NCBI GenBank assembly: GCA_027488835.1
Contig: JAIYAW010000001.1
Location: forward strand, 124,001 to 188,000
Source: Bacteroidota bacterium
Lineage (GTDB): Bacteria > Bacteroidota > Bacteroidia > NS11-12g > UBA955
DNA length: 64,000 nt
Direction of reading: 5' to 3'
In this document: positions 1 to 64,000 of the stretch, piece after piece
Layout: every line of letters begins with the position of its first letter
Position numbering within the stretch: the stretch's first letter is position 1
Program-made: the position numbers and the translations under genes
Notes under the pieces: generated by a model
Told to the model about the DNA's origin: nothing
The model's database searches: none
Seen by the model: the letters and a program-made list of their open reading frames with translations, nothing else

Positions 1-1073
1 TGTACAACGGAAGCATACAAGGATTGGGTCCCCGATATTGCCCAAGTATAGAAGACAAGATAAATAGATTTGCAGAAAGAGAACGTCATCAAATATTTGT
101 AGAACCAGAAGGTTGGAATACCATTGAAATATATGTAAATGGTTTTAGCACTTCCCTACCCGATGAAATACAAGTAAGGGCGATGAGAGAAATACCTGGA
201 TTTGAACAAGTAAAAATATTTAGACCCGGTTACGCCATAGAATACGACTTTTTTCAACCTACACAATTAAAAGATACACTTGAAACCAAAGCCATAGAAA
301 ATTTATTCTTCGCTGGTCAAATCAATGGAACCACAGGTTATGAAGAAGCTGCAGCTCAAGGACTCATGGCAGGTATAAACGCGCATGCACATGCACAAGA
401 AAAAGAAACTTTGGTTCTTGGTAGAAATGAAGCATACATTGGGGTATTGATTGACGACCTCATTAATAAAGGTACAGAAGAACCTTACCGCATGTTTACC
501 TCGCGGGCTGAATATAGAATCTCATTGAGACAAGACAATGCTGATTTAAGATTGACACCAATAGGACACAGAATTGGCTTGGCATCAAACCAAAGAATGG
601 AAAGATTGAATTTGGTAAACGAAGAAGCAACACAAATTACAGAGCTACTACAAAAAGAAAGTATTGGCTTGGAGGAAGGTAAAATATATCTGCCACAATT
701 GACATCTGAAATCACAGAAAAAACAAAAGCAAGAAAAATATTATTGCGTCCAGAAATTACATTGAATGACATTCAAAAAATACCCCAATTCAATGTCATA
801 CAATCTTTTGACCTTGAATCAATTCAAAGATCAGAAATTAATATTAAATATTCAACCTACATTAAAAGAGAACAAGAACAAGCCGATAAACTAGTTCGTT
901 TAGAAAATATCAAAATACCTTTGAACTTTGACTATTCTAAATTACAATCCATGAGTATGGAGGCAAGAGAAAAACTTAAAAAAATACAACCAAGTACCAT
1001 CGCCCAGGCAAAACGCATTAGTGGTGTTTCTCCATCAGATATATCTGTACTTTTAATTCATTTCGGAAGATGA
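1..1073 (+). CDS. mnmG: MnmG (GidA) tRNA uridine-5-carboxymethylaminomethyl modification enzyme, 3' part
   Basis: Partial gene: the reading frame is open from the window edge (first complete codon at position 3) and the N-terminal FAD-binding part lies outside. The visible 356 residues correspond to the C-terminal half of a protein usually about 620 aa long. Seen: YNGSIQGLGPRYCPSIEDK, then PGYAIEYDFFQP, then FFAGQINGTTGYEEAAAQG, which are signature blocks of GidA/MnmG, followed by the helical C-terminal domain that contacts tRNA and MnmE. Known role: with MnmE it makes the (carboxymethyl)aminomethyl group at C5 of wobble U34 of certain tRNAs, using FAD and methylene-THF. The stop codon overlaps the next start by 4 bp (ATGA), so the two genes are probably co-transcribed. 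Confidence 0.95.
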   Translation, partial: YNGSIQGLGPRYCPSIEDKINRFAERERHQIFVEPEGWNTIEIYVNGFSTSLPDEIQVRAMREIPGFEQVKIFRPGYAIEYDFFQPTQLKDTLETKAIENLFFAGQINGTTGYEEAAAQGLMAGINAHAHAQEKETLVLGRNEAYIGVLIDDLINKGTEEPYRMFTSRAEYRISLRQDNADLRLTPIGHRIGLASNQRMERLNLVNEEATQITELLQKESIGLEEGKIYLPQLTSEITEKTKARKILLRPEITLNDIQKIPQFNVIQSFDLESIQRSEINIKYSTYIKREQEQADKLVRLENIKIPLNFDYSKLQSMSMEAREKLKKIQPSTIAQAKRISGVSPSDISVLLIHFGR

Positions 1074-2488
1074 TAAAAATTATTTCAAAAGGTTTCATCA
1101 TCACATCTCTTTTTATAAGATGTGCAAACCCTGTTGGACCAACAGGAGGAGATAAAGATGAAAAGTCCCCCGTTATACAAAAAGTAAAATTTGAAACTGT
1201 AAATCAAGAAAGAAACATCAGTATTGTATTTGATGAAAATATTAATACCAAAGGAGAAATCACAATTAGTCCCTACATCCAAAAACAAAACATATCTCTC
1301 AATAAATATAGAAACATATTAAATTTCACTGTTCCTATTAATACCAATTCAATTAGTTTGAATGATGTAATTACAGATGTAAATGAAAATAATTTAGGAA
1401 AGTATCCTTTTATAATCTTAGGTAAAGACAGTTTAAATTATATCATCAAATACCAGAGTCAGAATCCAACAAAAGATAAAATCAAAGGCTATTTTAAAAT
1501 TGATAGCTTATACTATCCGGGAAACAATAGCGACAAAGGAATCATTCAATTTGGAGGATTAAAAAATATAGATAGTCGAATAACTTTGTTCAACGATATT
1601 AATAATAACAATCAATACGACATCGAGGAGGACTATTACTTCCAGCAGATAAAATCAAATCAATTATACAAAAATTCAATTAAAGATACTACCTCAATAT
1701 TACTATATCCCCCATTAAAAAGAGAAATCAAAAGAGGAATCAATAAACAAGATTCATTGGCCATATATCTAGGTATACCAAAATCTATTTTGGATACAAT
1801 TAGAACACAAGAAAAAATATACATCGTAAATCATATTGATACAACTTTAATCAATTTGGAAGATACAGCTGAAATAGAAAATCAATTCAATAATAAAAAT
1901 ATAAAATTTAAAATAAGTCAAGTAAAGATTGAATTGCCACTTACTGGAAATATCAAATACAAGATTGCAATAAACGAAAAGGACACAATTATCAAAACTG
2001 AAAATACAATTGGATACATTCTGAATAAAAAAAGAAAGAATCAATATTATTTCTATTCAAAAGAGGAAACTAAAAAATACAAACTTTATAATACGCTTAA
2101 AAATACCAGTATTTATAGCAATCCATTTGAATTGAATATCCAAAAAGAAACAAAACAGTATATCAATTCGAAGAAAGATACCTTTTACAAAAATATAAAA
2201 TATAAAATTGGACTATTAAATATCAAGTTAAAAGATAAAAATAGCAGCAACCTTAAAATAAAAATCATCAATAGTAAAAATTACGTTCAGGTATTCATGA
2301 TGTTAACAGATCAAAACATCTACTTAGACCAAGATACCTATCATTATTTTATATGGGAAGACAGCAACAACAACAATGAAATGGATATATACATAGCTGA
2401 AGACGGCTTAAAAACTGAGAAAGTAAAGGTATATAATAAGGAAACGGCAATAAACGGGAAATTAGAGAACACAATTACTGTGGAATAA
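1070..2488 (+). CDS. Predicted lipoprotein with N-terminal Bacteroidota Ig-like domain
   Basis: 472 aa, starting inside the mnmG stop (ATGA). The N-terminus is a short hydrophobic stretch followed by FIRCANPVGPTGGDKDEKSP. The block C-A-x-P-x-G-P-T-G-G-x-K-D followed by xxPV is typical of Bacteroidota surface or periplasmic lipoproteins that begin with a bacterial Ig-like domain (about residues 30-120, including ISIVFDENI). Residue -1 to the proposed lipid-modified Cys18 is Arg, unusual for a lipobox. The rest is Lys/Asn/Ile-rich and not recognised; it has calcium-loop-like Asp/Asn stretches (DINNNNQYDIEEDY and DSNNNNEMDIYIAED). Family function is unknown. Cell-envelope anchoring is inferred. 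Confidence 0.75.
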   Translation: MIKIISKGFIITSLFIRCANPVGPTGGDKDEKSPVIQKVKFETVNQERNISIVFDENINTKGEITISPYIQKQNISLNKYRNILNFTVPINTNSISLNDVITDVNENNLGKYPFIILGKDSLNYIIKYQSQNPTKDKIKGYFKIDSLYYPGNNSDKGIIQFGGLKNIDSRITLFNDINNNNQYDIEEDYYFQQIKSNQLYKNSIKDTTSILLYPPLKREIKRGINKQDSLAIYLGIPKSILDTIRTQEKIYIVNHIDTTLINLEDTAEIENQFNNKNIKFKISQVKIELPLTGNIKYKIAINEKDTIIKTENTIGYILNKKRKNQYYFYSKEETKKYKLYNTLKNTSIYSNPFELNIQKETKQYINSKKDTFYKNIKYKIGLLNIKLKDKNSSNLKIKIINSKNYVQVFMMLTDQNIYLDQDTYHYFIWEDSNNNNEMDIYIAEDGLKTEKVKVYNKETAINGKLENTITVE

Positions 2489-2864
2489 CAGTAAAAAAGA
2501 TCAATTAGGTTTAGGATAATATTAATTTAACATTCATAATACTCAAACCAAAAATAACCAAATTCAAACGTGTTAATTTAGTTAATTCTATAGACCACAT
2601 TATGTATACTCAATGTAAAAAAGTTCACTAAAACAATATAACAAAGAATTTAATAAAATAAAGAAATTTAAAATATAAAATACTATATAATAATAGGTTA
2701 TAAAATAAAAAGAAACATTTATAATTCATTCAAAAAGAATTATCACCATATCCACAGAGCTATAATATATAATACATATTACATTTAAATGAAAGATATT
2801 AATTAATACTTTGGGCTGGGGAAAACCAATAATAGAAAATTTCACAATCATCAAAAGTGAATAT
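2489..2864. other. AT-rich intergenic region, no gene seen
   Basis: About 380 bp of very AT-rich DNA between the lipoprotein gene and pheS. I find no ORF with coding character, tRNA or strong hairpin. It lacks the GTTTATAA arrays that fill most other spacers of this end of the window. One 9-mer, ATATCCACA near 2748, is one mismatch from the DnaA-box consensus, but it is alone. The region ends in the pheS promoter. Confidence 0.6.
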
Positions 2865-2872
2865 TAGATTTG
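2865..2872 (+). promoter_or_regulatory. -7 box of the pheS promoter
   Basis: TAGATTTG fits the Bacteroidota -7 consensus TAnnTTTG and ends only 4 nt before the pheS ATG, so the predicted mRNA starts at or next to the start codon. There is no Shine-Dalgarno site between them. Confidence 0.6.
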
Positions 2873-2876
2873 TACC

Positions 2877-3887
2877 ATGATTCAGAATATTGAAACAATA
2901 ACCCAAGAAGTAAATGATTTTATAATTGAAAATGCAGAAGCGTTGGAATTGTATCGTTTGAAATTCTTAAGTCGTAAGGGAAGTATTTCTGAATTGTTCG
3001 AAGTATTTAAGGAATTGCCAGGAATTGAAAAGAAAGATATTGGCAAACCTTTGAATATTCTAAAAAGTTTGGCTGAAGAAAAATTTACAACTTTCAAAGA
3101 ACAGTTTGAAAATAGCGCAGTCGATTTATCAGCATCGGTTGACACTACCCTTCCTGTTTATCAAAACGAGTTGGGAAGTTTTCATCCGTTAAAAATTGTA
3201 GAAAATGAATTGGTAGATATTTTTAATTCTTTGGGATTCGATTTAAGTGAAGGACCAGAAATTGAAGACGACCATCATAATTTTGGTGCATTGAATTTTG
3301 CCGAAGATCATCCTGCGAGAGATATGCAAGATACTTTTTTCATTGGTGAGAATGTATTGAGAACCCATACAAGCAGTGTTCAAATTAGAGAGATGGAAAG
3401 AAACGAACCACCGTTTCGTTTGATTATGCCAGGTAGAGTATATAGAAATGAAGCGGTTAGTTCAAGAAGCAATTGTTTTTTCCATCAAATAGAAGGATTG
3501 TACGTTGATAAAAATGTAACGTTTGCCGATTTAAAGCAGACTCTGTACTATTTTGTGCAGCAGTTTTTTGGGGAGGGAACAAAAATTAGATTCAGATCAA
3601 GTTATTTTCCATTTACTGAGCCAAGTGCAGAAATGGATATTTGGGCTGGTACGGAAACTGAAGAAAATAAAAGACTTACAAAAGGCACTGGATGGCTTGA
3701 AGTTCTAGGTTGTGGAATGGTGCACCCAAATGTATTAAAAGCGTGTAATATCGATCCTGAAGTATATACAGGGTTCGCTTTTGGTATGGGTATGGATAGA
3801 ATCACCATGTTGAAATATGGAATCAACGATATTCGTGATCTTTTCGTAAACGACACAAGGATGTTATCGCAATTCAAAGGTGTGTAA
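2877..3887 (+). CDS. pheS: Phenylalanyl-tRNA synthetase alpha subunit
   Basis: 336 aa, the usual length. Catalytic subunit of the (alpha-beta)2 class II synthetase that charges tRNA-Phe in the cytoplasm. Seen: N-terminal coiled coil (about 1-85), class II motif 2 around residues 186-207 (GRVYRNEAVSSRSNCFFHQ), and motif 3 near the C-terminus (FAFGMGMDRITMLKYGI, then DIRDLF). The start is fixed by the -7 box 4 nt upstream. The gene is not next to pheT, which lies about 59 kb downstream on the same strand. Confidence 0.97.
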   Translation: MIQNIETITQEVNDFIIENAEALELYRLKFLSRKGSISELFEVFKELPGIEKKDIGKPLNILKSLAEEKFTTFKEQFENSAVDLSASVDTTLPVYQNELGSFHPLKIVENELVDIFNSLGFDLSEGPEIEDDHHNFGALNFAEDHPARDMQDTFFIGENVLRTHTSSVQIREMERNEPPFRLIMPGRVYRNEAVSSRSNCFFHQIEGLYVDKNVTFADLKQTLYYFVQQFFGEGTKIRFRSSYFPFTEPSAEMDIWAGTETEENKRLTKGTGWLEVLGCGMVHPNVLKACNIDPEVYTGFAFGMGMDRITMLKYGINDIRDLFVNDTRMLSQFKGV

Positions 3888-3890
3888 TGC

Positions 3891-4030
3891 TAAAGTTTAT
3901 AAAGGTTTAGACTTAGTTTGGAATTCAAAGGTTTATAAGAGTTTATGAAAGTTTATAAAGGTTTAGACTTAGTTGGAATGGTAACGTTTATAAGAGTTTA
4001 TAAAAGTTTATGAGGGTTTAGTTTTATTTA
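3891..4030 (+). repeat. GTTTATAA decamer array downstream of pheS
   Basis: Tandem and near-tandem copies of a 10-bp unit (GTTTATAArn and variants GTTTATGA, GTTTAGAC). A unit of about 28 bp, GTTTATAAAGGTTTAGACTT plus AGTTTGGAAT, occurs at 3893 and again at 3951, so the array has itself been partly duplicated. All copies point in the same direction as the upstream gene. No coding potential. Confidence 0.85.
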
Positions 4031-4054
4031 TAGTTATAACAAATTTTAGCTGAC

Positions 4055-4819
4055 ATGATATATTTTGCAAGTGACTTTCATTTAGGTATGCCTCAAGGGG
4101 AAATTTCTAAAGTGAGAGAAAAAAAAATTTGTGATTGGTTAGAAAAAATTTCTGCCGATGCGAATGAAATATATTTGTTGGGTGATTTGTTTGATTTTTG
4201 GTTCGAATACAAAACTGTAGTTCCACGTGGTTACGTTCGGTTTTTAGGAAAACTGGCTGAACTAACCGATAAAGGAATTAAAATATTTGTTTGCGTTGGA
4301 AATCACGATTTGTGGATGCGCGAATATTTGGAGGATGAATGTGGAGTGGAAATTTTCAGAGATCCGATGATCAAAAAATTTGGAACAAAGAATTTTTATA
4401 TTCATCACGGTGATGGTTTGGGTCCTGGTGATAACGGTTATAAATTTTTGAAGAAAATTTTTCTTTCACCAATCAATCATTTTCTATTTGCAAGGTTGCA
4501 TCCAAATTTTGGTTTTAAGTTAGCAAACGGTTTTAGTAAGAAAAGCAGATTGTCTCAACCAGAGTCTGAAAAGAGCTATCAAGGGACCGATAATGAGTAC
4601 CTAACACAGCATTGTTTAGAAATATTAAAATCTCAGGCAATTGATTTTTTCATTTTTGGACATAGACATTTGAAAATCAATGTAGAATTGGATAATCCTA
4701 ATCCGCTTACGCAAAACGATTCTCATGAAAAATCACGCTATATTAACCTAGGAGAGTGGTTTTCCGGTGGCGGTTATGCAAAATTTGACGGGAACCATTT
4801 ATTTTATTTCAATTTGTAA
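4055..4819 (+). CDS. UDP-2,3-diacylglucosamine diphosphatase (LpxH-like metallophosphoesterase)
   Basis: 254 aa. Calcineurin-type metallophosphoesterase with all metal-ligand blocks in order: DFHLG (D7, H9), GDLFDFW (D44), GNHD (N83, H84), HHGDG (H117/H118) and GHRH (202-205). The arrangement and length match LpxH and related Bacteroidota enzymes that cleave UDP-2,3-diacylglucosamine to lipid X in lipid A synthesis at the inner face of the inner membrane. Single gene, closed by a bidirectional terminator shared with the convergent gene. Other UDP-sugar hydrolases of the same fold cannot be excluded, so no gene symbol is given. Confidence 0.85.
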   Translation: MIYFASDFHLGMPQGEISKVREKKICDWLEKISADANEIYLLGDLFDFWFEYKTVVPRGYVRFLGKLAELTDKGIKIFVCVGNHDLWMREYLEDECGVEIFRDPMIKKFGTKNFYIHHGDGLGPGDNGYKFLKKIFLSPINHFLFARLHPNFGFKLANGFSKKSRLSQPESEKSYQGTDNEYLTQHCLEILKSQAIDFFIFGHRHLKINVELDNPNPLTQNDSHEKSRYINLGEWFSGGGYAKFDGNHLFYFNL

Positions 4820-4875
4820 AATTCCCATATTTTTTATACTGAGGGATTAATATTTTTCAAAAAACAAATAACAAA

Positions 4876-4904
4876 AAAAGGCCTGTCTAATGAACAGGCC
4901 TTTT
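4876..4904. terminator. Bidirectional intrinsic terminator
   Basis: Perfect 11-bp inverted repeat AAAAGGCCTGT / ACAGGCCTTTT with a 7-nt loop between the convergent lpxH-like gene and the 198-codon reverse-strand ORF. A-tract on one side and T-tract on the other allow termination in both directions. Confidence 0.9.
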
Positions 4905-4923
4905 GAATATTTATAATTAAAGA

Positions 4924-5487
4924 TTAATAGAATTTTATATCATCAAATGTACCTTCAGTGATTTTGTAATCAGGCAATCCTTGTCCTGCAGGAGCAAGCA
5001 TAGTGATTGTGTAAACACCAGAAACCAATTTATTTACTTCATCAACCTTGGTTAAAGTTACTGAGTAAGTAGTCGTGTATCCCATTACAATTGTAAACAA
5101 TGTGTTGAGGTCACTTTTTGGTAAATACAAAGCACCATCTGCAGCTTGAATACTGAAAGTACCAGTATAAGTACCTGTTTTTTGTGGTGTCAATACCAAT
5201 ACCATACCAAGATTAGAAGTATCAGAACCGGTAATTTTCATTCCTTGAATAGACAATTCTCCTTTTTCAAGAGTTGCTACAGTACCGTAAGATGTATCGG
5301 TTGGAGTAATGAACATCTTGCTAGCTGGCTCACTTTGCCAAGCTGTTCCATTTACTTTACATTTTAAAACACCAGTTGAATTTGTAGGCGTTGTAGTTGT
5401 TGTTTTAACTGGTTCTTTAGTACAGCTTGCAACAAATAATGTCCCTGCTACTGCGGTCATTAACAAAATATTTTTAAATGTTTTCAT
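4924..5487 (-). CDS. Small lipoprotein, DUF6252-like
   Basis: 187 aa when started at the Met at 5487. An in-frame upstream start at 5520 gives 11 extra residues that run across the putative promoter, and the later Met begins a clean signal: MKTFKNILLMTAVAGTLFVA, then SC with lipobox residues V-A-S-C. It is followed by a Thr-rich linker (TTTTTPTNSTG) and a domain starting KCKVNGTAWQSEPA, which resembles small Bacteroidota lipoproteins of the DUF6252 type (opening VNGxxW). Function unknown. A -7-like TATATTTG lies on the reverse strand at about 5502-5509. Likely exported and lipid-anchored. Confidence 0.7.
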   Translation of the reverse strand: MKTFKNILLMTAVAGTLFVASCTKEPVKTTTTTPTNSTGVLKCKVNGTAWQSEPASKMFITPTDTSYGTVATLEKGELSIQGMKITGSDTSNLGMVLVLTPQKTGTYTGTFSIQAADGALYLPKSDLNTLFTIVMGYTTTYSVTLTKVDEVNKLVSGVYTITMLAPAGQGLPDYKITEGTFDDIKFY

Positions 5488-5581
5488 AGTTTTCTTTTTA
5501 CAAATATACATAATTGACAATAAAGTTACATTTCAAAAAAATATTTTGGGGGATAGTTACGTCTTAGTTGTATTGAGAGCG

Positions 5582-5615
5582 TTTGGTAGTTGTAGCAATC
5601 AAAATGGTACAATTG
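5582..5615 (+). promoter_or_regulatory. Promoter candidate for the 34-aa ORF
   Basis: TTTG at 5582-5585 and TACAATTG at 5608-5615 (one mismatch to TAnnTTTG), with a 22-nt spacer. The following leader of about 29 nt contains a purine-rich AAAGGAG 7 nt before the ATG, a rare recognisable Shine-Dalgarno site in this window. Confidence 0.45.
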
Positions 5616-5644
5616 TTGAAGCATTAAATAAAAGGAGAACCGTT

Positions 5645-5749
5645 ATGAAAAACAAGGCAAAACAAGAAGCACAAGAAAAACAGGCACCCGTTTCAGAGCC
5701 AAACAGAAAAAGTGGTAACGGTTTTATTCAGAAAGCAGCAGGACTTTAG
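5645..5749 (+). CDS. Small basic protein, 34 aa, unknown
   Basis: ATG at 5645 preceded by AAAGGAG at ideal spacing and by a promoter-like pair. The product is hydrophilic and rich in Lys, Gln and Glu (MKNKAKQEAQEKQAPVSEPN onward), ending GFIQKAAGL. No membrane segment and no family recognised. The stop is 1 nt from the convergent prfA stop. It could be a genuine small protein. Its frame is also open further upstream, but that part reads antisense to the lipoprotein gene and is not believable. Confidence 0.45.
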   Translation: MKNKAKQEAQEKQAPVSEPNRKSGNGFIQKAAGL

Positions 5750-5750
5750 G

Positions 5751-6824
5751 TTAATTTTGATTTTCTGCTTTTAATCTTTCGGCGTTTTCTGCTACCATTA
5801 AGGCTTGCATAATTTCGTCGATATCGCCGTTCATAATTGCGGGTAAATTATACAATGTTAACCCAATACGGTGATCCGTAACCCTTCCTTGAGGATAATT
5901 ATACGTCCTAACTTTAGCGCTTCTATCGCCAGTTGAAACCAGGGTTTTTCTGCGTGAAGAAATGGCTTCAAGGTGTTTATTCAATTCAATTTCGTAGAGT
6001 TTATTGCGAAGCATTTTCATTGCTTTTTCTCTGTTACCCAGCTGGTTTCGTTCGGTTTGACAGATAACCACCATTCCAGACGGAATGTGGGTAAGCATTA
6101 CTTTGGTTTCAACTTTATTTACATTCTGACCACCGGCACCACCACTTCGAGAGGTTTCCATTTTCACGTCGGCGTCGCGGAGTTGGAAATCAACTTCTTC
6201 GGCTTCGGGCATCACCACAACGGTTGCTGCAGAAGTATGAATACGCCCTTGACTTTCGGTTGCTGGCACACGTTGAACGCGGTGAACGCCACTTTCGTAT
6301 TTCAGAGCACCGTAGGCACCTGGCTCGGTTACTTCCATCACAATTTTGGAATAGCCACCCATTGAACCTTCCATTTCTTCACCGATTTCTGTTTTCCAAC
6401 CTTTTTTGTCGCAGTACCTTTGGTACATTCTATATAAGTCGCCGGCAAATATTGAAGCTTCATCGCCGCCTGTACCAGAGCGGATTTCAATAACACAATT
6501 TTTAGCATCTTCAGGATCTTTGGGAAGCATTTGAAAGCGAATTTTCTCTTCCAATGGTCCTATTTTTTCTTCTAAAGATTCTAATTCTTCCTTAGCCATC
6601 TCACGCATTTCTTTGTCTTTCTCATTCTTGAGAATGTCACGGGCTTCGGCAATTCCTTCAGTAATTTGTTTGTACTCAAAATACGAATTAACTATTTCTT
6701 CCAAGTCTTTGTATTCTTTGTTCAATTTGGTAAATCGTTTCATATCAGAAGAAACCTCAGAGCTACTGAGTAGCAATTCAATTTCTTTGTAATGTGCGTG
6801 AACCGCTTCGAGTTTTGAAAGCAT
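5751..6824 (-). CDS. prfA: Peptide chain release factor 1
   Basis: 357 aa, full length. Reads UAA/UAG stop codons and triggers peptidyl-tRNA hydrolysis on the ribosome. Seen: N-terminal helical domain (1-100), the PAT codon-recognition tripeptide at 187-189 within [12 protein letters not shown], which distinguishes RF1 from RF2 (SPF), and the GGQ motif at 231-233 in [14 protein letters not shown], whose Gln is normally methylated by PrmC. Start fixed by a reverse-strand -7 box 5 nt upstream. Confidence 0.97.
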
Positions 6825-6829
6825 TGGAG

Positions 6830-6837
6830 CAAAATTA
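6830..6837 (-). promoter_or_regulatory. -7 box of the prfA promoter
   Basis: On the reverse strand TAATTTTG fits TAnnTTTG and ends 5 nt before the prfA ATG: a leaderless or near-leaderless transcript is predicted. Confidence 0.55.
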
Positions 6838-7187
6838 AGGAATTCTAACGAATTCCAGGTTTATATGTGTTTATAAAGGTTTATGAGGGTTTAGTTTGGG
6901 CGGTAACTTAATTCCTTTAAGTTTGAAGGAATTTTAGGGTTTATAAAGGTTTATAAAAGTTTATGAGGGTTTAGTTTTGGTAGTTAGTTACCTAGAATTA
7001 AACAGTTGCAGCCGTAAATGCGTTTAGGGGCTGCGCCATTTAGGGTTAAATCAAATTTAAAAACCGTTTCCAAACGAGCGAAGCTCTTCTAAACCAAAAA
7101 GGGATTAGACAGGTTATCCCGAAAGCTTTCGGGAGGGTTAGACAGATTAGACGGATATTTTGGGTGGGTGCATAAACAAAGTTTTTG
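6838..7187 (+). repeat. Repeat-filled spacer between prfA and rpoN
   Basis: About 350 bp without a gene. Two GTTTATAA decamer arrays (6858-6893 and 6938-6975), a GCAGCC/GGCTGC hairpin at about 7005-7032, the mini-hairpin GAGC-GAA-GCTC at 7076-7086 followed by TTCTAAAC, and the perfect palindrome CCCGAAAGCTTTCGGG at 7118-7133. The decamers read GTTTATAA on the + strand, that is TTATAAAC toward the prfA start. Confidence 0.8.
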
Positions 7188-7195
7188 TATCTTTG
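7188..7195 (+). promoter_or_regulatory. -7 box of the rpoN promoter
   Basis: TATCTTTG, an exact TAnnTTTG, 10 nt before the rpoN ATG. A T-rich TTTG 25 nt upstream is a poor -33 candidate. Confidence 0.6.
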
Positions 7196-7205
7196 ATGTG
7201 TTATT

Positions 7206-8675
7206 ATGGCGTTAAGTCAATCTCAAATACTGTCACAGCAGCAACGGTTATCTCCGCAGCAGATACAGTTTATTAAACTGTTGCAAATGAGTACGCTCGA
7301 TTTTGAAGAGAAACTTGATGAGGAATTACTCGATAATCCAGCGCTTGAAAAAAGCGATACCGAAATGGATTATTCAGACAATACCATTGATATAAACGAA
7401 AGTAAATCAGACGAATGGGATTCTGATTATCAGAATGATATTGATGTAGAGGAGATTATGAGGGCCAGTGGAAATGATGATGAATATTCAACATTTACTA
7501 TGGGCGAAGATTACTCCAACGAAGATCAAAAAGAAATGCCGATGGCTGCGCAGTCGTCGTTTCAAGAGTTTTTATTGGAACAAGCAAGGGCAACTTTTTT
7601 TGATGAACACGACTTTATGCTCGCTTTTCATTTGATTAATTCTATTGAGGAAGATGGTTATTTGCGTAGAGAGTTGAGGAGCATTGTCAATGACCTTGCA
7701 TTCAATGAGAACATTCAAACCACTGAAGATAGATTGGAGAGAATTTTGATTAAAATTCAAAACTTTGATCCTCCAGGAATTGGTGCCAGAGACCTTCAAG
7801 AGTGTTTGTTATTGCAATTGTATAAAAAAGATTACGGTGATAGTGAATCCATTACGTTGGCAGAAAAGATTATTTCTGAACAAATGGAGGCATTCAGTAA
7901 AAAACATTACGACAAAATTACCAAGTCCCTTAAAATCACAGATGAGCAGCTTCGCAGCGCCATCAATGAAATTATCCGATTGAACCCGAAACCCGGTGAG
8001 TCAAACAGTGGCAGTGTGAAAACGCAATATATTGTTCCAGACTTTACTGTGGTTGCCGATGATGGAATTTTAACCGTTACTCTAAATTCTAGAAACGCTC
8101 CCGAACTAAAGCTTAGTGCCGCCTATTCAGATACTTTAAAAACCTACGAAGAAGCAAATGTGAAAGATCAGCAACTGAAAGATGCTGTTCAATATATCAA
8201 ACAGAAATTGGATGGTGCTCGCTGGTTTATTGATAGTGTAAAACAAAGGCACCATACGCTTTTGAGTACCATGGAAGCCATTGTGAAACGCCAAAAAGAA
8301 TTCTTCTTGGAAGGCGATGATACCTATTTGAGGCCTATGATTTTGAAGGATATAGCAACAGAAGTGGGACTAGACATCAGTACCATTTCGAGGGTGGCCA
8401 ATTCAAAATATGTAGAAACAGATTTTGGCATTTTTCCGCTAAAACATTTCTTCTCTGAGGGATTGTCGAACGAAGATGGCGAAGAAATTAGCAATAGAGA
8501 AATTAAAAAGATTTTAGAAAATGCCATTAATGCCGAAAACAAAGCGAAGCCCCTAACCGACGAAGCTTTGATGGAATTATTGAAGGAAAAAGGATATTTG
8601 ATTGCCAGAAGGACAGTTGCGAAGTATAGGGAGCAATTGAATATTCCTGTCGCAAGGCTTAGAAAATTACTTTAA
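7206..8675 (+). CDS. rpoN: RNA polymerase sigma-54 factor
   Basis: 489 aa. Sigma-54 directs RNA polymerase to -24/-12 promoters and needs an AAA+ enhancer-binding activator. Seen: Gln-rich region I (ALSQSQILSQQQRLSPQQIQ), acidic region II (about 45-110), core-binding domain, the HTH around DISTISRVANSKYVETDFG, and the RpoN box ARRTVAKYRE at 467-476 near the C-terminus. Complete and normal in length. I see no sigma-54 activator in the window and no convincing -24/-12 promoter. Confidence 0.96.
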   Translation: MALSQSQILSQQQRLSPQQIQFIKLLQMSTLDFEEKLDEELLDNPALEKSDTEMDYSDNTIDINESKSDEWDSDYQNDIDVEEIMRASGNDDEYSTFTMGEDYSNEDQKEMPMAAQSSFQEFLLEQARATFFDEHDFMLAFHLINSIEEDGYLRRELRSIVNDLAFNENIQTTEDRLERILIKIQNFDPPGIGARDLQECLLLQLYKKDYGDSESITLAEKIISEQMEAFSKKHYDKITKSLKITDEQLRSAINEIIRLNPKPGESNSGSVKTQYIVPDFTVVADDGILTVTLNSRNAPELKLSAAYSDTLKTYEEANVKDQQLKDAVQYIKQKLDGARWFIDSVKQRHHTLLSTMEAIVKRQKEFFLEGDDTYLRPMILKDIATEVGLDISTISRVANSKYVETDFGIFPLKHFFSEGLSNEDGEEISNREIKKILENAINAENKAKPLTDEALMELLKEKGYLIARRTVAKYREQLNIPVARLRKLL

Positions 8676-8696
8676 TTTTTTGGAAAAAAATTAAAA

Positions 8697-8757
8697 GGGT
8701 TATGAAGGTTTATAAGCGTTTATGAAAGTTTATAACTAATAGGTTTATAAGGGTTAA
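8697..8757 (+). repeat. GTTTATAA decamer array, rpoN-rbfA spacer
   Basis: About five imperfect decamers (GGTTTATAAG, CGTTTATGAA, AGTTTATAAC, GGTTTATAAG) in forward orientation after the rpoN stop. Confidence 0.8.
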
Positions 8758-8770
8758 AAGAAAAAAGAAC

Positions 8771-9133
8771 ATGGGATTAAGACAAGAAAAATTTGCAAAA
8801 CAGATTCAGCGCGATTTGGCTGAGTTAATGACATTACACCGAAACGAGTGGTTGGGTGGAACCTTTGTTACCATGTCGAATGTGTTGGTGAGTCCAGACT
8901 TGAGCTACGTAAAGGTCTATTTGAGTTTGTTTAATATTGTGAATAGGAAAGATGTATTAAAGCATTTGAACACAGTGGTTGACAGAGAAATACGCCATGA
9001 AATTGCCAAGAAAATTAAAAACAACGTGAAGAAAATTCCTGAAATAAGGTTCTATGAAGACGACACTTTGGATTATGTGAGCAAAATGGATGATTTATTC
9101 ACGAAAATAAACAACGAAAACAAAGATTCTTGA
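8771..9133 (+). CDS. rbfA: Ribosome-binding factor A
   Basis: 120 aa, usual length. Late 30S maturation factor binding 17S/16S rRNA near helix 1; single KH-like domain. The opening MGLRQEKFAKQIQRDLAELM and the central VSPDLSYVKVYLSLF are family-typical, as is the C-terminal RFYEDDTLDYVSKMDDLF. First gene of a compact rbfA - permease - pth run (4-bp overlap, then 1-bp gap). Confidence 0.93.
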   Translation: MGLRQEKFAKQIQRDLAELMTLHRNEWLGGTFVTMSNVLVSPDLSYVKVYLSLFNIVNRKDVLKHLNTVVDREIRHEIAKKIKNNVKKIPEIRFYEDDTLDYVSKMDDLFTKINNENKDS

Positions 9134-10350
9134 GGTTAATTTGGCTCATAGCGCGTAAATATTTTTTCTCTCGGAAAAATCCCTCAGCAATCAATATCAT
9201 TACGGGAATTTCGATGGCTGGCTATGCCGTAGGCGCTTTGGCTTTGATTATTTTGTTGTCGGCCTTGAATGGGTTTGAGTCTACTATTTTTGGGGGATAC
9301 ACTCACGGCGATGCCGATTTAAAGGTGGTTGCAACCAAGGGAAAAGTTTTCAAATTGGGTGATGACACTTTAAAGAAACTAGCGAAAATTAAAGGGGTTA
9401 CGTCGTATTTCAAATGCCTGGAGGACAAGGCAATTGTGAAATATAACGACCAACAAACGGTTGCGTTGGTGCGCGGTGTCGACAATGGCATTATGAAGAC
9501 ATTAAGCATTGATAGTTTAATTATTGATGGCCGAAAGTTGTTGTACGATGTTAAAAGCGAGCGTAATTTGGCTTGGTTATCGGAAGGTTTGATTTACAAA
9601 CTAAATATTGCCCAGGAAAATGCCGAATTAGAATTGATGGAACCCGACAGAACATCGTCGAGTGTTTCGCAAACAGTTCTAAACCAAGAAATGGTGAATG
9701 TTTCGGCAATGATTCATTTGGGTGAAGATCATAACGATGCCACGCTTTACGTGCCAATGTCGGTTGCTGAGAGTTTGTTTTCGCGTGAAAACGAAATGAG
9801 TTCCCTCGAAATTAAAATTAATCCTGCCCAATTTGAAAAGTGCAACAATGAAATTCTAGCTTTGCTGGGTCCTGAATTTTCCCTTCTCAACAGAAAAGAG
9901 CAGCACAAAACCATGTATAAAATGTTCAACACCGAAAAATGGGTGTCGTTTGCCCTGTTGGCATTTATTTTGCTTTTGATTTCGTTCAATTTGTTTGGCG
10001 CCATTAGAATGATGATGATTGATAAGAAGACCGATTTGGCCATGTTAAATGCACTTGGAATGCGGTTTAACCATATACACAGGGTCTTTCTATTTGAGGG
10101 ATTTTTAGTGGCCGTAATAGGAAGTATCTTGGGAATTGGAATGGGAGTGGGGTTGGTTTTGTTGCAACAGAAATACGGTTTTGTTACCACACAATCTACA
10201 TTTGCAATGGCTTATCCAGTTAAATTGGCTACGGGGGACATTTTACTTGTGCTCGCGTTGAATACGTTTTTGGCTTTGTTCACGTCGTTTTTGGCCAAGC
10301 AAAGTGTAGTTTTAGGCGATCGTTTTTTACATCCCTCTAAAATAAGTTGA
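9130..10350 (+). CDS. FtsX-like ABC permease of the lipoprotein-releasing (LolC/LolE) type
   Basis: 406 aa, starting with TTG that overlaps the rbfA stop (TTGA). N-terminus RLIWLIARKYFFSRKNPSAI followed by a first membrane helix ending in LSALNGFE, a large periplasmic MacB-like domain (about 50-270), then three membrane helices including FNLFGAIRMMMIDKKTDLAML, the conserved FtsX-domain block. This matches LolC/E-family permeases that extract lipoproteins from the inner membrane. Bacteroidota usually encode one such permease that works with a separately encoded LolD ATPase; none is seen here. Confidence 0.88.
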   Translation: MRLIWLIARKYFFSRKNPSAINIITGISMAGYAVGALALIILLSALNGFESTIFGGYTHGDADLKVVATKGKVFKLGDDTLKKLAKIKGVTSYFKCLEDKAIVKYNDQQTVALVRGVDNGIMKTLSIDSLIIDGRKLLYDVKSERNLAWLSEGLIYKLNIAQENAELELMEPDRTSSSVSQTVLNQEMVNVSAMIHLGEDHNDATLYVPMSVAESLFSRENEMSSLEIKINPAQFEKCNNEILALLGPEFSLLNRKEQHKTMYKMFNTEKWVSFALLAFILLLISFNLFGAIRMMMIDKKTDLAMLNALGMRFNHIHRVFLFEGFLVAVIGSILGIGMGVGLVLLQQKYGFVTTQSTFAMAYPVKLATGDILLVLALNTFLALFTSFLAKQSVVLGDRFLHPSKIS

Positions 10351-10351
10351 T

Positions 10352-10912
10352 ATGAAATTTTTATTTGTTGGTTTAGGTAATCCCGGTGATGAATATGCGC
10401 ATACCCGTCACAACATTGGGTTTGACGTTTTAGATGCTCTTTGTGAATCGAAGGGTGGATCTTGGCAATCTGTGAAACATGGTTGGATGGCTGAAGTTTC
10501 GCACAAGGGTAAAAAACTGCTTTTGTTGAAACCGAATACCTATATGAATTTGTCTGGGAAGGCTGTTTCGTATTGGATGCAGCAAGAGAAAATGGCATTG
10601 GAAAACGTAATTGTAATAACCGACGATTTGGCCCTTCCTGTTGGTAAGCTTCGTTTGAAATTAAAAGGGAGCGATGGCGGCCACAATGGATTGAAGAGCA
10701 TCAATGCGTCGTTGAATACTTTAAATTATCCGCGTTTGCGTTTTGGAATAGGCAGTGAATTTGCTAAAGGACAGCAAGTTGATTTTGTGTTAGGAAAATG
10801 GACAGGTGAAGAACAACCTGTTATTGATGAGTCTGTGAAGCGCGCAGTTGCCGGAATTGAGGAATTGGTTTGGCAAGGGTTTGACAGGGCGATGGAGGGT
10901 TTGAACCGGTAG
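10352..10912 (+). CDS. pth: Peptidyl-tRNA hydrolase
   Basis: 186 aa. Cleaves the ester bond of peptidyl-tRNA released from stalled ribosomes. Seen: FVGLGNPGDEYAHTRHNIGFD with the catalytic His20, PNTYMNLSG (61-69) and the DDLALPVGKLRLKLKGSDGG block followed by H111-N112-G113. All catalytic residues (N, H, D) are present. Starts 1 nt after the permease stop. Confidence 0.97.
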   Translation: MKFLFVGLGNPGDEYAHTRHNIGFDVLDALCESKGGSWQSVKHGWMAEVSHKGKKLLLLKPNTYMNLSGKAVSYWMQQEKMALENVIVITDDLALPVGKLRLKLKGSDGGHNGLKSINASLNTLNYPRLRFGIGSEFAKGQQVDFVLGKWTGEEQPVIDESVKRAVAGIEELVWQGFDRAMEGLNR

Positions 10913-11030
10913 GGTTTATAAAAGTTTATAAGTGTTTATAAAAGTTGGGTTTGGAATCACTTTGCCCTAAACGAGTTAAACTATTTTAAACAAAAATAGG
11001 CGGAGCCGTATACAACGGAGTGTTTTTTGA
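10912..11030 (+). repeat. Decamers and mini-hairpin in the pth-DUF433 spacer
   Basis: Four forward decamers at 10914-10947 (GGTTTATAAAAGTTTATAAG and on), then a GGC-GGA-GCC three-base-loop hairpin at 10989-10997 followed by a related CAACGGAG sequence. The spacer ends in the promoter of the next gene. Confidence 0.7.
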
Positions 11031-11056
11031 TAATTATTATATTTTTTGTATCTTTG
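11026..11056 (+). promoter_or_regulatory. Promoter of the DUF433 gene
   Basis: TTTG at 11026-11029, 19-nt spacer, TATCTTTG at 11049-11056: the best complete match to the Bacteroidota -33/-7 promoter in the window. The ATG follows after 11 nt. Confidence 0.75.
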
Positions 11057-11067
11057 ATAAAAGCTAA

Positions 11068-11274
11068 ATGAAAAAATTTCAAGAGTTTATAGTAATTGAT
11101 CCTAATATTCGTTTCGGTAAACCAATATTAAAAAACACCAGAATTTCGGTGGGTGATGTTATTGGTTGGTTATCTGATGGTCAAGAAAAAAATGAGATTA
11201 TTTCTGATTTTCCTGAACTAACAGTTGAAATGATCAATGCTTGTTTGGCATTTGTTGCGAAAAGAGAATTATAA
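11068..11274 (+). CDS. DUF433 (antitoxin-like) protein
   Basis: 68 aa. The pattern FIVIDPNIRFGKPILKNTRI, then VGDVIGWLSDGQ, EIISDFPELTVEMINACLAF, is the DUF433 helix-turn-helix family. Members are often the antitoxin half of a pair with a DUF5615 PIN-like toxin encoded directly after. Here no partner follows: the next gene is 200 bp away and unrelated, and the spacer holds repeats. It has its own strong promoter. Either an orphan antitoxin or a stand-alone DNA-binding protein. Confidence 0.85.
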   Translation: MKKFQEFIVIDPNIRFGKPILKNTRISVGDVIGWLSDGQEKNEIISDFPELTVEMINACLAFVAKREL

Positions 11275-11447
11275 GGTTTATAAGTGATTATAAGCGTTTA
11301 TAAAAGTTTAGACTATTCGAGGTTAGACGGATTATCCCGAAAGCTTTCGGGAAGATTAGACGGTTTGGAAACCCTAAACCCTAAACGAGCGAAGCTCTTC
11401 TAAATCCTAAACACTAAACCAGCGGAGCTCTTCTAAACCCTAAACAA
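11270..11447 (+). repeat. Mixed repeat spacer between DUF433 gene and B12-domain gene
   Basis: Forward decamers at 11272-11312, palindrome CCCGAAAGCTTTCGGG at 11336-11351, then CCCTAAAC-type spacers carrying GAGC-GAA-GCTC at 11387-11397 and AGC-GGA-GCT at 11421-11429. All three repeat classes of the window occur together. Confidence 0.8.
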
Positions 11448-11459
11448 TAAAAAAATCAT

Positions 11460-11467
11460 TATCTTTG
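11460..11467 (+). promoter_or_regulatory. -7 box of the B12-domain gene
   Basis: TATCTTTG, exact TAnnTTTG, 8 nt before the ATG at 11476. Confidence 0.6.
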
Positions 11468-11475
11468 CTTTCCTT

Positions 11476-11892
11476 ATGGAAATTTCTGAAAACAGACCAA
11501 TTAGGGTATTGATTGCGAAAGTGGGATTGGATGGACATGATCGTGGAGCGAAAGTGATTGCTTCGGCGTTGCGTGATGCTGGTATGGAAGTGATTTACAC
11601 CGGTTTGCGACAAACACCTGAAATGGTGGTTCAAACCGCTATCCAAGAAGACGTTGACGCCATTGGCGTAAGTATTTTGAGTGGTGCCCACAATACAGTA
11701 TTTCCTAGAATTTTGAATTTATTGAAAGATAATGACATCAATGATGTTTTGTTAACTGGCGGCGGAATCATTCCCGATGCTGATATGTCTGAACTCAACC
11801 AATTGGGCGTAGCACGACTTTTTGCACCAGGTACCGAAATGGCAGAGATTGTTTCCTACATCCAAAATTGGGTAAAGGAAAACAGAAATTAG
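11476..11892 (+). CDS. Stand-alone cobalamin-binding subunit, methylmalonyl-CoA mutase type
   Basis: 138 aa, a single B12-binding Rossmann-like domain. Seen: [10 protein letters not shown] (the DxHxxG lower-ligand motif with the cobalt-binding His), VSILSGAH (SxL motif) and LTGGGIIP (GG motif). Sequence style matches the C-terminal domain of methylmalonyl-CoA mutase and the small subunits of split acyl-CoA mutases. It must pair with a separately encoded catalytic TIM-barrel subunit, which is not in the window. Which acyl-CoA mutase it serves cannot be told. Confidence 0.88.
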
Positions 11893-11921
11893 AAGCATTA
11901 AGGTTTATGGTTTCACAAACC

Positions 11922-11957
11922 CAAATTTTATAAACGCTTATAAACCTTTATAAACCC
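11922..11957 (-). repeat. Inverted decamers directly upstream of comB
   Basis: ATTTTATAAACGCTTATAAA then CCTTTATAAACCC: three units in the TTATAAAC orientation, ending 3 nt before the comB ATG. No TAnnTTTG box is seen between repeat and gene. Confidence 0.75.
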
Positions 11958-11960
11958 TTC

Positions 11961-12647
11961 ATGACCATTGATACCATTCTCACCCCGGCCTTGTTTCATC
12001 TACACAATACTGATATTGAAAGTAAGCAAGTCGTTGTAATTGATATCCTTAGGGCAACAACTACCATGGTGGTGGCTTACGAAAATGGAGCCAAAAGTCT
12101 GGTTCCGGTTGAACATTTGGAAGATGCACTTGTTTATCGCGAAAAAGGATACCTAATCGCAGGTGAGCGGAATGGGGTGAAAGTTGAAGGCTTTGATATG
12201 GGAAATTCTCCCCAAGAATTTACTAAAAATGTTGTTGAGGGACAAAATATTGTCCTTTCTACCACCAATGGAACAAAGGCAATCAACGCTTGTAGTGCTG
12301 CCAAATTCCGTTATATATCATCGTTTCGAAACATTGATGCCATGGTAAAAACCATCATTGAAAACAATGTAGATGTGCTTTTGTTTTGTGCCGGCTGGAA
12401 AGACAAATTCAACTTAGAAGATACTGTTTTTGCTGGCGCTTTGGCGCAGCAGTTGCTCGACAATGGCTTAACTACCAATGACGACGCCACGAGAATGGCT
12501 TGTTCTTTGTGGAATTTAGCAAAACCCAATCTTGCCGAATTTCTTGCAGACGCTTCGCACGTGCAACGGTTTAAATCGCTGCATATTGAGTCTGACTTGG
12601 AGGTTTGTTTGAGGTTTAATACTTATTCAGACGTAGTAAGGGTTTAA
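11961..12647 (+). CDS. comB: 2-phosphosulfolactate phosphatase (ComB family)
   Basis: 228 aa. Family blocks seen in order: VVVIDILRATTTMVVAYENG, AGERNGVKVEGFDMGNSP, LSTTNGTKA, and LLFCAGWKDKFNLEDTVFAG. ComB is a Mg-dependent phosphatase giving sulfolactate from 2-phosphosulfolactate, known from methanogen coenzyme M synthesis and found in many bacteria. No other sulfolactate gene (comA, comC) is nearby, so the physiological substrate here is uncertain. Confidence 0.85.
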   Translation: MTIDTILTPALFHLHNTDIESKQVVVIDILRATTTMVVAYENGAKSLVPVEHLEDALVYREKGYLIAGERNGVKVEGFDMGNSPQEFTKNVVEGQNIVLSTTNGTKAINACSAAKFRYISSFRNIDAMVKTIIENNVDVLLFCAGWKDKFNLEDTVFAGALAQQLLDNGLTTNDDATRMACSLWNLAKPNLAEFLADASHVQRFKSLHIESDLEVCLRFNTYSDVVRV

Positions 12648-12660
12648 GTGTTTGTAATTA

Positions 12661-12871
12661 GAAGGTTTCATAGCATGTAATTAGAAGGTTTATAAGCGTT
12701 TATAAACGTTATTTTGCATAGAAAAATCCGAAAATTGACTTTCTAACTTATTTTCGATTCCACGTTGAACTTTCATAAACTTTCATAAACCCCCTAAACT
12801 TTTATAAACCTAAGAATTCCCTAAGCAACTTTTATAAACTTTCATAAACTCCCTAAACTCTCATAAACCTT
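12661..12871. repeat. Composite element copy A (comB - enoyl-CoA hydratase spacer)
   Basis: Short forward decamer arm (12687-12710), a core of about 58 bp (12713-12770, containing CTTATTTTCGATTCCACG and GTTGAAC), then a long inverted arm of TTATAAAC/TCATAAAC/CCTAAAC units to 12870. The inverted arm is duplicated here relative to copies B-D. The most diverged of the four copies. Confidence 0.75.
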
Positions 12872-12878
12872 TTTTTCT

Positions 12879-12886
12879 TACTTTTG
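12879..12886 (+). promoter_or_regulatory. -7 box of the enoyl-CoA hydratase gene
   Basis: TACTTTTG fits TAnnTTTG; the ATG follows after 11 nt (GTAAG plus an A-run). It sits just after the inverted arm of composite element A. Confidence 0.55.
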
Positions 12887-12897
12887 TAAGAAAAAAA

Positions 12898-13665
12898 ATG
12901 AATATCTCCACTCATACTGAAAATAATATTACCATCATCACAATTAACCGTGAAAGCAAATTGAATGCACTTACAATTGATACTTTGCGCGAAATCAAAG
13001 AGGCTGTTACAATTGCCAATGAAGATGATTCTGTGTATGGAATGATCATTACCGGAGCGGGACAAAAAGCTTTCGCAGCTGGTGCCGATATTTCTGAATT
13101 TGCACACTTTAACGAAGAGCAAGCTACCCGAATGAGTGCCGATGGTCACGATGTGATGAACACCATTGAAGATGGGAATAAAATTTGTATCGCTGCCGTG
13201 AATGGTTTTGCCTTGGGTGGAGGATGTGAGCTCGCAATGGCTTGTCACCTCAGAATCGCCAGTGCAAACGCCAAATTTGGTCAACCTGAAGTGAACTTAG
13301 GTGTGCCTCCAGGTTATGGCGGTACCCAAAGACTGATACAATTGATTGGAAAAGGCAAGGCCCTTGAGCTTCTCCTTACCGGCGATGCCATTGATGCCCA
13401 AACTGCTTTGCAATTGGGACTTGTGAACCATGTTGTGGAACAAGATCAATTGCTCGAATACTGCATGCAATTGATGCAAAAAATTGCATCGAAAAGCCCT
13501 TCTGCCGTGCACAAAGTTTTAAAATGTGTGAGCGACTTTTACCGTCCCAACGTAAACGGCATGCAGCGCGAAATTTATGAATTTGGTAGCGCCTTTGAAA
13601 CCCCCGACTTCCAAGAAGGCACGGTTGCGTTTTTAGAGAAACGGAAACCTAATTTTAGGAATTAA
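12898..13665 (+). CDS. Enoyl-CoA hydratase/isomerase family protein
   Basis: 255 aa crotonase. Seen: oxyanion-hole blocks AFAAGADISEF and ALGGGCELAMACH, with Glu111 and, in QPEVNLGVPPGYGGTQRL, Glu131, the two acidic residues that define an active hydratase. Likely hydrates trans-2-enoyl-CoA in fatty-acid or short-chain acyl-CoA breakdown. No other beta-oxidation gene is adjacent, so the substrate is unknown. The gene stands alone between two composite repeat elements. Confidence 0.92.
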   Translation: MNISTHTENNITIITINRESKLNALTIDTLREIKEAVTIANEDDSVYGMIITGAGQKAFAAGADISEFAHFNEEQATRMSADGHDVMNTIEDGNKICIAAVNGFALGGGCELAMACHLRIASANAKFGQPEVNLGVPPGYGGTQRLIQLIGKGKALELLLTGDAIDAQTALQLGLVNHVVEQDQLLEYCMQLMQKIASKSPSAVHKVLKCVSDFYRPNVNGMQREIYEFGSAFETPDFQEGTVAFLEKRKPNFRN

Positions 13666-13680
13666 TTCCTAAAATTAGGA

Positions 13681-13826
13681 GTTTATAAAGGTTTATAAGT
13701 GTTTATAAAAGTTTATAAGGGTTGATTTTCAATAAATTAAAACTCATACTGGATTTTATAACTTATTTTTGATTTACCAATGAACCCTTATAAACCTTCA
13801 TAAACCCCCTAAACTCTTATAAACTT
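13681..13826. repeat. Composite element copy B (enoyl-CoA hydratase - purQ spacer)
   Basis: Forward arm of four exact 10-bp units at 13681-13720, core 13725-13785 (CATACTGGATTTTATAACTT, ATTTTTGATTTACCAATG), inverted arm 13786-13826. The arms pair over about 42 bp; GTTTATAAGGGTT (13711-13723) and AACCCTTATAAAC (13783-13795) are perfect complements, giving a stem with a loop of about 60 nt. Confidence 0.85.
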
Positions 13827-13832
13827 TTTTCT

Positions 13833-13840
13833 TACCTTTG
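13833..13840 (+). promoter_or_regulatory. -7 box of the purQ promoter
   Basis: TACCTTTG fits TAnnTTTG and ends 4 nt before the ATG, so the mRNA is predicted to start at about the A of the start codon. Confidence 0.6.
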
Positions 13841-13844
13841 CACC

Positions 13845-14519
13845 ATGAAATTCGGAGTGGTAATTTTTCCAGGTTCAAACTGTGACCAAGATCTAATTGA
13901 CGTTTTGTCGGGGTATTCAAATGAAGCAGTTGAAAAACTTTGGCACAAATCAAGCGATTTGATGGGATGTACGCATATCTTTATTCCGGGTGGATTCAGC
14001 TACGGCGATTACCTTCGCTCCGGTGCCATTGCAAAATTGAGTCCTATTATGGATGCCGTTTCTCAACACGCTGCCAATGGCGGTTTTGTGATGGGAATTT
14101 GCAACGGATTTCAAATTTTAACCGAAAGCGGTTTGTTGCCAGGCGCTTTGCTTCGAAATACCAATATCAAATTCAATTGCAAAAATGTTTTCCTGAAACC
14201 AGGAACCACCGATAGCATGGTAACCAATAAATTATCTGACAATCAGGTAATTCAAGTTCCTATTGCCCACGGTGAGGGACGTTTTTATTGCGACGATACT
14301 ACCTTGGCTGAAATTGAAGCCAACAACCAAGTTATTTTCCGCTATTGTGATTCTGAGGGAAACACTACCGACGAATCCAATCCAAACGGATCAATTAACA
14401 ACATCGCAGGAATCACCAACGCCGGCCGCAACGTATTTGGCATGATGCCGCATCCAGAAAGATGTGCGGCGGAGTATTTGCTCAATTCAGACGGAAGGTT
14501 GGTATTTGAAAGTTTGTAA
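13845..14519 (+). CDS. purQ: Phosphoribosylformylglycinamidine synthase, glutaminase subunit
   Basis: 224 aa, class I glutamine amidotransferase. Supplies ammonia from glutamine to PurL in step 4 of purine synthesis. Seen: start KFGVVIFPGSNCDQD, IPGGFSYGDYLRSG, the nucleophile Cys86 in VMGICNGFQIL, and H203/E205 in GMMPHPERC completing the triad. The small stand-alone form implies a three-part PurLQS-type complex. purL and purS are not in the window. Confidence 0.96.
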   Translation: MKFGVVIFPGSNCDQDLIDVLSGYSNEAVEKLWHKSSDLMGCTHIFIPGGFSYGDYLRSGAIAKLSPIMDAVSQHAANGGFVMGICNGFQILTESGLLPGALLRNTNIKFNCKNVFLKPGTTDSMVTNKLSDNQVIQVPIAHGEGRFYCDDTTLAEIEANNQVIFRYCDSEGNTTDESNPNGSINNIAGITNAGRNVFGMMPHPERCAAEYLLNSDGRLVFESL

Positions 14520-14534
14520 ACCTTTGTAATTAGA

Positions 14535-14683
14535 GCGTTTATAAGTGTTTATAAAGGTTTATAAGCGTTTATAAAGGTTCGGTTTGCAATAAATAAAAAA
14601 TGATACTGGATTTTATAAGTTATTTTTGATTACACGTTGAACTCTTATAAACCTTCATAAACTCCCTAAACTTTTATAAACCT
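14535..14683. repeat. Composite element copy C (purQ - aroQ spacer)
   Basis: Forward arm 14535-14579, core 14583-14640 (ATGATACTGGATTTTATAAG, TATTTTTGATTACACG), inverted arm 14641-14683. Core nearly identical to copies B and D. Confidence 0.85.
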
Positions 14684-14699
14684 ATATTTTTTGAATGTA

Positions 14700-15143
14700 A
14701 TGAAAAAAATACTAATACTAAACGGTCCCAACTTAAACTGGCTTGGGAAAAGAGAGCCTGAAATATACGGAAACGAGGGATTGGATGATATGATAAACGC
14801 GTTGAGACAGCAGTTTCCGGAGGTGGAAATTGATGCGCTTCAATCGAATGTGGAGGGTGAACTCATTAATTGTTTGCAACAAGGCGAAAATGATACATCT
14901 ATTCATGGAATTGTGTTCAACGCTGGCGGTTACACCCATACCAGCATCGCACTTGCCGATACGCTTAAAGCTATGAGCAAAAAAGTAATATTAGTCCACC
15001 TCAGTAACATTTACGCCCGAGAGCCAGAACGACATACAGATTTGCTTTTAGCCAACGCACATGGGTGTGTGCTTGGTTTAGGAAGTGATAGCTATGCGTT
15101 GGCGGTTTCATTTTTTTTAAAAAAAAAAAAAAAAAAGGATTAG
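14700..15143 (+). CDS. aroQ: 3-dehydroquinate dehydratase, type II
   Basis: 147 aa. Third step of the shikimate pathway. I use ATG at 14700; a TTG three codons earlier is in frame but unlikely. Seen: LILNGPNLNWLGKREPEIYG with the catalytic Tyr, FNAGGYTHTSIALADTL, and HLSNIYAREPERH. The C-terminus is odd: after SFFL the frame runs through 18 consecutive A (15119-15136), encoding six Lys and one Asp before the stop. Family members normally end about there without this tail, so its length depends on the homopolymer. Confidence 0.93.
   Translation: MKKILILNGPNLNWLGKREPEIYGNEGLDDMINALRQQFPEVEIDALQSNVEGELINCLQQGENDTSIHGIVFNAGGYTHTSIALADTLKAMSKKVILVHLSNIYAREPERHTDLLLANAHGCVLGLGSDSYALAVSFFLKKKKKKD
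15111..15136 (+). repeat. T8-A18 homopolymer at the aroQ 3' end
   Basis: Eight T followed by eighteen A inside the last codons of aroQ. Prone to replication slippage or sequencing error; it changes only the last residues and the stop position. Confidence 0.9.
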
Positions 15144-15500
15144 AAAGGATTAAAAAGGTTTATGAAGGATTATAAGTGTTTATAAAGGTTTATAAGTGTT
15201 TATTAAGGATTATAAGTGTTTATAAAAGTTTATGAGGGTTGAATGGTAGGAATTAGAAGGTTAATTGATAGTAATTAGAAGGATTATAAGTGTTTATAAA
15301 GGTTTATAAGTGTTTATTAAGGATTATGAGTGTTTATAAAAGTTTATGAGGGTTGAATGGTAGGAATTAGAAGGTTTATAAAAGTTTATAAGGGTTGATT
15401 TGCAATAAATAAAAACTGATACTGGAATTTATAACTTATTTTTGATTTACCAATGAACCCTCATAAACCTTCATAAACTCCCTAAACTTTTATAAACCTT
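15144..15500. repeat. Composite element copy D with expanded forward arm (aroQ - SDR spacer)
   Basis: About 360 bp without a gene. Forward decamers fill 15144-15398. Within them a 96-bp block at 15167-15262 is repeated at 15281-15376 with a single mismatch, a 114-bp direct duplication. Core at 15400-15455, inverted arm at 15456-15500. Confidence 0.85.
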
Positions 15501-15515
15501 TATTTTTTGAATGAA

Positions 15516-16508
15516 ATGAAAAAAATAGTAATTACCGGTGCAACGGGTTTACTCGGTTCCCACTTAGTAATGCATATACTCTCACGTGGCTACCACGTGG
15601 TGGCGATTAAGCGGGTGCATAGCGATATGAAGTTGTTTGAGTCGGTGAAGTTGCATTATTTGGAGCAGCAAAAAGATGAACTCAAGTTGCTTTTTGGTGG
15701 GATTGCGGTGGAGCTAGATTTGGAGAAACTGCGTGAGGGGTTGTTGAACCGTTTGAGTTGGGCTACTGCAGATATTCTGGATACCGATGCTTTGGTTGAG
15801 GCTTTTTCTTGTAAGGTAGATGCGGTATTTCATTGCGCGGCTATGGTGTCCTTCAAGAGAAAAGATAGGGATGTTATGATGGATAACAACATACAGGGCA
15901 CTGCCAATGTAGTAAACGCGTGTATCAAGTTGGGAATACCAACCTTGCTTCATGTGAGTTCTGTGGCGGCGTTGTCGCGGAAAGAGGGCAGTAATTTGAT
16001 TACAGCGGATTCTGAATGGGAGGATTCTCAATACAACACGGATTACGCCAAGAGCAAGTATTATTCTGAATTAGAGGCATGGCGTGGCAAGGAAGAGGGT
16101 CTCAATGTTGGGGTAATTAATCCGGGTATAATATTGGGAGTAGGTAGTGGAAACACACCTCAAAATCAGTTTATTGGCATTGTGAATGCGGGCAATCCTT
16201 TTGTTCCTATTGGGGGAAATGGGTTCGTTTGGGTAGACGATTTGTGTGTTCAAATGATACAGATGGTTGAGAATGCGGTGTTTGGGAAGCGCATGCTCGG
16301 TGTAACTCATAACCTAAAATATACCATACTTTTTAGTAATATTGCCAAGCTTGCAGGCAAAAAAGCCCCATCCATTCGCATTGAAGGCTGGGTCTATTCC
16401 TTATTATTGGGCCTTACATCAGTTTTTGATTTCTTAAGAATTCCTTTTCCGGTAAGCAAAGATTTGGTGGTGAGTACGAGCGCGGATAGTGTTTATGAAA
16501 TAGTTTAA
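15516..16508 (+). CDS. NAD(P)-dependent SDR-type oxidoreductase/epimerase
   Basis: 330 aa extended short-chain dehydrogenase. Seen: Rossmann motif VITGATGLLGSHLV at the N-terminus, FHCAAMVSF, HVSSVAALSR and the catalytic YAKSKY (YxxxK). Resembles dihydroflavonol-4-reductase-like proteins of unknown substrate common in Bacteroidota. ATG at 15516 is chosen; a TTG at 15507 is in frame, and a minimal ORF ATGAAATGA (15511-15519) overlaps the start. The leader of this gene is nearly identical to that of aroQ. Confidence 0.85.
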   Translation: MKKIVITGATGLLGSHLVMHILSRGYHVVAIKRVHSDMKLFESVKLHYLEQQKDELKLLFGGIAVELDLEKLREGLLNRLSWATADILDTDALVEAFSCKVDAVFHCAAMVSFKRKDRDVMMDNNIQGTANVVNACIKLGIPTLLHVSSVAALSRKEGSNLITADSEWEDSQYNTDYAKSKYYSELEAWRGKEEGLNVGVINPGIILGVGSGNTPQNQFIGIVNAGNPFVPIGGNGFVWVDDLCVQMIQMVENAVFGKRMLGVTHNLKYTILFSNIAKLAGKKAPSIRIEGWVYSLLLGLTSVFDFLRIPFPVSKDLVVSTSADSVYEIV

Positions 16509-16733
16509 AGGAGTCACTTCGTGCGATGTACTGCGCAAGTTGAAGTCTAAAGCCCCTCTATACGTTGAGCTGTTTAAGGATTCGCCTGTTTAATTTTGAA
16601 TCTAATCAAAAATTAACATCTATAAACGCTCATAAACGTACTAAACATTTATAAACACTACCATTCCTCAACCAATCTAACCTAATTTATTGTTGATTTA
16701 CAAAGTTTTCTTTAACCTTTATTATAAAAAGTT
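16509..16733. repeat. Repeat-bearing spacer before the MBOAT gene
   Basis: A CAC-TTC-GTG mini-hairpin at 16515-16523 and inverted TTATAAAC-type units at 16617-16655. This is the last clear array before the polysaccharide locus; the next is near 55.49 kb. Confidence 0.65.
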
Positions 16734-16741
16734 TAATTTCG
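16734..16741 (+). promoter_or_regulatory. -7 box candidate of the MBOAT operon
   Basis: TAATTTCG, one mismatch from TAnnTTTG, 4 nt before the GTG start. The spacing matches the other near-leaderless genes in the window. Confidence 0.4.
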
Positions 16742-16745
16742 CTCT

Positions 16746-18203
16746 GTGTTATTCAATTCATTTGAATTCTTACTCTTTCTGCCAATCGTATTTATACTTT
16801 ATTGGTTTGTGTTCAATAAAAAATTGAGTTGGCAGAATGGGCTTGTTTTGGTAGCAAGTTATTTCTTCTATGGATGGTGGAGTTGGAAGTTCATGGGCTT
16901 GCTCATGCTCAGTACACTTTTGGATTATTTATATGGATTTTGGGTTGCATCGCCAAACCGCAAAAAAGCCAAGTTCTTTCTATATTTGAGTATTTTAAAT
17001 AACCTTGGAATTTTGGGGGTTTTCAAATACTACAATTTCTTTGCCCTACAATTTCAGAAAGGATTTGAAATCCTGGGGTTACATACCCATCCTGTATTGC
17101 TAAATGTTGCCTTACCAATTGGTATTTCATTTTATACCTTCCATGGAATGTCATATGTTTTTGATATATACCGAGGCAATCAAAAACCGGTTAAAAGCTT
17201 TGTAGATTATGCAGTTTTTGTCAGTTTCTTTCCACTTTTGGTGGCTGGTCCGATAGAAAGAGCGAGTCATTTGTTGCCACAAGTTCAGAAAGAACGTAAA
17301 TTTAACTATACCCAGGCTGTTGAGGGATGTAGGTTAATTCTTTGGGGGATGTTTAAAAAAGTGTTGATTGCAGATTCTTTGGCAGGAACAGTAGATGCAA
17401 TATTCAACAATTACCAACATGAAAATGGTTTCACATTAATCATTGGAGCCATCGCCTTCAGTTTTCAAATTTATGGCGATTTCAGTGGATATTCTGACAT
17501 CGCATTAGGAACAGCGAAACTTTTTGGATTTGAATTGTTGAGCAATTTCAAATTTCCATATTTTTCGAGGGACGTAGCTGAGTTTTGGAGACGTTGGCAT
17601 ATTTCCTTATCCAGCTGGTTTAGAGATTATTTATACATACCTCTAGGTGGCTCAAAAAATGGAAAGTACAAAGCCATTCGAAATACGTTTATCATTTTCT
17701 TGGTAAGCGGATTTTGGCATGGTGCAAGTTGGAATTTCATTGCATGGGGTTTTATTCACGCTTGCGGCTTTTTGCCGTTGTTATTACTTAACCGTAACCG
17801 TAAACACCTCACTGATGTGGTTGCCCAAAATCGTAAAATACCTAGCCTAAGAGAACTCTGGCAAATGACAAGCACGTTTGCATTTGTAACCTTTGCATGG
17901 GTGTTTTTTAGGGCAGATACTTTGGAACAAGCGCTTGGATATATTGAAAGAATTTGTTCTAGTATTTTTTCTAATCCGACTCAATTTTTTAAAATGCCTG
18001 GCGGAAAAATGGTATTCCTATTTATAATTCCATTGATATTAGGTGATTGGTGTTTAAGACGGAATGAGCGAAGTCTAGATTTTTATAAATACATAAAAAA
18101 TAATCGACTTAGATATATTACGTATATGCTTGTTTTCATCTTGGTGATACTAGGATTCTTTAATGGAAATTCGGATCAGTCATTCATTTATTTTCAATTC
18201 TGA
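16746..18203 (+). CDS. MBOAT-family membrane O-acyltransferase (AlgI/DltB type)
   Basis: 485 aa, GTG start, about ten or more membrane segments. Seen: opening FNSFEFLLFLPIVFILYWFV, the block EFWRRWHISLSSWFRDYLYI (residues about 277-300) followed by PLGG, and SGFWHGASWNFI (about 320) with the putative active-site His. This is the AlgI subgroup that carries acyl groups across the inner membrane for O-acetylation of extracellular polymers. The next gene overlaps the stop by 1 nt and encodes a likely transfer partner. Sits beside the export genes of the polysaccharide locus. Confidence 0.92.
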   Translation: MLFNSFEFLLFLPIVFILYWFVFNKKLSWQNGLVLVASYFFYGWWSWKFMGLLMLSTLLDYLYGFWVASPNRKKAKFFLYLSILNNLGILGVFKYYNFFALQFQKGFEILGLHTHPVLLNVALPIGISFYTFHGMSYVFDIYRGNQKPVKSFVDYAVFVSFFPLLVAGPIERASHLLPQVQKERKFNYTQAVEGCRLILWGMFKKVLIADSLAGTVDAIFNNYQHENGFTLIIGAIAFSFQIYGDFSGYSDIALGTAKLFGFELLSNFKFPYFSRDVAEFWRRWHISLSSWFRDYLYIPLGGSKNGKYKAIRNTFIIFLVSGFWHGASWNFIAWGFIHACGFLPLLLLNRNRKHLTDVVAQNRKIPSLRELWQMTSTFAFVTFAWVFFRADTLEQALGYIERICSSIFSNPTQFFKMPGGKMVFLFIIPLILGDWCLRRNERSLDFYKYIKNNRLRYITYMLVFILVILGFFNGNSDQSFIYFQF

Positions 18204-19096
18204 TGAAGTATTTTCTAAAAAAACTCTTTATATTTTTGACAATAAGTGTTTTATTGTTGTTTTTTTTACTGACAATTATCGGCTTAAAGGATGGAAAATT
18301 CTTGGATTCTTATTATTTGAAGTTCACAAGTAAACACAATGGAGGTTTAATTATTGGCACAAGTAAGGCTGCCCAAGCAATAGAACCATCACTTATCAGT
18401 TCAGATCAATATAATTTTGCTTTTTCAATTAACAATACTCCTTTTGATTCTACATATTTAAATTTAATAAGAAAATATCATACAACTCAAGAATTCGATA
18501 AAAATAGAAAACACATCATTTGTGTAGACCCTTGGTCAGTTTTTACTATTCCCAATGATCAATTTGAAATGGTAAATCCAAATTTTAATAAAATATTGAA
18601 ATATCCAATTATAAATCCTAACTATTTTTATATAAAAGACTATATAAATATTTACGATTTTTATTTCAAACGATTAAAATATGAATATGTGAATCTTAGC
18701 GGAAGGTTGGTGATTAATATGGATTATCAAAAAGTTGTTGGTGATTCTACAGTTAATCTTATTAAAAAGATTGGTCAATACAGAAAAAAAGAAGAATTCA
18801 AATTTGGATATTTGAGTAATAAACGAATAAAAATCTTGAAAGAAATAATTTCATATTTACAAAGAGATGGTAAAATTGTTTTGGTAAGATTACCCGTGCA
18901 TGACAAAATGTTAGAATTGGAAAACATAAAATCACCAAATTTTGATTTGTTGGTGAGTGGTATTTGTAAAGATTTCAATATTCAATACATTAACATGATG
19001 CCTTTAAGATACAATTATTTGTATACGGATGGAAATCATCTTTGGAATGGGGATAGTCATAAACTTACCAATGATTTGAACAAATTGATTAAATAA
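18203..19096 (+). CDS. Membrane-anchored SGNH-like protein, MBOAT partner
   Basis: 297 aa. One N-terminal membrane segment (about 9-27), then an extracytoplasmic domain. Seen: GGLIIGTSKAAQAIEPSLIS with Ser54 in a block I-like GTS setting, and LYTDGNHLWNGDSHKL near the C-terminus with D276 and H279, a DxxH pair. These match the catalytic Ser-Asp-His layout of SGNH/AlgJ-AlgX-like acyltransferases. The TGATG junction with the MBOAT gene supports a two-component O-acylation system. Not recognised as a named family. Confidence 0.7.
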   Translation: MKYFLKKLFIFLTISVLLLFFLLTIIGLKDGKFLDSYYLKFTSKHNGGLIIGTSKAAQAIEPSLISSDQYNFAFSINNTPFDSTYLNLIRKYHTTQEFDKNRKHIICVDPWSVFTIPNDQFEMVNPNFNKILKYPIINPNYFYIKDYINIYDFYFKRLKYEYVNLSGRLVINMDYQKVVGDSTVNLIKKIGQYRKKEEFKFGYLSNKRIKILKEIISYLQRDGKIVLVRLPVHDKMLELENIKSPNFDLLVSGICKDFNIQYINMMPLRYNYLYTDGNHLWNGDSHKLTNDLNKLIK

Positions 19097-19205
19097 CTTT
19101 TTTAACATCTATGAGATTATTTTGTTTTTAAAATGATAATCAGGTTATTCACAAAAAAATAACATGCATTCATTCCTCATTTCTTAGAATTTATCATTTA
19201 AATAC

Positions 19206-19213
19206 TACATTTG
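19206..19213 (+). promoter_or_regulatory. -7 box of the small membrane protein gene
   Basis: TACATTTG fits TAnnTTTG, 5 nt before the ATG at 19219. Confidence 0.6.
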
Positions 19214-19218
19214 TAACA

Positions 19219-19722
19219 ATGTCCAAATTGGAATTCAAAAAGAAGATTCGTAAATCAGTGCAACGTGTTGGTGTTCAACGTTTTTTTACAGGTCTTATTT
19301 TCTTGTTTGCGGGATTGGTGTGGGAGTTTTTTCAGGTTTCAAGTGATGGTACATCTGGAGTTACGCTTAAAAAAATCCTTTCATTTTGGCCGGTCTTCTG
19401 GGCTATTTGGATTGGTTGTGGCTTTTTATGGTGGGTGATTACCGGTTTTAAATCCGTCAATGGACTCATTTTTAGTTTGGTAGGTGGAGCGTTTATGGCC
19501 GAAACTGTAATGCCTGGTGTGGTAATAAACGCTGAAAATGGTCCATATTTTACCATTCTTATTGGACTTTTTATTTTTGCCTTGCCACGGAAAAATTATC
19601 AAACAAGTGCCTATTATTATTCAAATTCTAAAAGTTTGAATAAAATTAAAATCAAATCAAGCCCTTCAAAAACACATTCCATTTCACTAGCCGAACAAAA
19701 AAGGATGAGTGAACAATTTTAA
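19219..19722 (+). CDS. Small integral membrane protein, unknown
   Basis: 167 aa with about four hydrophobic segments (residues about 22-40, 55-75, 80-100, 108-122), a basic N-terminus (SKLEFKKKIRKSVQRVGVQR) and a hydrophilic C-terminal tail. Trp- and Gly-rich helices. No family recognised. It has its own promoter and lies 24 nt before the OPX gene, so it may head the export operon. Confidence 0.75.
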   Translation: MSKLEFKKKIRKSVQRVGVQRFFTGLIFLFAGLVWEFFQVSSDGTSGVTLKKILSFWPVFWAIWIGCGFLWWVITGFKSVNGLIFSLVGGAFMAETVMPGVVINAENGPYFTILIGLFIFALPRKNYQTSAYYYSNSKSLNKIKIKSSPSKTHSISLAEQKRMSEQF

Positions 19723-19746
19723 ATTAAACTAACTTATTATCAATAC

Positions 19747-20556
19747 ATGTTTAAACATATTTTTAAAGTCAATTTTATAAAAATCATTGCGCCCGTTCTT
19801 TTTGTTGTTTTACTGAACTCCTGTGTGAGTTATAAAAAACAAATTTTTTTTCAAGGTTTGACCGATACTACTTACACTGCCAGTACGAAACAACCCGATC
19901 TTATTATACAGCGCGGCGATCACCTCAGTATCATGGTTTATGCATTAGATCAAGCCAACGCCCAATTTTTCAATTCTCCAATGGGTATCGGCAATGGTAG
20001 TAATATGAGTCAATTGATGCAACAAGGTGGTCAGGGAGGTGGAATCATTGGATATTTGGTTGATGAATACGGCAACATTGAATTTCCAAAATTGGGAACA
20101 ATAAATGTTATGGGTTATTCACAGCAAGCATTAAGAGATACGCTTAAATCTAAGTTATCACTGTATGTCAAAGAACCAATTATCAATGTGCGTTTGTTAA
20201 ATTTTCGCGTGACTTTCATTAACTCAGATAGGGCAAATACTACTGTCGTAACAAACAACAAAACCAACATTTTACAATTTTTAGGTACGGTGGGAGGAAT
20301 TTCTTGGATGGATAAACGGAATAACATTCTTGTAATACGCCAGATCGACAGCAAGCGTGAGATATTGAGGGTAAACTTAACTGATGCCTCTATATTTCAA
20401 AGTCCGGCATATTATTTACAACCGAACGATATAATTTACGTAGAGCCCAACAAAAGAAAGTTTTTGGAAACCAATATACAATTGTTTAGTTATTTGACCA
20501 CAATTGCAAGCACCTTAAGCATATTGGTTTTGTTTATCAATGGTTTGAACAAATAA
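19747..20556 (+). CDS. Polysaccharide export outer-membrane lipoprotein (Wza-like OPX)
   Basis: 269 aa. Signal peptide with lipobox ending LLNSC (Cys26). A Poly_export domain follows (QPDLIIQRGDHLSIMVYALD ... GYLVDEYGNIEFPKLGTINV), then an SLBB-like domain (FLGTVGGISWMDKRNNILVI), the PNDIIYVEP block, and a C-terminal hydrophobic helix (about 246-264). Forms the outer-membrane/periplasmic exit channel for capsule or exopolysaccharide. Shorter than E. coli Wza, as usual in Bacteroidota. Paired with the BY-kinase 18 nt downstream. Confidence 0.93.
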   Translation: MFKHIFKVNFIKIIAPVLFVVLLNSCVSYKKQIFFQGLTDTTYTASTKQPDLIIQRGDHLSIMVYALDQANAQFFNSPMGIGNGSNMSQLMQQGGQGGGIIGYLVDEYGNIEFPKLGTINVMGYSQQALRDTLKSKLSLYVKEPIINVRLLNFRVTFINSDRANTTVVTNNKTNILQFLGTVGGISWMDKRNNILVIRQIDSKREILRVNLTDASIFQSPAYYLQPNDIIYVEPNKRKFLETNIQLFSYLTTIASTLSILVLFINGLNK

Positions 20557-20574
20557 ATTTATAGAGAGTTTAAA

Positions 20575-23019
20575 ATGAGCGAATATAATAACGAAACGGA
20601 TGAAAAGGGTGGAAACTCAAATGTAGCAGAGACTTTGTTGAGAGATTTCTTGCCTTATTGGCCAGTAATTTTTGCAACGGCAATCATTGGTTTTGTATCT
20701 TCCAAGGTTTACTTACGTTATCAACGACCTTCCTACCAAGCTGAAGCTGGGATATTATTGAAAAATGAAAATGAAAGCACTGAAAGCTTATTAAAACAGG
20801 CGGTTGGCAAGAAAGAAACGCCAGTTGAAGATGAGTTAGAAATTTTAAAAGGTTCTAATGTGATGCGACGTGCAGCTATTTTATCAAATTCGTTGTATAA
20901 ACTTGAATCAGTTGGTCAGTTTAACAACTTTTATACACTTAATAATTCTATGTCTTATGCGGTTGAATTTTTGGATAAAGAGAAGATTATAACTTATTCT
21001 TTTTCTATTTATTTAAATAAAGAAGGAAATATAATTGTAAATGGGAATCAAATTTGTCCATATAACCAGGTGGTTGAACTTGGCGGAAATAAAGTTATTT
21101 TTAAAAAGGTTATCGGTAACGAAAATTGGGGCAAAAAGAATGTTAATGCAAAGAAAACCATGCATTTTTATTCTCTTGAGGATGCTTCTAAAGATTTAAG
21201 AGAAAATTTTAGTATTGAACAAAGTAAAAAAAATTCTACCATTACATTGAAAGTTAACTCAGATAAACCAGAAAGAGCTCAAGGGTTATTAGAAGCAATT
21301 ATTCAAAGTTATCAATTAGAAACCCAAAATGAAAAGCGTAAACGCGCCAAATATACCATGGATTTTATTGACGATCGCTTGGCTTACGTTGGGCAAGATT
21401 TAGATTCAATAGAAAGTAACCTAGAGAACTTTAAAAAACAAAATGATATTCAGCGTGTTTCGGCTGAGGCAGGTCTCTATTTAGATAAAGTGAAGGCGGG
21501 TGATCAGCTTGGAGCCCAAACTGATCTACAACTCATGGTCCTCTCTGAAATTGAAAAGTATGTACAAGGCAGAATTAAAAAACCGGGAATGGTGCCTAGT
21601 TTAATTGGATTGGGTGATGCCAATTTGACTGCATATTTTGAAAAACTGAATGAGGCTGAAATCAAATACAATCAATTGGTAGATTTGAATGGATATGAAA
21701 ATGATGCCGTAAAATCGCTAAAGAAATTAATTCAAACATACAAAGAAGAGTTGTTAGAAGCAATAACAAATACCCGCAGAAACTTGAATATGTTCAAGCA
21801 AAAAGCAGAACAAGATTTTGCCAAATACAATGGTGAATACGATGAAATGATGCGTTCTATTCCGAGCAAAGAACGAAAGTTATTAAATATCACCCGACAA
21901 CAAAATATTAAGAATGCATTGTATACTTTTTTGTTGGAAAAACGTGAAGAGTCAGCCATTCAACAAGCAGGTACCTTAAGTGATGTACGAATTGTACAAG
22001 CACCCATTAACAATGGGATTGTTAGTCCCAAGAGATTAATTGTTCAGACCCAGTTTACGCTCGTTTTTGTGCTGTTTGTATTGGTAATTTTATTGATCAA
22101 AAGTGCGGTTAATAATAAAATTTCTGTTAGATCGGATATTTTAAATAGAACCAAAGTACCAATATTGGCGGATATCGTTCAAGTAGAAAGTGACAATCCT
22201 TTGATTATGAAGGAAGGGAATCGCAGTTTGATTTCCGAGCAATTTCGTGGACTAAGAACAAATTTAAGTTATTTTTTAGATTCTCATGGGAAATCAAAAT
22301 TATTGATTTCATCCAGTATTCCAGGTGAAGGAAAATCGTTTCTTGCATCGAATATTGCCATTGGATATGCGATGGCGGGAAAACGAACGCTTTTGATTGA
22401 ATCTGATTTGAGAAAACCAAACGTTGCCAAACATTTTAAAATTGCCAGAAGAACGGGTTTATCTGTTTATCTAACAGGAAATATAGCCAAAGATGAAATT
22501 ATTTTTACCACTGAATTTGAAAATTTATTTGTCATTCCTTCCGGTCCAATACCTCCAAATCCAGTTGAACTGATTTTGAATGGCCGTTATCAAAGTTTAT
22601 TGGAAGAACTCGGAAATGAATATGATCATATTATTATTGACTGTCCTCCAATTGGTTTGGTTACGGACGCACAAGTGATTGGTCAATGGGTTGATGCAGT
22701 AATCTTTGTGATACGTCATCAATATACCCCAAAAATTGCGGTAGAGCAACTCCTAGAAAAACTCCGGGAGGACAAAAAATTCAAACAAATGGCGGTTGTT
22801 TTTAATGGATTAACAGGAGGTATTTCTGGCTACGGTTATGGTTATTCTTATAGCAACAAAGCTTATGGTTACGGTTATGGCGGATATGGATACAGTAGTT
22901 ATGGTGGCAATTATGGATACTATGGTGCGGGAAAGAAAAAATCGTCAAATTTATTTTCAATTGCGTATAATATAATTATCGTTCCATTTATAGCGCTTTT
23001 TGGTCGGAGAAAGGAGTAA
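20575..23019 (+). CDS. Polysaccharide co-polymerase with BY-kinase domain (Wzc-like)
   Basis: 814 aa. N-terminal Wzz domain with the first membrane helix at about 25-42, a long periplasmic coiled-coil part (about 60-480), a second membrane helix at about 495-515, then a cytoplasmic tyrosine kinase: Walker A ISSSIPGEGKSF (about 579-590), Walker A' LLIESDLRKPN (about 605) and Walker B IIIDCPPIG (about 685). The C-terminal tail (about 752-785) is a Gly-Tyr cluster with more than fifteen Tyr, the expected autophosphorylation site. Controls chain length and export with the OPX protein. Confidence 0.95.
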   Translation: MSEYNNETDEKGGNSNVAETLLRDFLPYWPVIFATAIIGFVSSKVYLRYQRPSYQAEAGILLKNENESTESLLKQAVGKKETPVEDELEILKGSNVMRRAAILSNSLYKLESVGQFNNFYTLNNSMSYAVEFLDKEKIITYSFSIYLNKEGNIIVNGNQICPYNQVVELGGNKVIFKKVIGNENWGKKNVNAKKTMHFYSLEDASKDLRENFSIEQSKKNSTITLKVNSDKPERAQGLLEAIIQSYQLETQNEKRKRAKYTMDFIDDRLAYVGQDLDSIESNLENFKKQNDIQRVSAEAGLYLDKVKAGDQLGAQTDLQLMVLSEIEKYVQGRIKKPGMVPSLIGLGDANLTAYFEKLNEAEIKYNQLVDLNGYENDAVKSLKKLIQTYKEELLEAITNTRRNLNMFKQKAEQDFAKYNGEYDEMMRSIPSKERKLLNITRQQNIKNALYTFLLEKREESAIQQAGTLSDVRIVQAPINNGIVSPKRLIVQTQFTLVFVLFVLVILLIKSAVNNKISVRSDILNRTKVPILADIVQVESDNPLIMKEGNRSLISEQFRGLRTNLSYFLDSHGKSKLLISSSIPGEGKSFLASNIAIGYAMAGKRTLLIESDLRKPNVAKHFKIARRTGLSVYLTGNIAKDEIIFTTEFENLFVIPSGPIPPNPVELILNGRYQSLLEELGNEYDHIIIDCPPIGLVTDAQVIGQWVDAVIFVIRHQYTPKIAVEQLLEKLREDKKFKQMAVVFNGLTGGISGYGYGYSYSNKAYGYGYGGYGYSSYGGNYGYYGAGKKKSSNLFSIAYNIIIVPFIALFGRRKE

Positions 23020-23196
23020 ATATGCTTCCTTGTTTCATTTACAAATTTTTTTGTGCGTTTACCAAACATTTACAATTGGAACAGTTTTTGTTCTAAATTT
23101 GTTACTCAATATTGTGGCAGTTACAAAAATTTAACGTAACTGAAGTGGCGAAGCTCTGTTAAGATTAAAACGCAAACAACCTCTAATTTTTAATTA
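23020..23196. other. Spacer, no gene
   Basis: 177 bp between the BY-kinase and the HTH gene. AT-rich, with a weak GGCGAAGCTC-like sequence at about 23147, possibly a decayed mini-hairpin. No strong terminator or TAnnTTTG box seen. Confidence 0.4.
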
Positions 23197-23718
23197 ATGA
23201 TAATCGACTCCCTCCTTCATGGAAAAATTCGGGTAAAACTGCTTACCCGATTGCTATTGAATCCTGACAGCAGAGTGTATTTGCGCGGACTAGAGAAGGA
23301 TTTTGGCGTAAGTTCGAATACGGTGAGAATGGAATTGAACAAATTGAGTGAGTTAAAGCTTATTGAAGTAGATGAATCTGTAAGCGCGGTAAAACAATAT
23401 AAAGCGAATACCTTACACCCCATGTTTATTCCATTAAGGAATTTCATTTTAAAACAGTTCGGATTTGAATCGTTAATTGAACAGGTTTTTCAAAAGCTAG
23501 GTGATCTAGAGTCTGTTTATGTAACTAATGATTGGGCGGAAGGGAAAGAATCTACTTTTGTTGATTTGGTAGTAGTGGGCGATGTAAATAAAAATTATAT
23601 GAATCGATTGATTGGACATGCCGAAAAACTAATACAGAAGAAAATTCGTGTGGCAGTTTTTGAATCTGATTTTGATGAAATGCAACTATTTGGAATACCA
23701 TATATAAGACTAATTTAA
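23197..23718 (+). CDS. Winged-helix regulator with degenerate nucleotidyltransferase-like domain
   Basis: 173 aa. N-terminal ArsR-like winged helix (about 10-75: RVYLRGLEKDFGVSSNTVRM, then ELNKLSELKLI). C-terminal half (about 100-173) has the shape of a MNT-type nucleotidyltransferase, ending FVDLVVVGDVN, but the expected GSxxxGxxxxxSDxD is replaced by TNDWAEGKESTFVD; catalysis looks lost. Proteins of this layout are often found in Bacteroidota polysaccharide loci, where local regulation is likely. Lies 12 nt before the tviB-like gene and could control or belong to that operon. Confidence 0.75.
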   Translation: MIIDSLLHGKIRVKLLTRLLLNPDSRVYLRGLEKDFGVSSNTVRMELNKLSELKLIEVDESVSAVKQYKANTLHPMFIPLRNFILKQFGFESLIEQVFQKLGDLESVYVTNDWAEGKESTFVDLVVVGDVNKNYMNRLIGHAEKLIQKKIRVAVFESDFDEMQLFGIPYIRLI

Positions 23719-23730
23719 AAATATAATACC

Positions 23731-25032
23731 ATGAACAAAGAATATAAAATTGCAATTATTGGTTTGGGATATGTTGGACTACCCCTGGCTGTGGCTTTTG
23801 CTGAAAAGTATAAAGTGGTTGGTTTTGATATCAATTTGCAACGCATAGGTGAATTGAAAAAATACAACGACCGTACACTTGAAATTTCAAATGAACAATT
23901 GAAGGATGTAGTTATTTCAGATGAAAATTATGTAAGTGATAATTATTCAAACGGCTTGTACACAACCATGAATCAGTCTGATTTGGCTGATTGCAATTTT
24001 TTCATTGTTACAGTCCCAACTCCTACAGATAAATATAACCGTCCTGTGCTAACTCCTTTAATCAAAGCCAGTGAAACCGTAGGTAAGGTTTTGAAATCAG
24101 GAGATATTGTGGTGTATGAAAGTACGGTTTATCCCGGTGTTACCGAAGATGAATGTGTACCCGTACTTGAAAAAATAAGTGGATTAAAATTCAATACGGA
24201 TTTCTTTGCAGGATATTCTCCGGAGAGAATCAATCCGGGTGACAAAGAACATACGGTAACTAAAATTTTAAAGGTGACAAGTGGGAGCACTCCGGAAATT
24301 GCGACTGAAATTGATGCAGTTTATAACAGTGTCATTACTGCCGGAACCCACAAAGCGCCGAGTATCAAAGTTGCCGAGGCCGCAAAAGTGATAGAAAACA
24401 GTCAACGTGATATCAATATTGCCTTTGTAAATGAATTGGCTAAGATTTTCAATTTAATGGGAATAGATACCCATGATGTATTGGAAGCTGCGGGAACCAA
24501 ATGGAATTTCTTAAAATTTAAACCCGGTTTGGTTGGGGGACATTGTATTGGGGTTGATCCCTATTATTTGGCTCAAAAAGCACAAGAATTGGGTTACCAT
24601 CCTGAAATTATTTTGGCTGGGCGCAGATTGAATGATGAAATGGGAAAGTATGTGGCCACTGAAGTGATTAAATTGATGTTGAAAAAAGACATCAAAGTAA
24701 AAAATTCAAATGTGTTGGTTCTAGGTTTTACTTTCAAGGAAGATTGTCCCGATGTGCGTAATACCAAGGTAATTGATATTGTTAATGAACTGAAATCTTA
24801 TGCAGTAAAAGTAACAATTTTTGACCCTTGGGCAAACCCAGAAGAAGTAGAACATGAATATGGGGTAATTTCGCATAAAGATATGCCAAAAGAAAAGTAT
24901 GACGCAGTGATTTTGGCTGTTTCACACAAAGAGTTTTTGAAAATGAATTTGCAAAATTTACTAAATGACACAGCGGTATTTTACGATGTAAAAGGTTGTA
25001 TGGTTGGTGATTTTGTTGACTCTAGATTGTAA
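23731..25032 (+). CDS. UDP-N-acetylglucosamine 6-dehydrogenase (TviB/WbpO type)
   Basis: 433 aa. NAD-dependent four-electron oxidation of a UDP-HexNAc to its uronic acid. Seen: IAIIGLGYVGLPLAVAFAEK, VPTPTDKYNRPVLTPLIKAS, YESTVYPGVTEDECVPVLEK, YSPERINPGDKEH, catalytic Cys in VGGHCIGVDPYYL, and VLVLGFTFKEDCPDVRNTK. From memory these blocks track Salmonella TviB (Vi antigen) much more closely than WecC or Ugd. With the 4-epimerase at 55.6 kb it could give UDP-GalNAcA; the order of oxidation and epimerisation is not shown by sequence. Confidence 0.9.
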   Translation: MNKEYKIAIIGLGYVGLPLAVAFAEKYKVVGFDINLQRIGELKKYNDRTLEISNEQLKDVVISDENYVSDNYSNGLYTTMNQSDLADCNFFIVTVPTPTDKYNRPVLTPLIKASETVGKVLKSGDIVVYESTVYPGVTEDECVPVLEKISGLKFNTDFFAGYSPERINPGDKEHTVTKILKVTSGSTPEIATEIDAVYNSVITAGTHKAPSIKVAEAAKVIENSQRDINIAFVNELAKIFNLMGIDTHDVLEAAGTKWNFLKFKPGLVGGHCIGVDPYYLAQKAQELGYHPEIILAGRRLNDEMGKYVATEVIKLMLKKDIKVKNSNVLVLGFTFKEDCPDVRNTKVIDIVNELKSYAVKVTIFDPWANPEEVEHEYGVISHKDMPKEKYDAVILAVSHKEFLKMNLQNLLNDTAVFYDVKGCMVGDFVDSRL

Positions 25033-25037
25033 GTAAA

Positions 25038-26036
25038 TTGAAAATTCTAGTTACGGGTATAGCAGGATTTATTGGCTATCACTTAAGTAAGAAATTACTT
25101 GGTGAAGGATACGAAGTTATTGGTTTTGATAATTTGAATGATTATTATGATGTGCAACTCAAAATAGATCGATTAAAAGAGCTTAAAATCGAATTTGAAA
25201 ACAATTTATGGGTTTCTGAAAATCCCAATTTGAAATTTGTCAAGGCAGATCTTTTAGAAAAGGAAGTGCTCATGAATTTGTTCAATGTAGAAAAGTTTGA
25301 TTATGTTGTTCATTTGGCTGCGCAAGCAGGTGTTCGTTATTCGTTAACAGAACCTCAGAGATATATTGATTCGAATATAACTGGTTTTTTGAATATCTTA
25401 GAATGTTGTAGGCATTATCCGGTAAAGCATCTGGTATTTGCTAGTAGTTCATCGGTTTATGGTTTAAATGCTAAAATTCCATTCTCTGTTCACGATAGAA
25501 CAGATAGTCCTGTAAGTATTTATGCCGCCACTAAAAAAAGCAATGAACTTATGGCTCATACTTACAGCTGTTTATTTAAAATCCCAACAACAGGTTTGAG
25601 ATTTTTTACAGTTTATGGTCCTTGGGGAAGACCAGATATGGCAATGCATCTATTTACTGATGCCATCATTAACGAAAAACCAATAAAAGTGTTTAATCAT
25701 GGAAAATTAAGTCGTGATTTTACATTCATTGATGATATCGTTGAAAGTATTTATCGTATCATGTTAAAGCCGAGTATTGAAAGTGAATTGCCTTCAAACT
25801 TATTCAATATTGGAAATAATTCTCCAGAAAAACTTGGAGATTTTATTGAAACTATTGAAATGGCAATTGGTAAAAATGCCAAAAAAGAATTATTGCCAAT
25901 GCAGGATGGTGATGTAGAAAGAACGTATGCTGATGTGCAAAGTTTGATAGATTACATTGGTTATAAACCTCAAACTCCAATTCAGGACGGAATTACAAAC
26001 TTTGTAAATTGGTATAAAAATTATTATAAAATTTAA
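25038..26036 (+). CDS. UDP-glucuronate 4-epimerase-like SDR
   Basis: 332 aa, TTG start 5 nt after the dehydrogenase stop. Seen: LVTGIAGFIGYHLSKKLLGE, FDNLNDYYDVQLKIDRLKEL (the NDYYDxxLKxxRL block typical of UDP-glucuronate 4-epimerases), HLAAQAGVRYS, SSSSVYG and YAATKK (catalytic Tyr-Lys). Predicted to convert UDP-GlcA to UDP-GalA. A UDP-glucose dehydrogenase is not in the window, so UDP-GlcA would come from elsewhere, or the enzyme may accept the HexNAcA product of its neighbour. Confidence 0.85.
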   Translation: MKILVTGIAGFIGYHLSKKLLGEGYEVIGFDNLNDYYDVQLKIDRLKELKIEFENNLWVSENPNLKFVKADLLEKEVLMNLFNVEKFDYVVHLAAQAGVRYSLTEPQRYIDSNITGFLNILECCRHYPVKHLVFASSSSVYGLNAKIPFSVHDRTDSPVSIYAATKKSNELMAHTYSCLFKIPTTGLRFFTVYGPWGRPDMAMHLFTDAIINEKPIKVFNHGKLSRDFTFIDDIVESIYRIMLKPSIESELPSNLFNIGNNSPEKLGDFIETIEMAIGKNAKKELLPMQDGDVERTYADVQSLIDYIGYKPQTPIQDGITNFVNWYKNYYKI

Positions 26037-26896
26037 TGAATCAAAAAAACAATATTGAAGAACATTGGGATTTGGTTATAGAAGGGAAATCTTCCCTTTT
26101 TGACCTGAAATTTGCCGATGTTTGGCGTTACAGAGATTTACTCTTAATGTTTGTAAAACGCGACTTTGTCAGCTTTTATAAGCAAACAATTTTAGGACCA
26201 TTGTGGTTCTTCATTCAACCCATTTTTACCACCATCGTTTTTACTTTTGTGTTTGGAAATTTGGCAGGTATTAGTACCGATGGGTTGCCGCAATATTTGT
26301 TCTATTTGGCGGGTATCACTGCATGGAATTATTTTTCAGATTGTTTAACAAAAACAAGTACAGTTTTTAAGGATAATGCGAATATTTTTGGCAAAGTTTA
26401 CTTCCCAAGATTAATTATGCCTTTGAGCATAGTGGTTAGTAATTTGGTGCGTTTTGGTGTGCAGTTTTTTTTATTTCTTGGAATGATGGCTTATTTTGGC
26501 TTGCAAGGTGCTAATTTTCATATAACTTGGGCAATAGCACTTTTTCCGGTTTTGGTTTTGTTGATGGCCTTATTAGGATTGGGACTTGGTTTAATTATCA
26601 CTGCATTGACAACAAAGTACCGCGATTTAAGTTTTTTGGTTACGTTTGGTGTTCAATTGCTCATGTACGGCACAACGGTTATTTATCCCTTAAGTGCTGC
26701 ACCCGAAAAATACAGGAAGCTTATTGAATTAAATCCAATGACAGGAATTATTGAAGCTTTTCGTTATGCATTCTTAGGGAAGGGATATTTTACAGCATGG
26801 AGTTTGGGCTATTCAGCAATTTTTACGTTGGTCATTACCATGCTGGGTATCATAATTTTTAACAAAACAGAACGCAGTTTCGTAGATACAATTTAA
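26036..26896 (+). CDS. Polysaccharide ABC exporter permease (Wzm-like)
   Basis: 286 aa ABC-2 type permease with six membrane segments, starting within the previous stop (TAATG). Seen: SFYKQTILGPLWFFIQPIFT in the amphipathic N-terminal region, and LTTKYRDLSFLVTFGVQLLM. Moves lipid-linked polysaccharide across the inner membrane with the ATPase encoded next (also a TAATG junction). Confidence 0.92.
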   Translation: MNQKNNIEEHWDLVIEGKSSLFDLKFADVWRYRDLLLMFVKRDFVSFYKQTILGPLWFFIQPIFTTIVFTFVFGNLAGISTDGLPQYLFYLAGITAWNYFSDCLTKTSTVFKDNANIFGKVYFPRLIMPLSIVVSNLVRFGVQFFLFLGMMAYFGLQGANFHITWAIALFPVLVLLMALLGLGLGLIITALTTKYRDLSFLVTFGVQLLMYGTTVIYPLSAAPEKYRKLIELNPMTGIIEAFRYAFLGKGYFTAWSLGYSAIFTLVITMLGIIIFNKTERSFVDTI

Positions 26897-28101
26897 TGGA
26901 AAAGAACATTGCAATTAAAGTTGAAAATTTGTCGAAAGCTTATCAGCTCGGTCAAATTGGAACTGGAACAATAAGTCGGGATTTAGAGAGGTTCTGGACA
27001 ACCAAAATTAGGGGTAAGGAAGATCCATTTTTGAAAATTGGTCAAACAAATGATCGCACAGTGAAGGGGGAATCAGACATTGTATGGAGTTTGAAGGACA
27101 TTAACTTTGAAATCGAACAAGGTGATGCTGTTGGCATCATTGGTCGAAATGGCGCTGGAAAAAGTACCTTATTGAAGCTTTTGAGCAGGGTAACCGGACC
27201 AACTACTGGAAAGATTAAGGTGAAAGGAAGAATTGCTTCTTTATTAGAGGTAGGTACTGGTTTTCATCCGGAACTAACTGGCCGAGAAAACATATTCTTG
27301 AATGGTGCTATTTTGGGTATGCGCAAGAAGGAAATTGAGCGTAAATTCGATGAAATAGTAGATTTTAGCGGAGTAGAACGTTATATTGACACGCCAGTAA
27401 AAAGATACAGTTCAGGAATGTATGTGCGTTTGGCATTTGCGGTTGCTGCTCATTTAGAATCGGAAATTTTGATTGTAGACGAAGTGCTTGCCGTTGGTGA
27501 TGCTGAATTTCAAGCGAAATGCCTTGGCAAAATGGGTGAGGTGAGTAAAGGAGAGGGAAGAACGGTTTTATTTGTGAGTCATAATATGTCGAGTATTATA
27601 AAATTGTGCGAAAGGAGTATTTTATTGGATCAAGGTTTCATTAGCGATTTTGATCTTACAAATAAGGTTATTGACAAATATCAATTTGATACACATAGTT
27701 TGTTTAGTTCCAAATATATTGATAAACTTACAATTGAATTTAATGAAAATTTTGAAATTTCAAATTCATCTTTTTTTGTTGTGATATCGCTGAAAAAGCA
27801 ATTAGAATTCAATGAAAAGATTATTTTCAATTTAAAAAATGAAGAGAATGTAACAATATTTCGGCATGAAATTTTAGGACCTATAAATCATAATGATAAA
27901 CTGATAAAAATAAAGGTTGTTAATCCAAGGTTAATGCCAGGGTGTTTTTTTATTGAAACTTTTGTTACCGACATTATGAACCTACAATATTTAGAAAATA
28001 GAATTCAGTGGAATCAATTTAATGTAAATTATAGTGTAAGTGACTATTTATATAATAAAAAATTAATGATTGTTCCTCAAATTGACATTGAATACTTATG
28101 A
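26896..28101 (+). CDS. Polysaccharide ABC exporter ATPase (Wzt-like) with C-terminal extension
   Basis: 401 aa. Nucleotide-binding domain to about residue 250: Walker A GIIGRNGAGKST (80-91), signature YSSGMYVRLAF (about 170), Walker B ILIVDEVLAVGD (about 190), switch His in FVSHNM. The last 150 residues are a separate Asn/Ile-rich domain in the place where E. coli O8/O9a Wzt has a carbohydrate-binding domain that reads the capped chain end. The next gene, a methyltransferase, overlaps by 4 nt. Confidence 0.92.
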   Translation: MEKNIAIKVENLSKAYQLGQIGTGTISRDLERFWTTKIRGKEDPFLKIGQTNDRTVKGESDIVWSLKDINFEIEQGDAVGIIGRNGAGKSTLLKLLSRVTGPTTGKIKVKGRIASLLEVGTGFHPELTGRENIFLNGAILGMRKKEIERKFDEIVDFSGVERYIDTPVKRYSSGMYVRLAFAVAAHLESEILIVDEVLAVGDAEFQAKCLGKMGEVSKGEGRTVLFVSHNMSSIIKLCERSILLDQGFISDFDLTNKVIDKYQFDTHSLFSSKYIDKLTIEFNENFEISNSSFFVVISLKKQLEFNEKIIFNLKNEENVTIFRHEILGPINHNDKLIKIKVVNPRLMPGCFFIETFVTDIMNLQYLENRIQWNQFNVNYSVSDYLYNKKLMIVPQIDIEYL

Positions 28102-28847
28102 AAAGACTAACAAATAAAAACTATTGGGAAAACTATTACAGCAAAAGCAGTGTAAGTATAGAAAATTTAGTAATTGGCAAAACATACGATCATTATTGGG
28201 ATTTAATATTTAAATCTGATTTAAAAACTGTGATTGAAATTGGAGCTTTTCCAGGTAGATATTTGACATATGTTGCCGATAAATACAAATTAGAACCAAC
28301 AGCGTTTGATTTTCAGACTGATCTGAGTATAATAAATGAATATTTCAAATTGTGCAATATTAAAAAATATGAAATAATATCTGCGGATTTTTTTGATTAT
28401 TCATTCGATAAAAGATTTGATTTGGTTATGAGTATTGGCTTTGTCGAGCATTTTGAAAATTTTAATCAAGTTCTAAAAATGCACTGTGAATTAGTAAATG
28501 ACGATGGCTATATTTTTATTCAAGTCCCCAACAAAAGATATTTGCGTTATTTTTACGGTTTTATTGCAGATTATGAGAATTTAAAGGCGCATAATTTGAA
28601 AGTAATGAATAAGCGTGTATTTAGTAGTGTATTAAATGAGATGGGATTTGAGTTATTGGCTATCGATTACACTGGACCATTTCAATTTACTTTACATAAT
28701 TATAATGGAAGGAAAAATTTTAGATTCTTAATTTATAAATTATTCCGTTTAATATTTAAAACTTTTGGTTTAAATAAGATCGTCGAGAAATTTCCTTCTA
28801 AATTTTGGTCTGCATCTATTGTTGTTGTCGGAAGGAAAAAATCATAA
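28098..28847 (+). CDS. SAM-dependent methyltransferase
   Basis: 249 aa class I methyltransferase: motif I VIEIGAFPGRYLTYVA, acidic residue in PTAFDF, FDLVMSIGFVEHFENF and IFIQVPNKRYLRYF. Start overlaps the Wzt stop (ATGA). Position suggests methylation of the polysaccharide, possibly the non-reducing end that Wzt would read; this is inference. Confidence 0.82.
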   Translation: MKRLTNKNYWENYYSKSSVSIENLVIGKTYDHYWDLIFKSDLKTVIEIGAFPGRYLTYVADKYKLEPTAFDFQTDLSIINEYFKLCNIKKYEIISADFFDYSFDKRFDLVMSIGFVEHFENFNQVLKMHCELVNDDGYIFIQVPNKRYLRYFYGFIADYENLKAHNLKVMNKRVFSSVLNEMGFELLAIDYTGPFQFTLHNYNGRKNFRFLIYKLFRLIFKTFGLNKIVEKFPSKFWSASIVVVGRKKS

Positions 28848-28951
28848 TAATCGGATAAAACATTTTGGGAATTAATGGAATAATTTTTTAAAGAAAATTG
28901 AAAAATTGGTTTATAGATTTTTTTATTGGATTTGATTCCATAGTTTAATAA

Positions 28952-30115
28952 ATGATTGATAAAAAAATTTGCGTTTATTCTGGTGTATCACCTTCGACAA
29001 CTTTTATTGAAAGACTCATTGTTGGACTTTCAGAATCCAATAATCAGATTTTATTGGTTGGAAGAAAAAATAAGGAAATTGAATATAATTCTAATGTAAT
29101 AAATGCAACATATAAAAATGAGTTCATTCAGTTGCTGTTTATTTTGAAATATTATCTACCCCTACCTATTGAGCATAAGAGATTAGTACGTTCACAAATA
29201 AAATTCCGGTCATCATTAAAAGTAAAGCTAAAAAAATTATCAGAAATAAGTCTTGTGCTATTTCACAAACCAGATATTTTTCATATTCAATGGGCCAAAT
29301 CTATTGAAGAATGGATTTTTTTAAAAGAAGCTGGAATTAAAGTTATAGTAAGTTTGCGCGGTGCGCATATAAATTATTCACCAATTATTGATGAACATCT
29401 AGGGGAAATGTACAAAAATGTTTTTCCATCAGTGGATGGTTTTCATGGAGTTTCTCAAGCAATTATTGAAGAAGCTCGAAAGTATAATTTGAATACTTCC
29501 AATTGCAAAGTTGTATACAGTGGTTTAAAATTAGATAAATTTGAATACAAGAAAAAAATATTTAACCAAGGTAAAATAGATATTTTATCAATTGGTAGGG
29601 CACATTGGAAAAAGGCATATCCATTTGCAATTGATGTATTAAGTGAGTTTTTAAAATTCAATCCGAATATTCGTTATAAGATAATTGGTGGACATTCGGA
29701 AGAAACATTGTTTCAAACACAACAACTTAACGTCGAAAAAAACATTGAATTATTGGGTAATTTACCTTTTGAAGAAGTAAAATCAAACTTATATAAAGCA
29801 GATGTGCTTTTATTATCAAGCTATGAAGAAGGTATAGCCAATGTTGTATTAGAGGCAATGGCCTTCGGTGTTTTGGTAATTTCGAGTGATTGCGGTGGAA
29901 TGTCTGAAGTAATTGAGGATGGAGTAAACGGTTTTTTGTTTGAAAATCGATCAAAAGAAAGTTTGTTGTCAAAATTAATGTTGGTTTCTCAACTTAAAAA
30001 TGAAGAATATCAAAGAATCACGAAAAACGCAAGGCAAACAATTGAAGAAAGATTTACAGAAGGTAATATGGTAGATGGAATGTTGAATTTATATCATCAT
30101 ATACTAAGTTATTAA
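28952..30115 (+). CDS. Glycosyltransferase, GT4 type (1)
   Basis: 387 aa GT-B fold. N-terminal acceptor domain with HIQWAKSIEEWIFLKEAG and VSLRGAHINYSP, then the GT4 donor domain: LSIGRAHWKKAYPFAIDVLS, ELLGNLPFEEVKSNLYKADV, and the retaining ExxxxxxxE block YEEGIANVVLEAMAFG. Donor sugar unknown. Preceded by a 104-bp AT-rich gap, so it may start a new transcript. Confidence 0.85.
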   Translation: MIDKKICVYSGVSPSTTFIERLIVGLSESNNQILLVGRKNKEIEYNSNVINATYKNEFIQLLFILKYYLPLPIEHKRLVRSQIKFRSSLKVKLKKLSEISLVLFHKPDIFHIQWAKSIEEWIFLKEAGIKVIVSLRGAHINYSPIIDEHLGEMYKNVFPSVDGFHGVSQAIIEEARKYNLNTSNCKVVYSGLKLDKFEYKKKIFNQGKIDILSIGRAHWKKAYPFAIDVLSEFLKFNPNIRYKIIGGHSEETLFQTQQLNVEKNIELLGNLPFEEVKSNLYKADVLLLSSYEEGIANVVLEAMAFGVLVISSDCGGMSEVIEDGVNGFLFENRSKESLLSKLMLVSQLKNEEYQRITKNARQTIEERFTEGNMVDGMLNLYHHILSY

Positions 30116-30125
30116 TTTTTATAAT

Positions 30126-31496
30126 ATGAAAAAAATCGAAATACTTCCAATAAATACTGTATTTAATAATGAGAATAAAAATTTTTTGGACTATAAAGCC
30201 ATTTGTATATTTGCAGCAATAGGCTTTTTTCTAGATGACGATACTTATTATATAGATCATAAAACGCTGAAACCAGCCACCAATTATCAAATAATTAACA
30301 ATGAAATCGTTGATTCTAAACAATACTTTCATTGGAATTATAATCCCAGAGATATTAGCCTAAAACAGGCAACGGATGAATTTACTGAATTATTTGAATC
30401 TATTGTCAAGGAACAAATTGCGGGTAGGAAAGTTATTTTGCCTTTATCTGGCGGACTGGATAGTCGTACCCAAGCAGCTGCGCTTAAAAATATTGGTGCC
30501 GATGTAAATGCATATAGCTATAGCTTTTTAAATGGACATGATGAAACCAGATACAGTCAAAAAATAGCAGAAGTGTGTAATTTTCCATTTAAAAAATTTA
30601 CCATACAATCCGGGTATTTGTGGAATTGCATAGATCGTTTGGCAGAAATCAATCAGTGTTATTCTGAATTTACGCATCCCCGTCAAATGGCTTTTATTGA
30701 TGAATATATGCAAATGGGTGATGTTTTTTGTTTAGGTCACATGGGTGATCTTTTATTTGGTGATTTGGGTGTTCCTGATGATTTAACATTTGAAAAGCAA
30801 GTTGAGGTAGTTCTTAAAAAAATAATTAAAAAAGGCGGACAAGAATTGGCTGAATCACTTTGGTTTGAGTGGAGTTTAGAAGGAAATTTTATGGATTATT
30901 TGCGCGGCAGGGTAGTGAAGTTATTGGGGGAAATAGATATTCCTCACTCAGCAAATGCCAGAATACGCGCATTCAAGAGTATGTATTGGGTACCTCGTTG
31001 GACAAGTGTGAATTTATCTGTTTTTGAAAATGTAAAACCTATTGTATTGCCTTACTATGACAACCGTATGTGTGAATTTATTTGTACCATTCCAGAAAAG
31101 CATTTGGCCGGAAGGCAAATACAAATAGAATATTTAAAATTACGTGCACCGAAGTTGGCAGCAATCATGTGGCAAGATCAGAGGCCGTTTAATTTAAACA
31201 ATTATTATTTCAATAAATTTCCATATAATTTGCCGTTTAGGGTAATTGATAAAGCAAGGAGAAGTTTTAGTAAAAACCCTACAATTCAAAGAAATTGGGA
31301 ATTACAATTTATTGGAAAAGACAATAAATTACAATTGGAAGATAGAATTCTTCATAATTCAGAATTTTCAAAATTCATTTCTCCAAACTTGGTAGGTGGG
31401 TTTTATCAGAAATTTTTGAATGAAGATTCCGTGAAATATGCTCATTCGGTGTCTACACTATTGACTTTGAGCTTATTTTCAAATTTAAAAAAATGA
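30126..31496 (+). CDS. Asparagine-synthetase-like ATP-pyrophosphatase lacking the glutaminase
   Basis: 456 aa. PP-loop ATP-binding motif KVILPLSGGLDSRTQ at about residues 103-117, followed by the AsnB synthetase domain. The protein does not start MCG and has no Cys2 glutaminase; the first 75 residues (FAAIGFFLDDDTYYIDHKTL, then KPATNYQI) look like a remnant of its second half. Expected chemistry: adenylation of a carboxylate and attack by an amine or ammonia. In this locus a sugar-linked carboxylate is a likely substrate. A conventional AsnB-like enzyme is at 45.6-47.5 kb. Confidence 0.8.
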   Translation: MKKIEILPINTVFNNENKNFLDYKAICIFAAIGFFLDDDTYYIDHKTLKPATNYQIINNEIVDSKQYFHWNYNPRDISLKQATDEFTELFESIVKEQIAGRKVILPLSGGLDSRTQAAALKNIGADVNAYSYSFLNGHDETRYSQKIAEVCNFPFKKFTIQSGYLWNCIDRLAEINQCYSEFTHPRQMAFIDEYMQMGDVFCLGHMGDLLFGDLGVPDDLTFEKQVEVVLKKIIKKGGQELAESLWFEWSLEGNFMDYLRGRVVKLLGEIDIPHSANARIRAFKSMYWVPRWTSVNLSVFENVKPIVLPYYDNRMCEFICTIPEKHLAGRQIQIEYLKLRAPKLAAIMWQDQRPFNLNNYYFNKFPYNLPFRVIDKARRSFSKNPTIQRNWELQFIGKDNKLQLEDRILHNSEFSKFISPNLVGGFYQKFLNEDSVKYAHSVSTLLTLSLFSNLKK

Positions 31497-32647
31497 AAAT
31501 AGGAATTGTACTATCAAATCCGCCTGGTTATTCGGAAACATTTTTTGTAAATAAAATAAAGTTTTTAAAAGAGGCAGGATTTGAAGTTTATTTATTTGTT
31601 GATAAAGTTTCTTCAGAGAGCAATGAGAATTGTATTGTAGGTTATTCTCAGGGAAATGGATTTATTGAAGACGCTAGAAGAAAATTAATTACTTTTTTTA
31701 GATTATGCTTATCACCTGTTAAAGTATTTAATTTATTTAGTCAAAACCGTAAAGATGGATTGGGGCTAAGGCAAAATTTGATATCTATTTTTTCATCGAT
31801 ACATATTTTATCGTATAAATTAGATTGGTTACACTTTGGATTTGCAACAATGGCTATTAATCGCGAAAATGTTGCAAAGACCATTGGAGCCAAAATGGCT
31901 GTAAGTATTAGGGGTTACGACATTGCAATATACCCATTAAAATGTACGAATTGTTATGATTTGGTATGGGAAAAAATTGATAAATTGCATTTTATATCAG
32001 ATGATTTATTGCAATTAGCCATTGCAAATGGTTTTAGGGAAAGTATTTCACATATGAAAATTACCCCTGCTATAGACATTGAAAAATTTAAATATTCAGA
32101 ACACATTCAAAATAAGCTTTTGAGAATTACAACTGTTGCGAGACTAAATTGGAAAAAGGGCTTAGAATATACAATTGAGGCTTTAAGTTATCTTAAAAAA
32201 GGAGGAATTGATTTTGAATATTCTATCATAGGTGAAGGAAATGATTTTGAACGTTTGAAATTTGCAGCGCATCAATTGGATATTTTTAAAAATGTGAAAT
32301 TTTTAGGGAAAAAACGTCAAGAAGAAATCATTGAAATGTTAAAAACAACGGATATATATATTCAATATAGCATTCAAGAAGGATTTGGGAATAGTGTATT
32401 GGAAGCCCAGGCGATGGGCTGTATTTGCATTGTAAGTGATGCAGAAGGTCTAAGCGAAAATGTATTAGACGGTCTAACTGGATATGTAGTCAAAAAAAGA
32501 AAACCAGAATTACTATCCGAAAAAATAAAAGAAGTTATTCATTTGGAGAGGCAACTAAAATTAGAAATGATCTCTAACAGTGTATCTCGATTGAAGACCG
32601 AATTTAATTTGGAAGTTCAAAAACAAAGATTTATCGATTTTTATTAA
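31493..32647 (+). CDS. Glycosyltransferase, GT4 type (2)
   Basis: 384 aa, overlapping the previous stop (ATGA). GT-B: LHFGFATMAINRENVAKTIG, VSIRGYDIAIYP, then ITTVARLNWKKGLEYTIEAL, EYSIIGEGNDFERLKFAA and the ExxxxxxxE block IQEGFGNSVLEAQAMG. Donor and acceptor unknown. Confidence 0.86.
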   Translation: MKIGIVLSNPPGYSETFFVNKIKFLKEAGFEVYLFVDKVSSESNENCIVGYSQGNGFIEDARRKLITFFRLCLSPVKVFNLFSQNRKDGLGLRQNLISIFSSIHILSYKLDWLHFGFATMAINRENVAKTIGAKMAVSIRGYDIAIYPLKCTNCYDLVWEKIDKLHFISDDLLQLAIANGFRESISHMKITPAIDIEKFKYSEHIQNKLLRITTVARLNWKKGLEYTIEALSYLKKGGIDFEYSIIGEGNDFERLKFAAHQLDIFKNVKFLGKKRQEEIIEMLKTTDIYIQYSIQEGFGNSVLEAQAMGCICIVSDAEGLSENVLDGLTGYVVKKRKPELLSEKIKEVIHLERQLKLEMISNSVSRLKTEFNLEVQKQRFIDFY

Positions 32648-32648
32648 A

Positions 32649-33698
32649 ATGAAAATTTACATTCCTGATATTGACTATTCAAAATACAATAAAAGTGATT
32701 TATTTCCTGCGATTCGACCTTTTTTAAAAGAGAATAAAATAGGTAATTTTCCCGAACAATTAGAAAGATGGGGCATTCAAAATCAAATAATAAGTGTAGT
32801 TAATAAATGTGAATGTGATTTTATATTATATCCTTTGATTTTATTGAGTTCCGGTGCGGAAAGGAGAAAGTTTAAAGATTTCAGTGAATTTGCTAATAAA
32901 AATAATCACCATAAAATTATTATTTATATAAGTGGTGATTTTGGATTTGTTTATCCTAAAATTAGTAATGTCATATATTATAGGATGGGAGGTTTTAATT
33001 CACAACTAGATAGAAATAATCGAATATTTCCATTCTTATTATCTAATCATTTAAAAGGTATATTGAATTTGGATTCAATTATTGTTAGCGATAAAAAATT
33101 GAAACCTGTGATTGGTTTTTGTGGTCATGCGAGTGCTAATTTGCTTAAATTTATGTATGAAAATATTAAATATATGAATTTAAATATTAGACGTGTTTTG
33201 TATTTTAATTTCAATTTTGAAACATATTTTCCGTCAGCTTACAACAGAAAAAAAATCTTGGAAAATATAGAGAAAACGGATTTGACGGCACAAAATTTTA
33301 TCTTGAGAGAAAAATACAGAGGTGGGTTTGTTGATGAAATTACAAAAGCCAAATCAATAAGGGAATATTATCATAATATGATGGAATCCGATTATGTATT
33401 GTGTGTTCGAGGCGCTGGTAATTTTTCGGTTCGATTTTATGAAACTTTACATATGGGTAGAATTCCAGTTTTAATCGATACAGATTGTAAACTCCCGTTT
33501 GAAGATTTAATTAATTGGGATAATCATATTATTCGGATACCTTGGAAAAAAAGATACGAGTTAAATGAGATAGTGAGTTCTTTTCACAACAGTTTAAGTA
33601 ATGAACAATTTGAGAACTTACAAATTTCAAATAGAACTCTTTGGCAAAATTTGTTAAATTTAAATGGATTTTTTGTAGAATTAAAATCATTATGTTAG
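32649..33698 (+). CDS. Exostosin-like (GT47-type) glycosyltransferase candidate
   Basis: 349 aa, starting 1 nt after the previous stop. The C-terminal part reads YVLCVRGAGNFSVRFYETLH, then MGRIPVLIDTDCKLPFEDLI and WDNHIIRIPW, the pattern of the exostosin/GT47 donor domain (RGxGxxSxRxxEAxxxGxIPV). The N-terminal half is not recognised. An inverting transferase acting in the same glycan pathway is likely; donor unknown. Confidence 0.7.
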   Translation: MKIYIPDIDYSKYNKSDLFPAIRPFLKENKIGNFPEQLERWGIQNQIISVVNKCECDFILYPLILLSSGAERRKFKDFSEFANKNNHHKIIIYISGDFGFVYPKISNVIYYRMGGFNSQLDRNNRIFPFLLSNHLKGILNLDSIIVSDKKLKPVIGFCGHASANLLKFMYENIKYMNLNIRRVLYFNFNFETYFPSAYNRKKILENIEKTDLTAQNFILREKYRGGFVDEITKAKSIREYYHNMMESDYVLCVRGAGNFSVRFYETLHMGRIPVLIDTDCKLPFEDLINWDNHIIRIPWKKRYELNEIVSSFHNSLSNEQFENLQISNRTLWQNLLNLNGFFVELKSLC

Positions 33699-35017
33699 AT
33701 TTCATTAAGTATATTAGTCCTAACTGGTACTTTAATCGAAAAATAGCAAATATTCCTTATTTTGTTGATTATACAAGCTTAGATGGAGCAATTATCGAAA
33801 ATTGCAATGTGTATGCTGGTTATTCTAATGAAATTGCCCAAAAAATTGATATTGCATACCAGTTGTGGAGACTGGGATATATTTGTGTCGATTCGAATAA
33901 GGAATTGGTTTGGAATGCAAAAGACGTTTCATTAAAAGACAAGTACCTCTTTGTTAATAGATTTTACAAAAAACACCGCTCATTTTTGGTGTTGTTTTTC
34001 AGATTATTGGAATTAAACAATCCAATAAATGAACTTTTCTGTTTTATTAAAGCGCTAGGAATAAGTCAGACCAAATTAAATAATTATTTTCATCATGACA
34101 TAGATGCATCTTCGCATCTATTGTTGAATGAAAACCCATTGGTGAGTGTGATTATTCCAACTTTGAATCGATATCAATATTTAACTGATGTTCTTAAAGA
34201 TTTGGAGAAACAATCGTATAAAAATTTTGAAGTAATTGTTTTTGATCAAAGCGAGCCTTTTAATCAAGAATTTTATGAAAATTGGAATTTTGATTTAAAA
34301 GTAATTCACCAAGAAGAGAAAGCGCTGTGGTTGGCACGTAATTCTGCTATAAAAATGTCGAACGGTAGTTTAATCTTGCTGTATGATGATGATTCTTTAA
34401 TTGATGAAGATTGGATCAAAAATCATTTGAATTGTTTGGATTATTTCCAATGCGAAATTTCAAGTGGTGCGAGTATTTCAGTAGTTGGAGGCGAAGTGCC
34501 GAAACATTATTCATATTTTAGGTGGAGTGATCAAATTGATACTGGAAATGTAATGTTAAAACGAGCAGTATTTGAAAAGATTGGCTTGTTTGATCGTCAA
34601 TTTGAGGGTCAAAGAATGGGAGATGGGGAATTTGGATTGCGGGCATATTTAGCAGGTTTCAAAAACATTAGCAATCCACTTGCAAAAAGAATACATCTAA
34701 AAGTTTCTGAGGGTGGGCTAAGGCAAATGGGTTCATGGGATTCTTGGAGGCCCAAGAAATTTTTTGCACCAAGGCCAATTCCAAGTGTTTTATATTTAAT
34801 TAGAAAATATTTTGGCACTCAGGCCGCTATCAGAGAAATTATTATCTCTGTGTTACCCTCAATCGTACCCTATAAATTTAAAAGGAGTAAAAAATTAATG
34901 ATTTTTGGTGTTTTAGTTGGTTTTGTTTTAAGTCCGTTATTGTTAGTCTCGGTAATGAGAAGTTGGCGATTTTCATCCATAAAGCTTAAGCAAGGTTCGA
35001 AAATAGAATACTTATAA
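33692..35017 (+). CDS. Glycosyltransferase, GT2 type
   Basis: 441 aa from ATG at 33692, which overlaps the previous stop by 7 nt; an in-frame TTG 51 nt earlier lies deep in the previous gene and is less likely. N-terminal 140 residues are not recognised. Then a GT-A domain: LVSVIIPTLNRYQYLTDVLK, LARNSAIKMSNGSLILLYDD, DDSLIDEDW (DxD region), IGLFDRQFEGQRMGDGEFGL. C-terminal hydrophobic helix near residues 405-425 suggests membrane attachment. Confidence 0.85.
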   Translation: MLDFIKYISPNWYFNRKIANIPYFVDYTSLDGAIIENCNVYAGYSNEIAQKIDIAYQLWRLGYICVDSNKELVWNAKDVSLKDKYLFVNRFYKKHRSFLVLFFRLLELNNPINELFCFIKALGISQTKLNNYFHHDIDASSHLLLNENPLVSVIIPTLNRYQYLTDVLKDLEKQSYKNFEVIVFDQSEPFNQEFYENWNFDLKVIHQEEKALWLARNSAIKMSNGSLILLYDDDSLIDEDWIKNHLNCLDYFQCEISSGASISVVGGEVPKHYSYFRWSDQIDTGNVMLKRAVFEKIGLFDRQFEGQRMGDGEFGLRAYLAGFKNISNPLAKRIHLKVSEGGLRQMGSWDSWRPKKFFAPRPIPSVLYLIRKYFGTQAAIREIIISVLPSIVPYKFKRSKKLMIFGVLVGFVLSPLLLVSVMRSWRFSSIKLKQGSKIEYL

Positions 35018-35020
35018 ATA

Positions 35021-36118
35021 TTGAAAGATTCAATTCTAATTGTTACAACTGAATTTCCACCTCTGCCGGGTGGAATTGGGAACCATGCGTACAATTTGGC
35101 TAAAGAGTTTTCCAAAAATCATAAAAAAGTGATTGTTATTACAGAGGAAAGAGCCAATTCCAAAGTTGAGTGGAATAATTTTTATGATTCTGCCGAATTT
35201 GAAATAATAGGGGTTAAGCGTAATAAATTCATATTATATACATATTTGAAGAGAATGATTTTATTTCTATATTTTTCAATAAAATATAATCCCGTAACTT
35301 TTTTTTCAGGCAAATTTTCCATTTGGTTGGCAGCAATAAATCCATCTAAAAACGATTCATTTGCAATTATTCATGGGAGTGAAATCAAGTGTAAAGGTTT
35401 TTGGAAGAGAGTTTTCCATTCAGGACTTAATAAAGTTAAAAAAATTATTTCTGTTTCTAAATACACTCAGAATATATTATTGGGGAATTATAAATTAGAT
35501 GTAACAAAATGCGTTGTAATAAATAACGGGTTTAATTTTGAAAATAATGAATGTAATTCTAGAGCAAAAAAATTTGGTTCTCCTTTGGAGTTTATAACGG
35601 TAGGTGGCATGCATCAAAGAAAAGGCCAACATAATTTTATTCATGCACTTCCAAAAATAATATCTCGCTTTGGAGACGTTAGATATAACATTGCGGGTAT
35701 ACCACAGGAATTAGAACGGTTGAAAAAATTGGCAGAAAAGTTAAATGTATTAGATAATGTTATTTTTTATAATTGTCCGACAAATAGTGAAATTTTATTG
35801 GTATTAAAAAAATCGGATATATTTATCATGTTATCAGAAAATTTGGAAAACGGGGACTTTGAGGGATTTGGAATTGCTATCTTAGAGGCAATGTCAATGG
35901 GTTTGCCAGCAATAGGTTCAAAAAATACGGGTATTGAAGATGCCATTTCCAATCATTTTTCTGGTATTTTGGTAGACCATTCTAATGTGAATGAAATAAG
36001 TGATGCGGTGTTTGACATTCAACTTAATTATGATGAATATTCAGAAAGTGCGCGTTTGTGGAGTCAAAAATTTGCATGGGAGAAAGTCATCAAACAATAT
36101 CATGAATTATTAAAATGA
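35021..36118 (+). CDS. Glycosyltransferase, GT4 type (3)
   Basis: 365 aa, TTG start 3 nt after the previous stop. Glycine-rich acceptor loop VTTEFPPLPGGIGNHAYNLA, FAIIHGSEIKCKGFWKRVFH, VGGMHQRKGQHNFIHALPKI, and ENGDFEGFGIAILEAMSMGL with the two Glu of the GT4 motif. Donor unknown. Confidence 0.86.
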   Translation: MKDSILIVTTEFPPLPGGIGNHAYNLAKEFSKNHKKVIVITEERANSKVEWNNFYDSAEFEIIGVKRNKFILYTYLKRMILFLYFSIKYNPVTFFSGKFSIWLAAINPSKNDSFAIIHGSEIKCKGFWKRVFHSGLNKVKKIISVSKYTQNILLGNYKLDVTKCVVINNGFNFENNECNSRAKKFGSPLEFITVGGMHQRKGQHNFIHALPKIISRFGDVRYNIAGIPQELERLKKLAEKLNVLDNVIFYNCPTNSEILLVLKKSDIFIMLSENLENGDFEGFGIAILEAMSMGLPAIGSKNTGIEDAISNHFSGILVDHSNVNEISDAVFDIQLNYDEYSESARLWSQKFAWEKVIKQYHELLK

Positions 36119-37263
36119 AATTTGAAAAATTAGTGATCATTTCACATACAGAGCATTATTTAGATGAAACTGGTGTCCCAGTGGGTTGGGGTCCTACTGT
36201 GAATGAAATCAACTACTTAGCGGACTACTTTGAAGAAATAGTGCATATTGCATGTTTACATGTTGGTATCGCACCGCCAAGTTCAAATCCATATAAGAAT
36301 AAAAATATTAAGTTTGTTCCAATTCCGCCATTTGGTGGTCCAAGTTTAATTGATAAATTAAGCATCTTTTTTAAGTTACCTAAGATAATAAAAATTATAG
36401 CTGAACATATAGAAGGTACGTCCTATGTTCAATTGAGATTACCAACAGGTATTGGTGTATTTTTATTGCCATACTTCGCTTGGTTCAGAAAGCGTAATTT
36501 TACATTTTGGGTAAAATATGCGGGTAATTGGGCTGAGAATAATCCACCAATGGGTTATAGATTTCAAAGATGGTTTTTGATAAAGAATTTTGCAAAATGC
36601 AAAGTAACCATGAATGGTTTTTGGCCAAACCAACCTGAAAATTGTATTTCATTTGAGAACCCTTGTTTAACAATGGAGCAAATTGAAAGTGGTGGTATCA
36701 TAGCAAAGAATAAAGTATTTACCAAGCCATATCGTTTTGTATTTGTTGGGAGATTGGAAGATGCAAAGGGAGTACAGAGGATTATTGATTCTTTTAAATC
36801 CGTTAACCTAGATTTAGTGGAATCGATAGATTTTATTGGCAATGGAGAAAGGCTAAGTCATTATAAAGGTGAATCAATATATTTGCGAGATAAAGTTCAT
36901 TTTCATGGATTTTTACCAAGTGAAAAAGTCCATGAAATTTTGGGTAAAGCACATTTTTTCTTATTGCCGAGTGCTTCAGAAGGTTTTCCGAAAGTGATTG
37001 CTGAAGCTGCTTGTTATGGCACAATTCCGATTGTGTCTAATGTTGGTAGTATTTCACACTATATTTCAAACAAAAATGGATTTATATGTGATGCAAAAAA
37101 ATTAGAACAAGAGCTTAAACATGCGCTTCTCAATGTAACCAATCAGGAAAACTATAATTTGGAAAAACTATCAACTGAAGTAATATGCGTTGCTGAAAAG
37201 TTCACATTTGAGAATTATTTATTGATGCTCAGATCTTATATTTTGGTGAATCAAAAAAAATAG
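36115..37263 (+). CDS. Glycosyltransferase, GT4 type (4)
   Basis: 382 aa, overlapping the previous stop (ATGA). VISHTEHYLDETGVPVGWGP at the N-terminus is unusual but shared by a subgroup of Bacteroidota GT4 enzymes. Donor domain: RFVFVGRLEDAKGVQRIIDS, DKVHFHGFLPSEKVHEILGK, SASEGFPKVIAEAACYG. Donor unknown. Confidence 0.84.
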   Translation: MKFEKLVIISHTEHYLDETGVPVGWGPTVNEINYLADYFEEIVHIACLHVGIAPPSSNPYKNKNIKFVPIPPFGGPSLIDKLSIFFKLPKIIKIIAEHIEGTSYVQLRLPTGIGVFLLPYFAWFRKRNFTFWVKYAGNWAENNPPMGYRFQRWFLIKNFAKCKVTMNGFWPNQPENCISFENPCLTMEQIESGGIIAKNKVFTKPYRFVFVGRLEDAKGVQRIIDSFKSVNLDLVESIDFIGNGERLSHYKGESIYLRDKVHFHGFLPSEKVHEILGKAHFFLLPSASEGFPKVIAEAACYGTIPIVSNVGSISHYISNKNGFICDAKKLEQELKHALLNVTNQENYNLEKLSTEVICVAEKFTFENYLLMLRSYILVNQKK

Positions 37264-37282
37264 TTTAAAATTCAACAATATT

Positions 37283-37290
37283 TAGTTTTG
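37283..37290 (+). promoter_or_regulatory. Internal -7 box before the O-antigen polymerase/ligase gene
   Basis: TAGTTTTG fits TAnnTTTG, 8 nt before the ATG at 37299, in the short gap after a run of overlapping glycosyltransferase genes. Suggests a second transcript start within the locus. Confidence 0.45.
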
Positions 37291-37298
37291 AAATTATT

Positions 37299-38669
37299 AT
37301 GATAAACTGGTTACTGTCATCTTCTAAAAATAAGCAGCAATTAATATTTCATATTCTATTGGGGTGGGTTTCATTATTTACACCGTTTTTGTTTATTCTT
37401 TGGTATTATGCAATATTTATTGTTTTTTTTCAACAAATAACAAAACAAAAATCCCCAAATTCTACTTTTTATATTTTAATATTTTTAATGTACAGTTCTT
37501 CCTTCGAGATATTGGGGAGAATGGTAAAGGCTAGTCCATATGTTCCTTACGAATTGGGTAAATATGTAACTTTCATTTTAATTGTAATAGGATTGTTCAA
37601 ATCTAAAAAGGTGGGAACAACTGGAATGGTAATCTTTTTATTTTTGTTGCCCAGTATTTTGCTTGGTCTTACATATTATTCTTCATATAAAGACATGATA
37701 TTTAATGTATTGGGTATTGTAAATATTGCTTTGGGTATTGCTTTGTTTGCATATCAAAAAATTACAACAAAGCAATTACTATTTTTGTTACGGTTATTGG
37801 TTTTACCGTTAACTTCAATTTTGGCTTATTCTATAATTAGGTCGCCAAATTTTGAGGATGTAACATTTGAATTGGGCGCCAATAATTTGGTTGGTGGTTT
37901 TGGTTCTAATCAAATAGCAACAATTTTTGGAATTGCTTTTTTTGTACTTTATTTATTATATAATAAAAATATTCCATTTTCTGGATTTTCTAAGTGGTTT
38001 GATATATTAATAATAATTTTATTCCTGATTTATGGGCTATTAACATTTTCAAGAGGAGGGATGTTGGCTGGTTTTTTAGGTGTTTTTTTTCTTATATATT
38101 TTCAATTAATAGCTTCAAAAAAAATAGTAAATCTTTTATATGCGATTTTAGCTGTATCTATTTTTGGTATTGCACTATATGGAGTGAATGAAATAACAGA
38201 TGGAAATTTGTTATTGAGATATTCCGGAGAAACACATGGAACAATAGTTGGATCAAAAGAGAAGGATTTAAATCAATTGACATCTGGAAGATCTGAAATA
38301 TTTTTTGAAGATTTAGATCTTTTTAATGACAATATTTTCCTAGGAGTAGGCGTAAGTCAGTCTGTATATAAGAGAAACAATACAATAGGTACAAGTACAC
38401 ACGTTGAGTTTAGCAGATTATTGTCGGAACATGGTTTATTCGGTCTTTTGATCTGTATCATTTTTATATATTTATTGGTTATTGGCTTTATAAACGGTTA
38501 TAAATCATTTTTCAACAGTGTCATTTTTATTTTGTACTTCATTGGTTTTTTCACAACATTTCATGCTGCTACAAGAACTTTTGTAAGTCCTTTATTTATG
38601 CCATTTATTGTGATAGGACAATTATCTCGAAACGAATATGTAGAAAAGAACAAAAAATTGGATTCCTGA
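37299..38669 (+). CDS. O-antigen polymerase/ligase-like membrane protein
   Basis: 456 aa with about eleven membrane segments. The O-antigen ligase family block LLTFSRGGMLAGFLGVFFLI, and a large periplasmic loop (about 300-365) with LTSGRSEIFFEDLDLFNDNI, FLGVGVSQSV and STHVEFSRLLSEHGLFGLL, are visible. Could be the Wzy polymerase that joins repeat units or a WaaL-like ligase to lipid A core. Sequence does not decide, and the ABC exporter in the locus makes ligase plausible. Confidence 0.85.
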   Translation: MINWLLSSSKNKQQLIFHILLGWVSLFTPFLFILWYYAIFIVFFQQITKQKSPNSTFYILIFLMYSSSFEILGRMVKASPYVPYELGKYVTFILIVIGLFKSKKVGTTGMVIFLFLLPSILLGLTYYSSYKDMIFNVLGIVNIALGIALFAYQKITTKQLLFLLRLLVLPLTSILAYSIIRSPNFEDVTFELGANNLVGGFGSNQIATIFGIAFFVLYLLYNKNIPFSGFSKWFDILIIILFLIYGLLTFSRGGMLAGFLGVFFLIYFQLIASKKIVNLLYAILAVSIFGIALYGVNEITDGNLLLRYSGETHGTIVGSKEKDLNQLTSGRSEIFFEDLDLFNDNIFLGVGVSQSVYKRNNTIGTSTHVEFSRLLSEHGLFGLLICIIFIYLLVIGFINGYKSFFNSVIFILYFIGFFTTFHAATRTFVSPLFMPFIVIGQLSRNEYVEKNKKLDS

Positions 38670-38751
38670 ATACAAATATAATTTACAACACAATACATAA
38701 ATTACACTAAAAATTAATATAGATTGGCTCTGAAATTAAGAGATTAATAAA

Positions 38752-40050
38752 ATGAACTGGATATTTAGATTTACTTTAACTTTAAGTGGCTTTCCAATCA
38801 GGAAGGCACAATTGGAATTTGAATCAAGAGATAAAGTTTCTAAAACTCAAAAAGCGTTTGATAATTTTAGATTTCATGACATGAACAATTTATTTTATCG
38901 CAGTTTTCTAGATTCAAATAATAGACAAAAAATTCAAAATTGGATTGATATCCCCGTAATTAGGAAACAAGATTTTCAGATAAATATTGATGAAATTATT
39001 TCCAAAGGATTAAAAAAATCGGTATTGCATGTTCATAATACTTCTGGATCTACTGGCACTCCCTTTTATTTTGCCAAAGACAAGTTTTGTCATGCTATGA
39101 ATTGGGCTGAAACAGATTATCATTTGTTAAAGCATGGCATTAACGTTGGAGCATCCAAACAAGCGAGGTTTTATGGAATTCCTTTACGTGGTATCAAGTA
39201 TTATAAAGAACGTTTGAAGGATTTTTTGGCAAATCGGGTTAGATTTCCAGTTTTTGATTTGTCCGATGAAAAATTGAATTTAGTCCTAAATCAGTTTAAA
39301 CAAAAGAAATTTGAATACATCAATGGTTACACCAGTTCATTGGTCATTTTTGCTAAATTTTTAATTGAAAGAAATATTATATTGAAAGATATTTGTCCCT
39401 CATTGCGGGTAGTTTTTCCAACTTCCGAAGTGGTTGATGATATTGATCGCAATATTATGGAACGAGGGTTTGGTGTGAGAGTAAGAAACGAATACGGGGC
39501 TGCGGAATTGGATATTTTGGCTTTTGAAGATGAGGATGGTGATTTTGTGTTAAATGAAGAAACTCTCTTCATCGAAATCTTGGATGAAAACAATCTTCCC
39601 GTAGAAGCAGGAGTTGAGGGAAAAGTAATCGTTACATCATTATATAACAAGGCAATGCCGTTTATTCGTTATGAGTTGGGCGACAGGGCGATATTGACTG
39701 ATAGAATCAAAAATGGGAACCGAGTTTTAGAAAAGGTTGTTGGCAGAACAAATGATATAATAAAACTTCCAAGCGGTAAAATATCACCCGGTTTGACATT
39801 TTATTACATCTCAAAGAAATTATTGGAATCTGGCGGGAGAATTAAAGAGTTTATCATTATTCAGAAAACAATAGATACGTTTTTATTTAAATATGTTTCG
39901 AATGAAGCCTTAACAGACTCGGAGAAATTTGAAATTCAAAAAGCGATGGATTTGTATTTAGAACGTGGATTGATTTGTAATTTTTTACGAAGTGATAAAA
40001 TAGAAAGAACCAAAGCTGGTAAATTGAAACATTTTTTTTCTGAGATTTAG
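38752..40050 (+). CDS. CapK-like adenylate-forming enzyme (phenylacetate-CoA ligase family)
   Basis: 432 aa. ATP-binding motif VHNTSGSTGTPFYFAKDKF at about residues 99-117, RNEYGAAELDILAFEDEDGD, IRYELGDRA, and the C-terminal lid KAGKLKHFF. This branch of PaaK-like enzymes is frequent in capsule and exopolysaccharide loci (CapK), where its substrate is generally not known. It could activate a carboxylic acid, for example an amino or hydroxy acid, for attachment to the glycan. The next gene begins with GTG directly after its stop. Confidence 0.85.
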   Translation: MNWIFRFTLTLSGFPIRKAQLEFESRDKVSKTQKAFDNFRFHDMNNLFYRSFLDSNNRQKIQNWIDIPVIRKQDFQINIDEIISKGLKKSVLHVHNTSGSTGTPFYFAKDKFCHAMNWAETDYHLLKHGINVGASKQARFYGIPLRGIKYYKERLKDFLANRVRFPVFDLSDEKLNLVLNQFKQKKFEYINGYTSSLVIFAKFLIERNIILKDICPSLRVVFPTSEVVDDIDRNIMERGFGVRVRNEYGAAELDILAFEDEDGDFVLNEETLFIEILDENNLPVEAGVEGKVIVTSLYNKAMPFIRYELGDRAILTDRIKNGNRVLEKVVGRTNDIIKLPSGKISPGLTFYYISKKLLESGGRIKEFIIIQKTIDTFLFKYVSNEALTDSEKFEIQKAMDLYLERGLICNFLRSDKIERTKAGKLKHFFSEI

Positions 40051-41247
40051 GTGAAAATTGTATTAGTATATCAATATTTTGGAACACCAAAAGGCTCTTG
40101 GTCAACGAGGATTTATGAATTGACTAAAAGGTGGGTGTCAAAAGGATGTGATGTAACTGTAATAACTAGTCCTTATGATAAATCAGATATCAAGGCCAGT
40201 GGTTTTATATCGAGACAGTCTATTGATGGAATAAATTTGATAATTATAGATTCAGGTGATTCAAATCGTTTTATGCTGATTAAAAGGGTTTTCAGGTCTT
40301 TGTTGTTTTCGCTAATCTCTACTTACTATGCTATTTTTTTAAGTGGAGATGTACTTATAACTAGTTCAGGCCCCATCACTGTTGGAATATCTGGATTGTT
40401 TGGAAAATGGTTTTCTAAAAAGAAATGGGTTTTTGAAATTAGAGATTTATGGCCTGATGGTGGTATTGAAATGGGTTTAATTAAAGGCAAATGGGTAATT
40501 AAATTTGCATCTTTTTTTGAAAAATTAATTTACAGGCAAGCAGATTTTATCGTCACTGCTTCTGACGGGCAACAGCAGGTGCTCATTGAAAAAGGTGTAT
40601 CTAAGAATAGAATTGGAATTATATACAATGCAAGTGACAATGATTTATTTGGGGAAGTTAAAAGTTTGACTCAAGTTCAAAAATCAACTATTTCAGGAAA
40701 TAAGTTTTTTCTTCATATTGGTTCATTAGGTTTTATTCACAATGTGAACTACATCATTGAAGCTGCAAATCATCTAAAAATATTGAATTCTAATATTTTA
40801 GTTTTATTAATTGGAGATGGCAAAGAAAGGATTGATCTCGAAAAAAAGGTAAATGCTTTGAAATTAAACAATGTTATTTTTTTAGGACAAATGCAGAAAA
40901 ATGAAATTGTTCCATGGTTAAGCAATTGTGTTGGAACTCTTTTTTGTACTTTAAATTTTCCCGTACAAAATACATGCTCACCAAATAAAGTTTTTGATAG
41001 TTTTGCAGCTTCCAAACCAGTAATTCAAACAACGGAAGGGTGGATAAAAGATGTTTTTGAAAAATATGAATGCGGAATCAATGTACATCCTGAAAGGCCG
41101 ATTGAAATGGCAGATGCAATGATAGAATACGTAGATAATTATAGCAAGTCTGTTGAACACGGTCAAAATGCAAAAAAGCTGGCTTTAACCAAGTTTAGTC
41201 GTGATATTCTTGCAGAAAATTATTATCAATTTCTATGCAAATTATAA
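40051..41247 (+). CDS. Glycosyltransferase, GT4 type, WbuB-like (5)
   Basis: 398 aa, GTG start with no gap after the CapK-like stop. VYQYFGTPKGSWSTRIYELT, VLITSSGPITVGISGLFGKW, FEIRDLWPDGGIEMGLIKGK, and FFLHIGSLGFIHNVNYIIEA. These are the blocks of WbuB-type transferases, which in E. coli add L-FucNAc early in O-antigen assembly. The terminator after the gene ends this transcript. Confidence 0.86.
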   Translation: MKIVLVYQYFGTPKGSWSTRIYELTKRWVSKGCDVTVITSPYDKSDIKASGFISRQSIDGINLIIIDSGDSNRFMLIKRVFRSLLFSLISTYYAIFLSGDVLITSSGPITVGISGLFGKWFSKKKWVFEIRDLWPDGGIEMGLIKGKWVIKFASFFEKLIYRQADFIVTASDGQQQVLIEKGVSKNRIGIIYNASDNDLFGEVKSLTQVQKSTISGNKFFLHIGSLGFIHNVNYIIEAANHLKILNSNILVLLIGDGKERIDLEKKVNALKLNNVIFLGQMQKNEIVPWLSNCVGTLFCTLNFPVQNTCSPNKVFDSFAASKPVIQTTEGWIKDVFEKYECGINVHPERPIEMADAMIEYVDNYSKSVEHGQNAKKLALTKFSRDILAENYYQFLCKL

Positions 41248-41274
41248 ATTATTATAACTTGGAAAAATTTTTCA

Positions 41275-41300
41275 AAAGCGCTTCGGCGCTTTATTTTTTT
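41275..41300 (+). terminator. Intrinsic terminator after the WbuB-like gene
   Basis: AAAGCGC-TTCG-GCGCTTT: a 7-bp stem with the very stable UUCG loop, followed by A and seven T. It separates the export/transferase operon from the WbpV/WbpL-like pair. Confidence 0.88.
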
Positions 41301-41301
41301 G

Positions 41302-41313
41302 TAGATATTTGAA
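41302..41313 (+). promoter_or_regulatory. -7-like 12-mer before the wbpV-like gene
   Basis: TAGATATTTGAA, containing GATATTTG (one mismatch to TAnnTTTG). The same 12-mer precedes the wbpL-like gene at 42245-42256. Here the ATG follows 4 nt after the G of TTTG. Confidence 0.4.
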
Positions 41314-41315
41314 TC

Positions 41316-42185
41316 ATGAAAGTGCTCCTTACAGGCGCTACAGGTTTTTTAGGAAAGTATTTGCTTTCTGAACTTGAGGCTCGGAAAATTCAAGCTGATA
41401 CCGTTGGAAGATCTTCTGAATCTACCTTTCAATGCGATTTGTCCGAGGACGATATGACGTTGCCTAGAGATGTCAATTATGAAATGGTGATTCACAATGC
41501 AGGGAAGGCCCATTTTGTTCCTAAAAATGAAGCAGAGGGAAAGGTGTTTTTTGATGTGAATGTTGGTGGAACCGAGAAATTATTGGAAGCGTTGTTGTCC
41601 CTCAAAAACAAACCCAAGTGCTTTGTAATTTTGTCTACCGTTGCGGTGTATGGTTTGGAATTGGGCGAAAATATAAATGAAGGAAACGCTTTAATTGGCA
41701 ATACGCCGTATGCAAGAAGTAAAATTGAAGCTGAAAAATTGGTTCAAGTTTGGTGCTCTGAAAATAATGTGAATTGTGTGATATTGCGTTTACCCTTGGT
41801 ACTGGGTGAAAATGCGCCGGGGAATTTGGGTGCTATGGAAAAGGCGATTCGAAAAGGATACTATTTTAGAATGGGTAGTGGTCTTGCACGCAGAAGTATG
41901 GTGAATGCGGTTGATGTTGCCAAATTGATTCCGAGTTTGGTAGATAAGAATGGCGTATATAATCTTACCGATGGGCTTCACCGAAGCTTTGCAGAAATGG
42001 ATACATTTTTGGCAACAAAACATGGTAAAACCGTAAAAAAAATACCCGTTTGGATGGGTAAATGGGCAGCAAAATTGGGTGATTTTATTCCTGGTTTTCC
42101 GTTGAATACGTATCGTTTAGGGAAGTTAGAACAGTCTTTGACATTCAACGATGATAAGGCGCGCAGAGAATTGGATTGGAAATAG
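41316..42185 (+). CDS. NAD-dependent sugar reductase/epimerase, WbpV-like
   Basis: 289 aa SDR: LLTGATGFLGKYLLSELEAR, VIHNAGKAHFVPKNEAEGKV, ILSTVAVYGLELG, YARSKIEAEKLV (YxxxK) and RLPLVLGENAPGNLGAM. The HNAGKAH and RLPLVxGxNAPGNL patterns mark the WbpV/WbpK group, which reduces UDP-4-keto-6-deoxy-HexNAc to UDP-QuiNAc or UDP-FucNAc. The keto intermediate would come from the WbpM-like dehydratase at 56.7 kb. The neighbour is the matching phosphosugar transferase. Confidence 0.8.
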   Translation: MKVLLTGATGFLGKYLLSELEARKIQADTVGRSSESTFQCDLSEDDMTLPRDVNYEMVIHNAGKAHFVPKNEAEGKVFFDVNVGGTEKLLEALLSLKNKPKCFVILSTVAVYGLELGENINEGNALIGNTPYARSKIEAEKLVQVWCSENNVNCVILRLPLVLGENAPGNLGAMEKAIRKGYYFRMGSGLARRSMVNAVDVAKLIPSLVDKNGVYNLTDGLHRSFAEMDTFLATKHGKTVKKIPVWMGKWAAKLGDFIPGFPLNTYRLGKLEQSLTFNDDKARRELDWK

Positions 42186-42244
42186 GAGAATTTGTGGGTA
42201 CATATTTTATTTTGTAGATAGATTTTGACAATTGCAATTCTATT

Positions 42245-42256
42245 TAGATATTTGAA
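42245..42256 (+). promoter_or_regulatory. -7-like 12-mer before the wbpL-like gene
   Basis: TAGATATTTGAA, identical to the sequence at 41302-41313. The ATG follows 6 nt after the G of TTTG. Confidence 0.4.
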
Positions 42257-42260
42257 GTGA

Positions 42261-43190
42261 ATGTTGTTTAAACTGTTATTGTCCTTTGGTGTTGGATTGT
42301 TAATCATCCAAATTTATTTTAAAGTTGCGAAGCACTTTGGCATCATCGACAAACCCAATAACCGAAGTTCTCATATTGAACCTACCCTGAGGGGTGGTGG
42401 AATTTTGTTTCCCATTATGAATATTTTGGTTGGTTTGTGGAGTGTGTATCTTGGTTACCAGCCCGTTTCTGTCTGGTTCTTATTGGGTATATTTCTAATT
42501 GGAACAATTAGTTTTTGGGATGATGTATCTGAGCTATCGCCAAGAATTAGGGTTCTCGTACATTTGATTGCGGTTGGTTTGCTGATTTGGCAAACTGGAA
42601 TTTTTGATTTGGGTATCTTGGCGGTCTTAATTGCCATTATTTTGATTATCGGAAGCATCAACGCGTATAATTTTATGGATGGAATCAATGGCATTACGGC
42701 GATGTATTCAATGGTTGTTGTGGGAAGTTTACATTATTTAATGCCCGAAATGAATTTGCAATATTTAATGGTGGCCATACTTGTTTTTGCCATTTTCAAT
42801 GTTAGAAAAAAGGCAGTTTGTTTTAGTGGGGACGTTGGCTCGGTAACTATGGCTTATATTGTTGCATTTTGTGTAGCTAAGTTGATGGTTCAAACACAGG
42901 AGATTAAATGGATTTTTCTCTTAGGGATTTATGGCATTGATTCTATTATTACCATTTTGTATCGTTTAAAGCGCAGGGAAAACATTTTTAAACCCCACAG
43001 AACACATTTGTATCAATATTTGGCCAATGAAAAGGGAATGAGTCATATTTCAGTGTCACTCATTTACGGTGTAGCGCAATGTGGGTTGAGTTATTTGGTT
43101 ATTGCCAATAATTTTTTAGCAAGTTTGTTGGCCTTTTTAACAATTACAACTGTTTATTTGATTGTTAGATTTAAATTTGCGTTGGATTAA
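42261..43190 (+). CDS. Undecaprenyl-phosphate sugar-1-phosphate transferase (WbpL/WecA family)
   Basis: 309 aa, about ten membrane segments. Seen: SSHIEPTLRGGGILFP, FWDDVSELSPRIRVLVHLIA (DD motif), NAYNFMDGINGITAMYS (NxxNxxDGxxG), FSGDVGSVTMAY and PHRTHLYQYLANEKGMSH (HR-H motif). Places the first sugar phosphate on undecaprenyl phosphate at the inner face of the membrane. Next to the WbpV-like gene, the likely substrate is UDP-QuiNAc or UDP-FucNAc rather than UDP-GlcNAc. Confidence 0.9.
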   Translation: MLFKLLLSFGVGLLIIQIYFKVAKHFGIIDKPNNRSSHIEPTLRGGGILFPIMNILVGLWSVYLGYQPVSVWFLLGIFLIGTISFWDDVSELSPRIRVLVHLIAVGLLIWQTGIFDLGILAVLIAIILIIGSINAYNFMDGINGITAMYSMVVVGSLHYLMPEMNLQYLMVAILVFAIFNVRKKAVCFSGDVGSVTMAYIVAFCVAKLMVQTQEIKWIFLLGIYGIDSIITILYRLKRRENIFKPHRTHLYQYLANEKGMSHISVSLIYGVAQCGLSYLVIANNFLASLLAFLTITTVYLIVRFKFALD

Positions 43191-43357
43191 TATTTTGTGG
43201 TTTTGTTCAGCAGGGTAATATCGATAATGCTTAATATGCATAAATTTTATTTTGGTAAATTAAAAAGTTCAATACGCTTTTTATAAAGTAACAAAATAAT
43301 TTTGATTTATTAATGTTTGAAAGTATTGTTTGTGATTAAGTTTGATTTTTTAAATAG

Positions 43358-44425
43358 ATGTTGAAAATTTTATTGCTGGCAGATAAATTTCATGCAAATT
43401 CTTTGAATTTTGTCGAAGCGTTTGAGAATACTTTATTGGTCGATCTTGAAGTTTTAACATTTGATTTAAAAAAATCTGAAAAAGAATCCAGATTCTCTCA
43501 TTTAAGAAGGGTATATGCATTTGTTGCAATTTTTTTTAAAATTCGTATTACATTGAGCAAATTTAAACCAGACATTATTTTGGGTTATCGCACAACTTCA
43601 TATGGTTTTATAGCAACAAGATTTCATAGGCATGCAAAAATTGTTGTTGCAATGCAAGGAGTATCCGATATTTTCCCATTTAATAATTGGGCGGCACCAA
43701 TTAAAAAAAGAATACAAAATCAGACCTTTCGAAGGGCTTCACTTATCCAGGCTTGGGGTATGACGCAACAGCAAAACGCTTTGCTAAATGGCGCCAATCC
43801 TAGTAAGTTATTAGTTATGCCTCGTGGAATTAATTTGGATAATTTCTCATTTGGCAATCAGTTTGATCATATTGAAACATTGAATTGGATTGTTTCTCGT
43901 TCATTGTCAAAGGAATATAATCATGAAATAATTATTCGATGTTTTTCTAAATTGATAATTAATCGTGTTGGAAAACATCATTTGTATCTCGCGGGAGAAG
44001 GTCCATTGCATGGTTATTTAACTCAACTGGTAGTTGATTTGAATATTCATAAGCATGTTACATTTTTGGGTAGAATTACCAACTCGGAGTTGTCTAAATT
44101 ACTAACTATTTCACATATTTATGTTTCTTTACCTGTTACAGAGGGTGTTTCAGCTTCGTTATTAGAGGCAATGGCATGTGGATGTATCCCAATAGTATCA
44201 GATTTGCCATCGAATAGGGAATGGATTGCACATAAAAAGAATGGTATTTTAACGAAAATTAAAGAAGAAGAACTGGTATTTCAAGATTTTCAATTTGTCA
44301 TTGAAAATTTACATGTCCTCACTGAATCTAGAATTAAAAATAGAGAAATTGTTGAATTAAGAGCAAATCAAAGAACCAATACATTGGCTTTTATTGAAGA
44401 ATACAAAAGATTGTTATCTTTATAA
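43358..44425 (+). CDS. Glycosyltransferase, GT4 type (6), paralogue of the convergent gene
   Basis: 355 aa. LGYRTTSYGFIATRFHRHAK, VVAMQGVSDIFPFN, ASLIQAWG, IVSRSLSKEYNHEIIIRCF, VTEGVSASLLEAMACGCIPI and SDLPSNREWI. Clearly related to the product of the reverse-strand gene at 44524-45573. A TAATTTTG box at 43297-43304 is a possible distant promoter. Donor unknown. Confidence 0.84.
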   Translation: MLKILLLADKFHANSLNFVEAFENTLLVDLEVLTFDLKKSEKESRFSHLRRVYAFVAIFFKIRITLSKFKPDIILGYRTTSYGFIATRFHRHAKIVVAMQGVSDIFPFNNWAAPIKKRIQNQTFRRASLIQAWGMTQQQNALLNGANPSKLLVMPRGINLDNFSFGNQFDHIETLNWIVSRSLSKEYNHEIIIRCFSKLIINRVGKHHLYLAGEGPLHGYLTQLVVDLNIHKHVTFLGRITNSELSKLLTISHIYVSLPVTEGVSASLLEAMACGCIPIVSDLPSNREWIAHKKNGILTKIKEEELVFQDFQFVIENLHVLTESRIKNREIVELRANQRTNTLAFIEEYKRLLSL

Positions 44426-44523
44426 AAGTGTATTTTTAAATTTTGATTTTCTCGATACGGCAATTAAATCCTTGATGAAATATTTAAACTGTAAACCTAG
44501 AGTCAAATATGATTAAACTGGGA

Positions 44524-45573
44524 TTAAATTTTACTCTTGAGCAACTCTTGGTATTTTTCCCAAAATATCTTCATATTTTTTCCGCGATCAACATTGTCAT
44601 CAATTAATTTGCGGTTTTGAATGATTGCCTTTTCATATTGATTCGGGTTTTCTAGAAACTTCTCAATGGCATTAGCCAATGCTTCTGCATTGTTGACTGG
44701 AACCAAATCGCCATTCTGTTTAGGATGGATAAATGCCCGATTGCCTGGTAAATCTGTAACTATGGGGAAACATCCACTGGCCATGGCTTCAAATAAGGAT
44801 GAAGAAACTCCTTCCGATATTGGCACGGAAAGATAAAGCGGACACTGAGTAAGTAATTTGGGCAATTCTTCGTTGGGAATTCTTCCTAAAAAGTTTATCA
44901 ATTCTGATACTTCTTTGTCTTTTGCTCTTTGTTGTAACATTCCTAGCAACGATCCTCCCCCAACAATGTTTACTTCTAAAAAAATGCCTTTTGATTTTAA
45001 AATGGCTACAGCATCAATAATATTCCAATGCTGATAGTCCTTTTCTAAGGAACGTGTAACAATTGCTTTAAGTGGAACTGGATTTTCTGCTAATTGATTT
45101 ATGAAAGTATATTTGCTTAAATCCAAACCTTTTGCCAAAACCATAATGTTATTTGGATTTGCTCCTGATTTTAACATGGCTGGAACCATGGCATGACCCC
45201 AGGCATGAATGAGATCTACCCGGGTATAAACGGCTCTTTGTAGAATTTTTTTATAAAATCCTGGTATACCTGTTTCTGGAAATACATCTGAAATACCTTG
45301 TTGGGCAACGACTTTGATTTTGGCGTTTGTAAAAAGTGAAAAAAAGCCATAACTCGTATTTCTCTCTGCGAGGACAATATCATATTTTGGTCCAAAAAAT
45401 CTTCCATATAACAAACGAAAGATAAAAAAAAGTGCTTGAAGCGCCCTTACTGCTCGGTTATTAATTGTCTTTATTTCGTCGGTGTCAATTTTTACACCAG
45501 ATTCTCTTTCAATGCCTTGAATCCAAGTTTGGGCATCAGCCCTATATGTTTCTCCGAGGAAAAGTATTTTCAA
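44524..45573 (-). CDS. Glycosyltransferase, GT4 type (7), paralogue of the convergent gene
   Basis: 349 aa, TTG start. Blocks shared with the convergent gene: NTSYGFFSLF, VAQQGISDVFPE, DLIHAWG, SGANPNNIMVL, AIVTRSLEKDYQHWNIID, ISEGVSSSLFEAMASG and TDLPGNRAFIHPKQNG. Follows the asnB-like gene on the same strand by 42 nt, so the two probably form one transcript running against the main locus. Confidence 0.84.
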   Translation of the reverse strand: MKILFLGETYRADAQTWIQGIERESGVKIDTDEIKTINNRAVRALQALFFIFRLLYGRFFGPKYDIVLAERNTSYGFFSLFTNAKIKVVAQQGISDVFPETGIPGFYKKILQRAVYTRVDLIHAWGHAMVPAMLKSGANPNNIMVLAKGLDLSKYTFINQLAENPVPLKAIVTRSLEKDYQHWNIIDAVAILKSKGIFLEVNIVGGGSLLGMLQQRAKDKEVSELINFLGRIPNEELPKLLTQCPLYLSVPISEGVSSSLFEAMASGCFPIVTDLPGNRAFIHPKQNGDLVPVNNAEALANAIEKFLENPNQYEKAIIQNRKLIDDNVDRGKNMKIFWEKYQELLKSKI

Positions 45574-45615
45574 ACGAATAAAATTAATGGTGTTAGCGTA
45601 TAATTCACAAAATTG

Positions 45616-47469
45616 TTAATTGTTATTTTGAAAATACTTTTCGTACCAAAGGCTTAAAAAGAAAATTTGTCTAACAAAGGCATAGTTATCTTTTTTGCCA
45701 TTTTTAAAATCATTCATCAATTGAACAACATCAATTTGGCTCATGTTTCCTATTTTGAAAAAATCAGACAAATGCATTTTGTCGAAATGATCTCTAAAAT
45801 AAGGTTGATTCAGCATGATATGATCCCAGGGAATGCTTAACCCAATTTTTCTATGATTGGTGATATATTCTGGTAATTTTTTACCAATTGAATTCATTAA
45901 AATCTGTTTTCCTTTTCCTTTCGTAGTGAAATATTCATCTTGTAGGCTAAATGCGCCTTCAACAATTCTGTAATCTTCAAAAGGTTCTCTGTTTTCAATA
46001 GAAGCACCCATACTCACACGGTCATTTCTGTCGTTAAGAGTAGCAATATGTGTAAATTGTTCCATATACATCAATTGACGCAATGGATTATTGGGAAAAT
46101 AAGTTTCCGCTTCTTTTAGAATTTCTAGCCTGTAGCTTGGTAATAAGTTGAATCCACCAATATTGTTTTCTTCCAAATCTTTGATATACAAATTGTTTGC
46201 GTTCATCATAATTTGAGAAGATTGATTTTTGGTGTATAAATACTTTTGCATTTTACGCCAACGTTCGTCTTTGATGTATTTTGTTGGTATGTAAATAAGT
46301 AATTGTAATATGTTGTAGCGCAATTGATTGCCATGTACTTTGTACCGCACATAACCTCCAAATATTTCATCGGCAGCTTCTCCACTTAATAAAACAGAAA
46401 CATCTTTTTTTGCTTCTTTCGACAATCCAAGCAAATGAGGCTCTTGAACATGCATAAACGGTTCATCAGAATAGTAGATGGCCTCTTCGGTGAGTGTCGC
46501 TAGCTGATCACCCGTAAATTCAAAGCTATGAAAATCGAGTCCCAATTCTTTTGTATATCTGGCAGCAATCTTCGATTCATCGTGTTTAGAATCTTGAAAA
46601 GCGATGTTCCATGTGCTAATATTTTTATAACCCAATTTGTTTTGGGCATAAATCACTGAACTGGAATCTAGGCCTCCACTTAGCATGGTGCCCACTTTTA
46701 CATCGGATACCATTCTGTAGTTTACACTGCTTAAAAAAGTTTCTTCAAACCATTGGTATGGTTTTTCTATTGAGGGATATTTTTTCGCTTTTTCACCGAG
46801 ATGGTACCATCTGGAAGTTTGGGTAATTTGTCCCTCCGAATTTACGATCATATAATATCCAGGAAGAATTCTTTTAATTCCCTTGAATATGGTATTTTCA
46901 CCACTTACATGTCTGTAAAAGAACAATTCATCAATATGCGATTCATCAACGGCTTTTTCAATTCCATAAGCAAAGAAAGCTTTGGGTTCTGAAGCGAATG
47001 CAAACTCTGTTTTTGTTTGAGCGTAGAAAAGGGGTTTGATACCCATTCTGTCTCTAACCAAAAGTGTGGTTTTTTCTTGATGGTCGTAAAAAGCAAACGC
47101 CCAGAATCCTATTAATTTATCAAGGCAACGAATACCTTCATGGATAAGGAGTTGTAAAAGGACTTCAGTATCAGATTCTGTTTGGAAATGGAATCCATTC
47201 TGAATGAGGTCTGTTTTTATTTCTTGGTAATTAAAAATTTCACCGTTAAAAGTGAGTGTATAGCGTTTGCAATTAGAGTGAAATGGTTGATTTGCATTGC
47301 TTGAGAGGTCAATTATGCTTAATCGTCTGTGTCCAAATCCAATATGTTCGTCAATGTAAATGCCTGCTGCATCTGGACCTCGGTGTACCAATGAATCTCT
47401 CATTATGATGAGTTTTTCAGGATTGATTGGTATTTGATTCTTATTTATGATTCCAACGATTCCGCACAT
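45616..47469 (-). CDS. asnB: Glutamine-hydrolysing asparagine synthetase-like amidotransferase
   Basis: 617 aa. Complete two-domain enzyme: MCGIVGI with the glutaminase nucleophile Cys2, LVHRGPDAAGIYIDEHIGFG, FNGEIFNYQEIK, then the synthetase PP-loop KVGTMLSGGLDSSSVIYAQ. Makes asparagine from aspartate and glutamine, or in O-antigen loci amidates uronic acids (WbpS-type). Position between a glycosyltransferase and the locus end, on a transcript with that glycosyltransferase, favours the second role; the sequence alone cannot decide. Confidence 0.88.
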   Translation of the reverse strand: MCGIVGIINKNQIPINPEKLIIMRDSLVHRGPDAAGIYIDEHIGFGHRRLSIIDLSSNANQPFHSNCKRYTLTFNGEIFNYQEIKTDLIQNGFHFQTESDTEVLLQLLIHEGIRCLDKLIGFWAFAFYDHQEKTTLLVRDRMGIKPLFYAQTKTEFAFASEPKAFFAYGIEKAVDESHIDELFFYRHVSGENTIFKGIKRILPGYYMIVNSEGQITQTSRWYHLGEKAKKYPSIEKPYQWFEETFLSSVNYRMVSDVKVGTMLSGGLDSSSVIYAQNKLGYKNISTWNIAFQDSKHDESKIAARYTKELGLDFHSFEFTGDQLATLTEEAIYYSDEPFMHVQEPHLLGLSKEAKKDVSVLLSGEAADEIFGGYVRYKVHGNQLRYNILQLLIYIPTKYIKDERWRKMQKYLYTKNQSSQIMMNANNLYIKDLEENNIGGFNLLPSYRLEILKEAETYFPNNPLRQLMYMEQFTHIATLNDRNDRVSMGASIENREPFEDYRIVEGAFSLQDEYFTTKGKGKQILMNSIGKKLPEYITNHRKIGLSIPWDHIMLNQPYFRDHFDKMHLSDFFKIGNMSQIDVVQLMNDFKNGKKDNYAFVRQIFFLSLWYEKYFQNNN

Positions 47470-47645
47470 TTTACTGATGTTAATACAACGATTGTTTAAT
47501 TTTTGTTAACGGGTAATTAACGTTGGTGTAAAGTTAAATAAATCTATTTGTGTATCACTGTATTTTTTGTGAAAGACATATTTATTTTTGTAAGGAATGA
47601 AGTTAGATAATAAGATTTCTGATTTTTCGTCTTCAGAATATGATA

Positions 47646-47665
47646 TCTGTATATATTTTTACAGA
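47646..47665. promoter_or_regulatory. Inverted repeat upstream of the TonB receptor gene
   Basis: TCTGTA-N8-TACAGA in the divergent region between the asnB-like and TonB-receptor genes, 42 nt before the receptor ATG. Spacing fits an operator for a dimeric regulator; no regulator gene is adjacent. Confidence 0.35.
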
Positions 47666-47706
47666 AAATTAACACAATAGTAATCTACGGTATTTTCTTT
47701 TGCAAA

Positions 47707-50289
47707 ATGTTATTGAAATTGAATTTTAGAAAATTTTCATTTGTTTTTGCTTTGTTTGGTGCATCAATACTGAATGCGCAAACAGAAGGAGATACAGTAA
47801 AAATGGAAGGACTTGAAATTAAAACGTATAAGAAGTCCAAAACAGAAAGTTCTATGATTAAAGAAATCAGAGGTGCTAGCTTAACCGTAAGTGGTGTAAC
47901 TTCTGAATTAATCAAAAGCATTCAGGTTTCTTCTGCAAATGATGTAGTAAAAAGAGTACCAGGTGTGACAATTTTGGGTGATCGATTTTTGGTAGTTAGG
48001 GGAATTAGCCCTCGTTACAACCTTACCATGTTGAATGGTTTTAGTGCACCTAGTTTTAATCCAGACAATAAAGTTTTTTCTTTTGATATTTTGCCTGCTT
48101 CTGTTATTGACAATTTAAAGTTGTACAAAACGGCAAGTGCAGAGTTGCCGGCAGATTTTGCAGGTGGTTTGATAAAACTTGAAACTATTTCTATGCCTGA
48201 TAAAGCAGGTTGGACAGTGAGTGCCGGAATTGGTTTTGATGGCATTACTACTTTTCAACCGTTTTTGTCTCAGATTCAAAAATCAGATAAAATGTTTGGT
48301 TTAAATTACGCTGCCAATGATATGCCAAATTTATTAAAGAATAGGCATTTGGATGCTGATCCAAGTATATCATTGAAAGAGCGTATCGATTTAACGAATG
48401 GTTTGAATAATAATTTTTATCCTGAAACCATCAATGCACCGTTGAATCAAAGTTTATCGATTGAAAAAAGATTTAGATTCAAAACGGATGCTTTTCTATA
48501 TGGAAGTACCCATTTTATTTCTTACCGCGATAATTACATACACAATGTTGCACGTAGGTCATCAATAACTACAGTACCAGAAAGACAAAGAATTTTGAAT
48601 TTCTCTGATGAAAACTACAATAACCAGAAAATTGTAACTTTCCTAAATAATTTTACCATGGCATTTAAGAATGGTTTGCGTTTGGATTTTAAAAACCTTT
48701 TGGTGAATGATGCGAACTACTTTGTTCTTAAAAGAAATGGTAGTGCACTTGATGGTGCATACGGTGAAAATGGTTTGTACCAGTTTAATTCATTTATTCA
48801 ATATAGCACTGCCAATACGTTTAGAAATTTTTGGAATAGTTCATTGAGTTATTATTATAACATCAATAAAAAATTACAAGTAGATGGTAATTTCGGAATC
48901 ACCTATTCAAACTATTTGGATCAAGATAGAAAATCAACATTACAAATAAGAAACGATGATCCTACAGGTTCTGCTGCTACAAAGACATTTAATACATCTT
49001 ATGCCAGCACAATGGATCAATTGCGTTTTGGGAGGTGGTATTATAGTTTACCCGAACAAACCAACCAAGCATCGATTAATTTTAAATATGAACTTTCAGA
49101 AAACGCTACCCTTCAATATGGGTATTATTTCGAATCCATTCAAAGAAAATTTGATTTGAGATGTTTGGGTATGGTTTCAAAAGCATGGAACGGTGATAGC
49201 ATTACTCCTTCCCGCGGCGGTGTGTTCGTGGATGAGTATACATGGCCATATAATTCGTATACTGCAAAATCTATTAAAAATGCAGGTTATGTTTCCTACA
49301 AAGGGTCTTTCAATAACCACAGTTTAAACATTGGCGTGCGTTATGAAGCTTTCAAGTTTGATATACAAAGTGCGGGTTTTGCTCCTGCAATTGGTAAAGA
49401 TAGGTTGGTGTTGAATACGGCAAATCTTTTTCCTTCTTTGAATTATACGTATAAAAAGAGTGAGTTTTCACAATTTCGATTGGCAGCAGGTGTTACTTGT
49501 AATAGGCCTGAGTTCAGAGAATTATCGCCATTGGCTTATCTAGACATTGAAAATTGGTTGACTGCATATGGTAATGCAAAAATAAAACCAATTTCTTTGA
49601 TTTATAATGGCGATGCACGCTATGAATATTACAAAGGAAAAACAATGTTTCACTTTGGTTTGTTTTGGAAAAACACCCAAAATCCTGTAATTACAAAAAT
49701 GACCGATCCTTCACGATATGAATACAGCAATGCTGCTTATGCAATTAATTACGGATCGGAGTTTGAATTGCGTTTTGAATCGAATTCATTTATTAAGAAT
49801 GTAAAATCTTCTTTGAGGAATATTGAATTTTTATTTAATGGTACATATTCGATGAGCAATGTATGGAATTTTAATAGTTCAGGTAATATTGTAAGTTTAA
49901 ATCAAACCATGGTGGGTCAATCACCTTATACCGTAAATGCAATGGTATTTTATAAATTGCCGCAATATGGTTTAAAATTTGGTATTTCTTATTTCAAGCA
50001 AGGTGATCGCGTAATTTTTATTGGTGATAATTTATCCCTGTATAGTTTGATTGAAAAAGTGGCAGCCAATTTGGATGTAACGGTGGAAAAGTCTTTTGGC
50101 AAGAAGTTTACGCTGAGAATGCGTTTGATCAATCTGTTGAACAATGAGAATATTGTTTATCAGGATTTAAACAAGAATGGAAAATTGGATTATTACAAAG
50201 GATATACCCGAGGAATCGAAGGCGATAATATTTTTACTTCTTTCAGAAATATCCTTGGGGGTAATGTCAGTGCAAGTGTAAACTTTTAA
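47707..50289 (+). CDS. TonB-dependent outer-membrane receptor
   Basis: 860 aa. Signal peptide ending ASILNAQ (about residue 24). No N-terminal carboxypeptidase-like domain. Plug domain at about 55-165: VVKRVPGVTILGDRFLVVRG, ISPRYNLTMLNGF, VYKT-like LKLYKTASAELPADFAGGLI. Then a 22-strand barrel predicted from alternating aromatic strands, ending FRNILGGNVSASVNF with a C-terminal Phe. No SusD-like partner follows, so it is not a classic glycan-uptake pair. Imports an unknown ligand with TonB energy. Followed by two T9SS cargo genes and a lipoprotein gene. Confidence 0.92.
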   Translation: MLLKLNFRKFSFVFALFGASILNAQTEGDTVKMEGLEIKTYKKSKTESSMIKEIRGASLTVSGVTSELIKSIQVSSANDVVKRVPGVTILGDRFLVVRGISPRYNLTMLNGFSAPSFNPDNKVFSFDILPASVIDNLKLYKTASAELPADFAGGLIKLETISMPDKAGWTVSAGIGFDGITTFQPFLSQIQKSDKMFGLNYAANDMPNLLKNRHLDADPSISLKERIDLTNGLNNNFYPETINAPLNQSLSIEKRFRFKTDAFLYGSTHFISYRDNYIHNVARRSSITTVPERQRILNFSDENYNNQKIVTFLNNFTMAFKNGLRLDFKNLLVNDANYFVLKRNGSALDGAYGENGLYQFNSFIQYSTANTFRNFWNSSLSYYYNINKKLQVDGNFGITYSNYLDQDRKSTLQIRNDDPTGSAATKTFNTSYASTMDQLRFGRWYYSLPEQTNQASINFKYELSENATLQYGYYFESIQRKFDLRCLGMVSKAWNGDSITPSRGGVFVDEYTWPYNSYTAKSIKNAGYVSYKGSFNNHSLNIGVRYEAFKFDIQSAGFAPAIGKDRLVLNTANLFPSLNYTYKKSEFSQFRLAAGVTCNRPEFRELSPLAYLDIENWLTAYGNAKIKPISLIYNGDARYEYYKGKTMFHFGLFWKNTQNPVITKMTDPSRYEYSNAAYAINYGSEFELRFESNSFIKNVKSSLRNIEFLFNGTYSMSNVWNFNSSGNIVSLNQTMVGQSPYTVNAMVFYKLPQYGLKFGISYFKQGDRVIFIGDNLSLYSLIEKVAANLDVTVEKSFGKKFTLRMRLINLLNNENIVYQDLNKNGKLDYYKGYTRGIEGDNIFTSFRNILGGNVSASVNF

Positions 50290-50333
50290 TAAAAAGATAA
50301 TATTGTTTTTACTGTGGATAAATATGGTTGATT

Positions 50334-50341
50334 CAACTTTG
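50334..50341 (+). promoter_or_regulatory. -7-like box before the beta-helix gene
   Basis: CAACTTTG, one mismatch from TAnnTTTG, 12 nt before the ATG at 50354. Suggests that the cargo gene can be transcribed separately from the receptor. Confidence 0.35.
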
Positions 50342-50353
50342 CAATACTAAATT

Positions 50354-52435
50354 ATGATAAAAAACATGAAAAAATTAATTTTAATGGCTATGATTGCTTT
50401 CTCGGCAAAAGCATCTATGGCACAAACTGGTGAGGCATTGGCTTTCACTAAGGTGGGGAATCTCAAAGTGAGATTAGATTCTATTTCTGGCGATTACAAC
50501 ACTTGTGGTTGTTTCGTCTTAGACACAATGTTCAGTGTGGAGAACAAAAACACTGGTACTGTTTCAAAACCAAAGTACGTTGCTACTGCTGGTTGGGGTG
50601 CTTGGGGTGCTAAAACGACCACGTCTGTTGCTGGTTGGGAAGTAGTTGGTAAAATTATTAATTTAAGAGCCAACTCTTGCTACTATTTGCCAGGTATCGT
50701 TCATTTAGATTCAGGTATCACTATGAACGTTCCTGCAGGAACTAAATTCTATGGTTCGAATTTATCACCTTCTGCTTTTGTTGTATTGCCAAAAGCAATG
50801 CTAAACGTAAAAGGTACTGCTGCTCTTCCAGTTATTATGACTTCTGCTCTTGAACCTTCAAAGAGAAATCGTGGTGATTGGGGTGGATTGGTAATTGCAG
50901 GTAGAGCTCCGATTGCAGGTTTTGCAAGTGGTACAACTGCAACTGGTAATTTATCGCCTATGGAAGGTTTGAAAGATTTACCTAGCAACGATAAAAAGGG
51001 TAAAAATATTTATTTGGCTGGTGGTACAGATGAACTTTCTAATTCAGGTTCTATTCAATTTTTGCAAGTGAACTATGCTGGTTTCAACGTAGGTGCTGGT
51101 GGTTCAGGAAATGAATTGAATGGTATCAGTTTGTATGGTGTTGGTAACAAGACTATCATGAAAAACATTCAAATTACTGAAGCTAACGATGATGCAATTG
51201 AATTCTTTGGTGGTTCGGTGAATGTTTCAAATTTATTAATCATCAATACATTAGATGATGATATTGATATGGATAATGGTTACAAAGGTGTAGTTCAAAA
51301 TGTTGTAGTTATGCGTTTAGATACTGCAGCTCATGATATTTCAGGTTCTAAATTGGTAGAAGCTTCTTGTAGAAACGTAAATCATCCACGTCAAACAAAT
51401 GGAATTATCACGAACATGACTGCATTTGGTCCTCGTAGTTTCTTGGGTAAAAACTTTAGCTATTCAAAAGATTCATTTGCGGTATACAACTATGTTACCA
51501 AAACTTGGGGTAAAGTTAAAGCAGCTGGTAGAAACTACTATCGTGGTGTAGAAATTAATACTGGTGCAAAAATCCAAGTTTTAAATTCAATCATTCACGG
51601 TTATGACCAAGCGTTAAACATCGTTGATGCTACTACTGCTTCAAGAATCGATTCTGCTTACAATGGTTTGATGTTTGCTTACAACACAATTAATAATTGT
51701 ACCAATCCTATTTCAACATTGAGTAATTTAACTTCTGCAACTCTTAACGCATTTGGTAGTACTACTAAATTAGAGCGTTCTTCTGCTTTAAATTGGTTGA
51801 AATATGACCAACAGTTTAATAATATCTTAGCGAGTGACGCTATTCAAGCGCAAGGTTACAATATTACTTTCACAAAGAATGCTACTCCTGCGTTGTCTTC
51901 AATTGCTTTCTATTCTTTGTATGGTAAAGATTACCCAGCTACAAACAAAGCGCTACAAACTTTGGGAACTTCTTGGTCTCCTAGAGTAAATGGTAAATGC
52001 GTAACCCTTTTAGATTCTCATGTAGTATTGAAAAACGCTGTAAGAATTGATAATAGAGGTGCTAAAGCTTTCTGGACAGCTGGTGGTTTTGATATTGATC
52101 CAACTGGTGACTATTGTAGTGGTTCTGGTGCTTTTGTAAGACCTTTAGATTCTGACAATGGTGCTACTTTAGAAACAGTTAAACCTGAATTTCATGTTGA
52201 GAACCCAACGTCTTCTGATGTAATTAACATTGGTTTTGACAATGTGAAAACTGATAAAATGACTGTTAACGTTTACGATTTATCAGGTAAGAAAGTTGCT
52301 TCTAAAAAGATGAACTTAGACAATACTTCTGGTAACGTTGAAATGGATGCTACTAACCTTACAAATGGTGTTTACATTGTAGAAACCAATTGTGGTGGTG
52401 TTGTTTCTTCTTCAAAAGTAATTTTGAATAAATAA
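50354..52435 (+). CDS. T9SS-exported beta-helix-like protein
   Basis: 693 aa (a second Met at 50366 is an equal start candidate). Signal peptide ending KASMAQ. The middle region (about 95-470) has the rhythm of a right-handed parallel beta-helix: SGITMNVPAGTKFYG, LNVKGTAALPVIMTSA, DWGGLVIAGRAPIAG, IQFLQVNYAGFNVG, NLLIINTLDDDIDMDNGYKG. The last 75 residues form a type A T9SS sorting domain (VNVYDLSGKKVASKKM ... LTNGVYIVE ... SKVILNK). Secreted to or anchored on the cell surface. Function unknown; possibly presents or captures the ligand of the receptor. Confidence 0.82.
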   Translation: MIKNMKKLILMAMIAFSAKASMAQTGEALAFTKVGNLKVRLDSISGDYNTCGCFVLDTMFSVENKNTGTVSKPKYVATAGWGAWGAKTTTSVAGWEVVGKIINLRANSCYYLPGIVHLDSGITMNVPAGTKFYGSNLSPSAFVVLPKAMLNVKGTAALPVIMTSALEPSKRNRGDWGGLVIAGRAPIAGFASGTTATGNLSPMEGLKDLPSNDKKGKNIYLAGGTDELSNSGSIQFLQVNYAGFNVGAGGSGNELNGISLYGVGNKTIMKNIQITEANDDAIEFFGGSVNVSNLLIINTLDDDIDMDNGYKGVVQNVVVMRLDTAAHDISGSKLVEASCRNVNHPRQTNGIITNMTAFGPRSFLGKNFSYSKDSFAVYNYVTKTWGKVKAAGRNYYRGVEINTGAKIQVLNSIIHGYDQALNIVDATTASRIDSAYNGLMFAYNTINNCTNPISTLSNLTSATLNAFGSTTKLERSSALNWLKYDQQFNNILASDAIQAQGYNITFTKNATPALSSIAFYSLYGKDYPATNKALQTLGTSWSPRVNGKCVTLLDSHVVLKNAVRIDNRGAKAFWTAGGFDIDPTGDYCSGSGAFVRPLDSDNGATLETVKPEFHVENPTSSDVINIGFDNVKTDKMTVNVYDLSGKKVASKKMNLDNTSGNVEMDATNLTNGVYIVETNCGGVVSSSKVILNK

Positions 52436-52459
52436 TATTAACTTAACAAATAATTTATA

Positions 52460-52486
52460 GGAGGGGAATATTCCCCTCCTTTTTTT
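52460..52486 (+). terminator. Intrinsic terminator between the two T9SS cargo genes
   Basis: Perfect 20-bp palindrome GGAGGGGAATATTCCCCTCC followed by seven T, 25 nt after the beta-helix stop and only 6 nt before the next ATG. No obvious promoter fits in between, so the following genes likely depend on read-through. Confidence 0.88.
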
Positions 52487-52491
52487 GTATT

Positions 52492-54396
52492 ATGAAAAAA
52501 TATATTTTTATTGGAGTTTCTCTATTTACTTTTTCGGGTTTATTTGGTCAAAATAAGTATGAAAATTTATTTTGTGATGGCGATACCTTGTTTAATGGTA
52601 AACTAAATTTAAGTAGTTCGGGTTTATCGGCTCGTTCTTTTGTATTTTCTGATTTCAATGCTTCTTCTTTGTCAAATAATGTCTTACAAGGTAGCATAAA
52701 TGGAATTATGGTTAATAAATTTGGAGCAACGGTTAGTACAGTTGGTGATGTTGCGTCCATCGATAATGCAGTGATGTATGTTACAACCACTGAAAACAGA
52801 AATGGTCTTCAGTTGGGTCATATATATAAGTTAACAGCTAATGCGAAACGAGAGCCATCAGCGAAAGATGTTTCTGTCAATAGTGTTACAGAATTGAGTG
52901 GTACGACCCTTTTTGGTAACAATAAATTATCTGATCTGGGAAAAATTAAATTAGGTGTCACATCTTTTTCTAGTAGCCAACAAAAAGGTAACTATTTTTT
53001 TGATGAACACATGACAAAAAGTAATACAGAACTTTTTGTAAAGGTTGGAGATACGACCGCTGTAAGTACATTACAGAAAATAGAAGGTGCGAAGTATCCT
53101 AGTGATAATGCTAATTATCAAACGATTTTGGGTAATCTAAAGGCATTTGAAAATACAGGATGGATGGGTGAAATTGACAGACTGGGTGACAAATTGAACG
53201 GTAGAAGATATGATTTAGGTAGAGGCAATAGAATTGATTATTGGCTTCAATCAGTTCGCAGTAGCAGTACTAGTAATGTATTGGCATCCGTGGGTAGTAG
53301 TTATCAAATTTTTGGAGATACAGCATCTATTATCATAAAAACATCGTTAACCAATGGTGTTCAAAAATTTTATGTATATAATGAGAATAATAGTATTGAA
53401 GATTATTTTGTTTTATTAAACGATAGAGTCGGTAGTACTGACTTGCCTTTAACTAAAGAACAATTATTGGATATCTATACATTGGCTATCAATAAGGGAG
53501 CAACTTTGTTTCCAAGAATTTCAAGTATTGTGTATTCTGCAAACATTGGCAAATTAGTAATAGGGGTAAAAGGTGGAAAATTTCAAAGTACAAGATTTAC
53601 TAATGTAAACATAGTAAAAAACTCAACTTTGTCTAAGCTTTTTTTAAGCTTTGATGATGGTGCAGAACTTAATGTAAAGTTTGGTTCTTTGTTGTATTTG
53701 GATTTGGATGATAATGAATTAATCACTGGTGTTACTTTGGGTAATACTGGAGTTAACAATAAATTTATATCGAATCCAGGAAATTTGAGTGTGAATACTT
53801 TTAGTTACAAGGACTCTGCTAATGAGATACAATCTTTGGAGTATATGACTTTGGTTGAATCTGTATTTACAAGCGAAGACAAGCAGAATCCAACGCGCTT
53901 ATCAAATGCGTTAGATTTGCAAAATGAAGTATATGTAGCACAAATTCCAAGTGATGGAGTAATTGATAAAACATCGTTTAAATTATTAAGTACTTTACCA
54001 AAGAATACAGATATGGTAGTTGCTGATTATAAGGAATGTTATATTCCGTTTTTTGGAACAATCAAGGATAAGTCAGTAAAAACAAATGGTGGAGACTCTG
54101 TTTTATGGATTGATGGATTTGTTAATAATTTCATTAATGGAGTAACTTGTAAGAACAATGCTTCAATAAAAGATGTGAACAGAAATTTAAGATTTTATCC
54201 AAATCCTATTCATAAAAGCAATAGTGCTATGTTAACGATTTCAGATAAAATAGTAGGCGATGTATTTATTTACAATATGCAAGGTAGATTGGTTTTGACT
54301 GCGAGCGAGAATAAGATTGATTTGTCTAACATAGCTTGCGGTATCTACGTAGTAAAAAGTGGCAATTACATAGGTAAAGTTGAAATATTAGATTAA
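52492..54396 (+). CDS. T9SS-exported protein, unknown
   Basis: 634 aa. Signal peptide ending SGLFGQ. The body is not recognised with confidence; AVMYVTTTENRNGLQLGHIY resembles the repeat style of PhoX/DUF839 phosphatase-like propellers, but the metal ligands of PhoX are not evident, so this is only a hint. C-terminal type A T9SS sorting domain with LRFYPNP, then GDVFIYNMQGRLVLTASENK and GIYVVKSGNY. Start lies 6 nt behind a terminator. Translationally coupled (TAATG) to the following lipoprotein gene. Confidence 0.72.
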   Translation: MKKYIFIGVSLFTFSGLFGQNKYENLFCDGDTLFNGKLNLSSSGLSARSFVFSDFNASSLSNNVLQGSINGIMVNKFGATVSTVGDVASIDNAVMYVTTTENRNGLQLGHIYKLTANAKREPSAKDVSVNSVTELSGTTLFGNNKLSDLGKIKLGVTSFSSSQQKGNYFFDEHMTKSNTELFVKVGDTTAVSTLQKIEGAKYPSDNANYQTILGNLKAFENTGWMGEIDRLGDKLNGRRYDLGRGNRIDYWLQSVRSSSTSNVLASVGSSYQIFGDTASIIIKTSLTNGVQKFYVYNENNSIEDYFVLLNDRVGSTDLPLTKEQLLDIYTLAINKGATLFPRISSIVYSANIGKLVIGVKGGKFQSTRFTNVNIVKNSTLSKLFLSFDDGAELNVKFGSLLYLDLDDNELITGVTLGNTGVNNKFISNPGNLSVNTFSYKDSANEIQSLEYMTLVESVFTSEDKQNPTRLSNALDLQNEVYVAQIPSDGVIDKTSFKLLSTLPKNTDMVVADYKECYIPFFGTIKDKSVKTNGGDSVLWIDGFVNNFINGVTCKNNASIKDVNRNLRFYPNPIHKSNSAMLTISDKIVGDVFIYNMQGRLVLTASENKIDLSNIACGIYVVKSGNYIGKVEILD

Positions 54397-55298
54397 TGAA
54401 GTTTCTTTTTAAGCTCGTTCCAGTTTTAATTTTTACATTATTATTGGTCTCTTGTGAACACGAGCCAGCGTTTGTTCATGCACCGCCTTTTAGTTCAAAG
54501 TCTTGGCTTGATTATTCAGATAGTGATTATTGTGCAGGTGATTTTAGTTTAAATGATAGTTCAAATTCAGTGATTGTTCGTTCAAATTTTGAAGTCTTGT
54601 CTGATACGCAATGGTCGTTTTTGGTAAGAATTCCAAAAGGTATAAAGAATAATTTCAAAGGAATAGAGACATTGGGTTTTAAAATAATGAACGGTGATGT
54701 GGGCGGTATTTTGAAAGATGAAAATTTTACTGCGAAAATTGTTGAAACAGGTTTAGCTAGATTTATTTCGCAGCAAGTGAAAATCGTATCAAAGAATTTT
54801 GTAATACTGCACAAAGGTGAGGATTTGTTTGTAATGAATGGGGATATTAAGGTTTATACCGAATCACCCGATTTTCCATTAGACTCCTTTGAAATGTCCT
54901 TTAAGAACATTTTGGTGGAAAAATCTTATGTAAGGGTTTGGGTGAATGGAGGAATTGCATCTCCGTTTTCATGGGATATTGATGTAAAGGGTGGTAACGA
55001 ATTTAATCCAGAATCAACCATAGTATTAATCCCTGAATTTGGTAAAGTACTTCAGATAGGTTTGGGTTTGGTAGATGGAAAGAAGAAGTATGAAATTAGT
55101 CCTACTGAAAAACAATTCACCAATTTTAAAAATCGTTCTGAAACGTGGTCGCCTATTTCGGGGTATTTCTACTTTGATAAGTTTTATTATAAGGATATAG
55201 TAAAGGCCAATTTTAGGATTAAATATGAAAGTCCTGATAAAACGAGTACGTACTCTGTTGATTCAGTGAAAATTAATTATAGCCGTATACCTTTTTAA
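54396..55298 (+). CDS. Lipoprotein coupled to the T9SS cargo, unknown
   Basis: 300 aa. Signal FLFKLVPVLIFTLLLVSC with a canonical lipobox (L-V-S-C), followed by EHEPAFVHAPPF. The mature part is beta-rich, with no family recognised. Start overlaps the previous stop (TAATG), so it should be made with that cargo. A strong terminator follows, ending the module. Confidence 0.75.
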   Translation: MKFLFKLVPVLIFTLLLVSCEHEPAFVHAPPFSSKSWLDYSDSDYCAGDFSLNDSSNSVIVRSNFEVLSDTQWSFLVRIPKGIKNNFKGIETLGFKIMNGDVGGILKDENFTAKIVETGLARFISQQVKIVSKNFVILHKGEDLFVMNGDIKVYTESPDFPLDSFEMSFKNILVEKSYVRVWVNGGIASPFSWDIDVKGGNEFNPESTIVLIPEFGKVLQIGLGLVDGKKKYEISPTEKQFTNFKNRSETWSPISGYFYFDKFYYKDIVKANFRIKYESPDKTSTYSVDSVKINYSRIPF

Positions 55299-55322
55299 TG
55301 TTTTTTACTTTTTATAAGAATG

Positions 55323-55352
55323 AAAAAGAGTCTGCAAAGACTCTTTTTTTTT
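55323..55352 (+). terminator. Intrinsic terminator ending the TonB/T9SS module
   Basis: AAAAAGAGTCT-GCAA-AGACTCTTTTT: an 11-bp stem with a GNRA loop and a nine-T tail, 25 nt after the lipoprotein stop. Confidence 0.92.
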
Positions 55353-55488
55353 GATAATTATTGTAGGTCGTTTTTTAACCAATTGCTTTCACCATCTTTA
55401 TAATAAAGTTGACACGTTTTCTTTTTCTAGATAAAAATTGATTTCACGCTTTTAGCCTTGGTGAGTTATTATGTAATTATCTTGATTG

Positions 55489-55533
55489 AACTTTTATAAA
55501 CACTTATAAACTTCATAATCATTTATAAACCCT
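55489..55533 (-). repeat. Inverted decamers before the WbpP-like gene
   Basis: CTTTTATAAACACTTATAAA, then CTTCATAATCATTTATAAAC: four units in TTATAAAC orientation. First array after the repeat-free 16.7-55.4 kb stretch. Confidence 0.75.
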
Positions 55534-55552
55534 AGAATTTCCAAAACCTTTG

Positions 55553-55560
55553 TATCTTTG
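55553..55560 (+). promoter_or_regulatory. -7 box of the WbpP-like gene
   Basis: TATCTTTG, exact TAnnTTTG, 4 nt before the ATG at 55565. A longer reading frame from TTG at 55550 would be translated across this box and is rejected. Confidence 0.65.
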
Positions 55561-55564
55561 CAGT

Positions 55565-56512
55565 ATGAGAATTCTTGTTACAGGCGGTGCCGGTTTTATT
55601 GGCTCAAACCTTGTTGAGGCATTACTAAAAAGAGATGATGTTACTTTGGTGAGGGTGTTTGATAATTTAGCAACCGGCCATTTGAATAATCTTCATGAAT
55701 TTATAGATAATCCACGTTTTGAATTTTTAGAAGGTGATATTCGCAATTCCGAGGATTGTTTGAAGGCTTGTGAGGGTATCGATGCGGTGAGCCACCAAGC
55801 TGCATTGGGATCAGTTCCAAGAAGCATTGCTGATCCAATTAACTCGCACAATGTAAATGTAAATGGATTTTTGAATATGCTTGAAGCGGTTCGTGCAAAA
55901 GGCATTCAGCGTTTTGTGTATGCTTCGAGTTCATCGGTTTATGGCGACTTGAATGAGTCCCCCAAAATAGAAAAGAGGGTTGGAAAAATATTGAGTCCTT
56001 ATGCTGCTACCAAAATGACCAATGAATTGTATGCCGAAGCGTATGCAAAAAATTACAATTTGAGTATCGCGGGCTTCAGGTATTTCAATGTTTTTGGTCC
56101 TAAACAAGATCCGAATGGTCCGTATGCAGCTGTTATTCCTTTGTTTGTAAAGAGTGCATTAAACAATGTTGCACCAACAATTAATGGTGATGGCAGCATA
56201 ACAAGAGATTTTACACCGGTTGCCAATGTTGTAAATATTAATATTTTGGCGTTGTTAGGTTATCTTGAGGGAAGCAAACACTATGTATTCAATGTGGCGT
56301 GTGGCAATACAACGGATTTGTTGAGTATTTGGAAAATGGTAAAGGAAATTGCAAAGAGCAATGTGAATGCGGTTCACGGCCCTGTGCGCAAAGGCGATAT
56401 TTTGTTTAGTTTGGCCGATGTATCTTTTGCTAAGGAAATACTCGGTTACAAGCCTGAAAGTGATTTGAAGAGAGCTTTGACGGAAGCTGTTGAATATTAT
56501 AAAGGTGTTTAG
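55565..56512 (+). CDS. UDP-N-acetylglucosamine 4-epimerase (WbpP/TviC type)
   Basis: 315 aa extended SDR. Seen: LVTGGAGFIGSNLVEALLKR, FDNLATGHLNNLHEF, SHQAALGSVPRSIADPINSH (the GSVPRSI block characteristic of WbpP/TviC UDP-HexNAc 4-epimerases), SSSSVYGDLNESPK, YAATKMTNELYAE (Tyr-Lys) and FNVFGPKQDPNGPYAAVIP. Interconverts UDP-GlcNAc/GalNAc or their uronic acids. Natural partner of the TviB-type dehydrogenase at 23.7 kb, although 30 kb away. Confidence 0.87.
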   Translation: MRILVTGGAGFIGSNLVEALLKRDDVTLVRVFDNLATGHLNNLHEFIDNPRFEFLEGDIRNSEDCLKACEGIDAVSHQAALGSVPRSIADPINSHNVNVNGFLNMLEAVRAKGIQRFVYASSSSVYGDLNESPKIEKRVGKILSPYAATKMTNELYAEAYAKNYNLSIAGFRYFNVFGPKQDPNGPYAAVIPLFVKSALNNVAPTINGDGSITRDFTPVANVVNINILALLGYLEGSKHYVFNVACGNTTDLLSIWKMVKEIAKSNVNAVHGPVRKGDILFSLADVSFAKEILGYKPESDLKRALTEAVEYYKGV

Positions 56513-56703
56513 ACTCTAGGTATTGTTTGTGGTAGAATTTAACTTTTTAGCCGTGTTACGTTTTCGTTTTTTGTAAACATCCCATTTATTTAGTGAGTGA
56601 TGATGGATTTTTACAAGTTTGGCTTGAAATTTGCTAATTGTAGAAGTATTTCGATTTAAAAATACAACAATTAATCATTTTGGGGAACAATAATTTATAA
56701 TTT
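56513..56703. other. Spacer, no gene
   Basis: 191 bp between the WbpP-like and WbpM-like genes. AT-rich. No decamers, mini-hairpins or clear TAnnTTTG box. Confidence 0.4.
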
Positions 56704-58620
56704 ATGGATACTTTATTAGAAAATTGGATATTAAAACTGCTTGGGAAAAGATACTTGCCTACGTGGTTGATTCTGATTTTGGATTTGGTAATTGTATATG
56801 CTTCTTTTGTTTTTGCCATTTTGTTGCTCACTGATTTTTCTTTCTATAAAATTTATTCTCCTTCTCGTTTGCAGATTTTGGGAGTTTTAGAATTGACATA
56901 TGCATTGTCTTTTGTATTGTTGAAGTCTTATGAGGGTGCATTCAGGCATACGGGTGTGAGAGATTTGATGCGTTTGTTTTTGTCTACTGTTTTGGCCTTG
57001 TTTCTAACTTTTGCAATTACAAGAATTGCGGCATTAGCGGGTTATTTTGAAGTAAAACACATTACATTGTCGTTTTTGATTCTGCAGGGATTTTCATTCA
57101 CTTTTGGTGTTTTGGGAATTCGGTTATTTGTGAAATTGGTTTATAGCAGATATGTATTGAATACCAAAAGCAAGAATGATTTGGGTATTTTAATTTATGG
57201 TGCGGGTACAACGGGTGTTACCGTTCGTAATGCAATTAAGCAAGATCGTTTTTCAGGTTTTGTAGTGGTTGGATTTATAGACGATAACGAAAAATTAATT
57301 GGCAAACGCATTGATGGGGTAAAAGTGTATTCATTTGAAGAAGTTTTTGACAGTGAGTTTATTTTGAAGAATAAGGTACGCGAGGTTGTTTGGTCAATAC
57401 AATCTGAAACAGGTACTTCTTTTCACAAGGTTGGAGAATCTTGTTTGGGATTTAATTTGTCTTTCCACAAAGTGCCAAATATCAAAGATTGGATTGGTGG
57501 CTCTTTGAGTCGCAAGCAGTTGAGAAGGGTAAAGATTGAAGATTTATTGAATCGCACTTCGATTTCTTTGGAAAATAATTTGCTAAATTCTTTTATTGCC
57601 GATAAGTGTGTGATTGTAACTGGCGCTGCCGGAAGTATTGGCAGTGAGTTATGTCGTCAGATTCTTTTTTATCAGCCTAAGCAGCTTATCTTGTTTGATA
57701 ATGGTGAAACGGCAATGAATGATTTTATATTGGAGTTACAAAAGCATCCAAAATTTGATAACAACGTTGTTTGTATAATTGGAGATGTAACCCGGAACAA
57801 GAGAGTTTCTGAAATATTTGAAACATACAAACCTGAGTTGGTGTTTCATGCAGCGGCGTATAAGCATGTGCCAATGATGGAAGTGAATGCCAAAGAGGCT
57901 GTTCGCGTGAATGTTGAGGGAACAAGAATTGTTGCCGAGGCCAGCGTGAAATATGGTACTAAGAAGTTTGTAATGATTTCTACAGATAAGGCGGTTAATC
58001 CTACCAACGTGATGGGAGCTACCAAGCGTGCTGCTGAAATCTTGGTACAAAATATGAGTGGTAAATCTGAAACTGAGTTTATCACCACTCGTTTTGGGAA
58101 TGTTTTGGGATCGAATGGTTCGGTAATTCCATTGTTCCGCCGTCAGATTGAGAATCGTGAAAATGTAACCGTAACTCATAAGGATATCACAAGATATTTC
58201 ATGACGATTCCTGAAGCTTGTCAATTGGTTTTCCAGGCTGCTACCATGGGAAATGGTGGAGAGATTTTCGTTTTCGACATGGGAGAACCCGTTAAGATTT
58301 ATGATTTGGCTGTTAAAATGATCAAGTTAAGTGGATTAACTATTGATAAGGATATTAAAATTGTTGAAACTGGATTGAGATCAGGTGAAAAGTTATATGA
58401 AGAACTGTTGAGCAATTCGGAGAATACGTTGCCAACGCATCATCCGAAAATATTGATAGCTCAAGTGCGCCAATATGAAGATGCACAAATTTCACCTATT
58501 TACAGCAATTTGAATGATGCGGCTTTTAATGGCGCAACCGATTGGGAAATTGTAAAATTACTCAAAGAATTAATTCCTGAGTACAAGAGTCAAAATTCGA
58601 TTTTCGAAGCTCTTGATTAA
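56704..58620 (+). CDS. Membrane-bound nucleotide-sugar 4,6-dehydratase (WbpM/CapD/PglF type)
   Basis: 638 aa. Four membrane helices in the first 140 residues, a first Rossmann fold (LIYGAGTTGVTVRNAIKQDR, about 165) and the catalytic SDR domain starting at about 300 with VIVTGAAGSIGSELCRQ. Catalytic block STDKAVNPTNVMGATKRAAE (about 425), where Met replaces the usual Tyr, as in large dehydratases; then ITTRFGNVLGSNGSVIPLF. Turns UDP-GlcNAc into UDP-4-keto-6-deoxy-GlcNAc, the substrate of the WbpV-like reductase at 41.3 kb. Confidence 0.93.
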   Translation: MDTLLENWILKLLGKRYLPTWLILILDLVIVYASFVFAILLLTDFSFYKIYSPSRLQILGVLELTYALSFVLLKSYEGAFRHTGVRDLMRLFLSTVLALFLTFAITRIAALAGYFEVKHITLSFLILQGFSFTFGVLGIRLFVKLVYSRYVLNTKSKNDLGILIYGAGTTGVTVRNAIKQDRFSGFVVVGFIDDNEKLIGKRIDGVKVYSFEEVFDSEFILKNKVREVVWSIQSETGTSFHKVGESCLGFNLSFHKVPNIKDWIGGSLSRKQLRRVKIEDLLNRTSISLENNLLNSFIADKCVIVTGAAGSIGSELCRQILFYQPKQLILFDNGETAMNDFILELQKHPKFDNNVVCIIGDVTRNKRVSEIFETYKPELVFHAAAYKHVPMMEVNAKEAVRVNVEGTRIVAEASVKYGTKKFVMISTDKAVNPTNVMGATKRAAEILVQNMSGKSETEFITTRFGNVLGSNGSVIPLFRRQIENRENVTVTHKDITRYFMTIPEACQLVFQAATMGNGGEIFVFDMGEPVKIYDLAVKMIKLSGLTIDKDIKIVETGLRSGEKLYEELLSNSENTLPTHHPKILIAQVRQYEDAQISPIYSNLNDAAFNGATDWEIVKLLKELIPEYKSQNSIFEALD

Positions 58621-58749
58621 TACTTCTCACATAGATTAGTTCACGAATTTGAGGCCTTCGCTTATCGAAATTCTTGTTAATTGGTTTATCTATTTACAAA
58701 AAACCTATATATAAACTTACAATCTTTTTCAAGTATAGAGAGTTAACCT

Positions 58750-58765
58750 CCCGATAGCTATCGGG
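58750..58765. repeat. Palindrome CCCGATAGCTATCGGG
   Basis: Perfect 16-bp palindrome, a compensatory variant of the CCCGAAAGCTTTCGGG palindrome at 7118, 11336 and 62634 (A-T swapped symmetrically at two positions). Just downstream of the wecB stop on the reverse strand. Confidence 0.8.
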
Positions 58766-58772
58766 AAAACTT

Positions 58773-59858
58773 TCATAAACCCTTAAATTCCTCTACAATC
58801 CTCTCCGCTGTTTTACCATCCCACATTGGGGGAATGGCGCCAGTTTTCCAATTTCCTGATTGCAGTTTATCTAAGGCCTTTGCCAAATCTTCAGGTTTTG
58901 TGCCTACCAATTCGTTTGTGCCAATTTCGCAGGTTTCAGGTCGTTCGGTACTATTTCTCATAGTAATACAAGGAACTCCCATTACTGTAGTTTCTTCTGT
59001 TATCCCACCAGAATCGGTAACAACACCTTTTGCATGTTTTACCAAAAAGTTGAATTCGAAGTAAGACATTGGATCGGCCATAATTACATTGTTTGGTTTG
59101 ATACCAAACAATTCCATGTTTTTTCGGGTTCGAGGGTGAACAGGAAAAATTACTTTACTTGCCGATAACGATTTTTCGATTACTTCAAAAATGTTGCGCA
59201 TTTGTTCCGCGTGATCCACATTCGACGGGCGATGAAGTGTCATCACGTAATAATCTTTTTCCTTCAATTCTTCAGAATGCCAAAGTGAAGGCGCAATCAA
59301 ATCTTTATCGTGGAACAACAATGTATCGATCATTGTGTTGCCAACAAATTTGATTTTATCTTCTGAAAAACCCGCATTTCTTAAGTTATTATTTGCAGTT
59401 TCCGAAGTAGTGAAAAACAAATCAGTGATGCTATCAGTAACCAATCTATTGATTTCCTCTGGCATTTCAATGTCCCAGCTTCTTATGCCTCCTTCAACAT
59501 GGGCCACTTTTGTGTGCAATTTCTTGGCAACAATGGCACAAGCCATGGTGCTAGTAACATCACCAACTACCAATACAAAATCACAAGGATTGGCTATCAA
59601 TTCTTTTTCAAATGCCACCATAATGGCAGCGGTTTGTTCGGCTTGGGTTCCACCCCCACATTCTAAATTTACATGTGGTTCAGGAATATTTAATTGTTCA
59701 AAAAAACTACCAGACATTGCTTTGTCATAATGTTGACCTGTATGCACCAATCTGTAATCAATGTTGCTACCAGAATTCTTCGCATTATCAATTGCCCTAA
59801 TTATTGGAGCAATTTTCATAAAATTCGGTCTAGCACCTGCAATCAAAGTAATTTTCAT
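58773..59858 (-). CDS. wecB: UDP-N-acetylglucosamine 2-epimerase (non-hydrolysing)
   Basis: 361 aa from the ATG at 59858. A longer frame to 59948 runs through the promoter and mini-hairpins and is rejected. Seen: KITLIAGARPNFMKIAPIIR, VHTGQHYDKAMSGSFFEQL, VVGDVTSTMACA, HVEGGIRSWDIEMPEEINR, HPRTRKN, and VVTDSGGITEETTVMGVPCI followed by TMRNSTERPETCE. Interconverts UDP-GlcNAc and UDP-ManNAc for surface polymers. Stands at the outer edge of the polysaccharide genes. Confidence 0.95.
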   Translation of the reverse strand: MKITLIAGARPNFMKIAPIIRAIDNAKNSGSNIDYRLVHTGQHYDKAMSGSFFEQLNIPEPHVNLECGGGTQAEQTAAIMVAFEKELIANPCDFVLVVGDVTSTMACAIVAKKLHTKVAHVEGGIRSWDIEMPEEINRLVTDSITDLFFTTSETANNNLRNAGFSEDKIKFVGNTMIDTLLFHDKDLIAPSLWHSEELKEKDYYVMTLHRPSNVDHAEQMRNIFEVIEKSLSASKVIFPVHPRTRKNMELFGIKPNNVIMADPMSYFEFNFLVKHAKGVVTDSGGITEETTVMGVPCITMRNSTERPETCEIGTNELVGTKPEDLAKALDKLQSGNWKTGAIPPMWDGKTAERIVEEFKGL

Positions 59859-59863
59859 TATCA

Positions 59864-59871
59864 CAAAGATA
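59864..59871 (-). promoter_or_regulatory. -7 box of the wecB promoter
   Basis: On the reverse strand TATCTTTG, exact TAnnTTTG, 5 nt before the wecB ATG. Decides the start of the gene. Confidence 0.65.
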
Positions 59872-59884
59872 CAAAAAATAAGTT

Positions 59885-60145
59885 TAGACGAGCTTCGCTC
59901 GCTTAGACAACCTGCCGGTCGTTTAGTTTTATGCAACCACTCAAACAACCTTTTCTGTTTAGAAGTACTTCGTGCGTTTAGGGTTTAGAAGCATTGCCAT
60001 GCGTTTAGACCGCTACGCGGTTATATTAGAAATGTGATTAAAATATTTAATAAACGACCGGCAGGTCTACTAAACGCCGGAGGCTTCTTAAACAAGCGAA
60101 GCCATCTAAACGCTTATAAACTTTCATAAACTTTTATAAACCTTA
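59885..60145. repeat. Array of diverse mini-hairpins plus decamers between wecB and the S46 peptidase gene
   Basis: About 260 bp, no gene. Short hairpins with different stems but a common TTTAG/TAAAC spacer: GAGC-TTC-GCTC (59890), GTAC-TTC-GTGC (59965), GCAT-TGCC-ATGC (59991), CCGC-TAC-GCGG (60010), GACC-GGCA-GGTC (60056), GCC-GGA-GGC (60076), and GGCTTC/GAAGCC (60082/60098). ACCTGCCGGTC at 59910 is the complement of the sequence at 60056, so a larger fold is possible. Inverted decamers follow at 60105-60143. Confidence 0.8.
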
Positions 60146-60150
60146 TTTAT

Positions 60151-60158
60151 TACTTTTG
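60151..60158 (+). promoter_or_regulatory. -7 box of the S46 peptidase gene
   Basis: TACTTTTG fits TAnnTTTG, 7 nt before the ATG at 60166. Confidence 0.6.
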
Positions 60159-60165
60159 CTTTTTT

Positions 60166-62373
60166 ATGAAACATAGAATTTTAAGTTTACTATTGGCAGC
60201 TTGCAGTGTACTTGCTTTGCGTGCCGATGAGGGAATGTGGCCTTTGAACTTGCTCAGCAAGATTCAAGACAAAATGCAAGCCCGCGGTTTGAAATTATCT
60301 GCTGAAGATATTTATGCTATTAATAAATCATCTGCAAAAGATGCTGTTGTTAGACTCATGTCTAAACAAGGCAGAATGTTCTGCTCAGGTGAAATTATTT
60401 CTAGCAAAGGTTTGTTCCTTACCAACCACCATTGCGGTTACGATGCAATCCAAGAAATTGCTACCCCACAAGACAATATCCTTGCAAACGGATTTTGGGC
60501 GAAATCAATGCAAGAAGAGCGTCGCGCTGGTTTTAACATTGGTTTACTTCGTAAAATTGAAGATGTAACTTCACAAGTATTTAATGGTGTTGCCATTTAC
60601 GCTCCTGAAACAGAAAGAACTGCAAAAATTGCCGCTCAAGTGAATGTAGTAAGAGGCAATCTTCTTAAAGCACTTGGCGATGAAGCTGCTAACTATATCA
60701 TCGAAGTGACTCCATTCTATAATGGAAACCAATTCTTGGCAATGTACTACGAAGTTTTCCGCGACATTCGTTTGGTTGGTGCGCCACCAGAAAACGTGGG
60801 TAAATTTGGCGGTGAAACCGACAACTGGAGATGGCCTCGCCACACTTGCGACTTCTCTATGTTCCGCATTTATACAAACGCAAATAACAAGCCTGCCGAC
60901 TATAACGCAGCAAATAAAGCTTTCACCCCTTACCACCACTTTCCAATATCCCTCAAGGGCGTAAAAGAAGGTGATTTTGCAATGACCATGGGATATCCAG
61001 GTAGAACTACCCGTTATACTTATTCTGAGGGAATTCGTTACCTTTCAGGTAAAGAGCGTCCGATGCGTGTGCAAGTGCGCCGTGACATCATGGACGTTTA
61101 CGAAACTTACATGAAGGCCGACAAAAACGTACGTTTGATGTACAGTTCTAAATTGGCAGGATTGGGTAACTATTGGAACAAATTCAATGGCGAAGCAAAA
61201 GAATTGTCAAAGCCTGAGTTCTACCAAAAACGCAAAAGTGCTGAAATGGCTTTCGAGCAATGGGTTAGAGCGAATAACAAACAAGACGTTTATGGTGATG
61301 TAACCAGTCTTTACGACGAAGCTTACGCCGGAATGAATAAATACGGTTTGTATGCAGTTTATTCTCAAGACGGTATTTCTAACAGCGTGCCAATGTCGAA
61401 CGTGTCTCAAATTTATGGCATTATCAAAACCCAAAAAGATATTGCAGCAATGGATGCTGTGAAAGATTCTGCGAAAATTCGCAAAATGAATGCAGCAGTT
61501 GCTAAAATGATTGCAGGTTATGCTGAGGGAATTTCAGAGGCTTACCACGAATTCAACGGTAACATTGAAAAACAAGTAATTGCAGTTGTTTTGAAACACA
61601 TTTTGATGGACTTAGACCATGCGTCTTTGCCTGCTTCGATGTTGAAAATGGACGAAAAGTTCAAACATAACTATACCGCTATGGCAAATTCTTTGTGGAG
61701 CAGCTCTATTTTCTGCGATACAGTGAAATTAAAAAAGGCAATGTCTAATTTCAAAGCAAAGAACATTGAAAAGGATCCATTGTATACCATTATTGCAGGT
61801 TATGTAAATATGTTGAATGTTGATTTAAAACCAACACTCGACGAAATATCAAACAAATTGGCCCGTGCAAATCGTTTGTACATGGCGGCTCAATTCGAGA
61901 TGGAGAAAGACAAAGTGTTTGCACCAGATGCAAATGGTACTATGCGTTTGAGCTACGGTACGATCGAAAGCTACAAAGCCCGCGATGCCGTAGATTATAA
62001 TTATTTCACAACATCACGCGGTATCCTTGAGAAGTACATTCCTGGTGATTTTGAGTTTGATGCTCCAGAATCGTTGATCAACATTATCAAAAAGAAAGAC
62101 TTTGGTCGTTTTGCGGATGCAGACGGTGAACTTCATACTTGTTTTTTAAGCAACAACGACATTACTGGTGGTAATTCTGGTAGTCCTGTTATCAATGGCA
62201 ACGGTGAATTGATTGGCACGGCTTTCGATGGTAACTGGGAAGCAATTGCGAGCGACTTCGGATTTATGCCATCTGTACAGCGCACAATCAGCGTTGACAT
62301 TCGTTTTACCCTTTTCATTGTTGAAAAATTGGGTGGCGCGGGAAATATTATTGCGGAGTTGGAGCTTAGGTAA
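60166..62373 (+). CDS. S46-family dipeptidyl-peptidase (DPP7/DPP11 type)
   Basis: 735 aa, usual length. Signal peptide about 1-20 (LLLAACSVLALRA). Double-barrel chymotrypsin-fold serine protease: LFLTNHHCGYDAIQEIAT with the catalytic His (88/89), the GGETDNWRWPRHTCDFSMFR block carrying the catalytic Asp, and ITGGNSGSPVINGNGELIGT with Ser671. The S1-specificity residue, 18 positions after the Ser, is Gly689 in AFDGNWEA, as in DPP7 (hydrophobic P1), not Arg as in DPP11 (Asp/Glu P1). Periplasmic release of dipeptides from peptides. Confidence 0.93.
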   Translation: MKHRILSLLLAACSVLALRADEGMWPLNLLSKIQDKMQARGLKLSAEDIYAINKSSAKDAVVRLMSKQGRMFCSGEIISSKGLFLTNHHCGYDAIQEIATPQDNILANGFWAKSMQEERRAGFNIGLLRKIEDVTSQVFNGVAIYAPETERTAKIAAQVNVVRGNLLKALGDEAANYIIEVTPFYNGNQFLAMYYEVFRDIRLVGAPPENVGKFGGETDNWRWPRHTCDFSMFRIYTNANNKPADYNAANKAFTPYHHFPISLKGVKEGDFAMTMGYPGRTTRYTYSEGIRYLSGKERPMRVQVRRDIMDVYETYMKADKNVRLMYSSKLAGLGNYWNKFNGEAKELSKPEFYQKRKSAEMAFEQWVRANNKQDVYGDVTSLYDEAYAGMNKYGLYAVYSQDGISNSVPMSNVSQIYGIIKTQKDIAAMDAVKDSAKIRKMNAAVAKMIAGYAEGISEAYHEFNGNIEKQVIAVVLKHILMDLDHASLPASMLKMDEKFKHNYTAMANSLWSSSIFCDTVKLKKAMSNFKAKNIEKDPLYTIIAGYVNMLNVDLKPTLDEISNKLARANRLYMAAQFEMEKDKVFAPDANGTMRLSYGTIESYKARDAVDYNYFTTSRGILEKYIPGDFEFDAPESLINIIKKKDFGRFADADGELHTCFLSNNDITGGNSGSPVINGNGELIGTAFDGNWEAIASDFGFMPSVQRTISVDIRFTLFIVEKLGGAGNIIAELELR

Positions 62374-62384
62374 GGAATGCTAGG

Positions 62385-62480
62385 GTTTATAAAAGTTTAT
62401 AAGGGTTTATAAGCGTTTGGCTTTCTAAATAGACAAGGTTTGTAAGTTTAAATTCGGGTTTTTTGTAATCTGAAAAAACT
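62385..62480 (+). repeat. GTTTATAA decamers after the S46 gene
   Basis: Three to four forward units at 62385-62416 directly after the stop, then unique sequence up to the terminator. Confidence 0.75.
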
Positions 62481-62495
62481 GAGAAATAAGAGATG

Positions 62496-62522
62496 GGGCT
62501 GCACGAAAGTGTGGCCCTTTTT
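62496..62522 (+). terminator. Intrinsic terminator after the S46 gene
   Basis: GGGCTGCAC-GAAA-GTGTGGCCC: a 9-bp stem with two wobble pairs and a GNRA loop, followed by five T. Confidence 0.85.
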
Positions 62523-62529
62523 GTTGGGA

Positions 62530-62700
62530 ATTCAAAGGTTTATAAAAGTTTAGACGACCTGAGAAAAGGATTATAAAGGTTTATAAAAGTTTATAAAGGT
62601 TGTTTTAGCGGTTGCAAAAAAACTAAACAACCTCCCGAAAGCTTTCGGGAGGTTGTCTAAACGGCGCAGCCGTCTAAACGAGCGAAGCTCTTCTAAACTT
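62530..62700. repeat. Decamers, 30-bp palindrome and mini-hairpins before pheT
   Basis: Forward decamers at 62535-62600. Perfect 30-bp palindrome at 62627-62656 with CCCGAAAGCTTTCGGG in its centre. Then CGGC-GCA-GCCG at 62662-62672 and GAGC-GAA-GCTC at 62680-62690, separated by TCTAAA. The hairpins stop 18 nt before the pheT -7 box. Confidence 0.85.
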
Positions 62701-62707
62701 ATTTTCA

Positions 62708-62715
62708 TATCTTTG
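62708..62715 (+). promoter_or_regulatory. -7 box of the pheT promoter
   Basis: TATCTTTG, exact TAnnTTTG, 5 nt before the pheT ATG. Confidence 0.65.
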
Positions 62716-62720
62716 TTGTA

Positions 62721-64000
62721 ATGAAAATTTCAATCAATTGGTTGCGAGATATTCTTCCTACAAATGTTGAAGCAATTGAAATTGCTGATAGATTGTCGGT
62801 GAGTGGATTAGAAGTAGAACATATTGACGAATGGCAAAGTTTGGCAGGTGGATTAAAGGGATTTATTGTGGGTGAAGTTTTGACTTGTGAGCAACATCCC
62901 AATGCCGATCGATTGAGACTTACAACCGTAAATATAGGGGCTGCCGAACCCTTACATATAGTTTGTGGCGCACCCAATGTGGCTGCAGGACAAAAAGTGA
63001 TTGTTGCCACCGTTGGAACCGAAATTAATATGACGGGAAAAGAACCCTTCGTAATTACCAAATCTAAAATTCGTGGCGAAGCAAGCGAAGGCATGATTTG
63101 CGCAGAAGATGAAATGGGAATGGGCAGCAACCACGATGGAATTTTGGTTTTATCAAATGACGTTCAAGTGGGTACTGCCGCTGCTGATTATTTTGGTATT
63201 GAAGTAGATACTGTAATTGAAATAGGACTTACCGCCAACCGCGGTGATGCAGCTTCGCATTTGGGTGTGGCAAGAGATTTGGCAGGACTTTTGGGATTGT
63301 CAATCCCTCAAAAAAATATCCCTCAAATTGGTAATACAACGGAAAAATTAGACATTCAAATTGCTGATTCTGCGTTGTGTGAAAGGTATTATGGAATTAA
63401 AATTGACGGTGTTCAAATTGCACCTTCTCCGCAGTGGTTGCAAAATAGATTGCGCGCAATTGACATAGAGCCTAAAAACAATGTGGTGGATGCCACAAAC
63501 TATATTTTGCATTCGGTTGGACAACCTGTTCATGCGTTTGATGCCGACAAAATTGCTGGCAATGTGTCTGTAAGAAAGGCAGTTGCAGGTGAAAAAATTG
63601 TATTGCTAGATGGCAATGAAAAAGAGCTAAACGCCGATGATATTGTAATTGCCGATGCCGCAAACATCCTGGCAATTGCCGGTGTGATGGGAGGTAAAAA
63701 CTCAGCAGTTTCTGAAAATACGACCAATTTGTTTCTTGAAATTGCACATTTTCACCCCGGAATGGTTCGCAAAACTGCGAAACGACATGTGATCAATACC
63801 GACGCTTCTTTCAGGTTTGAAAGGGGAATAGACAAAGACAATATAGATTTATACGGACGTGCATTGGCAGAATTGATTGTGCAAATTGCTAGTGGAAATA
63901 TCGTGGCACATCAGGATGTTTATCCTGCGCCATTTGTGCCTCAAACCATTTCTCTCAGTATTGCTGCAATGAATGCATTCAGTGGCATTGAAATCCCTCA
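62721..64000 (+). CDS. pheT: Phenylalanyl-tRNA synthetase beta subunit, 5' part
   Basis: Open to the window end; 426 codons of a protein usually about 800 aa long. Seen: MKISINWLRDILP start, the tRNA-binding (EMAP/OB) domain with EQHPNADRLRLTTVNIG and VCGAPNVAAGQKVIVATVGT (about 45-155), then the B3/B4 region containing NRGDAASHLGVARDLAGLLG, VDATNYILHSVGQPVHAFDA, GVMGGKNSAV and the editing-site area ending DASFRFERGID. Partner of PheS encoded at 2.9 kb. Start fixed by the -7 box. Confidence 0.97.
   Translation, partial: MKISINWLRDILPTNVEAIEIADRLSVSGLEVEHIDEWQSLAGGLKGFIVGEVLTCEQHPNADRLRLTTVNIGAAEPLHIVCGAPNVAAGQKVIVATVGTEINMTGKEPFVITKSKIRGEASEGMICAEDEMGMGSNHDGILVLSNDVQVGTAAADYFGIEVDTVIEIGLTANRGDAASHLGVARDLAGLLGLSIPQKNIPQIGNTTEKLDIQIADSALCERYYGIKIDGVQIAPSPQWLQNRLRAIDIEPKNNVVDATNYILHSVGQPVHAFDADKIAGNVSVRKAVAGEKIVLLDGNEKELNADDIVIADAANILAIAGVMGGKNSAVSENTTNLFLEIAHFHPGMVRKTAKRHVINTDASFRFERGIDKDNIDLYGRALAELIVQIASGNIVAHQDVYPAPFVPQTISLSIAAMNAFSGIEIP

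Follow-up and report, generated by a model that had tools for sequence, protein, structure and literature searches.

Among the described systems closest to the locus studied here are the asparagine synthetases AsnB/ASNS (TIGR01536/PF00733), whose synthetase fold and PP-loop SGGLDS are shared by a GATase-less protein encoded in the window, i.e. the whole 64,000-nucleotide stretch of DNA that was analysed (homologous residues ~13-220, 98.7% probability). AsnB/ASNS have a glutaminase domain with Cys2, a glutamate where the GATase-less protein has His205, the KxGF lysine and an S-x-E-x-R-x-P motif, all of which differ or are missing in the latter, and their loop reads SGGLDSS rather than SGGLDSR. 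CarA and beta-lactam synthetase match it in structure but keep the N-terminal domain, and CarA has Tyr345 in place of His205. The hydroxyamidotransferase TsnB9, with 623 aa and a Met-Cys-Gly start, is only ~10% identical to it, and acts in what we take to be the trichostatin pathway, a different setting. Haloarchaeal plasmid proteins named 'asparagine synthase-related protein' (e.g. WP_227380444.1) share the SGGxDSR loop and the lack of a Met-Cys start (2 of 5 matches read), but they are 592-656 aa long, ~23% identical, and by eye keep a glutaminase-like N-terminal half. To our knowledge, the enzymes that make amino-acid or amine amide decorations on uronic acids of surface polysaccharides are largely unassigned. 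The WbpS/WbqG/XrtA-system amidotransferases (TIGR03108, uronamide formation) are of the same class as the GATase-less protein and likewise lie in polysaccharide clusters, but are of full length and glutamine-dependent; PMC7468200 describes uronamide formation by WbpS in P. gingivalis, a member of the same phylum. Single-domain NAD synthetase is also a PP-loop amide synthetase without a glutaminase domain, and uses ammonia in vivo, according to PMC3376133. However, it belongs to another family and its single domain is thought to be ancestral, whereas in the present protein the loss is secondary.

A short synthetase-class protein and its relatives

The gene of the GATase-less protein (30126..31496, + strand) has an ATG start and encodes 456 aa, with the SGGLDS loop at residues 108-113 (SGGLDSR, 108-114) and a GHxGD loop at 204-208. 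PF00733 (Asn_synthase) was the sole Pfam domain match (30.2 bits, gathering cut-off 21, residues 86-214). TIGR01536 matched residues 16-172 with model positions 171-327 of 517 at 41.7 bits, and thus did not reach its equivalog cut-off of 267.1; since the alignment begins at model position 171, the protein lacks the first ~170 positions, where the glutaminase domain and its Cys2 lie. It does not open with Met-Cys and contains no MCG among residues 1-60, and neither a Cys after the start nor MCG in this stretch was found in any of the 81 members of the family alignment described below. TIGR03108 (cut-off 816.9 bits) and the lasso peptide cyclase model NF033535 (cut-off 525 bits) gave no match to the protein at E<=0.001, with weak matches in 75/81 and 5/81 members, respectively. 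The family thus lies below the cut-off of every curated model searched, its matches being to models made for other families, and naming by homology would give asparagine synthase. Word searches of an open-access library found no paper on it.

When 84,980 species genomes were searched with alignment A1, 333 relatives came up; the best 80 were kept, so that the remaining 253 are not described by this set. These best 80 are all of the short form, 50-62% identical to the window protein and with a median length of 462 aa, and together with it make up the 81-row alignment A3; their hosts are for the most part Bacteroidota, Flavobacteriia among them, and three records belong to Ignavibacteria. Because 80 relatives have the same length, the short form is beyond chance. 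The sequence-only reading, which had taken the protein for an asparagine-synthetase-like one without glutaminase, with SGGLDS intact and Cys2 absent, is borne out, the same form recurring throughout this set. Truncation by a frameshift or a mis-called start was ruled out: the upstream gene stops at 30115, leaving 10 bases before the ATG at 30126, and the frame is open for just 18 bases 5' of the ATG, which leaves no room for a concealed N-terminal half, in keeping with the short form of the 80 relatives. A decayed copy was likewise ruled out by these relatives and by 50 invariant positions. Close relatives are scattered: in a set of 70 genomes from the same family, none was found outside the own genome (9 others gave short partial matches at E<=0.001), among 108 genomes of the order 3 besides the own have one, and among 395 genomes of the phylum 12 matched at E<=1e-8. 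Besides the own genome, these 12 comprise 6 with a close match (48-61% identical), 2 with one at 30% identity and 3 with weak matches. The protein thus represents an uncharacterised, GATase-less offshoot of a known class that is strongly associated with a pathway.

The AlphaFold2 model built with A3 (81 rows) has a mean pLDDT of 95.8 and a pTM of 0.93. In VIA-align the best match listed was TsnB9 (7ylz; Z 24.8, 387 residues aligned, 2.9 A), followed by CarA (1q15/1q19; 20.9), human ASNS (20.2), beta-lactam synthetase (19.1) and AsnB (17.1), while other PP-loop enzymes (NAD and GMP synthetases) gave Z ~11-12. The predicted fold therefore agrees with TsnB9, carbapenam synthetase and asparagine synthetase across the synthetase domain. 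The first residue of the model aligns at residues 116-138 of the matched proteins (134 in E. coli AsnB, 116 in CarA), so that the N-terminal ~75 residues correspond to the stretch where the glutaminase region ends and the junction follows, without the nucleophile layer. For the 'residual half domain' of the sequence-only reading, a more fitting description is therefore the final ~75 residues of the junction between glutaminase and synthetase.

In three distant relatives, L021 and L022 (~590 aa) and L149 (593 aa), the second half of the glutaminase fold is retained (paralogue positions 118-377, 98.2%), but Met-Cys is absent. In a maximum likelihood tree of 50 synthetase parts, including 17 of the 81 rows of A3, the short form makes a single group (90/83) with these three as its neighbours (100/99). 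Next out stands one SGGLDSR protein without Met-Cys, and 29 Met-Cys-Gly paralogues lie opposite (100/99). As judged from these sequences, loss of the glutaminase appears ancestral for the short form, with the three half-domain relatives without Cys2 as its sister group, and their placing makes it probable that Cys2 disappeared before the half domain did. The family would thus show that an enzyme of the asparagine-synthetase class can lose first the activity of its glutaminase and then the domain itself, with the synthetase site still under strong constraint.

Kept and altered residues of the synthetase site

Among the residues identical in all 81 members are S108, G109, G110, D112, S113, R114, E140, R186, Q187, G204, H205, G207, D208, K284, K376, N390 and E392. 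Of the 50 invariant positions in A3, 30 are kept in L021, L022 and L149 as well, among them S108-G110, D112-R114, E140, R186, Q187, D208, K284, K376, N390 and E392. Both a profile comparison with full-length paralogues (98.7% probability) and a joint alignment placed GHxGD over S-G-E/D-x-x-D, whereby Asp208 corresponds to Asp-367 of ASNS and Asp-351 of AsnB, His205 to Glu-364 and Val/Leu209 to Glu-368 of ASNS. The position of E. coli 348/human 364 is thus His in 81/81 members of the short form and Asp or Glu in 32/33 full-length paralogues. His205 was aligned by phmmer with Tyr345 of CarA, presumably part of the catalytic dyad of that enzyme. It was considered as a universal new base, which is weakened by L149, where the position is Leu; L021 and L022 have His. 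The kinship with beta-lactam synthetase chemistry suggested in the sequence-only reading gains no specific tie, the Tyr345 position being His here. The interpretation given in that reading is thus supported in part, UDP-HexNAcA as the acceptor and the amine being candidates only.

The essential lysine of AsnB lies in the KxGF motif and is, we assume, Lys-449, the counterpart of Lys-466 in human ASNS. In the C-terminal regions of the 81 members KxGF was not found (0/81); the string 'K.GF' has 18 occurrences, spread over 17 members and all N-terminal to residue 240, and a lysine stands at the aligned AsnB 449 position in 4/81, in a region where the alignment is uncertain. By comparison, KxG[FL] is present in 33/33 full-length paralogues, and the S-x-E-x-R-x-P motif in 30/33 of them and 0/81 of the short form. 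According to PMC6748925, the E364A, E364Q and D367A variants of human ASNS showed no activity with ammonium chloride, and AS-B cannot do without Lys-466. The residue pattern points to an enzyme with a rebuilt acceptor site rather than to decay, in which Lys284 or Lys376 may stand in for the lost KxGF lysine.

A conserved glycan gene neighbourhood

The gene lies among glycosyltransferases, as the sequence-only reading had it, with GT4 genes directly on both sides. Upstream is a GT4 glycosyltransferase that clusters with GT4a (28952..30115, +; PF00534, 115 bits), and downstream GT4a itself (31493..32647, +; PF00534), found in 76/80 related loci. The 'overlapping starts' of the earlier reading were right only for the downstream side, where a 4-base ATGA (31493-31496) joins the stop of the GATase-less gene to the start of GT4a; upstream there is the 10-base gap. 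The downstream gene starts before the stop in 42 of the 80 loci that have a same-strand downstream gene (window counted). There follow, all on the + strand, EXO (32649..33698; PF03016; 31/80 related loci), GT2c (33689..35017 from an ATG start, the listed ORF beginning with TTG at 33641; PF00535; 62/80), GT4d (35021..36118; 41/80), GT4e (36115..37263; 43/80) and a Wzy/ligase-like membrane protein (37299..38669; PF04932, 42 bits; homologues in 18/80 loci at one search threshold). EXO, a bacterial exostosin/GT47-like glycosyltransferase that recurs in related loci, also matches the RXYLT1 C-terminal domain (RXYLT1_C). In the same cluster, at 38752-40050 (+), lies a PaaK/CapK-like adenylate-forming protein that has no Pfam match at 0.001 and weak NCBIfam matches below cut-off (FlxY, PaaK). 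A UDP-sugar dehydrogenase (23731..25032, +; PF03721/PF00984/PF03720), which would supply uronic acid, and an NAD-dependent sugar epimerase (25038..26036, +; PF01370, 184.7 bits) lie 4-6 kb upstream.

Clustering of 1,414 ORFs around the 81 loci gave the recurrent gene order GT4b, GATase-less gene, GT4a, (GT4a), EXO, GT2c, GT4d, GT4e, Wzy. Among the 55 of 80 related loci with full 10-kb flanks, GT4a was present in 55, GT4b in 53, GT2c in 52, GT4e in 35, GT4d in 34, EXO in 26 and Wzy in 22; the window cassette has GT4a twice, EXO, GT2c, GT4d and GT4e, and no GT4b under the cluster rule. Further neighbours of the relatives are sulfotransferases, methyltransferases, acyltransferases and additional glycosyltransferases. 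Conserved hexosaminuronic-acid genes were not found in the flanks of the 80 related loci (dehydrogenase 1/80, epimerase type 6/80), nor was a gene for an unusual amine fixed among the neighbourhood clusters.

The association also holds across genomes. In the phylum sample of 395 genomes, the GATase-less gene (E<=1e-50) was found in 9 and GT2c (E<=1e-30) in 10, namely the same 9 and G195, while GT4a (E<=1e-40) was found in 8, all with the GATase-less gene (hypergeometric 1.7e-17 for GT2c and 6.6e-16 for GT4a, values that ignore kinship and linkage). In the class sample, which overlaps that of the phylum, GT2c (E<=1e-60) was found in 13/395 genomes, and 11 of the 13 have the GATase-less gene or a distant form, the exceptions being G195 and G786. 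In G516, G679 and G739 the gene and GT2c are on separate contigs, and the stretches read around the former held no GT2c; since both are present though unlinked, the link is not merely physical. The gene therefore belongs to a conserved glycan pathway of Bacteroidota, presumably for a surface glycan, in which it is passed on together with GT4a, GT4b and GT2c, and its association marks these three as one pathway. In G516 the gene (L160 10590-11993) stands alone, and in G739 (L161 14055-15458) with two GT4a genes only, in both cases away from any larger glycan cluster. In the place that the GATase-less gene would take, G195 has a full-length Met-Cys-Gly synthetase (L130 7578-9434), directly before a GT4a-like gene and GT2c. 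G786 has GT4a, EXO, GT2c, GT4d and GT4e, yet its genome encodes no PF00733 protein, so the amide step would be dispensable or replaceable. In the two GT2c genomes without the GATase-less gene, the same cluster presumably holds NeuB/NeuC-like genes, named by eye from motifs (L157, L159).

Candidate reactions and nitrogen source

We tentatively favour, with somewhat less than even confidence, an active ATP-dependent amide synthetase of a surface-glycan pathway that activates a sugar carboxylate by adenylation and joins it with free ammonia, giving a uronamide. A uronic or hexosaminuronic acid, as such or in lipid-linked or nucleotide form, would be converted to an acyl-AMP, a step proposed because the PP-loop and Asp208 are conserved, and free cytosolic ammonia would then attack the acyl-AMP; the product would be like that of the glutamine-dependent WbpS, and the use of ammonia like that of single-domain NAD synthetase. 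In the window, the upstream UDP-sugar dehydrogenase and epimerase could supply the uronic acid. The kept PP-loop and magnesium/pyrophosphate Asp positions, together with the family's own invariant acceptor-site residues, count for this reading, as do the fold, the joint inheritance with the glycosyltransferases and the full-length synthetase in the cassette of G195; against it count the KxGF lysine without a counterpart, the His at the Glu-364 position, the cassette of G786 without a PF00733 protein, and the UDP-sugar dehydrogenase found in 1/80 related loci, while the replacement in G195 was met once only, and loci of this kind often hold a full-length synthetase. That a long-lived clade has lost the glutaminase layer and has no partner fixed beside it would also suit an enzyme that couples the sugar carboxylate with an amino acid, another amine or an amino sugar, using a base different from that of asparagine synthetase. 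Such an enzyme is conceivable, if not probable: the invariant His (81/81) at the CarA Tyr345/ASNS Glu364 position agrees with it, and TsnB9, the closest fold among solved structures, bears the name of a hydroxyamidotransferase, so that the fold accepts nitrogen sources besides ammonia, but the identity to TsnB9 is only ~10%, the His is Leu in L149 and the neighbourhood holds no fixed gene for an unusual amine. In the specific form of a ligase that makes an amide bond between a uronic acid in the surface polysaccharide and an amino acid or another amine, we consider it rather unlikely; it would mean that an asparagine-synthetase-class enzyme has shifted from glutamine-fed amidation to condensation with an external amine. 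With its substrate found, the protein would extend the known tools of surface-glycan chemistry, be it by a uronamide synthetase that depends on ammonia or by a ligase for amino acids and uronic acids.

Whether nitrogen could be delivered by a partner glutaminase depends on the paralogues. The window has a full-length one with an intact Met-Cys-Gly glutaminase start (45616..47469, - strand; TIGR01536, 403 bits against the cut-off of 267.1), 14 kb away, and the own genome has three in all. The class II glutaminase profile matched in 25/80 loci within 10 kb, nearly always in such a full-length paralogue (26/80 by clustering), and the HisH-type query in 0/80. The sequence-only reading had raised a glutaminase supplied in trans in all relatives; within 10 kb, a full-length glutaminase paralogue was present in 19/55 full-flank loci and absent from 36/55, so no partner glutaminase is fixed, and the paralogues keep complete synthetase sites themselves. 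Pairing with a glutaminase in trans, such as a nearby full-length paralogue, is accordingly quite improbable, though a more distant supply may exist given the three paralogues of the own genome, and the nitrogen source is presumably free ammonia or an external amine. A role as scaffold or regulator of the glycosyltransferases, with no catalysis of its own, would fit the loss of the Lys-449 equivalent and of S-x-E-x-R-x-P, as well as the direct overlap of its gene with GT4a, but a dead site would have no need of a PP-loop and GHxGD Asp that are invariant in 81/81 and kept in distant relatives, and we consider this unlikely. An ammonia-dependent asparagine synthetase, which the shared fold and PP-loop would allow, is highly improbable: two of the three acidic ASNS residues around aspartate, Glu-364 and Glu-368, are His and Val/Leu, the E364A and E364Q results cited above speak against activity with ammonium chloride, and the glycosyltransferase partners are fixed. 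With the key Glu changed to His and the KxGF lysine motif gone in 81/81, plain asparagine synthesis is unlikely, in line with the earlier view.

Four full-length paralogues near members of the short form (L036, L040, L043 and L045) have a PP-loop reading SSGxDS instead of SGGxDS. A split enzyme formed with one of them as a complementary paralogue was considered and rejected, their other synthetase motifs being intact, unlike those of glutaminase-only partners.

Follow-up and report, generated by a model that had tools for sequence, protein, structure and literature searches.

The array described here is one copy, among dozens in its genome, of a mosaic repeat family restricted to one genus. 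Its units share a common grammar, their stems stay paired and covary, and they follow a rule of orientation relative to the flanking genes; between species the arrays keep their location with units replaced, and composite elements stand at non-orthologous places. On balance we favour a REP/BIME-like or organelle-palindrome-like DNA repeat, probably propagated, with its pairing maintained, through template switching and array recombination. We infer that these two processes are its motor and that a conserved host function is absent.

The array and its repeat family

The host is a freshwater bacterium, and the window, i.e. the whole stretch of 64,000 nucleotides analysed (G000:C1:124001-188000), belongs to its Bacteroidota genome of 2.49 Mb (own genome, G000). 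The focus array fills a 307-bp spacer between divergent genes which we take, from recognition of their proteins, to be wecB (58773-59858, minus strand) and an S46 peptidase gene (60166-62373, plus strand). The initial annotation had reported mini-hairpins with differing stems and constant spacers at 59885-60104, and this observation is confirmed; its interpretation, either as a DNA-level signal or palindrome-generating process or as an RNA processing signal, is partly supported. The units have the form GTTTAG-A-N-(3-4 bp stem, 3-4 nt loop)-GTTTAG, with constant GTTTAG/CTAAAC spacers, and measure 17-20 bp, close to the 20 bp first estimated. The array is longer than was noted, extending from about 59882 to 60142, and its right end is made of 10-bp tandem units without hairpins. 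Units are oriented on the plus strand left of about 60021 and on the minus strand right of about 60051 (Table 1). At least six stems of 3-4 bp had been counted: stems of 4 bp or more that pair perfectly around a loop of 3-4 nt are found at 59889, 59991, 60009 and 60056, and two 3-bp stems add to these, but GTAC-TTC-GTGC, one of the original examples, holds a T-G pair. The array is a single member of a mosaic repeat that recurs across the genome, and the variety among its stems in part reflects a set succession of hairpins within a composite element.

Table 1. Features of the focus array and further arrays, in window coordinates
Feature	Position	Strand	Basis and remarks
-7 promoter box TATCTTTG of wecB, TAnnTTTG type	59864..59871	-	sequence reading; just outside array; kept in G011 orthologue, array not
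Unit GTTTAG-A + hairpin CGAGC-TTC-GCTCG (stem at 59889)	59882..59901	+	sequence, shuffle control
Unit (G)CTTAG-ACA + 3-bp-stem hairpin ACC-TGCC-GGT (59910), then GTTTAG	59902..59926	+	sequence
Link GTTTAGTTTTATGCAACCACTCAAACAACC..., matches GTTTAGTTTTTTTGCAACCGCTAAAACAACC module at ~62600-62630 (minus strand)	59921..59956	+	compared by eye
Unit GTTTAG-AA + hairpin GTAC-TTC-GTGC (59965; imperfect, one T-G pair), then GTTTAG-G	59957..59982	+	sequence, unit alignment
Unit GTTTAG-AA + hairpin GCAT-TGCC-ATGC (59991)	59983..60002	+	sequence, shuffle control
Unit GTTTAG + hairpin ACCGC-TAC-GCGGT (60009)	60003..60021	+	sequence, shuffle control
AT-rich centre; unit orientation turns from + to -	60022..60050	.	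sequence, composite comparison
Unit GTTTAG-TA + hairpin GACC-TGCC-GGTC (+ strand GACC-GGCA-GGTC, 60056)	60051..60075	-	sequence, shuffle control
Unit GTTTAAGAA + hairpin GCC-TCC-GGC (+ strand GCC-GGA-GGC, 60076; 3-bp stem)	60076..60093	-	sequence, composite comparison
Unit GTTTAG-AT + imperfect hairpin GGC-TTC-GCT (+ strand AGC-GAA-GCC, 60095)	60094..60111	-	2 Watson-Crick pairs + 1 mismatch
Three 10-bp tandem units GTTTATAAAA / GTTTATGAAA / GTTTATAAGC	60112..60142	-	sequence
Composite element, ~165 bp, homologous to G011:C1:137179-137349 and 130266-130427	59950..60125	-	sequence comparison
-7 promoter box TACTTTTG of S46 peptidase gene	60151..60158	+	sequence reading; kept in G011
Other tandem-unit spacer array	3888..4054	.	
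Other mosaic array (10-mers, hairpins, CCCGAAAGCTTTCGGG palindrome)	6825..7205	.	
Two more array spacers around short gene 11068-11274	10913..11475	.	
Four neighbouring array spacers with near-identical 130-165 bp palindromic element, 76-93% identity; genes between	12651..15515	.	
Array spacer downstream of S46 gene; tandem units left, hairpins right	62374..62720	.	

The family is assembled from mini-hairpins, 10-bp tandem units (GTTTATAARR), the composite of ~165 bp and larger palindromes. The focus spacer has 62 blastn matches in its own genome, mostly to the 10-bp units, and GTTTATAARR 10-mers are enriched 30-200 fold in spacers relative to coding DNA. Our statistics draw on two samples, ~755 kb from the own genome, some of which was selected because it had array hits, and 240 kb from the sister species G011; genes in the samples were called by a simple hexamer method. 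Orientation was scored per spacer because unit counts are not independent. In G000, units are directed away from the flanking gene in tandem-unit spacers (39:1) and in GTTTAG hairpin spacers (22:0); the corresponding figures for G011 are 16:0 spacers for its 9-mers and only 10:5 spacers for GTTTAG, the latter counting against the copying interpretation. Since units point outward from both flanking genes, each spacer forms a large imperfect inverted repeat.

The composite has 14 matches in G000, 39 in G011, 18 in G012, 7 in G013 and 2 in G005, and zero in nine other congeners and 56 genomes from 13 other genera. The two G011 homologues are 85-86% identical to the window copy and 93% identical to each other, and the right half of the element is near identical across copies, differing at one stem base and at the N of a GNA loop. 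Four congeners alone carry the exact GAGC unit; searches of viral contigs with the exact unit, and of plasmids and phages with the composite, returned zero matches, and our searches of the literature turned up no account of such units. The near-identical elements in neighbouring spacers at 12651-15515 suggest local copying. A larger palindrome, CCCGAAAGCTTTCGGG, in relatives CCCGATAGCTATCGGG, also occurs among the units (window 7115-7140, 11330-11350 and 62628-62655).

Pairing, covariation and loop types

Chance formation of hairpins in biased sequence is scarcely credible as an explanation of the array. The control proposed with the initial annotation, a comparison with shuffled sequence, gave a divided answer at 59885-60104: the 4 hairpins with perfect stems of at least 4 bp (0.88 expected) are matched in 20 of 2000 dinucleotide shuffles, so that the count alone reaches only p ~0.01 for this 220-bp stretch, but the 3 hairpins directly touching a spacer (0.019 expected) are matched in 0 of 2000. 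As the count is only modestly unusual, chance fails for the combination of hairpin and spacer, not for hairpin density. A genome-wide excess points the same way: stems of at least 4 bp occur in 17/60 distinct GTTTAG..GTTTA inserts of the own-genome sample (2.0 expected) and in 11/40 of those in G011 (1.1 expected).

The claim that stems vary with pairing kept is borne out by an alignment of 22 distinct units with 13-nt inserts, which were selected for insert length and flanking sequence, irrespective of pairing. In this alignment 90.9% of cells pair, compared to 71.5% after shuffling, and covariation is 0.562 versus 0.208, a value reached by 0/500 shuffles and lost when partners are slid. The inner two pairs alternate between A-T, C-G, T-G and T-A, and between G-C, A-T and T-A, respectively.

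In the direction away from the gene, TTC, TGC, TAC and TCC account for most triloops, and TGCC, TACC, TTCC and TAAC for most tetraloops. Read gene-ward, most loops are of the GNA (GAA, GCA, GTA, GGA) or GNNA type, the GNA loop having been named in the initial annotation. Hairpins of the C(GNA)G and C(GNNA)G kind are unusually stable as single-stranded DNA. With the DNA parameters of ViennaRNA, GNA triloops and their complements have equal energy, which makes the calculation uninformative for triloops; for tetraloops the GNNA strand comes out more stable by 0.3-0.4 kcal/mol. One array contains a loop-inverted pair, GAGC-TGC-GCTC and GAGC-GCA-GCTC (L078, 9423/9461).

Compensatory changes of this sort are also what would be expected of a structured RNA, or of an RNA processing or termination signal in untranslated regions. 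The first unit follows a stop codon at a median of 10 nt, so many arrays are probably transcribed; next to start codons the median distance is 29 nt. We nevertheless regard an RNA signal as distinctly improbable, and this part of the initial interpretation is not upheld: the arrays use both strands equally and flank 5' and 3' gene ends alike, upstream copies lie outside the promoter and hence not in the mRNA made from it, G-T wobbles are unbiased by strand (~3 vs 3, counted by eye in the unit list), separate ordinary terminators are present and conserved, and turnover of the arrays between the sister species G000 and G011 is nearly complete. An Rfam covariance-model search gave nothing above the gathering score, only sub-threshold chance matches. 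Covariation by itself, the arrays warn, does not prove functional RNA.

Arrays in related genomes

The sister species is represented by the metagenome-assembled Flavobacteriales MAG Jr-11may16-137 (G011), which shares with G000 156 reciprocal-best genes at a median protein identity of 93%. Among 66 orthologous spacers, called with a motif set that was picked after viewing both genomes, 11 carry arrays in both species and 55 in neither (P=9e-13), and the search for empty sites found zero spacers with an array in one species only. Within array spacers, sequence replacement reaches as far as the conserved -7 box; most of the array-free spacers listed can be aligned colinearly. Hairpin or tandem module class could be resolved for 18 half-spacers and agrees in 13 of them, which is only suggestive of a partly conserved class. 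That place is kept with units swapped between species speaks for a process by which DNA is copied and not for a fixed signal.

Even the unit length changes. The tandem units of G011 are 9-mers (GATTAGACA), and TRF finds a period of 10 in the window; in G011 it is mostly 9, and in two more remote relatives, G010 and G001, it is 7. Samples of G008 and of three further genera, the latter 20-100 kb each, have almost no arrays. In G010, 7-mer arrays flank the S46 gene on both sides. The 7-bp tandem arrays of G010 and G001 (L105, L106, L176, L177) include GTCCATA, GGATTCG, ACTACGG, GGTAGAG, ACCAGAA and others, several different heptamers occurring in a single genome.

Since place is conserved and the loops are of a stable kind, the strongest rival explanation is a selected DNA-structure element, in which cruciforms or single-strand hairpins serve as protein sites or supercoil sinks, and sequence may drift provided that structure and place are kept. 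Analogues of such signals are the promoters of the N4 virion RNA polymerase and REP-gyrase sites. The dyad arrangement fits this explanation, as does the enrichment of arrays in convergent spacers (14/46 vs 6/88 divergent, own-genome sample). However, many array spacers or halves hold tandem units without hairpins, most spacers of the genome lack arrays and look otherwise normal, and the shift of tandem period from 10 to 9 and 7 breaks helical phasing; we consider a selected structure unlikely. A helically phased binding array of 10-bp units was likewise considered, and was dropped on account of the 9-bp and 7-bp units.

Arrays are also sites of rearrangement. The composite (86% identity) is found upstream of the S46 gene in G000 and downstream of it in G011, and in G009, G010 and G012 the neighbours or the orientation of S46 differ, with the breaks within array spacers. 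In G012, the spacer after S46 (L102, 9100-10980) is built of tandem blocks of ~150 bp with near-identical flanks and changed mini-hairpins. The hairpins of these blocks are GCCGAAGGC, GCTTTAGGC, GTCGGAGGC and GCCGGAGGC.

In G011, accessory genes lie between arrays where G000 has none: RES/Xre, HigBA- and HicB-like genes (toxin-antitoxin-like by eye), a nucleotidyltransferase, a transposase and others. This would suit integron-like or other recombination cassettes, whose palindromic sites flank movable genes such as toxin-antitoxin pairs, but the G000 genes with arrays on both sides are mostly single housekeeping genes, e.g. those for PurQ, AroQ and ribosomal protein L19 (by eye). The integron integrase model TIGR02249 has no match over the cut-off in the own genome, and weak matches occur in all controls as well; we find cassettes highly improbable. 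When the attC box patterns RYYYAAC/GTTRRRY are compared by eye, GTTTAGA does not fit them and GTTAGAC, seen in some G011 units, does. Individual examples of accessory genes between arrays, absent from the orthologous place in G000, are seen at G011:C1 66620-71045 and 130459-132967 (L090-L101), with toxin-antitoxin-like pairs, a nucleotidyltransferase and an ATPase. One DDE-like transposase adjoins an array in G011.

Proposed copying at the DNA level and likeness to known systems

In the mechanism that we favour, the constant GTTTAG spacers would supply microhomology and the hairpins would stall replication synthesis. A stalled strand may then slip, move to a different template or recombine with a second array, whereby units would be copied, deleted, inverted or replaced. 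Template switching inside a hairpin could re-pair the arms after mutation of one of them, and could flip the loop. Template switching at inverted repeats is described as homogenising arms and leaving flipped loops as its signature (PMC8604942, PMC8794818), and the GAGC-TGC-GCTC / GAGC-GCA-GCTC pair fits a putative loop flip. Selection would purge arrays that enter genes or core promoters, so that arrays persist between a stop codon and the -7 box of the next gene. Most likely the array acts at the DNA level, and a fixed host function is not needed. The palindrome-generating process of the initial annotation is supported as one option. We count in favour of copying the covariation, the GNA loops, the loop inversion, the shared location with replaced content, the outward orientation, the moved composite, the neighbouring copies and the breaks around S46. 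On the other side, fixed location and partly conserved module class could mean a conserved function, and the bias of loop type may reflect selection for single-strand stability. Unit gain or loss between strains was not caught, the closest pair compared being ~8-10% apart in DNA.

The background may be permissive for palindromes. SbcD and SbcC have no match over the cut-off in the genus, and SbcD none over the curated cut-off in 70 genomes of the family, only genus g14 having moderate Mre11-like matches. An SbcCD-deficient background is at most permissive, and its loss was rejected as sole cause: SbcD is missing across the family outside g14, yet the samples of three genera are almost free of arrays, so its absence alone is insufficient to explain them.

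We also entertain, tentatively, a satellite-like turnover in bacteria, with spacers fixed and content rewritten in concert over the genome, even as to unit length (10, 9 or 7 bp in different congeners), and with location and outward symmetry kept. If true, it would require a novel activity, copying or writing, by which dispersed arrays are homogenised. Arrays left in place with replaced units are a natural experiment on the origin, pairing and homogenisation of short repeats and hairpins in bacteria; they help to separate selection for structure from a mutation process that restores pairing, and they mark points of rearrangement and gene insertion in these genomes.

Among known systems, MITEs have terminal inverted repeats, and the outward-pointing units at both ends of the arrays are of that kind. 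ERIC are intergenic imperfect palindromes of ~130 bp, and the arrays likewise carry intergenic palindromic elements of about that size; ERIC, however, lack an internal chain of mini-hairpins with a common spacer and are, as far as we know, unrelated in sequence.

Arrays of the TAACTGA heptamer are described, in the portion of the source consulted, from intergenic regions of Beggiatoaceae, cyanobacteria and some Bacteroidetes (PMC4679880). Like the present arrays, they are made of short tandem repeats located in spacers, have a patchy taxonomic distribution and no function shown, and G010 and G001 have 7-mers as well. In that portion, one unit sequence recurs across taxa and no hairpin units are described, whereas here units and their lengths are species-specific.

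REP, BIME and REPIN elements are GTAG- and CGTC-tagged palindromes (PMC3733652). The arrays, too, are intergenic, with many copies and inverted pairs, and share with these elements the small tagged palindromes, the mosaic structure and variation between species. They differ in the GTTTAG tag, the chains of differing 3-5 bp stems, the 9/10-bp tandem units and the lack of a RAYT in the genome. Movement in trans by a RAYT (Y1) transposase, which the tagged intergenic palindromes and inverted pairs would recall, is therefore very improbable: PF01797, the one family covered by our search for HUH enzymes, is absent from 13 of 14 genomes of the genus, including G000 and all array-bearing GTTTAG genomes, and is found only in G007. 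Reverse transcriptase (PF00078) is absent from the array-bearing genomes.

The palindromes of Volvox and other green algal organelles proliferate, are confined to noncoding DNA and are thought to be selfish (PMC2670323). The arrays agree with such selfish palindromes in being proliferating and noncoding, with a mobiliser absent as searched (PF01797, PF00078, TIGR02249), and also in their 3-5 nt loops, nested and mosaic arrangement and TTTA motifs. In the green algal organelles, however, TTTA/TAAA forms the loop, whereas in the bacterial chromosome arrays the unpaired spacer is GTTTAG, with GNA in the loop.
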